From the NCBI GenBank assembly GCA_027624135.1, contig JAQBXL010000008.1, forward strand, positions 1 to 52,443: a DNA stretch of 52,443 nucleotides, written 5' to 3'. This document shows positions 1 through 52,443 of this stretch, piece after piece; the first letter of the stretch is position 1, and the number at the start of each line of letters is the position of its first letter. The notes beneath the pieces were generated by a model that saw only the letters and a list, made by a program, of their open reading frames with translations, was not told where the DNA came from and ran no database searches. This DNA comes from Chloroflexota bacterium (GTDB lineage Bacteria > Chloroflexota > Dehalococcoidia > Lucifugimonadales > UBA3495). A program made the translations under genes and the position numbers.

Positions 1-1559
1 TTCGCCACCTCACCAGTGTCCACGCCCATACCGGTGACTGATACGGTCAGGGTCGTGCCTGGGCCACCCTTTGCCGGGCTGACGATCAAAGTCCGAGGCG
101 TCCTAGCGAAGGCGCCTGAGGATGTCGCACCAGTCAGGTCGCTAGAGTCTGTCACCGCGATCGTAACAGCGTCGCTTACGGTGTTGGTGAACAGTTCTAA
201 TGTCGGCAATGTGGTCACGTAGGCCCACGCACCGCTGGCGTCTATTGCGATGTTCGTTGTGCATTTACCGAGGTGGTTGATGGCAACCGTTCCGCCATCG
301 GTGGACGCGGCGGTCAATTTTCCAGTGCCGGTGTTTCCGCAAGTGATAGTCCCGCTCTTGGTGAAGCCGGTACCCTGAATAGTGATCGACTGACCAGGCG
401 ACGCCGTGGCAGGGGTCACCGTTATTACACGAGTAAGGACTTCCATCGTGAAGCTTGCGCTCTTGGCGCTGTCAGCAATCGTGACCTTGTGCGAGCCTGC
501 AATTGTATCTTTGGGCATCACGAACACGAACGGGACGAGGGCTGTCGTGTCTCCCGTGCTCGGCACAGTAAGAGCTGTGTTGGTTGGGGCGGTGATCTGT
601 CCGCCGACTGTTACCGCACTGGTGCCCATGACGGCGGCCGGCGTGAAGTCAACCAGGTCAACGCTAACCGATCCTCCAGGTGACACTGTGGCGGCCCGCG
701 GCGTCGCACCAGCTAGCTGTGCAAACTTTGTTGTACTAGCTTTGTCGGCGCCCGTGGAATCAGTCACCCAAACGTGACCACCGGCGGAGGTGGAAGACGA
801 CAGGGTAACCGTGCCAGAGAATACTCCGTTGGCGTCGATCGAACCAGAACCGAAAGCGCCTGTGGTCGGAGCTGTGACCTGATCGCCATTGAAGTAGACC
901 TTACAGGTCGTGCAATCCTTTTCGAATCCGCCACCAGTTACGGTTACCGTGGCACCCCTCGCAGCCGTGCTCGGGGTGAAGCTCACGAAACTGTTGATGG
1001 TGTAGGCAGAGCTCGTGACCGCTGTTGCGTCTGCGGTCGTCGCTACCGTGAGAGTGTAAGTGGCTTTCGCCAGGTTCGGGTTCTGGATGCCCGCGGCCTG
1101 GGTGAAGGTGATCGTTATACCGGCGCTGGCATCAATGCCATTGTCGCCAATACTGCCACCGGACGTGCCGGGGTCCATGTCGGGAACCGTGAGGGTTACC
1201 GCTTTACCGGAGATCGTTACTCCAGCAACGTTAACCAGCTGGTTTCCGGTTCCAGTACCGACGTTATTGGCCTTAATCTTAACGGCGGATGCCGCGATGG
1301 AGGAAGGGACCCCCGTGCTGGTGTTGAACGTAACGGTGATGGTGTCACCAACGTTCAGTGCGCCCTGCGCACCACCGGTCACTAGGACCGTGTACTGGGC
1401 GATTGACCTAGCCTTGTCCGGCGTGACCGTTACGGTCGCTGCGGGCGTGTCCGCGCTCACCGGCTTGGCTGAAAACATGCCCAAGACCAACATGGTGGCG
1501 ATTACGCCGATGGCCATGAGCAATGCGAGCCCAAAAGATGTTCCGATTTTAGTGTTCAT
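1..1559 (-). CDS. Secreted/cell-surface protein with TIG/IPT-like Ig-fold repeats (3' end truncated by window edge)
   Basis: Reverse-strand frame is open from ATG at 1559-1557 to the window start: MNTKIGTSFGLALLMAIGVIATMLVLGMFSAKPVSADTPAATVTVTPDKARSIAQYTVLVTGG... Signal-peptide-like N-terminus, then Thr/Val/Gly-rich repeats such as TPSTAARGATVTVTGGGFEKDC and TPATASPGQSITIQGTGFTKSG. Purine-rich SD (aaggagataggag) just upstream. Not in the ORF track because it has no stop in the window. Confidence 0.85.
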   Translation of the reverse strand, partial: MNTKIGTSFGLALLMAIGVIATMLVLGMFSAKPVSADTPAATVTVTPDKARSIAQYTVLVTGGAQGALNVGDTITVTFNTSTGVPSSIAASAVKIKANNVGTGTGNQLVNVAGVTISGKAVTLTVPDMDPGTSGGSIGDNGIDASAGITITFTQAAGIQNPNLAKATYTLTVATTADATAVTSSAYTINSFVSFTPSTAARGATVTVTGGGFEKDCTTCKVYFNGDQVTAPTTGAFGSGSIDANGVFSGTVTLSSSTSAGGHVWVTDSTGADKASTTKFAQLAGATPRAATVSPGGSVSVDLVDFTPAAVMGTSAVTVGGQITAPTNTALTVPSTGDTTALVPFVFVMPKDTIAGSHKVTIADSAKSASFTMEVLTRVITVTPATASPGQSITIQGTGFTKSGTITCGNTGTGKLTAASTDGGTVAINHLGKCTTNIAIDASGAWAYVTTLPTLELFTNTVSDAVTIAVTDSSDLTGATSSGAFARTPRTLIVSPAKGGPGTTLTVSVTGMGVDTGEVA

Positions 1560-1898
1560 CTACTCCTATCTCCTTGATCTGCTTGCCTGAAGTGAAGTGA
1601 ATTCTGGTGATTCGTTCCTCTCGGACTCCACTCACACTCCATTCTAAATCATGGAATGTTACGAGTTAGTTACCGTTGTACGAGTCCTCTAGGCGAATCG
1701 TGCCTCTAGTCACATATGTAACCCCCGCGGAGGCTTCGGAATGTTCGAGGGGTCGACATCCGGAGAAACAAAAATAAGGTCACAAATAGACATGATTACC
1801 CCTCACCTCCTAGTAAATTAGATGGGTCGAGCTAAATTCTCTCTCATTTAGCACCATGAACTTTAGCTTGTCAAGGTATTAAATTGGGCTGTAATTAA

Positions 1899-1931
1899 CA
1901 AAAAGCGCCCAGAGGTTTTACGCCTGAGGCG
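1899..1931 (-). terminator. Putative Rho-independent terminator (minus strand)
   Basis: Minus strand reads CGCC-TC-AGG-cgtaaaa-CCT-CTG-GGCG-C-TTTTT: interrupted GC stem followed by five T. Lies between rho and the TIG-protein gene. Confidence 0.5.
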
Positions 1932-2339
1932 GGCCTGCGACGCTGCTTTTTGGGTTGATTGTTAAGCCAGGCAATTTTTGGTTTCTTGATGGACCTGCAC
2001 GGCCACTTAACCGGTTATGGATTTTTCGACCGATTCGAAACAAACCGTTCTGGACGCGAGGTTCTGCCGGAAGTTTTGATAGAAGTTTTACCAAGCGAGA
2101 TGACGGTAGATGGGTCACCACGAAGGGTTACTCGAAGAGGTGGACGCCCCGCCCAACAAGAAACCAAATCAGATGCGTTGATTTCTTTAACCGAACCCAT
2201 TGTCCGTGTGCAGTGTGTATTGTGAAAGTCAGTCGAGTAAAAGGCAAGCCGCAATCTGGGGCAATTAGTTATCTGGAAGAGCGTCAATGACGCCGGTAAG
2301 CCTGGGATTCCGGAATTGCAGCCTGATAGTGTTCGCCAG

Positions 2340-3629
2340 TTATGCGTCTTTGTTCAGGTTTGCGAGGAATTCTTCGTTGTTGTTTGACTTGGCCAATCGC
2401 TCCAATACCCGTTCGGTGGCGTTTACGGCCCCGTCGTTGGAGATTAGGCTAATCATGCGGCGCAGCAGCACTATCTGTTTAAGAGTTTTCTCTCCGAAGA
2501 GCAATTCTTCGCGTCGGGTTCCGCTGCGAACGATGTCGATGGCCGGGAAGTAACGGCGCTCGGCCAGTCTACGGTCCAGGTGCAGCTCCATATTTCCAGT
2601 GCCTTTGAATTCTTCGTAGATCACTTCGTCCATCCGGCTACCGGTGTCGATCAAGCAGGAGGCGATGATCGTCAAACTGCCGCCTTCTTCTATATTGCGT
2701 GCTCCACCGAAGAATTTCTTTGGTGGGTAAAGGGCTGCGGAGTCTATGCCTCCGGAGAGGGTGCGCCCACTGGTGGGAACGGCCAGGTTGTAGGCACGGG
2801 TGAGACGCGTGATGCTATCCAGCAGGATTATGACATCCTGCCCCATCTCCACCAGCCGCTTGGCCCGTTCTAGGCAAAGCTCGGCGACCCGGCATTGTTC
2901 TTCAACTGACTCGTCGAATGTGGAGGCAAATACATCGCCGGTCACCGCCCTGCGCATGTCCGTCACTTCCTCTGGGCGTTCACCGATGAGGGCGACCATC
3001 AATTTGGCTTCAGGGCAGTTCGCCTGAACGCCGTGGGCGATCTGCTTCAACATGGTGGTCTTGCCCGCTTTGGGGGGCGAAACGATCAGTCCGCGCTGGC
3101 CAAGGCCGATCGGTGCGAATAGGTCAACCATCCTGGTGGAGAGCTCGGAGGAAGAGGTCTCCAAGATAACCTGTTTCTCTGGGAAGATGGGCGTCATATG
3201 TTCGAAGATCGGACGGTAGCGACTCTGAACTTGGTCGGTCTGCAATCCGTTGATCAGTTCCACCCGCACCAGTCCGAAATAACGCTCGCCCTCTTTGGGT
3301 GGCCGGACCTGTCCAGTGACAGTGTCGCCAGTCCTCAGGTTAAACCGTCTTATCTGTGATTGGGAGATATAGACGTCGCCAGATCCCCTGTAAAAGGTGA
3401 TTTGGCGAAGGAAGCCGTAACCTTCGTCCATTATTTCCAGGATGCCCGTGGAGAACAGGGCTTGCTTGGCGGAAACCACTTGGAACAGCCGGCTGAGCAG
3501 GTCCTCTTTATGCAGTGTTGCCAGAGCAGTGGTGTCGTTTAATCCGACATCGCTAGCCAGGCCCAAGAGTTCTTCTTTGGACTTGGCTCCCATCTCCGAC
3601 ACATCAAACATTAGTTCAGTGGTTGCCAT
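2340..3629 (-). CDS. rho: Transcription termination factor Rho
   Basis: 429 aa; RNA-binding region [14 protein letters not shown], Walker [61 protein letters not shown]. Confidence 0.98.
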
Positions 3630-3757
3630 GTTTACCTCTTTCGGGGGTCTTGGATCAAGCGCCGGTCTGCGGTCCCGGGTCCTGAAAGTTGGGATTTGGA
3701 ATTTTGTCTGATTGCCGCAGTTGGGCAGTGGGCGTTCAAGCGGTGGTTAGTCAATTG

Positions 3758-3801
3758 AAAATTCGGTGAAAATTCGGTGAAAATCTAGTGAAAATCTGGC
3801 T
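3758..3801. repeat. Four tandem ~11-bp units with phased A4 tracts (aaaattcggtg x2, aaaatctagtg, aaaatctggct)
   Basis: Read directly in the rho-transaldolase intergenic region. Confidence 0.75.
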
Positions 3802-3834
3802 GATCCATAGGATTGGAGTCCTCGGTTTCGGGGG

Positions 3835-4494
3835 TTACGAGTTCCCCGATTTCTCCCAGTCCGATTTGAACCGAGCTACTCCGGAGTCGGTCAGCGGGTG
3901 CTGGGCCATCTGTAGCAGGGTTTTGTAAGGCACGGTGGCAATGTGCGCCCCAGCCTGAGCCGCCATTGTGCAGTGCAGCGTGTGGCGTATGCTGGCCGCC
4001 AACACCTTGGTTTCGATGTTGTGCTTGGCGTACACAGAAACGATGTCTCTGATCAGGTCGATTCCCTCTAAGCCGATATCATCCAGGCGGCCAATGAATG
4101 GGCTAACCGCAGTGGAGCCGGCCTGGGCGCCAAGAAGAGCCTGATTCACCGAGAAACACAAAGTCTGGTTTACCTTGATGCCTTCCTTTGAAAGGATCGA
4201 TATAGCCTCGAACCCAGCGACGGTACTGGGGATCTTCACCCACGGATTAGGGATCCAGCCTGCAATGTCTCTGCCTTCGGCCACCATACCGGGTGCGTCG
4301 AGGGAGATTACCTCCACGGAGATAGGGCCGTCGACAATGTCAGAGATTTCTCGAACCGCCGCTTTATAGCTTTCTGAGCTTCCGATACCTTCCGCAGATG
4401 CCAGCGAGGGATTGGTAGTGACGCCGCTGATCACCCCCATCCTGGCCCCGTCGCGTATCTCTTGAATATTGGCCGTATCCAAAAAGAGCTTCAC
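3835..4494 (-). CDS. Transaldolase / fructose-6-phosphate aldolase-like protein
   Basis: 219 aa; MKLFLDTANIQEIRDGARMGVISGVTTNPSL, WVKIPST..GFEAI, VNQTLCFSVNQALLGAQAGSTAVSPFIGRLDD. Confidence 0.95.
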   Translation of the reverse strand: MKLFLDTANIQEIRDGARMGVISGVTTNPSLASAEGIGSSESYKAAVREISDIVDGPISVEVISLDAPGMVAEGRDIAGWIPNPWVKIPSTVAGFEAISILSKEGIKVNQTLCFSVNQALLGAQAGSTAVSPFIGRLDDIGLEGIDLIRDIVSVYAKHNIETKVLAASIRHTLHCTMAAQAGAHIATVPYKTLLQMAQHPLTDSGVARFKSDWEKSGNS

Positions 4495-4659
4495 ATCCTC
4501 ACCGCCGTTGGGAGATTTTGGTCCGGATCCCCGCCTTCACCAATAGTAAGAAAGTGGCGGGAAAGAATAACAACAACTGGTAATTGGAGTTTGGTTGCGC
4601 TGGTGGATCGTGGATCGCTCATCAGATATGTAGAAGATAGATACATGGTTTTGGAGTTG

Positions 4660-6306
4660 CTAGCTGGTCGTAAGGTCCAGGGGCAGTGGCCTTTGGACGC
4701 CCTCTCTGATGGTTTCTTTGGCAGCCCCGATGAACTGGCTGAACAAAGGGTGGGGGCGATTGGGCCGGGATTTGAATTCAGGATGATATTGTGTGCCGAC
4801 CATGAACGGATGGTTTTTGACTTCGCCGGTCTCAACCAGGTTGCCGTCGGGAGAAAGACCGCCGATGACCAGCCCTGAACTTTCCAGGGATTCCCGGTAG
4901 GTATTGTTAAGTTCGAACCGGTGACGGTGACGCTCGGTTATCGTGTCGGCGCCGTAAGCCGCTCTGGTTCGGGTGTTGGATTGCGTGTTGCAGGGATAAT
5001 CCCCCAGCCGCATGGTGCCACCCTTGCTCGAGATATTCTGTTGATCGGGCATAATGTCGACCACTGGATATTCGGTATCTGGAACCAACTCCGAAGAATT
5101 GGCGTTGCTCAACCCCAGCACGTTTCTGGCCCACTCGATGACCATCACTTGCAGACCCAGGCAAAGGCCTAGGTACGGCACCTGATGCTCCCTGGCGTAA
5201 CGGGCAGTTTCGATCATGCCCTCTACACCCCGAGGTCCGAATCCGCCTGGGACCACGATACCGCAAGCATTGGACAGCAGAGCATCCGGCCCGAAGCGCT
5301 CGACATCTTCGGAATGGACCCATTGAATATCAATGTCCCTGTCATGGTCCAGCCCCGCGTGCCGTAGCGCTTCTCGAACCGAGAGATAAGAATCGGGGTA
5401 TTCAACGTACTTTCCGACTAGTGCGATGGACAGACAATCTTTTGGCGACTTCATCCTATCGACCATCGCCGACCATTCCGACATGTCTCCGGATTGGCCG
5501 TTAAGACTGAGAGATTCTACGATGATGTCGCCCAAACCCGCGTCCTCAAGCATCAATGGCACTTCGTATACATTGTCTACGGTCAGCAAGGGAATCACCG
5601 CATTGAGAGGGACGTCACAGAAGGCCGAGATCTTCTTACAGATGTCCTCAGACACCGGAAGGTCGCTTCTGCAGAGAATGGCGTCAGGTTGTATTCCGAT
5701 TGAGCGCAGTTCTTTCACACTGTGTTGGGTTGGTTTGGTTTTCAGTTCTTGGGCTGCCGATATATATGGAAGCAAGGTTAAGTGGATGTAGAAAACGTTG
5801 TCCCGGCCCACGTCGTTCCGCATCTGCCGGATGGCCTCTAAAAAGGGCAGGCCTTCGATGTCGCCGACCGTCCCGCCGACTTCAGCGATGATCACATCGG
5901 CGCCCGATTCGGCGGCCAGTGCGAGCACCCTGTCTTTGATGGCGTTGGTCACGTGGGGCACGGTTTGAATCGTGCCGCCCAGGAAGTCGCCGCGACGTTC
6001 TTTGGCTATAAGGTTGAGGTAGACCTCTCCGGCTGTAAGGTTGGAGGTTCGGGTTAATTCGACGTCGATGAATCTTTCGTAGTGGCCCAGATCCAGATCT
6101 GTCTCCCCACCGTCTTGGGTCACGAAGACCTCGCCGTGCTGATAAGGGGACATGGTTCCAGGATCGACGTTAAGGTAAGGGTCCAGTTTGATGACGGAGA
6201 CGGTGAGGCCTCGGCTTTTCAGGATGCGTCCGATGGATGCGACGCTGATCCCTTTGCCTAGTGAGCTGACAACTCCGCCTGTAACGAAGATAAACTTTGT
6301 CGGCAT
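4660..6306 (-). CDS. pyrG: CTP synthase
   Basis: 548 aa; MPTKFIFVTGGVVSSLGKGISVASIGRILKSRG, DPYLNVDPGTMSPYQHGEVFVTQDGGETDLDLGHYERF; glutaminase GLCLGLQ and YHPEFKSRP. Confidence 0.98.
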   Translation of the reverse strand: MPTKFIFVTGGVVSSLGKGISVASIGRILKSRGLTVSVIKLDPYLNVDPGTMSPYQHGEVFVTQDGGETDLDLGHYERFIDVELTRTSNLTAGEVYLNLIAKERRGDFLGGTIQTVPHVTNAIKDRVLALAAESGADVIIAEVGGTVGDIEGLPFLEAIRQMRNDVGRDNVFYIHLTLLPYISAAQELKTKPTQHSVKELRSIGIQPDAILCRSDLPVSEDICKKISAFCDVPLNAVIPLLTVDNVYEVPLMLEDAGLGDIIVESLSLNGQSGDMSEWSAMVDRMKSPKDCLSIALVGKYVEYPDSYLSVREALRHAGLDHDRDIDIQWVHSEDVERFGPDALLSNACGIVVPGGFGPRGVEGMIETARYAREHQVPYLGLCLGLQVMVIEWARNVLGLSNANSSELVPDTEYPVVDIMPDQQNISSKGGTMRLGDYPCNTQSNTRTRAAYGADTITERHRHRFELNNTYRESLESSGLVIGGLSPDGNLVETGEVKNHPFMVGTQYHPEFKSRPNRPHPLFSQFIGAAKETIREGVQRPLPLDLTTS

Positions 6307-6542
6307 TTGTCTACGCTAAAATAGGTGTTGAGGGGATACTTGCTTGACGGTTGATGAACCGAGTCACTGTCTTAGCAGGTACGCCAATAGGTGCAGTGGT
6401 AACACGGTTACGAAGCTGGACGTTAAGAACTAGGGCGTTCGCTGGGGATTACCCGATAATTATATGAGGTGGTTTTGCAAAGTGTCAAGCATTCGTGCGG
6501 AAGATTGCAACATGTCTTGAATCTGCTGATCGGCCATCGTTT

Positions 6543-7937
6543 TCAGCGGTCTTCGCTAGTAGGAGGCAGATGATCCAGGTAGCCGGCGTCGTACTCGGCG
6601 ATCCACCCAAGCACCACTTGTTCCTCTAGCGGGACCGTTCCCGGCGCGCCGCCGCCCTCAGGAGTGTGGCCGATGATCCATTCCTCCTCGAATGCCTTCA
6701 GCCGGGCCTGGTCTACCCCGAGCAACTCCTTCAGAACGTAATCGTTGCCCTCGCCTAGTTGGGGAGCCGGTCCCTTGATGGCTGCTTCGCTTTTGGAGAA
6801 TTTCCAGCCCCTTCCTACGTAGCCCTTGGTTCTCAGGCCAACTTCGGCAGGGTTATGAACGGTCTCGAAAAATCCCCTGGCTGCGTACTGAGGATCGGTC
6901 AAAGCTTGCTTGCAAGTTAGTATCGGTCCTGCGGGCACCCCGGCGCCTTGCAGCGATTCCATGACTTGGTAGGAGGTCCGGGCGGACGTCCAAGTCGCGA
7001 TAATATCGTCCAACACTTCCTGGTTTTGGCGGCGGTCAATGGGGTCTGCGAATCGCGGATCAGACGCGATGTTCGGGGCGTCAATCGTATGGCAGAACGC
7101 CAGCCAATCGTCTTGGTCACGCACGGCGATGGCTACCCACTGGTCATTGCCCTGGCAAGGGTAGACGCCATGGGGCGACCATACCGGGTGGCGGTTGCCG
7201 ATCCGCAGAGAGCGCCGTCCATTAAATGCGAAGTCGAGCACGCCTGTTCCAATCACCGTGGTCCCGGTTTGATACATCGCGAGGTCGATCCATTGGCCTT
7301 CTCCGGTGCGGGCCCGCCTCAGCAATGCCGCCATCAAACTGCCCAACGCAGTCCAGGTTGCGAGAAAATCGGAGTAGGAGTTGCCCATCTTGTTCGGGAC
7401 CTGACCTTCGAACATGCGGCCATCCGGACCTTCTTCCATATATCCCATAAAGGCCCCAGTGCCGTGGGTCGGTTCCAGCGCCGACGCCATCGCGCCGAAG
7501 TTGCTCCAAGGTCCACTGTGTCCATAGCCAGTGTTGGACACCATGATCAGGTCAGGCTTCTCAGCCCGGAGGCTTTCATAGTCCAATCCAAACCGGGCCA
7601 TCACCCGCGGGGTAAAGTTCTCCAAAACCACGTCGCAAACTCGGACCAAGTCTTTGATGATCGCCTGGGAATCCTCAGACCGAAGATCAAGGGTCAAACT
7701 CCGCTTGCCCCGATTCAGCATCTGGAAAGTGCCGCCCTGTTCCCACCAGAGTTCGCCGGGCTGGTTGTCGGGAAACGGTCCGGTGATAGTTCTGGTGGTG
7801 TCCATGAACTGGGTCTGGCAGGTATCGACCTTTATGACCTCCGCGCCCAGGTCCGCCAGGTTAGCCCCGGCGAACGGCATAGCGAAGACCCGGCTAAGGT
7901 CTAGCACTCGAATGTTTTTTAATGGGGCTTGGGGCAT
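6543..7937 (-). CDS. CaiB/BaiF family CoA-transferase
   Basis: Start placed at MPQAPLKNIRVLDLSRVFAMPFAGANLADLGAEVIKVD (7937). The track's 8243 start adds about 100 aa of non-homologous-looking sequence that overlaps the upstream CaiB gene. Confidence 0.9.
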   Translation of the reverse strand: MPQAPLKNIRVLDLSRVFAMPFAGANLADLGAEVIKVDTCQTQFMDTTRTITGPFPDNQPGELWWEQGGTFQMLNRGKRSLTLDLRSEDSQAIIKDLVRVCDVVLENFTPRVMARFGLDYESLRAEKPDLIMVSNTGYGHSGPWSNFGAMASALEPTHGTGAFMGYMEEGPDGRMFEGQVPNKMGNSYSDFLATWTALGSLMAALLRRARTGEGQWIDLAMYQTGTTVIGTGVLDFAFNGRRSLRIGNRHPVWSPHGVYPCQGNDQWVAIAVRDQDDWLAFCHTIDAPNIASDPRFADPIDRRQNQEVLDDIIATWTSARTSYQVMESLQGAGVPAGPILTCKQALTDPQYAARGFFETVHNPAEVGLRTKGYVGRGWKFSKSEAAIKGPAPQLGEGNDYVLKELLGVDQARLKAFEEEWIIGHTPEGGGAPGTVPLEEQVVLGWIAEYDAGYLDHLPPTSEDR

Positions 7938-7971
7938 GGGAATGTCTACCCTCTTAGAACTGTAGGTTGTT

Positions 7972-9168
7972 TTAGATAACGCCGTGCGTTCTGAGAGAAA
8001 CCAGGTCTTTTGACGAATAACCCAACTCCTGCCCGTATACCTCCGCATTGTGCTGGCCCAGTAGTGGGGCTGGTTCGGACGCGGTGATGGTCTCTCCAGG
8101 CAGCCGGACGGCCATGCCGGGGTATTGGGCCTGGCCAACCACCGGATGGTCAACGTCCACGAAGAACTCTCTGGCTTGCAGGTGGGGACAGTTGGCCAGG
8201 TCTCCGGCATCCTGGGCCATACCAAACACCAGCCTGCGCTCACCTGAGGCGATGAAGAGGGGCCTCCGGTCCCATTGGGCCAGCCCTTTGATCAACAGTT
8301 CTTTCAGCTCTTCCCCGTGGGCAATGCGGCCAGCACCGGTGGCGAATTTCTCGTCTTGCAGCTCTTCCAACCCGATCAGACTGGCGACCGTCGCCCAGGG
8401 TTGGGAGCCCTGCACCGACGGCGCGACGTAACCGTCGCGGGCGGGCATCAGCTCTTCGAAACCGGCGCCACGGACCGGGCGTCGCCCTTTGACCGCCCCC
8501 ATGTAGTTGTAGTAGGGCACCGGCTGCACCAGATGAGCGCCCAAACATGCAGCCGCCGAAACGTCCACATGTTGGCCCTCGCCCGAGGTAAGCCGGGCAA
8601 ACAGAGCCACCTGGGTTGCGGCGGCTGCATTGGCTCCGGCCACATAGAATGATTGGTCGAGAACGTTGCGCAAGGGTTCTTTGTCCGAATCGCCCGAGTG
8701 ATACATGAGGCCGCTCAAGGCATAGGTCACAATGTCGGTGGCCTCAAAGTCCCGGTATGGCCCGGTCTGGCCGAAGGGGGTGATGGACGTGACGACCAAC
8801 TGGGGGTTCACCTTGGCAAGGGACTCGTAGTCCAAACCCATCGCTTTGGACTGGGCCGGGGGGAGATTCTCCACTAACACGTCGGCGTCGGCCAGCAGAC
8901 GGTTCAGGAGTTTGCGCCCGGTGGCGCTGGAGGGATCCAGCGTGACGCCCTTCTTGTTGGTGTTCAGGTAAAGGAAGGTCAGGCTTTTCTCCGGGTCGGG
9001 GTCGTCGCCCGCGAACGGCCCCATGCGGCGGGTGGAATCTCCACAGCCGGGCGTTTCAACCTTGATGACCTCGGCGCCGTAGTCGGCCAGAATCTTGGCG
9101 CACCATGGCCCGGAGATGCCGGAGCCTAGGTCCAAGACACGGATTCCAGACAGGAGTCCGGCTGGCAT
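7972..9168 (-). CDS. CaiB/BaiF family CoA-transferase
   Basis: 398 aa; GIRVLDLGSGISGPWCAKILADYGAEVIKVETPGCGDSTRRMGPF, LNTNKKGVTLD, ADVLVENLPP. Confidence 0.93.
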   Translation of the reverse strand: MPAGLLSGIRVLDLGSGISGPWCAKILADYGAEVIKVETPGCGDSTRRMGPFAGDDPDPEKSLTFLYLNTNKKGVTLDPSSATGRKLLNRLLADADVLVENLPPAQSKAMGLDYESLAKVNPQLVVTSITPFGQTGPYRDFEATDIVTYALSGLMYHSGDSDKEPLRNVLDQSFYVAGANAAAATQVALFARLTSGEGQHVDVSAAACLGAHLVQPVPYYNYMGAVKGRRPVRGAGFEELMPARDGYVAPSVQGSQPWATVASLIGLEELQDEKFATGAGRIAHGEELKELLIKGLAQWDRRPLFIASGERRLVFGMAQDAGDLANCPHLQAREFFVDVDHPVVGQAQYPGMAVRLPGETITASEPAPLLGQHNAEVYGQELGYSSKDLVSLRTHGVI

Positions 9169-10235
9169 CAGTCTTCCAACTCCCAGGTCAGCGGCAGACT
9201 CTGGCCGTTCTTCGGCAGCACCACCGTGCCCCTGCCGGATGCGGTCTGCTCGCCACGGTTGTTGGTGAGATTGACCTCACAGTCCACGTGCCCATAGTTA
9301 CCGACTTCCCGGACGGCGGTGACGGTTCCCGAGGCAGTGATCACGTCTCCGGGGTAGTCCATCCCCCGGTGTTCCACGTAGAACCGTTTGAACCAACCTT
9401 CGGACCCAGCGAACTTGATCATCAACTGGCCCAGGTATTGGTTCTTAAGCGACCCGTTCACTACGACGTTGCTGAGGCCTTGATGAACCTGGGCGAAGGG
9501 CAGGTCCCAATGAATACGGGCGTAGTTTCCGTTGGCGGCCGCCCACCGCACCAGATGGGTGGTGGTTAGCGGACCCTTGACCACCGGCTCCATATCCATG
9601 CCCACCGAGATGTCCTCGAAATGCTGCTGGGTTCCCGCCGCATGAACGGTTCGGGGAACGGTGTGGCCGGCAGCTGGCGGGGAGATGACCACAGTCTCCA
9701 ATCCTTTCCCGGCGTCGATGGCCGCCTCGATCTGGTCGCCGGCCGGCCGGCCACGGTGGATGCTCACCCGGTCGGCAACACTGATGGCGTCGCCGTGTTG
9801 GTTGGTCTGGGTCTCCCGGCGGACGATGAAAACCAACGGCCCGGACCGGCCCTGTTTCTCAAAGACATCCATTACTCGGAATTGGCGTGTGACCCAATCC
9901 CCGACGTATGCGGGCCGTAGGAACTGCCAATCGCTGCCGCCGTTCAGCCCGTAGCTGTTGAAAGGCAGCGGCACATCGAAATGAGATTCTTGGCCGGCGC
10001 CGAAGTATCCGATTGAAGGAGCGATGTCCTTCCAGGTTGCCAGCGGAGGACAGAGCAGACCCTTGAATCGGCTGGCTTCGGCCTGGGCTCTGTCGATGTA
10101 GAGCGGGTTGGGGTCTTCTGTCGCGTCGGACAGGTCGTAGGCCATCTCGTCGCTGATGGCGAAGCGGTTCTTTTCAGGTGGGGTCTCGCCGCCGATCAGG
10201 GCGCGGACCTCCGCAGTTATCAATGTGTCGGCCAT
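9168..10235 (-). CDS. MaoC-like / FAS1-type dehydratase (double hot-dog; mesaconyl-CoA hydratase-like)
   Basis: 355 aa; N-terminal FAS1_DH-like region (ISDEMAYDLSDATEDPNPLYID), C-terminal MaoC-like half (TTTHLVRWAAANGNYARIHWDLPFAQVHQGLSNVVVNG). Stop overlaps the next start (TGATG). Confidence 0.82.
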   Translation of the reverse strand: MADTLITAEVRALIGGETPPEKNRFAISDEMAYDLSDATEDPNPLYIDRAQAEASRFKGLLCPPLATWKDIAPSIGYFGAGQESHFDVPLPFNSYGLNGGSDWQFLRPAYVGDWVTRQFRVMDVFEKQGRSGPLVFIVRRETQTNQHGDAISVADRVSIHRGRPAGDQIEAAIDAGKGLETVVISPPAAGHTVPRTVHAAGTQQHFEDISVGMDMEPVVKGPLTTTHLVRWAAANGNYARIHWDLPFAQVHQGLSNVVVNGSLKNQYLGQLMIKFAGSEGWFKRFYVEHRGMDYPGDVITASGTVTAVREVGNYGHVDCEVNLTNNRGEQTASGRGTVVLPKNGQSLPLTWELED

Positions 10236-10423
10236 GAAGCGGGCTCCCAGCGGTTTTGATTGGTAGTTTTGGTTGGATGATATTCCAAGATGGGACAGGC
10301 GTGCGCCGAGTGCAGTTTAGCATACCCCGGACGCTGCGGCTGGGTGTATCATGTGTGCCTGCCGGAACGCTGGCCGGGCCGTCCTCGCTGGGCCAGAGAG
10401 GCTTTCAATTAGGAGAACATGGC

Positions 10424-10927
10424 ATGACTCTGAACGAGTTTATCGAAGACGCTTTCAACACAGAGCACGAGTATCTGATGGATGCCCTGGGAGACATAAC
10501 ACCCGACGAACTGATGTGGCGCGCCGGTCCGGAGGCAAATCCCATCGGTTGGATCCTCTGGCACATGACCAGGGTGGAAGACATGTGGTTCCAGTTCTTC
10601 ATTCAGCGCCAGACCGAGATCTGGGAACGGGATGGTTGGAACGAAAAGTTCGGACTGCCGACCAGGGACAACGGCTTTGGCCATACGTTGGAACAGGTGG
10701 CGAGTTTCCCTGCGTACGACCTGTCAGAGATGCTTAAGTACGGGGAGGCGGTGCGGGCTGAAACGTTGCGCTACCTGATGACGGTCACTCCGGAGCAGAT
10801 GGACGTTGTCCCTCGGGAGGCCAGGCCGGAGATGTCGGTGGGCAGGATATTCAGGCAGGTGGTCGGAGAGGTCTACCAGCACCAGGGTCACATCGCCTAC
10901 CTAAAAGGACTTGCCAGATCCAGATAG
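10424..10927 (+). CDS. DinB family protein
   Basis: Starts MTLNEFIEDAFNTEHEYLMDALGDITPDELMWRAGPEANPIGWILWHMTRVEDMWFQFF after an aggagaac SD; C-terminal HQGHIAYLKGL. Confidence 0.85.
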   Translation: MTLNEFIEDAFNTEHEYLMDALGDITPDELMWRAGPEANPIGWILWHMTRVEDMWFQFFIQRQTEIWERDGWNEKFGLPTRDNGFGHTLEQVASFPAYDLSEMLKYGEAVRAETLRYLMTVTPEQMDVVPREARPEMSVGRIFRQVVGEVYQHQGHIAYLKGLARSR

Positions 10928-11110
10928 ATACCAGATAGATATTAGGCGTTTCACGTCCCAACGGCTACCGGGTGTTCTTGACAGAAGAAACACCTGGGCG
11001 TAGCGTGCAATTCAGTAACGGTTGTATGAGCCAGCATTCATGCCATCTATTCCATCCGTTTTCATCCGTTTTCATCCGTCCAATGGCCCACCTGGCCGTA
11101 AAGCAGCGAT

Positions 11111-12106
11111 TTGAGAACAGCGGCCAGCATCGTCCGACATTTCGTACTTCAGCCAAAGATCAGGCTAGTTCTGGGGCTGACTATCGGCTCGGTCATTGGT
11201 TTCGCGATGGTTCGAGACGTTGAATGGGCCTCCCTCTCTCAGGCCTTCCAAAATTTCCCCATCGGCTACGCGTTTCTTTCCCTGTTGGTGTTCTCTGCGG
11301 CCACTGTTCTACGCGGCTACCGCTGGCAGGTGCTATTCATTGGCGATAGAGTGCCGCTGCACCGCCTTGTGCTGGTGCAGAACATCGGCATCGGCCTGAA
11401 TAGCATCTCTCCGATTCGGATCGTCAGCGAGGCCACACAATTCCTGTTGCTAACCCTTCGTTACCGGATGCGCGGCGACGATGCGGCGGCCACTCTGGGC
11501 GTGCAACGCGTCTTGGATTTCGTGATTGGGGCCATCTTGCTGGGTGTGGGTTTGATGGTGCTGCCCAGCGTGCAGGGATTTGCTCTCTACGTCATCGGCG
11601 CTGGTATCTTGGCGTTGGTCAGCGTCTTGGCGGTCCCGGTGGTGATTTGGTTCGGGTCTAGGCCTGGGCTGACCCACCTGCATCTGCTGGCTTCGACTTC
11701 TTCGTCGCTCAAAGGGCTGGTCCGAGCGCGGCTGAGACTCACCTGGTCCTTCCTCCTGACCCTGGGTTACTGGGTTTTGCTGGGGGTTTCGGCCTGGATA
11801 TTGGCCTACGGTATGGGGATCGAAATGACCCTGCTGGTGGCGACTTTGCTGGTGATCGGCACCCTCACCTTCGTAGCGTTGGTTCCATCTCTGCCCGCTT
11901 CGATCGGAACCTTTGAATTCGCGGTATTCTACTTCCTCACCAACATCGGCGTAGGGGATGGCGACGCTCTGGGATTTGCGCTGGTGATTCACGTGATCCT
12001 ATTCATGCCCCCGATATTGATCTCAATCTTGGCCTTTGCCACTTGGGCCGTCACCGGACGCCGTAACCCTTCGCCCGAACTCCTGACCGCAGACACAGCG
12101 GACTGA
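11111..12106 (+). CDS. Lysylphosphatidylglycerol synthase TM / UPF0104-like integral membrane protein
   Basis: 331 aa, about 8 hydrophobic segments, RGYRWQVLF...N.ISPIR..SEATQF pattern and PASIGTFEFAVFYFL. Confidence 0.8.
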   Translation: MRTAASIVRHFVLQPKIRLVLGLTIGSVIGFAMVRDVEWASLSQAFQNFPIGYAFLSLLVFSAATVLRGYRWQVLFIGDRVPLHRLVLVQNIGIGLNSISPIRIVSEATQFLLLTLRYRMRGDDAAATLGVQRVLDFVIGAILLGVGLMVLPSVQGFALYVIGAGILALVSVLAVPVVIWFGSRPGLTHLHLLASTSSSLKGLVRARLRLTWSFLLTLGYWVLLGVSAWILAYGMGIEMTLLVATLLVIGTLTFVALVPSLPASIGTFEFAVFYFLTNIGVGDGDALGFALVIHVILFMPPILISILAFATWAVTGRRNPSPELLTADTAD

Positions 12107-12314
12107 GCGTTCCTCTACTTTCGATTACCACGGTCGATTTTCGCCGTTGATTTTCACCGTACGGCGCATCCGAACACTCGTGGACTGGTCATAACGCTGG
12201 TCTATGATTGTTTATCAGTCCCGCAGAATCGATGCGGGACAACTTCGAATTTTCGTGTACTTCTCCGGGTCCTTCATGGGCCGGGGCGGATGTGTGGACC
12301 GGGACGGTGGGACC

Positions 12315-14000
12315 ATGGGACTATTCTCAACAAAAGGCCTATTAATCACGGGTGCGGCCATATTCGCGATCGGCTGCTCCTCTTCAAGCGCCCCGACCTC
12401 CTCTGGCGCCGTTGGTTCCGACGGATTGCCGGTGCCAACCCCAACTCCAGTTGTTGCCGTTGCTCCTTCGGGGTCGAACGGCGGCACGCTCACTCTCGTC
12501 GCCACGGCTAAGATTCCCCACCGAGATGTCCATCAAGAGGTCCAAGAGACCCTAACTGCAATGGGGCCTGGACTGGCCTACAGCCGGCTGCTGCGTCTGC
12601 GTTCCGGCCAGGGATTGGACCGACAGCCGAACCTAATGCTGGAATGCGACGTTTGCCAGAGTTGGCGGATGACAAATGACCTGGCATACGAGTTCAAGCT
12701 GCGCCCCGGTGTTCTCTGGCAAAATGTGGCGCCGGTGAATGGCAGAGCGCTTACGGCCCAGGATATCGCGTTCAGCTTTGAACGCCTCAAGACCCCAGGC
12801 TGGCCCAACGCCCCACTGCTATCGTCCATCGGGGACCTAATAGCTCTCGATGATCAGACGCTGCGGGTTGAACTGACCCTGATCGACGCTGACGCTCTCC
12901 TCGCTCTGGCTGATGGACACGCCAAGATCGTTGCTCCGGAGGTGGTGGCCGAGTACGGGGACCTGAAAGAAGCTCCAGTGATTGGCACTGGCCCCTGGAT
13001 CTGGCAAGAGACCGGGACTGGCACGCAGATGGAATTCCTGAGGAACCCTGATTATTTCGAAGATAGTCTGCCCTTCCTTGACAAGCTAAACATCGCAGTT
13101 ATGAGGTCCGAAGCCCTGTCAGAACCGGCCGAGATGGACAAAGTGGCGGCCTTTCAGGCGGGGCAGATCGACGTTCTTTCGGTTGGTCCCAGCGAATGGG
13201 AGATCGTCGGGAGAGGCGGCTTGGATTTCCAGTCGGTCGTCTCTCGCAGGTCCGGCGCTGGCGTCATGTTAGCTATGAACTCCAAAACCCTGGGATCCGG
13301 GAACACGGCGGTGCGGCAGGCGGTGTTCCAGGCGATCGACCCGTGGGACTACCTGGACACTGTATGGTCCGGCCAGGGGTTCACCAGCGTGGGCATACCG
13401 GTGCGGGAATCCGGTTGGCTGCTGGACCGCACAGAGATGCGGCAGAACTATTTCGCTGATCGTGGGAAAGCTCGGCAATTGCTGGCCGATTCCGGCCTGA
13501 CCCTTCCCATAGACATTGAAGTAACGGTGCGCATCGACCGGACCGGAGCGGAGAACCTGGCCTTGGAAGAAAGGCTTTTGGCCGACCTGACTGCGGTGGG
13601 ATTCAACCCTGAGATACGGCGCATGAACCCGGTGCAGTTCAATGACTTGGTCATGGGGCCAAGCCGGGAATTCCAATTGGCGGTGGGGGCAGTGCCTCCG
13701 ACATCAACCACAAACAGCTTCCTGTATGGGCTGCTGCACAGCCAGGGCCGGTGGAACTTGTCTGGCCATGAAGACACTGAGTTAGACTCGATGATCGAGG
13801 TGCAGGCAGGAGAGTTCGACCACCTGAAACGACAGGAACAATTGGTGGAGATTCAACGCCGGGTGTTGGACCAGGCCTACATGTTCAGTCCGGTGACCGC
13901 CGCCTCCAGGTGGGTTTTCAACAGCGACCTAAAAGGTTTCGAACCCAACACGGCGCTCTCCGAGTACAACTTCTGGTCGAGGACTTGGCTGGAGCGTTAA
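12315..14000 (+). CDS. ABC transporter substrate-binding protein, family 5 (peptide/solute), putative lipoprotein
   Basis: Start MGLFSTKGLLITGAAIFAIGCSSSS; SBP_bac_5-like pattern: NLMLECDVCQSWRMTNDLAYEFKLRPGVLWQN, ALTAQDIAFSFERLK, GTGPWIWQETGTGTQMEFLRNPDYF. Confidence 0.88.
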   Translation: MGLFSTKGLLITGAAIFAIGCSSSSAPTSSGAVGSDGLPVPTPTPVVAVAPSGSNGGTLTLVATAKIPHRDVHQEVQETLTAMGPGLAYSRLLRLRSGQGLDRQPNLMLECDVCQSWRMTNDLAYEFKLRPGVLWQNVAPVNGRALTAQDIAFSFERLKTPGWPNAPLLSSIGDLIALDDQTLRVELTLIDADALLALADGHAKIVAPEVVAEYGDLKEAPVIGTGPWIWQETGTGTQMEFLRNPDYFEDSLPFLDKLNIAVMRSEALSEPAEMDKVAAFQAGQIDVLSVGPSEWEIVGRGGLDFQSVVSRRSGAGVMLAMNSKTLGSGNTAVRQAVFQAIDPWDYLDTVWSGQGFTSVGIPVRESGWLLDRTEMRQNYFADRGKARQLLADSGLTLPIDIEVTVRIDRTGAENLALEERLLADLTAVGFNPEIRRMNPVQFNDLVMGPSREFQLAVGAVPPTSTTNSFLYGLLHSQGRWNLSGHEDTELDSMIEVQAGEFDHLKRQEQLVEIQRRVLDQAYMFSPVTAASRWVFNSDLKGFEPNTALSEYNFWSRTWLER

Positions 14001-14011
14001 GCGGGTACTTG

Positions 14012-14470
14012 TTAACCGGCTTTCGAATGGTAGGCCTTGATCCCCTCTTCCAGCGCCACTAAGGGCAGTAGGGCGCACTTGATCCGCACCGGGTACCTGC
14101 GCACCACTTGTAGCGCCAGCAAGTCACCCAAACCTTCCGTATCATCGCCGGTCCCGTTGTACATCGAGGCCCGAAATCGCTCCGCGATCGCTGTCAGTTC
14201 ACATAATGACTTGCCCGGTAGCATGTCGGACAACATGGATGTGGCGGCCTGAATTATGGAGCACCCTTCGGAGCGTGCGCTTACGTTGCAGACCTTGCCT
14301 TGGCCGTCTAACTTGATCTGGAGTGCGGCCCGGTCACCGCAGAAAGGATTGAACTCTTCAGCCTCGATATCGGCTTCACTGATAAGAGCACGGTTATGGG
14401 GATGGCGGTAGTGGTCCATGACCAGGTCGCCATAGAGTCCGTCCAAAGGGACTTCGGGCTGTTGAGGCAT
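14012..14470 (-). CDS. SufU/IscU-like Fe-S scaffold (divergent paralog)
   Basis: 152 aa; DHYRHPHNRALI, FNPFCGDRA, SEGCSIIQAATSML, RIKCALLPLVAL. Confidence 0.88.
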   Translation of the reverse strand: MPQQPEVPLDGLYGDLVMDHYRHPHNRALISEADIEAEEFNPFCGDRAALQIKLDGQGKVCNVSARSEGCSIIQAATSMLSDMLPGKSLCELTAIAERFRASMYNGTGDDTEGLGDLLALQVVRRYPVRIKCALLPLVALEEGIKAYHSKAG

Positions 14471-14626
14471 TGAGTAGTCGACCCTGCAGAGATTATCGTA
14501 TCTAGCGTAGCACAGGGCGGTAGCGGTCAGCGGTCAGCTTTCAGCGGGCTTAAGCGGAGAGAGACTGCGAATAATCGACCAACTACCAGGGAACGAACAC
14601 CCATGAAAACCCGGCTGCGCCGGCGG

Positions 14627-15076
14627 CTATTCGGTGGTTATCGCGTCTGCGTCGCCGGTTAGTGCGGCTTTCATCGTGTGCCAGGCCAACACCGCGCACT
14701 TGATGCGGGTGGGGTAGGCGTTAACACCGGAGAGAGTCTCAAGGTCGCCAAGGGTATCGTAATCCAACTCGGCGCCGGGCTCAGTGATCATGTCGTGGAA
14801 GGCGTCGAATATCTCCTGGGCTTTCTCGACGCTCTGGCCTTTGATGCTCTGGGTCATCATGGAAGCCGAGGCCCGGGAGATGGCGCAGCCGCTGCCCTGG
14901 AATCCTACGTCGTCAATCAGCCCGTCAATCACTTTGAGATAGATGGTAACCTGGTCGCCGCAAAGCGGATTGTACCCCTCTGAGGTCTTGTTCGCTTCTT
15001 CAACCTCGCGAAAGTTCCGGGGCTTGCTGTTGTGCTCCAGGAGGATCTCCTGGTACAGGTCGTTGAGCCCTGGCAT
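14627..15076 (-). CDS. sufU: SufU Fe-S cluster assembly protein
   Basis: 149 aa; LYQEILLEHNSKPRNF, YNPLCGDQVTIYLKV, GSGCAISRASASMMTQSIKG, RIKCAVLAWHTMKAAL. Confidence 0.95.
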   Translation of the reverse strand: MPGLNDLYQEILLEHNSKPRNFREVEEANKTSEGYNPLCGDQVTIYLKVIDGLIDDVGFQGSGCAISRASASMMTQSIKGQSVEKAQEIFDAFHDMITEPGAELDYDTLGDLETLSGVNAYPTRIKCAVLAWHTMKAALTGDADAITTE

Positions 15077-16323
15077 CAGCCGAACACCTCAAGTACTCGG
15101 TCGATGCCCTTGACTAGGGCGTCGATGTCCTCTTTGGTGTTGTAAAAAGCCAGAGAGGCCCGGGCGGTGGCGGGGATCTGGAACCGAAGCATCACCGGCT
15201 GGGCGCAGTGGTGGCCGGTACGAATCGCGATGCCCTGTTCGTCCAGGATCGTCCCAATGTCGTGGGGGTGGGCGTTGTCCATCGTGAACGAGAGGATGCC
15301 AGCCTTATGAGGCGCGGTGCCGATCAGTTTTACCCCGGCGATGGAAGTGAGGGCTTGAGTGCCGTACCGGAGTAATTCCTCTTCATGGGCAGTGATCTGA
15401 TCAAAGCCCAGGTTGTTTACGTAGTCCACGGCCGCGCCTAAGGCTATGGCCCCGGCGATGTCGGGAGTTCCAGCTTCGAACTTATAGGGCAAGTCGTTGT
15501 AGATAGTCTTCTCAAATGTGACCGATTTGATCATGTCACCGCCCCCCATGAAGGGTGGCATGGCCTCTAAAAGGTCTGACTTTCCGTAGAGTATCCCGAT
15601 GCCCGTGGGGCCGAACAATTTGTGTCCAGAGAACGCATAGAAATCGCAGTCTAATTCCTGCATGTCGACGGGCATGTGTGGGACGGCCTGGGCGCCGTCT
15701 AGCAACACAGGGGCGCCGTAGGCATGGGCCATGCTGACGATCTGGGCCGCTGGCAGGATGGTGCCAAGGGCATTGGACACGTGGGTGATGGAGACCAGCT
15801 TGGTGCGGGGACTGAGCATCTTCTCATACTCGTCCATCAACAGTTCGCCGGTGTCGTCGATGGGCACTACCCGCAGGTTGGCTCCCTTTTCTTCGCAGAC
15901 AATCTGCCATGGGACAATATTTGAGTGGTGCTCCATGTTGGAGACGATGATGTCGTCGCCAGGGCCCACGTGTTGCCGGGCGTAGGAGTGGGCCACCAGG
16001 TTGATGCCCTCGGTGGTGTTTCTGGTGAAGATGATCTCCCGGTCGTCGCCGGCGTTGATGAACCGCCGTATCTTAGCTCGCGCGCCCTCGTAGCCATCGG
16101 TCGCCTGCTGGCTCAGGGTGTGAACCCCGCGATGCACGTTGGCGTTGGTCGTGGTGTAGTAGCGCACGATGGCGTCGATGACCGATTGGGGTTTCTGGGA
16201 CGTGGCTCCGTTGTCCAGATAGACCAGGGGATGGCCGTTCACCTGCTGCTTCAAGATCGGGAAATCGTCGCGGACCTTCTCAACGTCGAATGCGGCAGCG
16301 GCAGTGCGGTCTCCGGTGGTCAT
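15076..16323 (-). CDS. sufS: Cysteine desulfurase SufS
   Basis: 415 aa; VYLDNGATSQKPQSVIDAI, NVHRGVHTLSQQATDGYEGAR, FSGHKLFGPTGIGILYG, RTGHHCAQPVM. Confidence 0.97.
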   Translation of the reverse strand: MTTGDRTAAAAFDVEKVRDDFPILKQQVNGHPLVYLDNGATSQKPQSVIDAIVRYYTTTNANVHRGVHTLSQQATDGYEGARAKIRRFINAGDDREIIFTRNTTEGINLVAHSYARQHVGPGDDIIVSNMEHHSNIVPWQIVCEEKGANLRVVPIDDTGELLMDEYEKMLSPRTKLVSITHVSNALGTILPAAQIVSMAHAYGAPVLLDGAQAVPHMPVDMQELDCDFYAFSGHKLFGPTGIGILYGKSDLLEAMPPFMGGGDMIKSVTFEKTIYNDLPYKFEAGTPDIAGAIALGAAVDYVNNLGFDQITAHEEELLRYGTQALTSIAGVKLIGTAPHKAGILSFTMDNAHPHDIGTILDEQGIAIRTGHHCAQPVMLRFQIPATARASLAFYNTKEDIDALVKGIDRVLEVFG

Positions 16324-17687
16324 CGGGTTATCCCGAAGGGCAGGCTTTTGTCGGGGATGGCTGCGCTGAAAAGGGTGTCCAGGTATTCCCTCAGAGGCTC
16401 AGGCTTAACGGTGGAGATGATCTCGCCGGCGAAGGCGTGAATCAGCATCCTGCTGGCGGCGTCCAGATCTAGGCCCCGGCTGCGCAGGTAGAACAGAGTG
16501 TCGGCGTCGATATGGCCGGCGGTTGCGCCGTGGCTGCACTTCACGTCGTCAGCGTAGATCATGAGGCTGGGCTTGGAGTTGACCTCTGCTGAATGGGAGA
16601 GTATCAAGTTCTTGTCGGTCTGCTGGGCGTCGCTCTTTTGAGCGTCCCGGCGGACCATGACTTCGCCGCCAAACACCGCACGCGACTTGCCGTCCAGTAT
16701 TCCTTTGTAGTTCAGCCGGCTGGTGCAGTTGGGCTGGGCGTGATCGATGCTGATCAGGTTGTCTATGTGCTGATTGTCGGTGGTGAGATATAGGCCGTTA
16801 AGCGAGCAATAGGCGCCTGAGGCATCCAACAGGACTTCAAAGTCGTTCCGGGCCAAGGCCGTGCCCAAGGCGAATGACGCAGAGCTGAAACTGCTGTCTT
16901 TTTCCTGGTTGACCCGGCTGGTGCCGACGTGGAACGCCTTTGCGCCGTCCAGAAGCAGCCGGTAGTGATCGACCTTTGCTCCTTCGCCAACTGAAATCTC
17001 AGTGACGGCATTGGTGAAGTAAACTTCGTCTTGAGGACCGGTATAGCTCTCCACCACTGTGACGTCGCTGTTGCGTCCGGCAACCACCAGGGTCCTTGGG
17101 TGGGTCACCTTCGGCGCGCTGTCGATGGCCGTTTCGGTTGTGACATATGAAAGGTGTATGACCACCTTTTCTGAATGTCCATCGGCAACGTGCACAGAGG
17201 CGCCGTCGTGGAGAAAAGCGGTGTTTAATGCGACGAATCCATCATCATCATCCAGGGGCGCATAGTTTCCGATGCGGGCTTCGAGGTCGAAACTGCCATC
17301 GGCAACGGTGGTAGCCAAGCTGTCGGCTCTAACTCCGTTGGATCCATTGGCAGGTGAAGAAAGCCCGGAATGCAAACGGCCATCGACGAAAACCAAACGG
17401 TAAACCGCAGGTCCATCTAGTTGGTATTCAGGCGCCAAAGCCTTTGATGCATTGACTGGCGCCGCTCCGGACGCCAACCCAAAGTCAATCTTGGCTATCG
17501 GCCCGACGTTGCTGTACTTCCAACGTTCGTTGCCCCGCCGGGCGGTTGGAAAGCCGGTCTCGCTGAATCTCGACCAGGCGTTGTCCCGGATGGTTTTAAG
17601 CCAAGGAGGAGCGCCAGCGCCGGGTCCCTGGCTCAAGGCCTGGAAGTCGGCAAAGTAGTGGGCGTATTTGGCAGGTGCTAGGGTCAT
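16320..17687 (-). CDS. sufD: Fe-S cluster assembly protein SufD
   Basis: 455 aa; SufB/D core NGLYLTTDNQHIDNLISIDHAQPNCTSRLNYKGILDGKSRAVFGGEVMV, DDVKCSHGATAGHIDADTLFYLRSRGL. Confidence 0.96.
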   Translation of the reverse strand: MTLAPAKYAHYFADFQALSQGPGAGAPPWLKTIRDNAWSRFSETGFPTARRGNERWKYSNVGPIAKIDFGLASGAAPVNASKALAPEYQLDGPAVYRLVFVDGRLHSGLSSPANGSNGVRADSLATTVADGSFDLEARIGNYAPLDDDDGFVALNTAFLHDGASVHVADGHSEKVVIHLSYVTTETAIDSAPKVTHPRTLVVAGRNSDVTVVESYTGPQDEVYFTNAVTEISVGEGAKVDHYRLLLDGAKAFHVGTSRVNQEKDSSFSSASFALGTALARNDFEVLLDASGAYCSLNGLYLTTDNQHIDNLISIDHAQPNCTSRLNYKGILDGKSRAVFGGEVMVRRDAQKSDAQQTDKNLILSHSAEVNSKPSLMIYADDVKCSHGATAGHIDADTLFYLRSRGLDLDAASRMLIHAFAGEIISTVKPEPLREYLDTLFSAAIPDKSLPFGITR

Positions 17688-17711
17688 GCGGTCTCGATGG
17701 TGCCGGGGACG

Positions 17712-18500
17712 CTAAACGCCCGCATCGACGGTGTCTTTGATCCAGTCGTAGCCCTTCTCCTCCAGCTCCTGAGCCAGTTCAGGGCCGCCAGATCGTACGA
17801 TCCGTCCGTCGAACAGCACGTGGACGTGATTTGGGGTGATGTAGTCCAATATTCGCTGATAGTGAGTCACCAGGATGATAGCGTTCTCAGGAGAACGCAG
17901 GTTGTTGACCCCTTCGGATACGATGCGTAACGCATCGATGTCCAAGCCAGAGTCTGTCTCATCCAGCAGGGCCAGTTTGGGTTGAAGCACAGCCATCTGG
18001 AGCACTTCGTTCCGTTTCTTCTCGCCGCCGGAAAAACCTTCGTTCACGGCCCTCTTGATCAGATCAGGGTCGATCTGGACCTCGACGATCTTGGCCTTGA
18101 GCATCTGGTCGAACTCACGGGCGCTCATCTCCTCTTCGCCGTTGTGGATCCGTCGGGCGTCGACTCCAGCCTTGAGGAATTGCCAGGCCCGAACCCCGGG
18201 AAGCTCTAGGGGGTATTGGAAGGCCAGGAACAGGCCCATGCGAGCCCTGATCTCCGGTTCCAGTTCCAACAGGCTCACGCCTTGGAACAGCACTTCGCCT
18301 CCCGTGACTGTGTAGTCGGGGCGGCCAGCCAGTACATTGGCCAGGGTGCTCTTGCCGGAACCGTTGGGACCCATGATCGCGTGGACTTCACCGGCGAAGA
18401 CGTCCAGGTCGATACCCTTTAGAATCTCCAGATCGCCAGCCGAGGCGGTCAGTCCTTTGATCGACAGCATGGGAGTCGCGTTCTTTTCAGAAGCTGGCAT
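17712..18500 (-). CDS. sufC: Fe-S cluster assembly ATPase SufC
   Basis: 262 aa; Walker A GPNGSGKST, signature GFSGGEKKRNEVLQMAVLQPKLALLDETDSGLDIDAL. Confidence 0.98.
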   Translation of the reverse strand: MPASEKNATPMLSIKGLTASAGDLEILKGIDLDVFAGEVHAIMGPNGSGKSTLANVLAGRPDYTVTGGEVLFQGVSLLELEPEIRARMGLFLAFQYPLELPGVRAWQFLKAGVDARRIHNGEEEMSAREFDQMLKAKIVEVQIDPDLIKRAVNEGFSGGEKKRNEVLQMAVLQPKLALLDETDSGLDIDALRIVSEGVNNLRSPENAIILVTHYQRILDYITPNHVHVLFDGRIVRSGGPELAQELEEKGYDWIKDTVDAGV

Positions 18501-19961
<1,461 letters not shown>

Positions 19962-20037
19962 TTGCTCCTAGTTCTAAGTCGGGGTTGGGGTCTAAATCTG
20001 AGGCTAAATTGGCCTGATCCAAGTCAAGCCGGTCGAT

Positions 20038-20070
20038 AATTTAACATTGTCGACCACTTTGGTCAACAAT
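20038..20070 (-). promoter_or_regulatory. Putative suf promoter with overlapping 25-bp operator-like palindrome
   Basis: ATTGTCGACCA-ctt-TGGTCAACAAT (20046-20070), arms 10/11 complementary. On the minus strand, -35-like TTGACC (20066-20061) lies inside the palindrome and a TTAAAT/TAAATT -10-like element follows at 20044-20038. About 80-110 bp upstream of sufB. Confidence 0.55.
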
Positions 20071-20389
20071 TATGCTACCATTCGGTTTTGAGGGTGTCAA
20101 CGAGTTTCGTAATTGACTGTGGACATTACTATTCGAGAGACGGTCGAAAGACGGATTTGCCGCTTAGAGAGGAAGTTCATCGACGGCCGGTGAGCGTGGC
20201 TTTCGAGTAAGATTGACCGGTAAGAATGACCGGGACCAGCAGATCGGAATTTGGACAATGGGTGCACATCTGTCTCGAATTCCGGTATCGCTTGACCTCG
20301 ACTCGCAACCTCATTATATGATTTCCAGCGAGGCCAGGGAGCACGGCGATGCCTAACGCGATCAGATCCATCCCAGCCGCGGGGTAAAA

Positions 20390-21187
20390 ATGCCTAACGA
20401 TTATCTACTAGGCGACGGCCATACTCACCTTGACCAATACCCTGCCTCGGAAATGTCCGAGATATTGGACCGGGCGCGGGAAGCAAGATTGGCGTTCGCC
20501 GTGTGCGCCGGGACCACATTGCAGTCAACGCAGAACTGCATCGACCTGGCCGAGGCCCATGAACCCCTCTATGCTGGCGTTGGCATTCATCCGATGGAGG
20601 CCAACGAGCAAGTCACCGATGATGTCTATGCCGATCTTGAGAGGATGGCCAGATCGTCCGCCAAAGTGGTGTGCATCAGCGAAGTCGGGCTGGACTACCT
20701 GCCCACCTCCCCCGATCATGACATCCAGGACCAGGTCTTTAGGGCGCACATCCGGTTGGCCCGTAGCCTGAAGTTGCCCATCATCTTCCACTCCCGCGAG
20801 TCCCATCCCGAGGTCTTCAAGGTATTGCGGGAGGAGAACGCGGGCGAGGTCGGCGGGGCCATGCATTATTTCCAGGCTGATGAGGCCACCGCACGGGAAG
20901 CGATTGATTGCGGATTCTACATCTCGCTGGCCCGGCCTTTAACTCGGCTGCCAGAATTGCAGGAAGTGGCCAAGATTATCCCTTTGGAAAACATGGTCCT
21001 GGAAACGGACGCCGCGCCGCAGCCCTTTAAGAAATACCGCACCAATTGGACAGAACCAAGACATGTTCAGTCGGTTGCCGAGACCCTGGCCGAGATCAAA
21101 GGCATCTCGGTTGAAGAGGTCGCACGGGTGACCACGGGTAATCTGGCGAAGTTGCTCGGGCTTGAGCGACTCGTCGGCACGGATTAA
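20390..21187 (+). CDS. TatD family metal-dependent hydrolase
   Basis: 265 aa; DGHTHLDQY, GVGIHPMEA, SEVGLDYL, IFHSRESHPEV, LETDAAPQPFKKYRTNWTEPRHV. Confidence 0.93.
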   Translation: MPNDYLLGDGHTHLDQYPASEMSEILDRAREARLAFAVCAGTTLQSTQNCIDLAEAHEPLYAGVGIHPMEANEQVTDDVYADLERMARSSAKVVCISEVGLDYLPTSPDHDIQDQVFRAHIRLARSLKLPIIFHSRESHPEVFKVLREENAGEVGGAMHYFQADEATAREAIDCGFYISLARPLTRLPELQEVAKIIPLENMVLETDAAPQPFKKYRTNWTEPRHVQSVAETLAEIKGISVEEVARVTTGNLAKLLGLERLVGTD

Positions 21188-21191
21188 CGGC

Positions 21192-22178
21192 ATGCCCGGC
21201 CAGGCCAGACGTGCTTCTGGTGGAGGGTCCTCCGGCAGTCAATTGAACTTCCACCAGCTTCATATATTCCAAACGGTAGCCGAACATTCAAGTTTCTCTC
21301 GGGCTGCTGAAGCGCTCCAGATCACCCAGCCTGCGGTGTCTATCCAAGTCCAAGAGCTGGAGAAATTTCTCGGAGTCACCCTGTTTCACCGCCGGACCCG
21401 TGGGCTTAGGATCACCGAAGCGGGGGAAGCTGTGCTTGCGTACTCCAAACAGATATTCGTCCTTTCCAGCCGTCTGTTGGAGACGGTCCAGGAGATGGAA
21501 AACCTGCGATCCGGCCATCTGATCCTTGGCGCAAGCACTACGCCTGGCGAATACGTCTTGCCCATCGTCGTGGGCCGGTTCCGCCAAGTCTATCCGGGGA
21601 TACGCGCTGAATTGGTGATCGGTAACACCCGGTCCATCATCCAGCGTGTCTTGAACCGAGATATGGACCTGGGCATGGTCGGTGAGCACGTGGACGAATA
21701 CTCAAGTGAATTGGAGATGGTGGACTACCAAGACGACGAGATAGTCTTGGTGGCCGCGCCCAGTCACTCGGCAGCCAATGCGGGCCGGCTTACCGCCCAG
21801 CACGTGGTTGACGTGGGCCTGCTGGCCAGGGAAGAAGGATCGGCGACGCGCCGGGCGGCAGAAAGTCTATTTAAGCAACTTGGCGTTGTTCCCCTGATCG
21901 CCATTGAACTGGGTAGTAACCAGGCGGTGAAGCAAGCGGCGATGGCCGGTGGCGGCATCGGAATCATCTCGCGGTTGGGCATAACCGCCGAGCTAAAGGC
22001 TGGCTTACTTACCGTGTTAGACGTTGAGGGTTGGGAATGCCGGCGGCCTTTGACTTTGATACAACCTAAAGACCGGTACCTATCGCCCTCTCAACGTGCC
22101 TTCCGGGAATTCTTGATGAACGAAAGGTCGACCCTCGCGGATGGACGGAATCTGTCAGATACGTCACCCGCGCCCTAA
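21192..22178 (+). CDS. LysR family transcriptional regulator
   Basis: N-terminal wHTH NFHQLHIFQTVAEHSSFSRAAEALQITQPAVSIQVQELEKFLGVTLFHRRTRGLRITEAGEAVLAYSKQI, then a substrate-binding-like domain. Confidence 0.95.
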   Translation: MPGQARRASGGGSSGSQLNFHQLHIFQTVAEHSSFSRAAEALQITQPAVSIQVQELEKFLGVTLFHRRTRGLRITEAGEAVLAYSKQIFVLSSRLLETVQEMENLRSGHLILGASTTPGEYVLPIVVGRFRQVYPGIRAELVIGNTRSIIQRVLNRDMDLGMVGEHVDEYSSELEMVDYQDDEIVLVAAPSHSAANAGRLTAQHVVDVGLLAREEGSATRRAAESLFKQLGVVPLIAIELGSNQAVKQAAMAGGGIGIISRLGITAELKAGLLTVLDVEGWECRRPLTLIQPKDRYLSPSQRAFREFLMNERSTLADGRNLSDTSPAP

Positions 22179-22389
22179 AGTCACCTGCCAAAGTGATTGC
22201 CGGCGCCCTATACGGGGATTGAGCGGACCTTTTGCCAGTGATAACATTGAGCTTACGAGAACTTACGAAAACCTACGACTTCCAGGTTGGAACTTCCTGC
22301 ACAGGTATCTGGGAATTTAGTAGGTTTACAGCTTGGTTCCCTCCGCCTTTTTTTTGGAACGGAATCTCAGAGTGAGACAGAATACGGAG

Positions 22390-22989
22390 ATGGTTAAGAT
22401 GTTGCCGGAAAATTGTCAGATGGCCCTGAAAGAGTGGGCGGTCACCGTTGAAGCCATGGCCCAGGGAGACCAGGTGCTCCTGTTGCGCAAGGGCGGGATC
22501 CATGAAGACGGCAAGGACTTCCGTGTGATTCATCGGGAATTCTTGTTCTACCCGACCTACCTTCATCAGAAAGAGGACCTGTTGCAACCGGCCTATCAGC
22601 CTGCCCTGAGCAAAGTTCTAGAACAGCCCCACGATGACGACCACATCACCTTCAGTTACTGGGCTAAGGCCGAAGAAGTTCTGGAAATATCTGAGCAGGA
22701 TAAGGTCGACGACCTGGAACCGCATTATATCTGGACGACCGCTTACGCCCAGTCCAAGCTCCATTGGAAGCCCATGCTACCGCTTTCGGTGCTTCTATTG
22801 CGCGTTTACAAGCTGGAGCAACCCGTGACCGTGAAATACCTGCCCGAGTACGGCGGCTGCACATCGTGGGTTGAGGTCTTGTCTGATGTTAACCTGGGCA
22901 ATATGGAACCGGTGTTGGATGATGCCACGTTCCAGCGCCGTGTCGATGAGATAAAGGGCAGTCTGGGCCTCACGGTAATCGCGGGTTAA
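22390..22989 (+). CDS. DUF1802-like protein
   Basis: QMALKEWAVTVEAMAQGDQVLLLRKGGIHEDGKDFRVIHREFLFYPTYLHQKEDLLQPAY resembles the DUF1802 N-terminal signature. In-frame ATGs at 22390 and 22399. Confidence 0.7.
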   Translation: MVKMLPENCQMALKEWAVTVEAMAQGDQVLLLRKGGIHEDGKDFRVIHREFLFYPTYLHQKEDLLQPAYQPALSKVLEQPHDDDHITFSYWAKAEEVLEISEQDKVDDLEPHYIWTTAYAQSKLHWKPMLPLSVLLLRVYKLEQPVTVKYLPEYGGCTSWVEVLSDVNLGNMEPVLDDATFQRRVDEIKGSLGLTVIAG

Positions 22990-23006
22990 CCGCCAGACGA
23001 TAATGT

Positions 23007-23627
23007 TTGGAGGATGGCCACTTGGGTAAGTTGCTTTCCATGCTGGAAGCAGAAAGCCAAAAGCGAGGAATGGCCCAACACGGTCAGGCTATCGATGCGG
23101 TAGCCGCGTTCGGGTTGGTCAGGGACATGCCCTACCAGAGAGCCAGCACACGGGCACCCGAGTCCATCATCAAGGAATGGCGGGGCACCTGCTCTGGCAA
23201 GCATTATCTCCTGGACAGCATCTTCAAAGAAGAAGGCATGGAATCCCGGGTGATTATGGCCACCCACCGGTTCACTCCGGACACAACGGCAAATTTTCCG
23301 CCGGAGTTGCGGGAAGTTTTGGCCAAAGGGCCGGTGCCTGACGTTCATACCTATATCAGGCTCAACACCGAGTTAGGTTGGATGACCGTGGACGCAACCT
23401 GGCCAACGAAAGCGGCCTCACTGGGTATCGTGGTCAATAATGACTTCCGGCCCGGCGTCGATATGATATTGGCCTGCAGTCCCATCGACACCTACGAAGT
23501 GCCGGAGGGCAAGGCCCCCCAGGAGTTCAAAGAAGATCTGATAAATAGTTTCTGCGGCTCACAGAGTGATGAACGAGACCGTTTCATCAACGGTTTGGGC
23601 GAGTGGCTTAGCAGGATTACATCATAG
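23007..23627 (+). CDS. Transglutaminase-like (papain-fold) protein
   Basis: 206 aa; ordered Cys-His-Asp: WRGTCSGKHYLL ... DVHTYIRL ... TVDATWP. Confidence 0.65.
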   Translation: MEDGHLGKLLSMLEAESQKRGMAQHGQAIDAVAAFGLVRDMPYQRASTRAPESIIKEWRGTCSGKHYLLDSIFKEEGMESRVIMATHRFTPDTTANFPPELREVLAKGPVPDVHTYIRLNTELGWMTVDATWPTKAASLGIVVNNDFRPGVDMILACSPIDTYEVPEGKAPQEFKEDLINSFCGSQSDERDRFINGLGEWLSRITS

Positions 23628-23660
23628 ATTTGGGCACCCGGATTTGAGGATTTATAGATC

Positions 23661-24665
23661 ATGAAATATCGCAAATTACCCCGCACCGAGATGGTTCTAT
23701 CCGAGGTTGGGTTCGGAGTTTGGACCGTCGCCACCAACTGGTGGGGCAAGATTGAAGATGCCGACAAGAGAGCGCTATTGGAGAACGCTGTTGAAGAGGG
23801 CATAAACTTCTTCGACACCGCTGACACCTACGGAGACGGGCTCGGCGAAGAGATACTGGCCGATGTCCTTGGCCACAAGCGGAATGACATCATCATCTCC
23901 ACCAAGTTCGGCTACGACATCTACGATCCGACTCCCCGAGACGGCCACAAAGAGCGGGCGCAGAAGTTTGACAAAGAATTTGTGCGATACGCCTGTGAGC
24001 AAAGCCTTCGCCGGCTGGGAACCGATTATATAGACCTCTACCAGGCGCACAACATCAAGTTGGCTGATCTCGAGAAGGACGAGCTTTTCGAGACACTGGA
24101 GCAGCTTCAATTCGAGGGCAAGATACGCTATTTCGGCGTTGCCCTGGGACCCGACATCGGATGGTACGAAGAAGGCGAATACTCGATGCGGGAACGCCCA
24201 ATAAGCAGCGCTCAAATCATCTACAGCATCTTGGAGCAGGACCCGGCCAAAGACTTGATCAAACTGGCCGAAGAAAACGACATCGGACTGTTGTCCCGGG
24301 TGCCCCATGCCTCGAATACTCTGACCGGAGAGTATGAGCGTGGACTGCCCGTCTTTGATCCAGATGACCACCGCGCTCACCGCAAGAATGAGTGGTTGGA
24401 AGATGCGATGCGAAAGGTCGCCAAGGTGCGCTTCTTGGTGCAAGAAGACACCAGGACCATGGCTCAATCCGCGATCCAGTTCGTCTTGAAACAACCAGCC
24501 ATCGTCTCGGTCCTGCCTAACTTCACCAAGTTGTCGGAGATCAAGGAATACACCGCCGCCTTGGAAACTCCGGAGATTACAGATCAAGAACAAGCGAAGA
24601 TGGACGAGTTGTGGGAACACGGCTTCGATCTCGCAGAGCCAGAACCTCAATTCCGCGAGATATAG
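23661..24665 (+). CDS. Aldo/keto reductase
   Basis: 334 aa; LPRTEMVLSEVGFGVWTV, NFFDTADTYGDGLGEEIL, IDLYQAHN, IQFVLKQPAIVSVLPNFTKLSEIKE. Confidence 0.95.
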   Translation: MKYRKLPRTEMVLSEVGFGVWTVATNWWGKIEDADKRALLENAVEEGINFFDTADTYGDGLGEEILADVLGHKRNDIIISTKFGYDIYDPTPRDGHKERAQKFDKEFVRYACEQSLRRLGTDYIDLYQAHNIKLADLEKDELFETLEQLQFEGKIRYFGVALGPDIGWYEEGEYSMRERPISSAQIIYSILEQDPAKDLIKLAEENDIGLLSRVPHASNTLTGEYERGLPVFDPDDHRAHRKNEWLEDAMRKVAKVRFLVQEDTRTMAQSAIQFVLKQPAIVSVLPNFTKLSEIKEYTAALETPEITDQEQAKMDELWEHGFDLAEPEPQFREI

Positions 24666-24727
24666 GGGCTGCAAAAACAGCCGTATGCGCCCGGTGCGCT
24701 CCTATAAAACCTAACGAAATAAATGAT

Positions 24728-24782
24728 ATATGGCCGAGGAATTACGATTTACGCAGCTCGAAGTCGTGAGCCTCGGCCATAT
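24728..24782. repeat. 12-bp perfect inverted repeat (ATATGGCCGAGG / CCTCGGCCATAT), 31-nt loop
   Basis: Read directly: arms 24728-24739 and 24771-24782, between the aldo/keto reductase and ppdK. Confidence 0.85.
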
Positions 24783-24866
24783 TTATTGGCCCTTCAAGTT
24801 GATTTGTTCTTTCACTCCGTTATACAGTCGAATGGTTGGCGCCAGGGCGTAGGGAAATGAGAGGAT

Positions 24867-27629
24867 GTGCCCATGACCATTCAAACGGCACAAGCCGCGA
24901 AGCTTGTCTACCGGTTCGATGAAGGGAACGCTTCCATGGCCGACCTTCTTGGTGGGAAGGGAAGCAACCTATGCGAAATGGCCCGGTTGGGACTGCCAGT
25001 TCCTCCGGGTTTTGTTATTTCTACTCAAGCGTGCCGGGATTACCTCACCGAGAACCAGACCCTTCCCGATGGGCTGGAACAGTCGATCAGAGAAAATATC
25101 TCTGATCTGGAAAAATCCATCGGCCGCAATTTCGGCTCAACCTCAGACCCGCTTTTGGTATCGGTCCGCTCCGGCGCTCTCATCTCCATGCCGGGGATGA
25201 TGGACACCATCTTGAATCTGGGCATCAACGACCAGATAGTCGAGGGCCTGGCATCGATGATGGGTGACCCTCGCCCCGCCTACGACGCGTACCGCCGCTT
25301 CATCCAGATCTATGCTGGAGTGGTCATGGGCGTGGCAGGGGATGCCTTCGAGCAAGTTCTGGTAGAACACAAACAAAGAGCGGGTGTCAGCCAAGACCAC
25401 CAATTGTCGGCCGAGCAATTGAAGGGAGTGGTCTCAGATTTCAAGAAAGTAACGAAAGAGGCGGCTGGGTTCGAGCCTCCCTCAGACCCATGGGAGCAAT
25501 TGATGGCTGCCGTGGAGGCCGTGTTCCGCAGTTGGAACACCCCTCGCGCCATCTTCTACCGCAATCACAACAAGATCGACCACGATATGGGCACCGCCGT
25601 GACGATCATGGCCATGGTCTTTGGCAATCTTGGCCCCACCAGCGGGACCGGTGTGCTGTTCACCCGCAACCCATCCACCGGAATCGCCCAAGTCTATGGC
25701 GAGTTCCTGATCAACGCCCAGGGAGAAGACGTGGTCGCCGGAGTCCGCACTCCGCAGCCCATCGCCAGCCTAGATGGCGTCCTTCCCGATTGTTACTCCG
25801 AACTCATGGCCCTGGCCAAGAACTTGGAGATTCACTATTCAGATGTACAAGACGTGGAGTTCACCATCGAGAACGCCCGTCTCTTCCTTCTGCAGACACG
25901 GAGCGCTAAGCGCACCGCCATGTCCGCCGTTAAGACAGCAGTGGACATGGCCAACGAAGGCCTGATCAGCCAGTCTCAGGCATTGCTTAGAGTGGATGCT
26001 GAAGAGATTTCCAGGCTGCTAGTTCCCCAATTCACTGACGATATTTCGGAAGAAGACTTGGCAGCCAGGTTCTTGGCCCGGGGCGCCCCTGCTTCCCCAG
26101 GCGCCGCAGCGGGTGCCGTTTGCTTCGACGCCACCCTGGCCGCTGAGTTGGCTGCGGCCGGCGTGGCCGTGATTCTGGTGCGTCCAGAGACCAAGCCCGA
26201 CGATATCCACGGGATCACCGCATCCGTGGGTGTCGTAACCAGCCGAGGTGGTGTGACCAGTCACGCGGCAGTGGTAACCAGGGGCCTGGGCAAGCCCTGC
26301 ATCGTCGGTTGTGAAGACATACAGGTTGACCTGGAGGCCGGTCAATTTTTGGCTGATGGAACGACCGTCCAAGAAGGCGAGATCATCAGCATGGACGGGG
26401 CTTCGGGGACAGTCTACCTGGGAGAACTGAAAACCGTTCACCCCAGTCTGGACGACCTGCCGGAAGCCGAGGAGCTGCTGCGCTGGGCCGATGAGACTCG
26501 CAGGTTGGGAGTCATGGCCAACGCAGACACCCCGGCCGACGCGGCCCTATCGATCATCATGGGTGCGGAGGGTATCGGCCTGTGCCGCACTGAGCACATG
26601 TTCTTGGACCCAGAACGCTTGCCAGCCGTCCGGCAGATGTTGCTGAACGCGGAGTCCGCAGAGACTTGGCGGCGGGAGAACAACGACCGGGTATTCCGGG
26701 CGGAGCTTGAGAGCGACTCGGATCAGTCTGTAAAAGACTTTTACGAAGCTCTGGATCAAGTCAGAAAGCTTCAGACCAGTGACTTCGGGGGAATATTGCG
26801 GGTGATGGGCGCCAGGCCGGTGATCATCCGGCTGTTGGACGCCCCGTTTCATGAATTCCTGCCGGCGCAGGAAACCCTGATCACCGAGTTGATGGAGCTT
26901 CGCCACATTGGCGCTCCGCTCAAAGACCTGGAAGAGAAAGAGGCATTCATACAGCTCGCCGACTACCTGCGCGAATCGAACCCCATGTTGGGTCACCGGG
27001 GTTGCCGGCTGGGCCTGAGCTTCCCAGCCATCTATCGTATGCAGGTGGAAGCCATCATCACGGCAGGCGCGCTCCTGGTCGAAGAAGGCCTGGACGTTAA
27101 CCCGGAGATCATGATTCCGTTGACCGTGGACATCGAGGAGATGCACCGTCTTCGGCAGGACCTGAGTTTGGTCGCCTCCCAGATCCAAGAACGGATGGGG
27201 GTCAAAGTCCATTACAAGTTCGGCACTATGATCGAGACGCCCCGGGCTGCCTTGACCGCCGGCGAGATAGCTAAGGAGTCGGAATTCTTCAGTTTCGGGA
27301 CTAACGATCTGACCCAGATGACCTTTGGTTTCAGCCGGGATGACGCGGAAGGCAAGTTCCTTCGTTGGTACATCGATGAAGGGATATTGCCCAACGACCC
27401 CTTTGCTTCGATGGACCGACAAGGAGTAGGTCTATTGGTCAAGATGGGAGTAGAGGCAGGACGCCGGGAAAAGCCAAACCTGGAGATGGGTATCTGCGGA
27501 GAACACGGAGGAGACCCGGCCAGCATAGCGTTCTGCCACGAAGTTGGGCTAGATTACGTGAGCTGCTCGCCTTTCCGGGTGCCAGTGGCACGCTTGGCTG
27601 CGGCTCAGGCGGCGTTGACCGGAAAATAA
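24867..27629 (+). CDS. ppdK: Pyruvate, phosphate dikinase
   Basis: 920 aa; VYRFDEGNASMADLLGGKGSNLCEMARLGLPVPPGFVIST, swivel GGVTSHAAVVTRGLGKPC, ICGEHGGDPASIAFCHEVGLDYVSCSPFRVPVARLAAAQAAL. GTG at 24867 or ATG at 24873 may be the start. Confidence 0.98.
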   Translation: MPMTIQTAQAAKLVYRFDEGNASMADLLGGKGSNLCEMARLGLPVPPGFVISTQACRDYLTENQTLPDGLEQSIRENISDLEKSIGRNFGSTSDPLLVSVRSGALISMPGMMDTILNLGINDQIVEGLASMMGDPRPAYDAYRRFIQIYAGVVMGVAGDAFEQVLVEHKQRAGVSQDHQLSAEQLKGVVSDFKKVTKEAAGFEPPSDPWEQLMAAVEAVFRSWNTPRAIFYRNHNKIDHDMGTAVTIMAMVFGNLGPTSGTGVLFTRNPSTGIAQVYGEFLINAQGEDVVAGVRTPQPIASLDGVLPDCYSELMALAKNLEIHYSDVQDVEFTIENARLFLLQTRSAKRTAMSAVKTAVDMANEGLISQSQALLRVDAEEISRLLVPQFTDDISEEDLAARFLARGAPASPGAAAGAVCFDATLAAELAAAGVAVILVRPETKPDDIHGITASVGVVTSRGGVTSHAAVVTRGLGKPCIVGCEDIQVDLEAGQFLADGTTVQEGEIISMDGASGTVYLGELKTVHPSLDDLPEAEELLRWADETRRLGVMANADTPADAALSIIMGAEGIGLCRTEHMFLDPERLPAVRQMLLNAESAETWRRENNDRVFRAELESDSDQSVKDFYEALDQVRKLQTSDFGGILRVMGARPVIIRLLDAPFHEFLPAQETLITELMELRHIGAPLKDLEEKEAFIQLADYLRESNPMLGHRGCRLGLSFPAIYRMQVEAIITAGALLVEEGLDVNPEIMIPLTVDIEEMHRLRQDLSLVASQIQERMGVKVHYKFGTMIETPRAALTAGEIAKESEFFSFGTNDLTQMTFGFSRDDAEGKFLRWYIDEGILPNDPFASMDRQGVGLLVKMGVEAGRREKPNLEMGICGEHGGDPASIAFCHEVGLDYVSCSPFRVPVARLAAAQAALTGK

Positions 27630-27673
27630 ACGGCAAAACAAACCGCTCTATGGCTGGCGATTAAGAGATTTGG

Positions 27674-27710
27674 CGACGCCCACGACACCGTGGGCGTCGT
27701 TTTCATTTTC
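27674..27710 (+). terminator. Rho-independent terminator downstream of ppdK
   Basis: CGACGCCCACG-acac-CGTGGGCGTCG (27674-27684 / 27689-27699), then TTTTCATTTTC. Confidence 0.85.
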
Positions 27711-27797
27711 TTGACCCTGTCTAGGCCCTGGGATAGACTTCGAATCTACCCGAGGCCCGATTTCGGGCCGATTCCCCAGTAAGAAAAGGAGATTTCC

Positions 27798-28961
27798 TTG
27801 ACGCCTACACCTCCCGAAGCCCGAGCTCAGATCGTAAATATGGTCCGCGACTTTGTGCGGCGGGAAGTTGAGCCGGTCGCCAGTCAGCATGACCGCGACG
27901 ACACTGTGCCCCACGATTTGATCGACCGCATGAAAGAGTTGGGTCTATTCGGGATCACGGTGCCCGAAGAATACGGCGGCATGGGGCTGGATTACACCAC
28001 ATTCGCCAATATCTTTGAAGAACTGAGCAAGGGGTTCATGACCCTGAGCGGGGCAATCGGCACCCATCACATCCTGACTTACGTGTTAACCCATTACGGG
28101 ACGGAAGATCAGAAGCAGCAATTCCTGCCGGACTTGGCCGCCGGGCGCAAGCGGGGCGGACTGGCCTTGACCGAACCCAGTGGCGGCACCGACATGGCCA
28201 ATCTGCAGACCACGGCCACCAAGAATGGCGAAGAATACCTCATCAACGGTACCAAGATGTTCATCACCAACGGGCGGTACGGCGACGTGTTCTGCCTGTT
28301 GGCCCGGACCGACCCGGACATGGAACCCAAGCACCGGGGGATAAGCTGTTTCGTGGTGGAGAAAGGCGGTCCCGGTTTCACGGTGGGGAGGGACCTGGAC
28401 AAACTCGGGTATCGAGGCCTGGACACCTGCGAGTTGATCTTCGATAACTATGCGGTTCCGGAAGACAACTTGATCGGTGGCAAAGAAGGAGCGGGGTTCG
28501 GAATGGTGATGAGTGGCCTGGAGACCGGCCGTATCAACGTCGCTGCCCGGGCGGTGGGAGTCGCCCAAGCCGCCTTTGAAGCCGCCATCAAATATTCGCA
28601 GCAGCGAGAAACATTCGGCAAGCCCATCTCCGAGCATCAGGCCATTCAGCTCAAACTGGCCGACATGGCCACCAAGATTCAGGCTGCGCGGCTGCTGGTC
28701 TACGACGCGGCGGCCAAGAAAGACACCGGGCAGAGGGTGGACCTGGAATCTGGGATGGCCAAACTGTTCGCCAGCGAAGTGTGCTTGGAAGTAGCCATGG
28801 AGTCCATGCGGGTCCACGGCGGCTACGGTTACCTAAAGGAATCGCCGGTGGAGCGGTACTACCGGGACGCACCGTTGATGATAATCGGAGAGGGCACCAA
28901 CGAGGTCATGCGTCTGGTGATCGCCAAACAGCTGCTCCGCCTACCTGAGTATCAGCTTTAA
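27798..28961 (+). CDS. Acyl-CoA dehydrogenase
   Basis: 387 aa; GITVPEEYGGMGLDY, LTEPSGGTDMANLQTTA, GTKMFITNGRYGDVF, MRVHGGYGYLKESPVERYYRDAPLMIIGEGTNEVMRLVIAKQL. Confidence 0.97.
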   Translation: MTPTPPEARAQIVNMVRDFVRREVEPVASQHDRDDTVPHDLIDRMKELGLFGITVPEEYGGMGLDYTTFANIFEELSKGFMTLSGAIGTHHILTYVLTHYGTEDQKQQFLPDLAAGRKRGGLALTEPSGGTDMANLQTTATKNGEEYLINGTKMFITNGRYGDVFCLLARTDPDMEPKHRGISCFVVEKGGPGFTVGRDLDKLGYRGLDTCELIFDNYAVPEDNLIGGKEGAGFGMVMSGLETGRINVAARAVGVAQAAFEAAIKYSQQRETFGKPISEHQAIQLKLADMATKIQAARLLVYDAAAKKDTGQRVDLESGMAKLFASEVCLEVAMESMRVHGGYGYLKESPVERYYRDAPLMIIGEGTNEVMRLVIAKQLLRLPEYQL

Positions 28962-29029
28962 AGCGATTTCTAGTCGGCCCCGACACGCGTAAGCCATATT
29001 TCGCTCTGTAGTAGGGGTCGGCGTTAAGG

Positions 29030-29806
29030 CTACCGCCCCTTCCATTGGGGTTTGCGCTTCTCTGCGAAGGCTTTGGGGCCTTCTTTGGAGTCCTCGGTCA
29101 GCAGTAGTGCATCGTACATCTGGTAGGTCAGGGCAGATATGTCCGGGTTGGACATATTTAGGCCCCGGTAGGCCAATTCTTTGAACGTCTGCACGGCCAG
29201 CGGTGCGTTGTCCGCGATCTGTTGCGCCATTGCCATCGCCTCTTCCATCAGGTCTCCGGCGGGCACGACTTTGTTCAAGAACCCCATGTCATAGGCCCGT
29301 TGAGCTGTCACGGGTTGAGCGGTAAGAACCAACTCCAACACTGCGGACAATGGCATCTGCTTGGGCAAGATCGTGCCAAAGGGAGGAAGCAGGCTCCACT
29401 TGGTCTCGGAAATGCCCAGTTTGGCTTCTTCGGAGGCGATGCGCAGATCGCACATCTGAGCGATTGACCATCCACCCGCCAGGGCAAACCCGTTCACTGC
29501 GGCGATCATCGGTTTCCAGGTCCGTGGCCACATGAACGGACTTTCCTTGGTCATGCTGGCCGAGGCATTGGCCTGGATCCCCTTGGCATTGTCCTCAGCC
29601 CGCTCTTTCAGGTCTCGTCCCGAGCAGAACGCCCGGCCGGCCCCGGTGATGATGGCGACGAAGGCTTCGGGGTCGTTGTCGAACTGGACTATGGCATCAG
29701 CCAGTTCCTGGCGCAGCAGCCGGTTGATGGCGTTCAATGAGTCCGGCCGGTTCAGTGTCATGGTAACGATGTTGCCCTGCTTCTCGTAAATGATCGTCTC
29801 AGCCAA
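29030..29806 (-). CDS. Enoyl-CoA hydratase/isomerase family protein
   Basis: 258 aa; IVTMTLNRPDSLNAINRLLRQEL, AIITGAGRAFCSGRDLKE, PMIAAVNGFALAGGWSIAQMCDLRIASEEAKLGISETKWSL. Confidence 0.95.
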   Translation of the reverse strand: MAETIIYEKQGNIVTMTLNRPDSLNAINRLLRQELADAIVQFDNDPEAFVAIITGAGRAFCSGRDLKERAEDNAKGIQANASASMTKESPFMWPRTWKPMIAAVNGFALAGGWSIAQMCDLRIASEEAKLGISETKWSLLPPFGTILPKQMPLSAVLELVLTAQPVTAQRAYDMGFLNKVVPAGDLMEEAMAMAQQIADNAPLAVQTFKELAYRGLNMSNPDISALTYQMYDALLLTEDSKEGPKAFAEKRKPQWKGR

Positions 29807-29867
29807 AATTGTTTGCTCCTAACTGGAAGATAATGTGTGCCATGACTGTTGTGCGCTGACAACTACC

Positions 29868-30203
29868 CTACGCGTACGGACCCAGGTCTCTGCCGCCGAT
29901 GACGTGCAGATGGCCATGGGCCTGGCTCTGCATGCCGTCGCGTCCAAAATTCGATAGGAATCGAAAGCCATTGGGCGCGTACATCGCCCCCATATCCACC
30001 GCCAGATTCCCCATGCGGGTCAATAATCCACTGCTCCACATCTCAATCTGGCTCATGTGCCTGCGGGGAATAACCAACAGCATCAAAGGAACCCAGGTGA
30101 GCTTGTTCACTATGACCATCAGATCATCGTCCAGATAACGGTACTTGGCCGGTTCTTGGCCCGCGGAGATGCGGCAGAAAACACAGTTGGGGTCTGAACT
30201 CAA
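29868..30203 (-). CDS. HIT family protein
   Basis: 111 aa; CVFCRISAGQEPAKYRYLDDDLMVIVNK, QAHGHLHVIGG (HxHxH). Confidence 0.9.
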   Translation of the reverse strand: MSSDPNCVFCRISAGQEPAKYRYLDDDLMVIVNKLTWVPLMLLVIPRRHMSQIEMWSSGLLTRMGNLAVDMGAMYAPNGFRFLSNFGRDGMQSQAHGHLHVIGGRDLGPYA

Positions 30204-30366
30204 TGGCGGATGATCCTTCGGGTGTGTCGGTTTGCCTTGTGACTATAGGTTGCCCCATATTCCATGTCAACGAACCGCATCGGATCAGCGAGCAAACGGG
30301 GTTGGCAGGACTAGCTGATTCGTGCCTGAGTGCTGCCTGTGGTATCATCTCCAAACGGAGGGTGAC

Positions 30367-30858
30367 ATGTACGGATTAGCCGTTTTGACGGTCAGCACGT
30401 CCGGGTCACAGGGAAAGCGTGACGACAGCAGTGGACAGGCCATAAAAGACCTGCTGGTGGGTGACGATTTCCAGGTGGTTCGCTATGAGATTGTGTCTGA
30501 CGACAAAGACACTATCTCGGCGAAGTTGTCCGAATGGGCCGACGCCGATGACGTTGACCTGATCGTGTCCACCGGCGGCACTGGTCTGGGACGCTACGAC
30601 GTGACTCCCGAGGCCTGTCTAGCGATTCTGGACAAAGAGGTGCCCGGCATGGCGGAAGCGATGCGGGCCAAGACTTTGGAATTTACTCCGATGGCGATGA
30701 TTAGCCGATCGGTGACTGGCATACGAGGCAACACTCTGATCATCACGCTGCCGGGCAGCACCAAGGCGGTACAGGAATGCTTGGCAGTGGTTATGCCCGT
30801 GATACCCCACGCCTTGGAATTGCTCCGCCGCGAAACGGTCAGCGAACACCCCCGGTAG
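30367..30858 (+). CDS. MogA/MoaB family molybdenum cofactor biosynthesis protein
   Basis: YGLAVLTVSTSGSQGKRDDSSGQAIKDLL, DLIVSTGGTGLGRYDVTPEA, GNTLIITLPGSTKAVQECLAVVMPVIPHALELL. Confidence 0.95.
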   Translation: MYGLAVLTVSTSGSQGKRDDSSGQAIKDLLVGDDFQVVRYEIVSDDKDTISAKLSEWADADDVDLIVSTGGTGLGRYDVTPEACLAILDKEVPGMAEAMRAKTLEFTPMAMISRSVTGIRGNTLIITLPGSTKAVQECLAVVMPVIPHALELLRRETVSEHPR

Positions 30859-30897
30859 TCGCGTAGCCCTTATCTCAACCTCAGGAAAACTAGGAAT

Positions 30898-31239
30898 ATG
30901 AGCGAAGAAACCACCGAAACACAAGTCGTCTACTGGCCGAGAGTAAAAGAGATTTTGGACGGGATAATGGCCCGTTGGATCGAGCGCTGGGGACGGCAAC
31001 CGCTACCTGGAATCCATGCCTATTATTGGGACACACCTCAGGCGCTTCAGGAGTCTGTGCTGTCCGGTTTGCGGGCCATCGAACCAGGACTGCCCGCCAG
31101 ACAGACCAACTTGGTGAAGTCTTTGGCCCGGAGCGTTGGCACGTCTGGCAAGATGCCCTTGCGCGGGCCATTCTTGTCTACTGAGGAAGTTGACGAGGTA
31201 GTGGCTTGGATCGACGGAGGAATGCCTGAAGGCCCATAA
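30898..31239 (+). CDS. Small conserved-looking hypothetical protein (113 aa)
   Basis: Intact ORF following the MogA/MoaB gene: MSEETTETQVVYWPRVKEILDGIMARWIERWGRQP...LSTEEVDEVVAWIDGGMPEGP. Confidence 0.65.
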   Translation: MSEETTETQVVYWPRVKEILDGIMARWIERWGRQPLPGIHAYYWDTPQALQESVLSGLRAIEPGLPARQTNLVKSLARSVGTSGKMPLRGPFLSTEEVDEVVAWIDGGMPEGP

Positions 31240-31285
31240 CGGCTGATGGGTCGACCAGTCAGATCTTCACTAAAGATTTGGATAC

Positions 31286-31326
31286 AAAAAAAGAGCCGAG
31301 GCGTTAGCTCCGGCTCTTTAGTTTTG
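31286..31326. terminator. Bidirectional Rho-independent terminator between convergent genes
   Basis: aaaaaAAAGAGCCG-aggcgttagctc-CGGCTCTTTagtttt: stem flanked by A-run and T-run. Confidence 0.8.
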
Positions 31327-31344
31327 CTTGGGAGATGGCGCTTT

Positions 31345-32349
31345 CTAGACCAGCGCCGGCTCTGCTTCCTTGACGTATACCTGGATGCGATTCCGGGTAT
31401 GGTCAATGATGCAGATCCTACCCTGTGAATCAATCTTGACCGCACAAGGATGGGCCAACAACTTTTCGTAGTCGGGGTCGTTATTGTAAGCAAGGTTCCG
31501 CTGCCGGATCATGTCCGGATTGGATCCAAGCTTGTCCTTGCCCCACTTGGAAAGCCGGGCCTCGCCACGGAACTCACTCACGTAACGGCCGTCGGGAGCG
31601 AATACCTGTACCCGGTTGTTCATCCAGTCGGCGACGTAGATGTCGCCATCTGCGTCCACGGCGACACCGTTGGGCCGGTTCAACTGCCCAACGCCGCTGC
31701 CAGAGACGCCTATGGAGGCTTCCCATTGGCCATCGGCGGTGAACTTCTGGATCCGGTCGTTGCGCCAGTCGGCGATGTAGATGTGACCTTCGCCGTCCAG
31801 TGCGATGCCCCAAGGCATGTTGAACTGTCCGTCTCCACTGCCCGCGGAGCCGAACTGGCTGAGGTACTTGCCATCAAGGGTGAACTTCTGAACCCGGTTG
31901 TTGCCGGCATCGACGACGAAAATGTTGTCATCGGCGTCAATGGCCAGGCCAGCTGGACCCTTCAGCTCTCCGTCTCCGGAGCCGGCGGTTCCCCACTTGC
32001 TGACGAACTCACCATCTTTGGTGAACTTTGTGATGCGGTTCAGCCACTCGTCGGCCAGATAGAGGTTTCCCTTACTATTCAGGGCTACAGAAGTGGGCCA
32101 CATGAATTCGCCGTCGGCCTCGCCGTAGGCGCCGAATTCAGTGATGTACTCTTCATCCAATGTGATTGCAGTGACGTGAACGCCATCTGGCCGGTTCTCA
32201 TAAGACCGGTTGCAGAGGTAGACGGTTCCGTCAGGGGCGATGGCCATATCCGTAGGATTGCGGAAACCGGTGCCGGCAAATTCTGCCCGGCCAACGTCAT
32301 GGCTGTGGCGGAAGGTTCGGCTAGTTAGGCCGAAGAAATGTGTTGCCAT
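31345..32349 (-). CDS. NHL-repeat beta-propeller protein
   Basis: 334 aa; repeated (L/F)xxPxGxAxDxxGxxYxADxxNxRxQxF blades, e.g. GPAGLAIDADDNIFVVDAGNNRVQKFTLDGKYLSQFGSAGSGDGQFNMPWGIALDGEGHIYIADWRNDRIQKF. Confidence 0.93.
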   Translation of the reverse strand: MATHFFGLTSRTFRHSHDVGRAEFAGTGFRNPTDMAIAPDGTVYLCNRSYENRPDGVHVTAITLDEEYITEFGAYGEADGEFMWPTSVALNSKGNLYLADEWLNRITKFTKDGEFVSKWGTAGSGDGELKGPAGLAIDADDNIFVVDAGNNRVQKFTLDGKYLSQFGSAGSGDGQFNMPWGIALDGEGHIYIADWRNDRIQKFTADGQWEASIGVSGSGVGQLNRPNGVAVDADGDIYVADWMNNRVQVFAPDGRYVSEFRGEARLSKWGKDKLGSNPDMIRQRNLAYNNDPDYEKLLAHPCAVKIDSQGRICIIDHTRNRIQVYVKEAEPALV

Positions 32350-32482
32350 ATGTCTTTACCTCTTCGTTGCTTGTTGCGCCGGGCCGCTTTCGAAAGCGGC
32401 CCGGCCAAACGTTGCAATAAGTTAACCGTTACCGACTTGCAGCCATCAATGCTGCGTCGGATGACCTAACCACAGGAGGAGG

Positions 32483-33622
32483 TTAGGCGAAGAACTTTAC
32501 TCGCTCGAAGTTGCCGCCGACGATGGGCTCGGCGTCCAACTGGAACCAGTCTTCCAAGATGGTGGAGTAGACAGACCGGAAGTCCAGGTTGAACTTCAGG
32601 TTGCCGCCGTCTTCCTGCTTGGAAGGCTCTAGAGAGGGATACTCGCCGTAGATGCCGCCCTTGACATGCTCACCGACTGCGAAGGCAACGCCAGCGGCGC
32701 CGTGGTCGGTGCCTGAGCCGTTGTCGGCTATGCGGCGACCGAACTCACTGAAGAACAACAGCGTCATGTTGTCGCTGGCGTCATGCTGTCGGAGGTCGGT
32801 CATGAAGGTATCCACGGTGTTCGAGACATCGGTCAACAGACCAGCATTGGCTTGGGCCTGGTTGGCGTGAGAGTCGAAGCCGTTGTACGGAGAGGTGGTG
32901 TACAGAACCCGCGTGCCGAAGCCAGCGAGGTTGGTCTGCACGATGTTCTTCATGTACTGTCCGATGGCCGTCGGCGAGTACTCCACGTTGGAGGTGTACT
33001 TGTCGGGAGCGGTGGACAGGATGTCGGCGCCCTTGAGGGCGTCGGTGCCGGTCTGATGGATGTAGTCCATCACAGCGCCGGTGCCGATGGCAGGGGAATA
33101 CATGCGGCCGAAGACGTCAAGAGCCTCGTTCCGCTGGTTCTCACCCTCGATGCCGGTCAGCAGACCGTAGGTCTCCAAGTTGCCCACAGACGCGACGGGG
33201 ACGCCGTCCATCACCAAGGCTCGGGGAAGACCACGGCCGAAGTTGACGGCAGTCAGCACGTTTTCAGAGTTGGGGTCCAACTGTTTGGTGGCGCGGCCCA
33301 ACCAACCCTCGGTTCCAATGGTTTCCGGCTCACAGGTGTGCCAGATGTCCATCGAACGGAAGTGAGAATAGCTGGGGGTGGGGTATCCGATACCCACGAA
33401 GATGGCCAGCTTGCCCTCGTCCCAATACTTCTTCAGTGGGCCCATCGTGGGATGGAAGCCCAAATCGTCGGTTATAGGGATAATCTGATCTTCGGGCACG
33501 GCCAAGGTGGGGCGTAAGTCCCGGTACAATCCGTTGTTCCGGGGGATGACGCAGTTTAGGCCGTCGTTTCCGCCGGACAGGGAGAGTACTGCCAGGACTG
33601 GATCTTTCTGGGTTGAAACCAT
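32483..33622 (-). CDS. DUF1501 family protein
   Basis: 379 aa; VLAVLSLSGGNDGLNCVIP, LAIFVGIGYPTPSYSHFRSMDIWHT, GWLGR, TLLFFSEFGRRIADNGSGTDHGAAGVAFAVG. Confidence 0.92.
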   Translation of the reverse strand: MVSTQKDPVLAVLSLSGGNDGLNCVIPRNNGLYRDLRPTLAVPEDQIIPITDDLGFHPTMGPLKKYWDEGKLAIFVGIGYPTPSYSHFRSMDIWHTCEPETIGTEGWLGRATKQLDPNSENVLTAVNFGRGLPRALVMDGVPVASVGNLETYGLLTGIEGENQRNEALDVFGRMYSPAIGTGAVMDYIHQTGTDALKGADILSTAPDKYTSNVEYSPTAIGQYMKNIVQTNLAGFGTRVLYTTSPYNGFDSHANQAQANAGLLTDVSNTVDTFMTDLRQHDASDNMTLLFFSEFGRRIADNGSGTDHGAAGVAFAVGEHVKGGIYGEYPSLEPSKQEDGGNLKFNLDFRSVYSTILEDWFQLDAEPIVGGNFERVKFFA

Positions 33623-33673
33623 GATTTCTCCTTACGTTTTTAGTATCTCGAGAGTCAGTCTTTTTGCGCAGAC

Positions 33674-35098
33674 TTACTCGAACTGGAATTCCGCGGTGGC
33701 AGCAATCATCTGGAACATCTCACCAGACCGGCGGGTGAAGTCCGCCTGCTCAGCTTCGGTTCCGTGAGTCAAATCGCCTTCCTTGGATGCGTGGGATATC
33801 AGTAGTCCCATGGTGTCTTCGGTCATGACCAGCGGGCCGGTCAGGTCCAGACAACCGTTGACGAACTGTTCTGGGCTAATCTTGTCGCCCAGGCCCATGA
33901 GCCGGTTGACCAGGGAACGCACCCCTGCCAACTCGGTGTTGCCTAGGATGTCGGAGGCGAAGTTGATACGCTCGACCAGGGTGCCGCTATCGATCCACTC
34001 GCGACCGGTGTGCCAACCTTCGACGGTGGGCGGGTTCATCAGGTCCATGCCCATGTACTTCGGCTCTTGAGAGAGTTCAAACAGGCCGGGTTTGTAACCT
34101 TGGAACTCTCCAGTCATGCGGAGCAGGCTAACGACCATCTCGGCGGGGTTCTTTACCTTGGCGTAGCGCACTGCTTCGTCCTTGAAGAAAGCGGAATTGA
34201 AGAGGACGTCCAGCATCGCTTTGATGGAGTGGTCCGAATCCCAGTAGGCCTTCTCCAGAGCTTCAATGGCTGCCTGATCCCGGGGCGGGGTTAACCGCCA
34301 GGCGGGGACCTGGGGCTCGTCGGCTACGAAGTAGTTATAAAGGTGCCTGGCCAGGAACCGGGCGGTGGCAGGCTGTTCGCAGGCAATCCTAATAATGTCT
34401 TCGCCGTTCCAGTTGCCGGTCTGACCAAGGAAAGTCTTCTCGGAGTAGTCGTGGTCGGCTGGGTCGAACCGGAACTCCCAGGGACTGCGCCCGTGGGGGA
34501 ACGGAGGATAGGGCGGGGCGATGTTCCAGCCGGTGAAGGCCCTGGCGCAGACCTTGACGTCGTCTTCACTGTAGTTGAAGGCTTCGTCCATCCCTACGCC
34601 CAGGGAGAATAGCTCCAAGAGCTCTCGGCCATAGTTCTCGTTGAGGTTGGCCTTGTGGCTCTCGGTGTTGTCCAGGTAGTACATCATGCCGGGGTTAGTC
34701 GAGAGCTTGAACAACAGATCGTCGAACTTGCCCATTCCATTCTGCCGGAAGATGTCGACCATCAGACCCATCTCTTGGCCGCTATCAATCTTGCTGTGTC
34801 CGGCACAGAAGATCATGTGCCAGAACAAGGCCACCTTTTCTTGAAGCTGACGGGGGCTGTTGATCATCCGCCAGACCCATTGCTGCACATTGTTCTCAAT
34901 GGCAGCCGCCTCGAAGTACGAGGGGTTGAAGCGAATCAGCAAATCTTCCTCGACGGCCCCTTGGCTCTCGGGGTTGAGTAGTTCTTGGACTACGCTGTCA
35001 TAACCTTGCGCCGCTTTGGCCTCAATCTCATCTAGACTCGCTCCGAAACCGGCGCGGCGCATGAGGTGGGCCATCAACGCGATATCCTGTTCAGCCAT
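33674..35098 (-). CDS. DUF1800 family protein
   Basis: 474 aa; HLMRRAGFGAS, WRMINSPRQLQEKVALFWHMIFCAGHSKI, NPGMMYYLDNTESHKANLNENYGRELLELFSLGVG, YSEDDVKVCARAFTGWNI. Confidence 0.95.
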   Translation of the reverse strand: MAEQDIALMAHLMRRAGFGASLDEIEAKAAQGYDSVVQELLNPESQGAVEEDLLIRFNPSYFEAAAIENNVQQWVWRMINSPRQLQEKVALFWHMIFCAGHSKIDSGQEMGLMVDIFRQNGMGKFDDLLFKLSTNPGMMYYLDNTESHKANLNENYGRELLELFSLGVGMDEAFNYSEDDVKVCARAFTGWNIAPPYPPFPHGRSPWEFRFDPADHDYSEKTFLGQTGNWNGEDIIRIACEQPATARFLARHLYNYFVADEPQVPAWRLTPPRDQAAIEALEKAYWDSDHSIKAMLDVLFNSAFFKDEAVRYAKVKNPAEMVVSLLRMTGEFQGYKPGLFELSQEPKYMGMDLMNPPTVEGWHTGREWIDSGTLVERINFASDILGNTELAGVRSLVNRLMGLGDKISPEQFVNGCLDLTGPLVMTEDTMGLLISHASKEGDLTHGTEAEQADFTRRSGEMFQMIAATAEFQFE

Positions 35099-35642
35099 GT
35101 GCTCCTCCTTGAAAAATGGTTTTAGATTTAGCTTCGGGCAGAACTTCTACCCGTACAATCGCAGCTACATGAAGAAGGCGCATCAAACATGGGCCATAAC
35201 CCAAGCTTGATGCATACCTTATGTAATATTCGTTACAAGAAAGAAATATAGACTAAAGTGGAATTACTGTCAACTAAAATTTGGCCGATGTTTGCCGAAG
35301 CTAAATCGTGCCTGTTCAAATCGCCCAACTTTGGCCGGTTGGCGACCCAGTAATTCGGGTAAAATCTTCCTCTGAAGGGCAAATCAGACTAAAAAGTGCG
35401 AGCATATCGGTGCTGTTTACGGAGCCTTTACGATACTGCTGGTTGATCAATCGAAGATGTCTCGCTGATTGTACCGATTCGTGCACATTTCGCACAACCG
35501 TGGGCCAGGCCTGAAAATCTAGCCACCCTGGCCAGCATTGGCCCGTCTTCAGCAAATATTAGGGCGGAGTTGTAGGCTGCGAAGTTGTAGACTATCGAAC
35601 AAGTCGATAACGAACTGGGATCGTTGCCACAACCGGATTGTC

Positions 35643-35754
35643 TTGACATGGTCTAAAACGCTTTGCTAGCATGCCCGTAATCGGCTTCCATCGTATGCCG
35701 ATGTATCCCGTCAGCCGCTCAGCGGCTGACCCTCTCTATAGAGAGAAGAGGAGT
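35643..35754 (+). promoter_or_regulatory. Candidate sigma70-like promoter and structured leader of the hopanoid cluster
   Basis: TTGACA (35643-35648), 18-nt spacer, TAGCAT (35667-35672); then GTCAGCCGC-tca-GCGGCTGAC (35710-35730), CTCTCTATAGAGAG (35732-35745) and a GA-rich SD before ATG 35755. Confidence 0.45.
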
Positions 35755-36837
35755 ATGGTCCAAGACGACGCCCAGCAATCGAACTTGGGTCTGGAACGGG
35801 GGGGCCAACTACCCGCCATGTTCTCCAGATATAAAAACTCTGTAGAACAAGAGCTCTATAAGGCTGTGCCCGGCTCTGACGTGTCTGAGGCGTATCGCCT
35901 GCTCCGTTACCACCTTGGTTGGATCGACCAGCAGGGCCGCGCGATGGGGACCACCACCTCTCAAGGCAAAGCTCTCCGCCCCACCTTGTGTCTATTCGCT
36001 TGCGAGGCTTTAGCCGACGATTACTCTAAGGCGCTCCCCGCCGCTGCGGCTCTGGAACTGATTCACAATTTCTCTCTGATCCACGATGATATACAGGATC
36101 AGGACGTGGTGCGGCGGCACCAACCCACGGTCTGGCATATCTGGGGAGTCCCCAAAGCCCTTGCCGCCGGCAACGCCATGCAGTGCACCGGCGACCTGGC
36201 GCTGCTGGGTGCCGGTGGAAAAGATGTTGCCCCGGAGACGGTGCTTCGGGTTTCGAGCATCTTGACCGAAAGCTACATGGAGATGATTCAAGGCCAGTGC
36301 ATGGACTTGGCCTTCGAGTCCCGTACCGATATCAAAGCTGATGAGTATCTGTACATGATCGCCTGCAAAACCGGAGCTTTGATCAGGTGCGGCATGGAGA
36401 TTGGCGCTCTGCTTGCAACGGAAGACGAGGCTAAGGTGCGGGCATTCGCTGATTTTGGCGATTGTCTGGGCCAAGCCTTCCAGATAAGAGACGATTATCT
36501 GGGTATCTGGGGCGATGAGGCTACCCTTGGCAAGGCCACCGGCAACGACATACGCCGCCGGAAGAAATCTTATCCTGTGGTGTTCGCTCTGGAGCGGGCC
36601 AGCGGCCGGGCCATGGACGACCTGCTTCGCATATATGGACAAGACGAGTTGGAAGAGGACGATGTGCAAAGGGTGTTAGCAGTGTTGGACGAGGTAGGCT
36701 CCCAAGAACACTCCCAACGCATTACGGAGGCGGCAGCAGCACGGGCTCTTGAGGTATTGAAGCCGGTTTCGCTGCCAGATTGGGCTCAATCCGAGGCCGA
36801 AGAACTGGTTGACTTTCTGGCCGGAAGAGAATACTAA
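35755..36837 (+). CDS. Polyprenyl synthetase (short-chain trans-prenyl diphosphate synthase)
   Basis: FARM HDDIQDQDVVRRHQPTVW; SARM QIRDDYLGIWGDEATLGKATGNDIRRRKKSYPVV. In-frame upstream starts (35671, 35701) also possible. Confidence 0.93.
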   Translation: MVQDDAQQSNLGLERGGQLPAMFSRYKNSVEQELYKAVPGSDVSEAYRLLRYHLGWIDQQGRAMGTTTSQGKALRPTLCLFACEALADDYSKALPAAAALELIHNFSLIHDDIQDQDVVRRHQPTVWHIWGVPKALAAGNAMQCTGDLALLGAGGKDVAPETVLRVSSILTESYMEMIQGQCMDLAFESRTDIKADEYLYMIACKTGALIRCGMEIGALLATEDEAKVRAFADFGDCLGQAFQIRDDYLGIWGDEATLGKATGNDIRRRKKSYPVVFALERASGRAMDDLLRIYGQDELEEDDVQRVLAVLDEVGSQEHSQRITEAAAARALEVLKPVSLPDWAQSEAEELVDFLAGREY

Positions 36838-36919
36838 CCTAGTACCCACGTGACGGGGATCGAAACCGGTCCTAAACAGGAATAGCTACCTATCAAGGTT
36901 TTACGAGAGGTTTTACGAT

Positions 36920-37978
36920 ATGACCACTGCAGAACAATGCAAACGAGCCACAAGACCATTGGAATTATCCGTCAGATTGGCGGGCTACATATTAAAGAAC
37001 AAGCTCAAAGGCAGGAAGAAATTTCCCTTGGTGACGATGCTTGAGCCTCTGGAGATGTGCAACCTTGCCTGTGTCGGCTGCGGGCGTATTCGCGAGTATA
37101 AGAATGTGATGGATAAGATGATGCCGGTGGAGGAGGCGCTTAGAGCGGTCCACGAGGCCGGCGCTCCCATAGTTTCAATCGCCGGCGGAGAACCGACCAT
37201 CCACCCCCAGATCGACGAGATCATCAACAAGCTGATTGAAGAGAAGTACTTCGTTTATTGCTGCACCAACGGCCTGCTGTTGGACCGGGTCATGGACAAG
37301 ATTCCCCCGTCCAAGTACCTGTGCTGGGTAGTGCATATGGACGGCATGGAAGAGAAACACGATGAGTCGGTGGATCGCAAAGGGGTCTTCACCAAGGCCG
37401 TGGCCGCCATACAGTCGGCCCTTGACCGCGGCTACCGTGTCTGCACCAACACCACCGTCTTTCGCACCAGCGATGTTGACGATCTCTCGGAGATGTTTCG
37501 CCTAGTCGCCGACCTTGGAGTCGAGGGCTCCATGATCTCCCCTGGCTTCGATTTTGAAGACGCCCCTGAGCAGGACATGTTTTTGACTCGTATGGAGTCG
37601 CATACGCTCTTCCAGCAACTGCTGTCGCCAGAGCATTCCGAAGGCGCTCGTTTCTACAACAACCCGCTCTATCTGAACTTCCTGAAAGGAGAGCGCGAGT
37701 ACCAATGCACTGCCTGGTCCAACCCAACCTACACGGTTATGGGATGGAGGAAGCCCTGCTATCCCCTGGCCGACGAGCATGTGGAACACGTAGATGAGTT
37801 GTTCGACCAGGACATCTGGGATAAATACGGTGTGGGCAAAGATCCCCGGTGCGCCAATTGCATGATGCACTGCGGATTTGAGTCTGCCACCATCTTTACG
37901 GCTATAACCACGCCCAAAGATTGGGCCACCTTGATCAAGTCTGGCGCTGCCCTCAAGGGCGGCATCACGGCTGCCTAG
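36920..37978 (+). CDS. hpnH: Radical SAM adenosyl-hopene transferase HpnH
   Basis: 352 aa; LEMCNLACVGCGRIREY (CxxxCxxC), IVSIAGGEPTIHPQIDEI, HMDGMEEKHDESVDRKGVFTKAV, YTVMGWRKPCYPLADEHV. Confidence 0.96.
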   Translation: MTTAEQCKRATRPLELSVRLAGYILKNKLKGRKKFPLVTMLEPLEMCNLACVGCGRIREYKNVMDKMMPVEEALRAVHEAGAPIVSIAGGEPTIHPQIDEIINKLIEEKYFVYCCTNGLLLDRVMDKIPPSKYLCWVVHMDGMEEKHDESVDRKGVFTKAVAAIQSALDRGYRVCTNTTVFRTSDVDDLSEMFRLVADLGVEGSMISPGFDFEDAPEQDMFLTRMESHTLFQQLLSPEHSEGARFYNNPLYLNFLKGEREYQCTAWSNPTYTVMGWRKPCYPLADEHVEHVDELFDQDIWDKYGVGKDPRCANCMMHCGFESATIFTAITTPKDWATLIKSGAALKGGITAA

Positions 37979-37996
37979 CTTTACGAGTAAGGGACG

Positions 37997-38734
37997 TTGT
38001 TGATCGTGGCTGCCAGCATGAATCAAGAACTGATCGGTCTCCGGCAAGAATTGCTTGAGATCGAGGATGTGACTGGAGTCCGCCCCCAGGTCGAGTTCCA
38101 TATTCTGGGAGTCGGACCAGACCGGGCGGGCAGCGCATTGGCCTCGCTGCTCGAAGATCGGCGTTCCGGCGTAGGTGGCGTAATGATTCTGGGAGTGGCT
38201 GGAGGCGTTAACCCCGCGCTGGAATCCGGAGACCTATTGCTGGCGGACCGGTACTCACTTCAGAACGGCGCCTCACAGGGGGCTGGACAGGCTCTCCGGC
38301 CCGACCCTCAGATGCTCAAGTCAGCAGAGCAGACTGCCCTTAATCTCTCCATGCCGGTCTGCAACGGCGGCTCATTGACCGTTGACCATTTGGTTTCGGA
38401 GCGGGAGGAGCGGGAAGACCTTCGGGCGCAGTATCAGGTGGACAGCGTAAACATGGAAGACTACCGGGTTGCCGAGGCTGCCCAAAATGCGGGCGTGCCC
38501 TTCCTGTCGGCCAGAGTGGTTCTGGACACTGCCAACGAAAGCCTGCCCGGCTATCTGCCGGGACTGGCAAAATCGCCATACAAAGTCATAACTAATGTGC
38601 TGCTCATGCCGTGGCGGATCCCGACGATGCTTCGTCTGAAGAGACAGCTTCAATTGGGCCAGATGGTCTTAACCAACTTTGCGGTGGCCTACATGAAGGA
38701 GACCGGGGTCATTGGCAACGGGAATTCCCGTTAG
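37997..38734 (+). CDS. hpnG: Hopanoid-associated nucleoside phosphorylase-like protein HpnG
   Basis: 245 aa; phosphorylase/nucleosidase-like VMILGVAGGVNPALESGDLLLADRY, VDSVNMEDYRVAEAAQNAGVPFLSARVVLDTANESLPGYL. Directly after hpnH. Confidence 0.85.
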   Translation: MLIVAASMNQELIGLRQELLEIEDVTGVRPQVEFHILGVGPDRAGSALASLLEDRRSGVGGVMILGVAGGVNPALESGDLLLADRYSLQNGASQGAGQALRPDPQMLKSAEQTALNLSMPVCNGGSLTVDHLVSEREEREDLRAQYQVDSVNMEDYRVAEAAQNAGVPFLSARVVLDTANESLPGYLPGLAKSPYKVITNVLLMPWRIPTMLRLKRQLQLGQMVLTNFAVAYMKETGVIGNGNSR

Positions 38735-38752
38735 CAGGATTAAATCAAATAG

Positions 38753-39796
38753 ATGAAGGTATTAGTCACCGGCGCCACCGGATTCATCGGCGGAAACCTG
38801 GCCCGCGAACTGTGGCGGCGCGGTGACGATGTTCGGGCACTGGTACGCCCAGGTAGCAATCGATTAACAATTGAAGACACCGGAATCGTCCCAGTGGAAG
38901 GCGATATCCTGGACCGGGCATCAGTTGACCGTGCCGTTCTGGGTTGTGAGGTGGTCTTCCATGTGGCCGCCGCCTACACCTTCTGGTCCAGAGATCCTAA
39001 GAGAGTGTCTCTGACCAACGTGGAGGGCACGGTCAACGTGCTTGACGCGGCAAGGCAGGCGGGGGTCTCCCGCACGGTCTACACCAGCACCGTGGGGACC
39101 ATAGGCCTGGCCAAGAGAGCGCTGGGTGACGAGGAGACACATCTCGATGCAAAGACGCTCCACGGCCACTACAAGCAGTCCAAGCTCCAATCGGAGCAGA
39201 AAGCTTTGGCCAGGGCGGCCGATGGGATGCCGGTGGTGGTGGTGAATCCCACAGCGCCGGTTGGGCCGTGGGATGTAAAGCCCACGCCCACGGGGCGGAT
39301 GATTCTGGACTTTCTCCGCCGGCGGGTCCCGGCTTATTTGAAAACTGGAATGAATCTGGTGGACGTGGCTGATGTGGTGGATGGCCACATCCTGGCATTG
39401 GAAAAAGGAAGATCCGGCGAACGGTACATACTGGGCAACCGGAACGTGAGTTTGAAGGAAATTTTCGACATACTGAGCAACCTGACCGGCCTGTCGGCGC
39501 CTCGGATAAGAGCGCCCTACTGGCTGGTAGTCGGCGCTGGCTATGCCGACCGGTTCGTAGAGGGGACTCTGCTGCGCCGAGAGCCGGCCATTCCTGTTGA
39601 GGGAGTCCTGGCGTCGAAGACACCGGCTTACGTTAGTTGCGAAAAAGCGATCCGTGAGTTGGGACTGCCCCAGCGGCCCATCGAAGACGCATTGCAACAG
39701 TCGGCTGATTGGTTCTCGGCCCACGGTTACATTGACGGTAACATCGACGGCTACTTCGATAGTAAGGGCGGAAAACCCGAGGGAAGCACAGCATAG
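38753..39796 (+). CDS. hpnA: Hopanoid-associated NAD-dependent sugar epimerase HpnA
   Basis: 347 aa; MKVLVTGATGFIGGNLARELWRRGDDVRALVRPGSN, YTSTVGTIG, NPTAPVGPWDVKPTPTGRMILDFL. Confidence 0.92.
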   Translation: MKVLVTGATGFIGGNLARELWRRGDDVRALVRPGSNRLTIEDTGIVPVEGDILDRASVDRAVLGCEVVFHVAAAYTFWSRDPKRVSLTNVEGTVNVLDAARQAGVSRTVYTSTVGTIGLAKRALGDEETHLDAKTLHGHYKQSKLQSEQKALARAADGMPVVVVNPTAPVGPWDVKPTPTGRMILDFLRRRVPAYLKTGMNLVDVADVVDGHILALEKGRSGERYILGNRNVSLKEIFDILSNLTGLSAPRIRAPYWLVVGAGYADRFVEGTLLRREPAIPVEGVLASKTPAYVSCEKAIRELGLPQRPIEDALQQSADWFSAHGYIDGNIDGYFDSKGGKPEGSTA

Positions 39797-39800
39797 ATTG

Positions 39801-41798
39801 GTGACTGAATCGAGACATACAGATGTCAGGCAGGCGGCGGACCGGGCAGTGCGTCAGTCCCAAGATTACTTCCGTCGAACCCAATATCAGGACGGCTATT
39901 GGTGGGGCGAGTTGGAGTCCAACCCGACCATGGAAGCCGAGTATCTGATGTTGTGCTATTTCACGGGCCGGCATGACCCGGAGCGATGGCGCAAAGTCTG
40001 CAACTACATACTCGGCAAACAGCGGAGCGATGGCTCGTGGGGCCAGTACTACGAAGCCCCTGGAGATGTGAGCACTTCGGTGGAGTGTTACTTCGCCCTG
40101 AAACTGGCCGGTCATTCTCCGGACTCGGAACCCCTGCGCAAGGCCCGGGAATTCATACTGGCCAACCGCGGGGTGCCCAAGGTCCGCGTATTCACCAAGA
40201 TATGGCTGGCCCTGTTCGGTCAATGGGACTGGAAAGGCACGCCAAACATGCCACCCGAGATGATTTTTCTGCCATCTTGGGCGCCGTTCAACATCTATGA
40301 ATTCGCCAGTTGGGCCCGCGCCACCGTGGTGCCCATGCTGATCATCCTGACCCACCAACCCCATTGTCCGGTGCCAGAATCGGCCAACATCGATGAACTA
40401 TATCCAGACGGCCGGGATGCCACCGATTACTCCTTGCCCAAACCCACCGGGGGTTTGGGAGTGTCCAAAGCCCTGCACTGGTCGGACAAGCTGGTCGGAC
40501 TCTACCATCGGTTGCCGGTGCATCCACTACGAGGCCACGCAGAGCGCAGGATCTTGCAGTGGATCCTGGAGCATCAAGAGGCCGACGGTTCCTGGGCCGG
40601 GATTCAGCCACCATGGGTTTACTCGCTGATCGCGCTGCATGTCTTGGGTTACGGACCAGAACACGAGGCAGTCAAAAAAGGTTTTCAAGGCTTCGAGGCG
40701 TTCGCCATTGAAGACGAAGATACCTGCACCGTTCAGGCTTGCCTTTCGCCCGTTTGGGACACCTGTATCGCCCAATTAGCCTTGTTGGAATCCGGCATCG
40801 CCCCTGACGACCCCGTGGTCCAAACCTCGGCCAGATGGCTTCTGGACAAACAGATATTCTCGGGCGGCGATTGGCAGGTGCGTGAGAAGGACCTGCGCCC
40901 TGGGGGATGGTCGTTCGAGTTCGATAACCAGCACTACCCCGACATAGATGACGCATCCATCGTCGTCATGGCTTTGAACATGGTTCGTTTGCCGGACGCC
41001 GAAGAACCCCGCCGGGCTGAATCGATCAAGCGGGGTGTGGAATGGATGGCCGGGATGCAATCCAAGAACGGCGGTTGGGCGGCGTTTGACAAAGACAACA
41101 ACAAGCAATACCTGACCAAGATTCCGTTCTCGGATTTTGGCGAGACTCTTGATCCTCCCAGCGTTGACGTCACCGCTCACCTGCTGGAGATGTACGGGCG
41201 GTTGGGCTACACCAGAGAGGATCAGGCCGTTGACCGGGGTTTCAACTACGTGGTTAGCGAGCAAGAAGAGGATGGCTCTTGGTTTGGCCGTTGGGGGGTC
41301 AATTACGTCTATGGAGTCGGTGCTGTGTTGCCGGCGCTGGAAGCCATCGGCGAAGACATGACCCAGCCGTACATCAGAAAGGCCGTGGATTGGATCGTGG
41401 CTCACCAGAATGAGGATGGCGGTTGGGGCGAGAGCTGTGGTTCCTATGTTGACCCGGCTCTTCGGGGCGTGGGACCGAGCACAGCTTCGCAGACTGCCTG
41501 GGCCTTGCTAGGGCTGGTTGCATCCGGAGACCACGGGTGCGAGGCCGCCCGGCGGGGAGTAGAATACCTCGCCAAGACGCAACAGGAAGACGGAGCGTGG
41601 GACGAGCCGTACTTTACTGGCACCGGATTTCCCGGCTACGGAGTGGGCGAGAGGTTAAAGGACCTGCCGGATCCCGGAGAGTCGGGCTACCAGGGTTTGG
41701 ATATGCCGGCCGGTTTCATGATTAATTATCATCTGTACCGTAACTATTGGCCGCTGTTGGCTTTGGGAAGGTATTCCCGAGCCGTTTCCGTAGAGTAG
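39801..41798 (+). CDS. shc: Squalene-hopene cyclase
   Basis: About 665 aa from GTG 39801; QW-type repeats (QQEDGAWDEPYFTGTGFPGYG, NEDGGWGESCGSYVDP), HYPDIDDASIVVMAL at the catalytic-Asp position. The track's 39597 start reads through the hpnA 3' end. Confidence 0.96.
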   Translation: MTESRHTDVRQAADRAVRQSQDYFRRTQYQDGYWWGELESNPTMEAEYLMLCYFTGRHDPERWRKVCNYILGKQRSDGSWGQYYEAPGDVSTSVECYFALKLAGHSPDSEPLRKAREFILANRGVPKVRVFTKIWLALFGQWDWKGTPNMPPEMIFLPSWAPFNIYEFASWARATVVPMLIILTHQPHCPVPESANIDELYPDGRDATDYSLPKPTGGLGVSKALHWSDKLVGLYHRLPVHPLRGHAERRILQWILEHQEADGSWAGIQPPWVYSLIALHVLGYGPEHEAVKKGFQGFEAFAIEDEDTCTVQACLSPVWDTCIAQLALLESGIAPDDPVVQTSARWLLDKQIFSGGDWQVREKDLRPGGWSFEFDNQHYPDIDDASIVVMALNMVRLPDAEEPRRAESIKRGVEWMAGMQSKNGGWAAFDKDNNKQYLTKIPFSDFGETLDPPSVDVTAHLLEMYGRLGYTREDQAVDRGFNYVVSEQEEDGSWFGRWGVNYVYGVGAVLPALEAIGEDMTQPYIRKAVDWIVAHQNEDGGWGESCGSYVDPALRGVGPSTASQTAWALLGLVASGDHGCEAARRGVEYLAKTQQEDGAWDEPYFTGTGFPGYGVGERLKDLPDPGESGYQGLDMPAGFMINYHLYRNYWPLLALGRYSRAVSVE

Positions 41799-41810
41799 GA
41801 GCGCAACGTA

Positions 41811-41879
41811 ATGGCAGACCTAAGAGAAATAATTTCAATGTCGATTCACGCTAAGTTAAAAGGGGGAACTGCATTATGA
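41811..41879 (+). CDS. Candidate 22-aa small ORF translationally coupled to yjbQ
   Basis: ATG...TGA encodes MADLREIISMSIHAKLKGGTAL; TGA overlaps the yjbQ ATG (ATGA); taggag SD about 9 nt upstream. Confidence 0.35.
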   Translation: MADLREIISMSIHAKLKGGTAL

Positions 41880-42319
41880 ACACCAAGTCATTTTGCAAAC
41901 GGTTGGAGACCAAGTGCGCGCCGGAGTTCATCGATATCACAGATTGGGTGGCCCAATGCGTCGTCGATTCCCAGATAGCCCACGGGTTTGCTGTTGTGTA
42001 TTCCAAGCACACCACCGCGGCCATCAAGATCAACGAGAACGAGCCATTGCTGCTGCAAGACATGGCCGTATTTCTGGAGAAGATGTCTCCAAGGGAGAAC
42101 GGCTACCAGCACAATAATTTCGAGATTCGCACCGTCAACATGAACGATGACGAGTCACCCAACGGCCACGCTCACCTGCAACACCTGCTTCTTGGCACCA
42201 GCGAGACGGTGCCGGTGATCGACGGCGAGATGCAGTTCGGAAGATACCAGAGCGTATTCTTCATCGAACTTGACCACCCACGCAGCCGGGAAGTCATGGT
42301 CCAGGTGGTCGGGGAATAG
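41876..42319 (+). CDS. yjbQ: YjbQ / UPF0047 family protein
   Basis: 147 aa; SKHTTAAIKINENEPLLLQDM, NGHAHLQHLLLGTSETVPVIDGEMQFGRYQSVFFIELDHPRSREVMVQVVG. Confidence 0.93.
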   Translation: MNTKSFCKRLETKCAPEFIDITDWVAQCVVDSQIAHGFAVVYSKHTTAAIKINENEPLLLQDMAVFLEKMSPRENGYQHNNFEIRTVNMNDDESPNGHAHLQHLLLGTSETVPVIDGEMQFGRYQSVFFIELDHPRSREVMVQVVGE

Positions 42320-42336
42320 CGAGACCGAACGTTTGT

Positions 42337-42419
42337 ACCCGGATAATGGGCGATCCGAATCCGGGTCTGCCACATCGTGCAAGATGACAACTAGGCGGGC
42401 CAGTGGCACTCTGGCCCGC
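42337..42419 (+). repeat. Two successive hairpins in the yjbQ-hpnD intergenic region
   Basis: ACCCGGAT (42337-42344)/ATCCGGGT (42359-42366); GCGGGCCAG-tggcact-CTGGCCCGC (42395-42403/42411-42419). Confidence 0.75.
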
Positions 42420-42450
42420 TCCCCCGAATCGGGATTCTCCGGTAACTCCT

Positions 42451-43347
42451 ATGCCCACTTCCTCAATAGAACTTAAATCAGAACTTAAATCGGCTTACGA
42501 GGCCTGCCGGACGATCACCCGCCGGGAAGCCAAGAACTTCTACTACGCATTTTTGACCCTCCCAGCGGCCAAGCGCCGCGCCATATATGCCGCATACGCT
42601 TTCTGCCGCCATTGCGATGATTCGGTCGATGAGGAAACCTCGACCGACGCCAAGTTGACGGCGTTGGCCGATCTTCAGTCCAATCTTGACGCCGCTTATT
42701 CTGGCAACCCATCAAGCCCGGTTTTCCTGGCGTTGGCCGACGTCGCACAGCAGTACGAGATTCCCCAAGCCTACTTCCAAGGGGTCATACGGGGCGTCGA
42801 GAGTGATCTGGTTAAGGACCGGTTCCAGAACTTTGACGAACTGCGGGAATATTGCTACCGGGTGGCCTCGGTCGTGGGGCTGATCTGTCTTCAGATCTTT
42901 GGTTACGAGGATGACGACGCCAAGGAGTATGCCGTCGATCTGGGCCTGGCGATGCAGCTGACCAATATCATTCGAGATGTGCGAGAAGACCTGGACATGG
43001 GCCGGGTCTATCTGCCCCAAGACGAGATGGCGCGGTTCGGGTACTCTGAAGAAGACCTGAGGAACGGGGTTCGCAACCAGGCTTTTATGGACCTGATGCA
43101 GTTCCAGTCCCAGCGAGCCAGGGGATACTTTGACTGCGGATTCAAGCTGCTACCGTACCTCACCAGGCGGTCCCGAGCCTGTCCAGCCGTCTTGGGCGCG
43201 CTATACTCCAAAGTGTTGGACCGGATCGAGGCGTCGGAATACAACGTCTTGGAATCTAGGGTGTCACTAAGTAAGTCCGAAAAGATCAAGATAACGGCCC
43301 AGACCTGGTTGGGCAGTATGTTGCCCCTCTCTCGTCCCTTCCGGTAA
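42451..43347 (+). CDS. Squalene/phytoene synthase family protein, HpnD-like
   Basis: 298 aa from ATG 42451; YAFCRHCDDSVDEE and LGLAMQLTNIIRDVREDLDMGRVYLPQDEMARFGYSEEDL. Confidence 0.92.
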   Translation: MPTSSIELKSELKSAYEACRTITRREAKNFYYAFLTLPAAKRRAIYAAYAFCRHCDDSVDEETSTDAKLTALADLQSNLDAAYSGNPSSPVFLALADVAQQYEIPQAYFQGVIRGVESDLVKDRFQNFDELREYCYRVASVVGLICLQIFGYEDDDAKEYAVDLGLAMQLTNIIRDVREDLDMGRVYLPQDEMARFGYSEEDLRNGVRNQAFMDLMQFQSQRARGYFDCGFKLLPYLTRRSRACPAVLGALYSKVLDRIEASEYNVLESRVSLSKSEKIKITAQTWLGSMLPLSRPFR

Positions 43348-43445
43348 TCTCTAATACCAGATCAGGCCAAGCAATCTGCTTGGCTGGATGTTGGAAGATG
43401 ATAAACTGGTGAGTCGATAATCACCGGGGCAGGCGGCAGGATAGG

Positions 43446-44426
43446 ATGGCCCGACAGGGAAAGATAGTAGCCGTAACCGGCGCCTCCGGTTACATCGGCA
43501 CCAAGCTTCTGGAGCTGCTGGAGCAGGAGCCCGGCCTCCAGAAAATTGTGGCTTTCGATGTCAAACCACTATCCGTTCCCATACACAACATCACGGTCTA
43601 CCGCAAAGACGTCTCCAAACCCATCGACGACGAGTTGAACGACCAGGGGGCCACCACCATGGTTCATCTGGCTTTCAACGCCAGCCGCGGCGTCAACCGT
43701 CGCGATGTGGCCGCGATACGCCATGAGAACCTGGACACCTTGCGGTCGGTGTTAGCGTCATGCGTTAGGGCGCGGATTGGGCACCTGATATACCTGAGCT
43801 CCCACACAGTTTATGGGGCACACAGCGATAATCCACTCCCCATTCTTGACGATGCGCCGATGCGGCCGTCGCAAGATTATCCCTATGGCTACGACAATTA
43901 CCTTAATGAACTGGCGCTGGAAGAGTTTGGCCGGGCCCAACAAGATATAAAGATCACGGTACTGAGATCGTGCATCGTTCTGGGGCACGGCGCCGACAAC
44001 TCGGTGACCCAGGCATTTTTCCGCCCGTGGCTCCTGGGCGTGCTGGACGCCAACCCGGCGATGCAGTTCGTCTATGATGATGATCTAGCCAGGGTCATCT
44101 CCATCATCATCCAAAGAGAGACGCCCGGAACGTTCAATGTTGCCGGTGACGGGGTGGTCTATTACCGAGAGATGGCCGAAATCATCAAGAGCAAGCTCAT
44201 CAACCTTCCGGCGCTCCTGGCCTATCCCATGGCTCAATTGTCTTGGGAGCTTCACTTGCAGAGGGACGCCACTTCTCAAGGACTGGACATGGCCCGCTGG
44301 CCGATCATAATGAGCACCGGGAAACTCCATAAGACCATCGGATACCGGTTCTGGCATACGGGATTGGACGCACTGACGGCGTTCGCCAATTCAGCGTATC
44401 TCTACAAGGACCCTGCCCCATTTTAG
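43446..44426 (+). CDS. NAD-dependent epimerase/dehydratase family protein
   Basis: 326 aa; IVAVTGASGYIGTKLLELLEQ, IYLSSHTVYGAHSDNPLPI, YPYGYDNYLNELALEEF. Confidence 0.9.
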   Translation: MARQGKIVAVTGASGYIGTKLLELLEQEPGLQKIVAFDVKPLSVPIHNITVYRKDVSKPIDDELNDQGATTMVHLAFNASRGVNRRDVAAIRHENLDTLRSVLASCVRARIGHLIYLSSHTVYGAHSDNPLPILDDAPMRPSQDYPYGYDNYLNELALEEFGRAQQDIKITVLRSCIVLGHGADNSVTQAFFRPWLLGVLDANPAMQFVYDDDLARVISIIIQRETPGTFNVAGDGVVYYREMAEIIKSKLINLPALLAYPMAQLSWELHLQRDATSQGLDMARWPIIMSTGKLHKTIGYRFWHTGLDALTAFANSAYLYKDPAPF

Positions 44427-44471
44427 AAGCGTCATTTTCTCCAGACTCGATCAGGTATCGACGAGAGACCG

Positions 44472-45395
44472 ATGGTCCAGCCGGCTAATCTGATCATAGA
44501 CACCGATCCTGGAGTGGATGACGCCATTGCTATCTTGATGGCTCTAGCATCACCAGGGGTCGATATCGTTGGATTGACCACGGTAGGTGGAAACGTCCCG
44601 TTGGCCCGGTCCACCCGAAACGCCTTGGCGCTGCTCCAAGCGGCCGGGAGGAGCGATATTCCCGTCGCCAGAGGCGCGACACGGCCCATGCGGGGCAGGT
44701 ACATCTATGCCCCCCAGTTTCATGGCCCAGGTGGACTATCGACCCGTCTGCCCGACCCGATCGCTCAGCCGGTCCCGGAGGGTGCGGTCCAGTTTCTGCA
44801 TAATCATCTGACTCGCCAACCCGGTGGGTTCGTCCTTGTCGCCCTTGGGCCGTTGACCAACCTCGCCCGCCTGATTCGGGAGTGGCCGACCGCATTGGAA
44901 CAGGCAAAGAAGATCGTGATCATGGGCGGGGCGGTAGATACACCTGGCAACGTCACGCCGAAGGCTGAGTTCAATTTCTACAGCGACCCGGTGGCCGCCG
45001 AGATCGTTTTATCGAGTCGACTTCCGGTCACCCTGGTTGATCTGGCAGCCTGCCGTCAGGTCGGCATCAGCCGCGATCAGGCGTTTGGGCTGCGAACCGC
45101 ACACCCCCTTGGCCGGCTGGTCCTCAGCTTGCTAAATGGCTGGTTCCAGCGAGAGCCCAGCCGGGAGAGGTTCGAGTTCTACGACCCATTGGCCTTAGCT
45201 ATAGCCCTGGACCCCGCCATCGCCACAGTCGTCAAGGTGGACCTGGACGTGGGTCTGGAAGAGAACGATTCCTGGGGAGAGACATTGGAAAGCGGCGGTC
45301 CGGGCGAGGTTACGTTGCCTCAAGCCGTGAACGTGCCAAGGTTCTTTGGGATGCTTGAGACTTTCCTGGAGATAGAGGAATTGCCTGTCCAGTAA
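44472..45395 (+). CDS. Nucleoside hydrolase (IUNH family)
   Basis: 307 aa; NLIIDTDPGVDDAIAILMALASPGVDIVGLTTVGGN, LVALGPLTNLARL, VIMGGAVDTPGNVTPKAEFNFYSDPVAAEIVL. Confidence 0.95.
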   Translation: MVQPANLIIDTDPGVDDAIAILMALASPGVDIVGLTTVGGNVPLARSTRNALALLQAAGRSDIPVARGATRPMRGRYIYAPQFHGPGGLSTRLPDPIAQPVPEGAVQFLHNHLTRQPGGFVLVALGPLTNLARLIREWPTALEQAKKIVIMGGAVDTPGNVTPKAEFNFYSDPVAAEIVLSSRLPVTLVDLAACRQVGISRDQAFGLRTAHPLGRLVLSLLNGWFQREPSRERFEFYDPLALAIALDPAIATVVKVDLDVGLEENDSWGETLESGGPGEVTLPQAVNVPRFFGMLETFLEIEELPVQ

Positions 45396-45400
45396 AGACT

Positions 45401-45500
45401 CCTTCGACAGGCTCAGGATGAGCGGATGCAGGGCAATCAAATACGTCAATTTCAGATCATGAGCGGAATCACGGGAACCTTGCAACTCCCCCTCATCCTG
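45401..45500. repeat. REP-like extragenic sequence (CCTTCGACAGGCTCAGGATGAGCGG) with inverted partial copy CTCATCCTG
   Basis: CAGGATGAG at 45414-45422 and CTCATCCTG at 45492-45500. The motif resembles CCTTCGACAGGCTCAGGATGAG repeats familiar from environmental bacterial genomes (recollection, not searched). Confidence 0.5.
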
Positions 45501-45677
45501 GGTTGCGCAATCGCCACCGACACGCGTTTTGGCTACGGGGATTGTTGTTCTAGGGGTGGGCGATTGGATTCATAGACTTTAGGATGCTGCATGATTCCCA
45601 CCGAGTCGGGAACTTTTGACTGGTCTGTATCGTCATTAGTAGATCAGAGAATGATTTGTTAAACCCGGAGCGACGAT

Positions 45678-47243
45678 ATGACCCGAATGATCTCTTTCGC
45701 AGCTGTCATGGCTTTAGCCATATCCGTCTTCGCCGTGCTGGCCGTTGCCGAGTCTGCGGTGGCCTGTGGTGGCTTCTTTTGTCAGAACTCCCCCGTAGAT
45801 CAAAACGCCGAGCGCATAATCTTCACCCAAAACAAAGATGGCACTACCTCGGCCTATATCCAGATTCAGTACACCGGCTCAGCATCCAGTTTCTCCTGGA
45901 TTCTGCCTCTGCCAGAGGCCATTGGCCCCGAGGATATTGAAGTTCCCGAGGACGCTATGGCGGCCTTTACTGAGCTGGAGGTGGCGACTGATCCAGTATT
46001 CATTCCGCCGGAGTTGCCCGAATGCGCCAGAGTGCAGATGTCAGTCATGGCAGTAGCCCAGTCCGCCGCTCAGGAAGATGGGGTTGAGATTTTCGCAAGC
46101 GGTGAGGTGGGGCCCTACGGATTCGACGTAATCGGGTCGGCGAATCCCGACGCGCTAGTAGAGTGGTTGCGCGAAAACGAGTACTGGGTCACAGAGGAAA
46201 TGGAGCCTCTGATCAACGTCTACGTCGAGGAACAATTCGTCTTCTTGGCTATGCGCCTCCTGCCGGGTCAAGGAGCGCAGGATGTCCAACCGGTCAAGAT
46301 TACCTACCCATCTGAGAGGCCTATGATTCCTCTTCGACTGACGGCCGTAGCAGCAAACCCAGACATGGCAGTGATGACCTGGTTCTACGCTGATAGTCAG
46401 GCGGCGCCGATGAATTACGCCAAGATGGAAATTGCTGATGAAGACCTAACTCTCTCCCTTTTCGGCCGCAGCAACTACCGTCAGCTAATGAGCGACCGCG
46501 CCGACGAATTCGGCGGTCATGCCTTCATCACCGAGTACGCAGCCCCCACACAAGAGTTGCGAGTCACTCATCCATTGCTTCGTGACCTGGGAAACAGATA
46601 CCCCTACGTGACCCGCCTAAACACTGTCATATCGCCATTGGAGATGACCGTCGACCCTGTATTCGATTACGACCCACAGCTCAAGGATGTATCGAATATC
46701 CACGACCTGTCGGCAATGACGGGATTGTTCGACTGCGAGCGGAGCAGCGGCATCAACACTTCCGCAAGTCAGACCAAGGTAACAGACGATTGTCAGGACC
46801 CTTCGGCCTCTGATTCTCAATCGGTCTCCCTAACCTTGGGTGTGTCAGATGTCTCAGGCACATTTGATGAAATTATGGAGTTGATGGCCGACTTGGGTGG
46901 CGTGCTGGGCCGGTCCAGCCTGTCAGTGCAGACGGGAGAGGATAGCGGGTTCTTGTCCTTTAGCGTCGACCGGAATGAACTTCAATCTGCCTTGGAATCT
47001 ATCGAAGGCCAGGGAAAAGTACAACTTAAAGAGCTGCGAGAAAGCTTGGCCCCCCTGGATGGTGAGGACCGATCCCCGGATGGAACGAACGCCCGCATCG
47101 ACGTGTCGCTGATCGAAGATACGTCTTCTAAAACAGGACTGATCGTCGCGATTGCGGCGCCTAGTGCAGTAGCATTTATTGTTCTTCTGGCCGGCCTCTT
47201 CTTTCTAACTTACCGGCTTGGAAGCCGCCGCGTGAGAAATTAG
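45678..47243 (+). CDS. DUF2330 family secreted/membrane-anchored protein
   Basis: 521 aa; signal peptide then ACGGFFCQNSPVDQNAERIIFTQNKDGTTSAYIQIQYTGSASSFSWILPLPE; C-terminal TM LIVAIAAPSAVAFIVLLAGLFFLTYRLGSRRVRN. Confidence 0.88.
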   Translation: MTRMISFAAVMALAISVFAVLAVAESAVACGGFFCQNSPVDQNAERIIFTQNKDGTTSAYIQIQYTGSASSFSWILPLPEAIGPEDIEVPEDAMAAFTELEVATDPVFIPPELPECARVQMSVMAVAQSAAQEDGVEIFASGEVGPYGFDVIGSANPDALVEWLRENEYWVTEEMEPLINVYVEEQFVFLAMRLLPGQGAQDVQPVKITYPSERPMIPLRLTAVAANPDMAVMTWFYADSQAAPMNYAKMEIADEDLTLSLFGRSNYRQLMSDRADEFGGHAFITEYAAPTQELRVTHPLLRDLGNRYPYVTRLNTVISPLEMTVDPVFDYDPQLKDVSNIHDLSAMTGLFDCERSSGINTSASQTKVTDDCQDPSASDSQSVSLTLGVSDVSGTFDEIMELMADLGGVLGRSSLSVQTGEDSGFLSFSVDRNELQSALESIEGQGKVQLKELRESLAPLDGEDRSPDGTNARIDVSLIEDTSSKTGLIVAIAAPSAVAFIVLLAGLFFLTYRLGSRRVRN

Positions 47244-47425
47244 AGAAAATACACGGGTCTTATCTCGGGGGCAGGCCATTTCGGCTCGCGTCCGACTTAG
47301 CGCGGCGCCACCAAACAATCGCGGTCAGGGTCGCATTTACACTATGATTTGGACGCCTGCCGGACCAATCCTCTATTGATGAATGGTTGGTGTAATGCCT
47401 GGGTCGGGTTCCTTTTGGCTACATG

Positions 47426-48826
47426 CTAGAGTGGCAATGTCTCTAGTGTTAGGTCGCCCGCCAGCCCGTCTTGCAAGATGTCCAGCATTGGGAAATCCCA
47501 CTCGGTGACGAATGTGATGGCTGTGCCGTCGCGTCCCATGCGCGCGGTTCTCCCAATGCGGTGGACGTACTCTTCCAGGTTTTGGGGCATGTCGTAGTTG
47601 ACAACGTGGGAGATCTGCGGAATATCCAGGCCCCGGGCAGCTACATTGGTAGCCACAAGCACCCTGAGTTCCCCGGTGTGAAATGACCGCATAGCGGAGT
47701 TTCGTTCCGATTGTATCAGGCCACCATGAATCCCCGCAGCGGCGATGCCTTGCCGCTGCAGCGCTTGAGCCAGATTATCTACGCCGGCTTTGGTTCTTCG
47801 GAATATAAGGACCTTCCCATCATTCACCTCGGTTTTTAGCAGCTTAACGAATGAACGCGTCCGGTCCTGTTCCAGCACCTCGTAGTACACCTGGCGTACG
47901 TCTGGTGCGGTTTCAATCTCACTGCCTATTCGTATCCAAACCGGTGACCGCATGTGGCGGCCGACGATTCGGCGAATAAGAGAGGGCATTGTGGCAGAGA
48001 ATAGGGCGGTCTGCCGGTTTTTGGGCGTATGCCACAGGATCCGCTCGATATCCGGCAAAAAGCCGATGTCTAGCATCTCGTCGGCCTCGTCCAGTACTAC
48101 GGTGCGAACAGATTCTAGCCGTAAAGTCCCTTTACCAATGTGATCCAATACCCGGCCGGGAGTACCCACAACTATATGAGCATTGCGATTGATCGCCGCA
48201 ATCTGCCTGGCGATGGGTTGTCCTCCGTAGCAAGCGACCACTCCCAGGCGACGGAACTGGCTCAGGCGAACTAGTTCATCGCGGACCTGCATCGCCAGTT
48301 CGCGAGTCGGAACCAGTATCAACCCTTGAATGGAATTCTGTGAGGGGTCTGCCTGTTCCACCAAGGGAATCCCAAAAGCGGCGGTTTTCCCAGTGCCCGT
48401 GTGGGCTTGGCCCACCACATCGTTGCCAGCTAAGAGCGGCCCGATGCAATCGGTTTGGATTGGGGTGGGTTCATCGTAGCCAATCGTTTTGAGGGCGAGG
48501 GCGACATCGTGACTTACTTCCTGAGTGCCGAACCAATACGGGCCTGGTCCATCGAGAATCGGGAGTGTCGGCTTTTTTACGGCTGGTTTATTCCGGCTTC
48601 GTCGATTATCTGCCTCAACACGGCCTGCATTGTTGTGGCCTGGATCGTTAGGGAGAGAAGTTACTTTAGGGACCTGCTCAACCTGGAGTAGAGGAGTGGA
48701 AGCCACTTGAAGGGTTTGCTCGGCTTGGGGTGGGGAAATGGAGGCAGGGTCTTGATCCCTACGCCATGGACGGCGATGCCACCACCGGGACTGGCGATTA
48801 GGAGGCGTTGACGCCTGCGATGTCAT
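47426..48826 (-). CDS. DEAD-box RNA helicase
   Basis: 466 aa; GYDEPTPIQTDCIGPLLAGNDVVGQAHTGTGKTAAFGIPL, VLDEADEMLDIGF, ALFSATMP, VATNVAARGLDIPQISHVVNYDMPQNLEEYVHRIGRTARMGRDG. Confidence 0.97.
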   Translation of the reverse strand: MTSQASTPPNRQSRWWHRRPWRRDQDPASISPPQAEQTLQVASTPLLQVEQVPKVTSLPNDPGHNNAGRVEADNRRSRNKPAVKKPTLPILDGPGPYWFGTQEVSHDVALALKTIGYDEPTPIQTDCIGPLLAGNDVVGQAHTGTGKTAAFGIPLVEQADPSQNSIQGLILVPTRELAMQVRDELVRLSQFRRLGVVACYGGQPIARQIAAINRNAHIVVGTPGRVLDHIGKGTLRLESVRTVVLDEADEMLDIGFLPDIERILWHTPKNRQTALFSATMPSLIRRIVGRHMRSPVWIRIGSEIETAPDVRQVYYEVLEQDRTRSFVKLLKTEVNDGKVLIFRRTKAGVDNLAQALQRQGIAAAGIHGGLIQSERNSAMRSFHTGELRVLVATNVAARGLDIPQISHVVNYDMPQNLEEYVHRIGRTARMGRDGTAITFVTEWDFPMLDILQDGLAGDLTLETLPL

Positions 48827-49227
48827 GGGGTCGGAGTTGCGTCTGTTAAATATGATGCTTTTTTCCTTGTTATCTCACTGCAGTAATCTTGATTTTACAC
48901 CTTCGCCGATTTTTTAGTATTCGAGAACTCTTCTTTCCCAGCTCTCTGGGAGCATCCAGGGGTCACTCAGGACCAGCGGCGAGACTTGGTCAGGGAAGTA
49001 TTGGATGGAATCTGGCTTCGTTATGGCAAGCTCGTTGCTGTGAAACCGGGGTCGGAGTACGCCCCTTGATTCGCGTACAATATCTGGAGTGAAAACCACC
49101 AAGTCGGTGACGACCGCTCATCCTGACAAAGGTTACGCAAATTACCCTTTGCGGTTCACTCTGACCAGGACTTTGGTTAAGCGTCCGAAGTCGAGAGTCT
49201 CCTCGGATATACCCGGCGATGGGGCAA

Positions 49228-50007
49228 TCACAGTGCCCCTGCCCTGATTATGGCAACCTTGACGCTGCGAATAAACTCGTCAACCGTCGCGATCAATGCG
49301 TCGGTTTTTGTTGCCAGCCTAGTGCGCAGAGTCAAATGCGGTACGCCGTTAGGGCTAACTCCAGACACCTCGAAGGTCATAGCAAAGCCTTTTTGGCTTT
49401 CGATGGCTTGTCCCACGAATTCCACCATTCGACTTTGGAGTCGGTCATAGTCTCTATTCAACCGCTCCGAGTCCTCCCTCGGAAGGCGGTCGAGCACCTC
49501 TTTCAACAATTCTTCTTCTTCGTCTCTTAGCCAGCAGCGCGTAACCTCACCCTCAACCTGTTGCCACGATAAATCACGGCTACCCACCCGTTCGATACGG
49601 AACCCGGTTCTTTGGTCGAACGCATCGAATCCATTCATCTCCCATGGATCAGGGACCCACATCGAATCGAACAGTCCACTAACGTCCGGTATGGGACGGG
49701 AGCGGGCACCGCGTCCCGATGGGCGCGGGCTGGGTTCAGCAGGTGGGATCGGCTTTGGGTGAAGCTTGCGGTACTCCAGGTAATAAGGGTAAAGAAACTT
49801 GGATTGTCGAGGCCAATCGCTTCCGAACTCCCCGCCTTTATACCCTCGGTCGAACCGGCCCAACCAAACTCTGAGTCTTTCCCAGGTGCGATCACTCAGG
49901 GCGTCTGTATCAACAAGGACCCCGCCGGTCTCTAGCTGCTCCCAAAACCGCATTGCTATTTCTGGGGTGACCTTCGTCTCTGCCACAGCAACCTCCGAGA
50001 AAGCCAT
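49228..50007 (-). CDS. Hypothetical protein (259 aa), no recognised family
   Basis: Intact ORF, charged and soluble-looking: MAFSEVAVAETKVTPEIAMRFWEQLETGGVLVDTDALSDRTWERLRVWLGRFDRGYKGGEFG... No longer competing ORF. Confidence 0.6.
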   Translation of the reverse strand: MAFSEVAVAETKVTPEIAMRFWEQLETGGVLVDTDALSDRTWERLRVWLGRFDRGYKGGEFGSDWPRQSKFLYPYYLEYRKLHPKPIPPAEPSPRPSGRGARSRPIPDVSGLFDSMWVPDPWEMNGFDAFDQRTGFRIERVGSRDLSWQQVEGEVTRCWLRDEEEELLKEVLDRLPREDSERLNRDYDRLQSRMVEFVGQAIESQKGFAMTFEVSGVSPNGVPHLTLRTRLATKTDALIATVDEFIRSVKVAIIRAGAL

Positions 50008-50017
50008 TATTCAGTAG

Positions 50018-50266
50018 ATGGCAATTTGGTGCAAATGCGTTGCCTACTGGCTTTTTCCCACTGGCTTTGACACGGCAGTCCCGCCAGCTATTGTGGAAGA
50101 GGTGGGTAAGAAGAAGAAGCAGCCACCGCCGATGCCGACGGTCGTCCTGATCCCCCATTCTAAAGCGGACGGGGACCGGCGGTTGAAGAAGGCCTTTGAC
50201 TTGATTCTCCACGCGACCAAGAGCCCAGCAGATCCGCAAGAGCCGAACGAATCTCAAGAGGAGTAG
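50018..50266 (+). CDS. Hypothetical small protein upstream of ATPase (true start may be internal)
   Basis: 82-aa ORF in the same frame as the downstream ATPase, ending TAG 3 nt before its ATG. Internal start MPTVVLIPHSKADGDRRLKKAFDLILHATKS... plausible. Confidence 0.4.
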   Translation: MAIWCKCVAYWLFPTGFDTAVPPAIVEEVGKKKKQPPPMPTVVLIPHSKADGDRRLKKAFDLILHATKSPADPQEPNESQEE

Positions 50267-50269
50267 GGG

Positions 50270-51190
50270 ATGATGGAAAAAGGCAGAAATTCCCGCATAC
50301 GCCGTGCGACCATAAACCCTTCAGACGACGGATTAGCCGTCGAGGACCGGGTGCTCCGAAAAAAGCAGGAGGAGACACCGGAGGACGAGGAGGCGATGGA
50401 GTTGTTATCGCATCCCGATCTCCTGAATCGCTTCCTCGCTTTTGGGTACGAGGCTGGGCACGTTGGCGAGGAGGAGAACCGCCAGGCACTTTATGTGATC
50501 CTGACGGGACGAAAGGTGCTGAATTACCGCATGCACGCCGGTGTTATCGGAGAATCCGGTGCAGGGAAGTCCGAGTTGTGCCGATTCGTGCTCTCAACCA
50601 TGCCGCAGCAGGAGGTCCTTTACCTTGGAGGAGGCGTCAGCAAGAAGGCCCTCCAATTCCAAAAAGATCTCACTGGCCGGCTCATATTCATCGATGAGGC
50701 CAACAAGCTGGACGACGACACTTGGGCTTTGCTCCGGGAGGCGATGACCAAACCAGAAGTCCAGCGAATGGTGACGGAGCGGACCGAGTCCGGGATTTAC
50801 GGGGCACGAACCTACGTCGCTCAATGCGACCGGCTGGTACTAGTCCAGGCTGCTTCTCGTCCCATCGTGGATCCAGCCAACGAGACCCGGTTTTTCCTCC
50901 TGCACCCGGACACCTCTCCCGAGCAGACTGAGGCTATCTTAGACGTCCAGGCTATGAGGGCGGAGGGCCGTCCGCCCTCCTCCCTCAAAGCCGATCTGGG
51001 GGTTTGGAGGCGTGCGCAGGAGCTTCTAAGGCCGTGCCACGTGGAGATACCTTATGCGACTGGTCTCAGGCAGTTGTTTACTTCAAACGCAATCCGAGCC
51101 AGGAGGGACTTCGACCGTGTTCTTGCCCTGGTTGCCGCAACGGCCTGTCTCCACCAGTACCAGAGGCCCACCGAGAGTGAGGATGATTAA
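50270..51190 (+). CDS. P-loop ATPase, N-terminal portion of an interrupted ORF
   Basis: 306 aa; Walker A GESGAGKSELC, Walker B-like RLIFIDEANKLDDDTW, SD gaggag before ATG; ends TAA 51188-51190. Confidence 0.8.
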   Translation: MMEKGRNSRIRRATINPSDDGLAVEDRVLRKKQEETPEDEEAMELLSHPDLLNRFLAFGYEAGHVGEEENRQALYVILTGRKVLNYRMHAGVIGESGAGKSELCRFVLSTMPQQEVLYLGGGVSKKALQFQKDLTGRLIFIDEANKLDDDTWALLREAMTKPEVQRMVTERTESGIYGARTYVAQCDRLVLVQAASRPIVDPANETRFFLLHPDTSPEQTEAILDVQAMRAEGRPPSSLKADLGVWRRAQELLRPCHVEIPYATGLRQLFTSNAIRARRDFDRVLALVAATACLHQYQRPTESEDD

Positions 51191-51571
51191 CTCGTCATCA
51201 AAGCGGAAATCCGGGACTACGAACTTGCGTACCGCTTTGCCGGGCCGATCTTCTACAGATCAACGGCAAGTCTTACCCCGACGCAGAAGAAGGTCTTGGA
51301 AAGGATGATTGGGAAGAGGCCGAAGTTGGGAGCCAGATTCAAGACGCATGAGGTCAAGGAGTGGATGGGCAAGACGTACACGACCGTGAAGGAGCACCTG
51401 GACAACCTGAGGGACCTGGGAATCCTTGAAGAAGGGCAAAACAAAGACGGGAAGTTTTACAAGCGAGTCTCCGATCAACCTCGGGGCGCCGACCTTCCTT
51501 CTCCTGCGGAGTTACGGAAAAGCATGGAACCTGAGATAAATGACTCCGAGGGCGGCACGGAGGTGGTGTAG
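51191..51571 (+). pseudogene. In-frame C-terminal continuation of the ATPase after TAA (winged-helix-like)
   Basis: Same frame as 50270..51190 (both frame 2): LVIKAEIRDYELAYRFAGPIFYRSTASLTPTQKKVLERMIGKRPKLGARFKTHEVKEWMGKTYTTVKEHLDNLRDLGILEEGQ...; no other stop before 51571. The track shows only the TTG-initiated part (51296). Confidence 0.7.
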
Positions 51572-51573
51572 CC

Positions 51574-51939
51574 ATGGACGCTGAGCAACTCGTGGACAGG
51601 CTCCGTCGCCAAGGGGTGGCAATCAGCATACGCGACGGTGAATTGAGGCTGGTGCCGGGATCCCTTGTACCAGGCCACTTGGTGAAGCAGGTGCGGGAGA
51701 ACAAGTCAGACATCTACCGCTACCTTCAGGTCAATCCGCCATCCACCATGGGTACTGACGCTACAACCGAAGGCTGCTGGCCACTGGAGCTCTGGCGGCG
51801 TCTGAGTCGTCCAGAGTGGCGCCAGTATCTGAGGCAGAGCATAGAAAACCAAGACAAAGAGCGGGAGGAGCACGCCCGCTGGATGTTGCGGGAGATATTA
51901 CCCCGCATTTCCCATATGGCTCAAAAGCTCTCTCAGTAA
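51574..51939 (+). CDS. Small protein with TubC_N-like docking domain
   Basis: 121 aa; MDAEQLVDRLRRQGVAISIRDGELRLVPGSLVPGHLVKQVRENKSDIYRYLQ resembles the TubC N-terminal docking fold. Starts 2 nt after the upstream stop. Confidence 0.6.
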   Translation: MDAEQLVDRLRRQGVAISIRDGELRLVPGSLVPGHLVKQVRENKSDIYRYLQVNPPSTMGTDATTEGCWPLELWRRLSRPEWRQYLRQSIENQDKEREEHARWMLREILPRISHMAQKLSQ

Positions 51940-52004
51940 TTCGTCTATGTTCTTTCAACCGTTGTCTAATTATAGGCCAGGTTGCGTTTGGACAGCTAGA
52001 ATAA

Positions 52005-52052
52005 CTCCATGATTTGGCCTCATTGCAGTAAGATACCGTAATAATCATGGAG
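52005..52052 (+). promoter_or_regulatory. 10-bp inverted repeat overlapping the transposase Shine-Dalgarno
   Basis: CTCCATGATT (52005-52014) / AATCATGGAG (52043-52052), 28-nt loop; GGAGG SD at 52049-52053, ATG at 52060. Confidence 0.7.
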
Positions 52053-52059
52053 GCACCCA

Positions 52060-52443
52060 ATGGGTGACGGCGAAAATGCCTCTCTCCGGCTTCAATTCAA
52101 CCCAAAAGTCCGCCTGGAATTCCACGGTTCCACCATCACCTCAGATGCTGGTCTTCTTGCATTTCGAGAGTTTGATGATGCCTTGGGCCTTACCGAAATC
52201 GCTGAGGACTACCTCCAGGAAAGCCGTACCGGACGCAATATCCTACACCACCTGGTCCCGCTGCTAAGACAGTCGATCTACAGCCGCCTGGCTGGCTACG
52301 ATGATACCAATGACGCAGTGCGCCTTTCCCAAGACCCAGCCATGCGAGTGATCGTGGGTTGGCTGGGCTCGGAGCGCAAGGCTGCCAGCACCAGCGAGAT
52401 GGGCCGGTTTGAGACCGAGTTGCTGACCCAAGAGAACAACCGG
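52060..52443 (+). CDS. IS1380-family transposase, N-terminal part (truncated by window edge)
   Basis: MGDGENASLRLQFNPKVRLEFHGSTITSDAGLLAFREFDDALGLTEIAEDYLQESRTGRNILHHLVPLLRQSIYSRLAGYDDTNDAVRLSQDPAMRVIVGWLGSERKAASTSEMGRFETELLTQENNR; open to the end, so absent from the ORF track. Confidence 0.9.
   Translation, partial: MGDGENASLRLQFNPKVRLEFHGSTITSDAGLLAFREFDDALGLTEIAEDYLQESRTGRNILHHLVPLLRQSIYSRLAGYDDTNDAVRLSQDPAMRVIVGWLGSERKAASTSEMGRFETELLTQENNR

Follow-up and report, generated by a model that had tools for sequence, protein, structure and literature searches.

Two open reading frames near the end of a Chloroflexota contig, at 50270..51190 and 51296..51571 of the forward strand, lie in the same frame, raising the question of whether they are two genes or a single gene that has been interrupted. 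The window, meaning the whole stretch of DNA analysed here (52,443 nucleotides), is an entire contig of a 2.98-Mb draft genome in 213 contigs (87% complete, 4% contaminated), with position 52443 as the contig end.

One reading frame, one stop codon

The first frame (50270..51190, ATG at 50270) encodes a P-loop ATPase of 306 residues with the Walker A motif GESGAGKS. As the earlier note had claimed, the TAA at 51188-51190 is the sole stop between this ATG and the TAG at 51569-51571. Beyond it the frame continues for 126 further sense codons (51191..51571), comprising a linker, a conserved helix with the residues DY and a winged helix. The mechanically called second frame begins at a TTG (51296), and the next in-frame ATG is at 51305. 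The gap of two nucleotides to the following gene was also borne out, the TAG ending at 51571 and the next ATG lying at 51574.

The chance of 126 open codons is about 0.01 at the local GC content of 57%, so that openness after the stop is only moderately surprising alone; it is homology that establishes the shared frame. Codon usage after the stop scored 0.15 in the same frame vs -0.47 and -0.29 in the other forward frames. The 35-codon linker before the TTG behaved likewise (0.095 vs -0.48 and -0.15), and GC3 was 71% after the stop vs 68% in the ATPase. No further frame damage was seen in the ATPase. A frame open straight through its stop could also mean that readthrough of the TAA yields some full-length protein. 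We regard this as highly improbable: UAA is as a rule read through less than the other bacterial stops, the stop is absent in relatives, leaving no conserved context to be demonstrated, and a frame scan of the window gave no sign of TAA reassignment.

Directly upstream, on the same strand and in the ATPase frame, is an 82-residue frame of unknown function (50018..50266), whose TAG (50264-50266) lies one codon ahead of the ATG at 50270. It is not a primase and searches gave no homologue; perhaps it is part of the same element as the ATPase. A minus-strand frame of 259 residues gave no useful matches.

Homologues cross the stop as single proteins

Homologues were collected from 399 genomes of the phylum by protein search, from 393 of the class and 197 of the order by profile search, from one locus of a genome collection and from plasmids. 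The alignment holds 22 distinct full-length homologues (from the same phylum, a Planctomycetota MAG and two plasmids), the closest relative found having about 33% identity. In all 22, a single unbroken frame of 402-994 residues encodes both ATPase and winged helix, and six partial homologues spanning the TAA position are likewise open there. The alignment test proposed in the earlier note thus returned a single protein across the TAA, in agreement with its reading of a P-loop ATPase and its own winged helix in one ancestral frame. We also looked among the homologues for proteins ending near SEDD with a separate winged helix-turn-helix gene, and found none.

Both halves of the window protein were recognised by a profile of 13 homologues from which the window had been left out. 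The part before the stop scored 170 bits (profile positions 2-262), the part after it, on its own, 23 bits with an E value of 5.5e-6 (positions 268-381), and the read-through product 202 bits. Residues G99, K100, E143, R207, R279, D280 and R299 are invariant in 14 sequences, and the window's ATPase keeps the Walker A motif and the conserved arginines. Around the stop the window reads ...LHQYQRPTESEDD-stop-LVIKAEIRDYELAYRF..., vs ...LHQxQRExDxxGRIVATLxDYAxVRxL... in relatives. Alignment and structure model together place the TAA after the final ATPase helix, in a variable loop. The conserved DY helix, through which the chain passes into the winged helix, and the winged helix itself are both 3' of the stop. 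In 20 of the 22 relatives the alignment has a gap at this position. Because the loop varies in length, the residue replaced by the TAA cannot be named.

A working division of the protein would be tolerated at such a variable domain boundary, with ATPase and winged helix as two subunits and the second translated from the TTG at 51296, from the ATG at 51305 or by ribosomes that reinitiate past the TAA. A purine-rich AGAAGAAGG ahead of both codons and the lack of decay 3' of the stop would fit this arrangement, which is nonetheless improbable, as none of the 28 homologues crossing the position is split. The codon composition of the linker is also still of coding type, which an untranslated spacer need not long keep. 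The structure adds to this. An AlphaFold run on a two-sequence alignment (mean pLDDT 41, confident only in the winged helix) gave a winged helix at residues ~334-403, in the order H-H-H-E-E, with pLDDT of about 80-86. Its predicted helix 1 spans residues 337-349, the TTG being residue 343 and the ATG residue 346. The suspicion that the TTG is not a native start therefore held, as it falls inside this helix; a protein begun at either codon would be predicted to start partway through helix 1 and to lack the conserved DY helix. The more specific proposal that a winged helix made separately by internal initiation regulates the ATPase's DNA binding, or that this binding is lost, is more doubtful still.

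No detectable decay after the stop

The leave-one-out score per residue of the post-stop part, relative to the ATPase, is 0.56 in the window. The same ratio spans 0.43-0.57 in the nearest subgroup (L003 0.47, L019 0.57, L020 0.44, L021 0.56, L042 0.43). Compared with the closest homologues, the post-stop part thus appears to have no detectable decay, which would mean that the interruption is recent, that it is not real or that the part is still in use.

Under the second of these options, the TAA would stem from a faulty consensus or assembly, or from a minority strain variant, and the real gene would be intact. An undecayed tail is what this predicts, and the assembly is fragmented, the contig ending in a multi-copy IS1380 element about 1.2 kb past the stop. 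If the genome was assembled from short reads, a consensus error at a single base would be a rare event. The ATPase is otherwise free of frame damage, and the truncation downstream matches the junction at other IS1380 copies, both of which argue against a faulty sequence. We consider an error unlikely, yet not negligible, because resequencing in Mycobacterium smegmatis traced 28 of the 73 interrupted coding sequences examined to sequencing errors (PMC1852416).

A primase-ATPase family of plasmids and integrated elements

Many homologues bear an N-terminal CHC2 zinc finger and/or a Toprim primase. Of the four full-length proteins searched with Pfam, all had CHC2 and/or Toprim, L057 only weakly; the 5'-truncated L023 had neither. 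Plasmid relatives are annotated as "DNA primase", "toprim domain-containing protein" or "CHC2 zinc finger domain-containing protein". Judged by domain content and alignment, the family is that of CHC2/Toprim primase-ATPase-winged-helix proteins of plasmids and integrated elements, and the window protein appears to be a relative of its ATPase half, not a full member. The window frame begins about 40 residues ahead of the profile start, and a tblastn search for primase coding within the window gave nothing convincing (best E about 0.09). Against solved structures, the profile matched only generic P-loops and MarR-type winged helices.

Because primases are fused in relatives and some of these are on plasmids, the ancestral product was most likely an element-encoded replication ATPase, which the winged helix would have aimed at DNA. 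A phage origin was considered and rejected: tblastn against 50,697 phage records gave no match, and those to PHROGs were only weak. No relative was found in viral contigs.

Second copies, and copies that look damaged, occur elsewhere in the family. An 11-kb Lonsdalea plasmid carries, near the full primase-ATPase copy, another that is truncated (L020:411-2447); an annotated endonuclease/immunity pair lies a short way downstream of it. L018 and L043/L053 look damaged. The former, near-identical to L007 of the same genome (G394:C2 and G394:C4, respectively), contains frameshifts and an in-frame TGA, and L043/L053 match in two frames.

A truncated partner gene in a strain-specific island

The gene that follows the ATPase frame (51574..51939, forward strand) is a small TubC_N-like partner, whose TubC_N match is just below the Pfam cut-off. 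A related gene lies 3' of the ATPase gene in L057 (L057:4631-4993), L054 (L054:9913-10317) and L072 (L072:896-1183), and weakly in L011. Most TubC_N-like partners share a conserved tail, WRR.S.P.WR....SI...D..RE.YARWMLRE.L. The same WRR...ARWML tail also ends a different, primase-like protein of 722-734 residues (L063 and L065, from single-contig genomes of the same class); possibly it is a docking module of replication proteins. A literature search with limited terms returned nothing on TubC_N with primases, and nothing on CHC2/Toprim primase-helicases in integrative elements.

Homology of the window's partner ends at residue 109 (~51900), and from about 51901 onwards eight further loci of this genome resemble the window. 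This position is the left end of an IS1380-family element (51901..52443, forward strand), which replaces the 3' end of the partner gene; hence this gene is without its natural end. The transposase frame starts at 52060 and is cut by the contig end. The genome contains about 20 partial matches to the element, and because many of them sit at contig ends, it accounts for part of the assembly fragmentation.

None of the same-genus genomes searched gave a match to the ATPase, and near 48886 the window loses synteny with a genome of this genus. Near the edge of this strain-specific island, a stretch of about 190 bp (48936-49126) is repeated at another place in this genome (C194:8441-8632, 77%) and in two same-genus genomes. 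No tRNA or Rfam RNA was found at the island edge. We read the locus as a probable strain-specific, damaged mobile element, its mobility being suggested by the plasmid and recombinase-linked contexts of the family.

A probable recent interruption and its known counterparts

Based on these findings, we postulate that the two frames are probably a single ancestral mobile-element gene, recently interrupted by a nonsense mutation in the interdomain loop. The ancestral gene would have joined an AAA-type P-loop ATPase to a C-terminal winged helix, corresponding to the ATPase-winged-helix half of CHC2/Toprim proteins. A recent nonsense mutation would then have struck the loop between the two domains, leaving the cell to make a 306-residue ATPase without its DNA-binding tail. 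We infer that the stop is real and recent and that the truncated product does not work.

Uninterrupted relatives, homology after the stop and coding-type codons there support the nonsense reading, and the normal post-stop score for the subgroup suggests that the event was recent. That the element is decaying is suggested by the IS1380-cut partner, the absence from the same genus, the synteny break, the missing primase and the other damaged copies. The nonsense reading is weakened by the retained Walker A motif and arginines and by the undecayed tail, which an error or a working split would match, and by the position of the stop in a domain-boundary loop, where a split is tolerable.

Rather than a new mechanism, the case most likely represents a copy that is broken, or mis-assembled, in an ordinary way. 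Its importance alone is small, being one interrupted gene in one draft genome with an ordinary explanation, but for annotation it means that the two "genes" here are one. The pairing of primase-ATPase-winged-helix proteins with TubC_N-like proteins, which recurs in elements of this phylum, is worthier of study than the stop.

Interrupted coding sequences of bacterial genomes (PMC1852416, PMC2277376) are close counterparts, having likewise one in-frame stop in a conserved frame with intact homologues; the present case differs in being known from the assembled sequence alone. Within the CHC2/Toprim family, proteins such as those of Lonsdalea populi (NZ_CP072857.1) and of Leptospira plasmids align end to end over the ATPase region and winged helix at ~23-33% identity. 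The window differs from the family in having no primase half and in the stop that separates the ATPase from the winged helix. A TubC_N-like small gene comes next in several relatives from this phylum, as it does in the window, where, unlike in those relatives, it is cut by IS1380.
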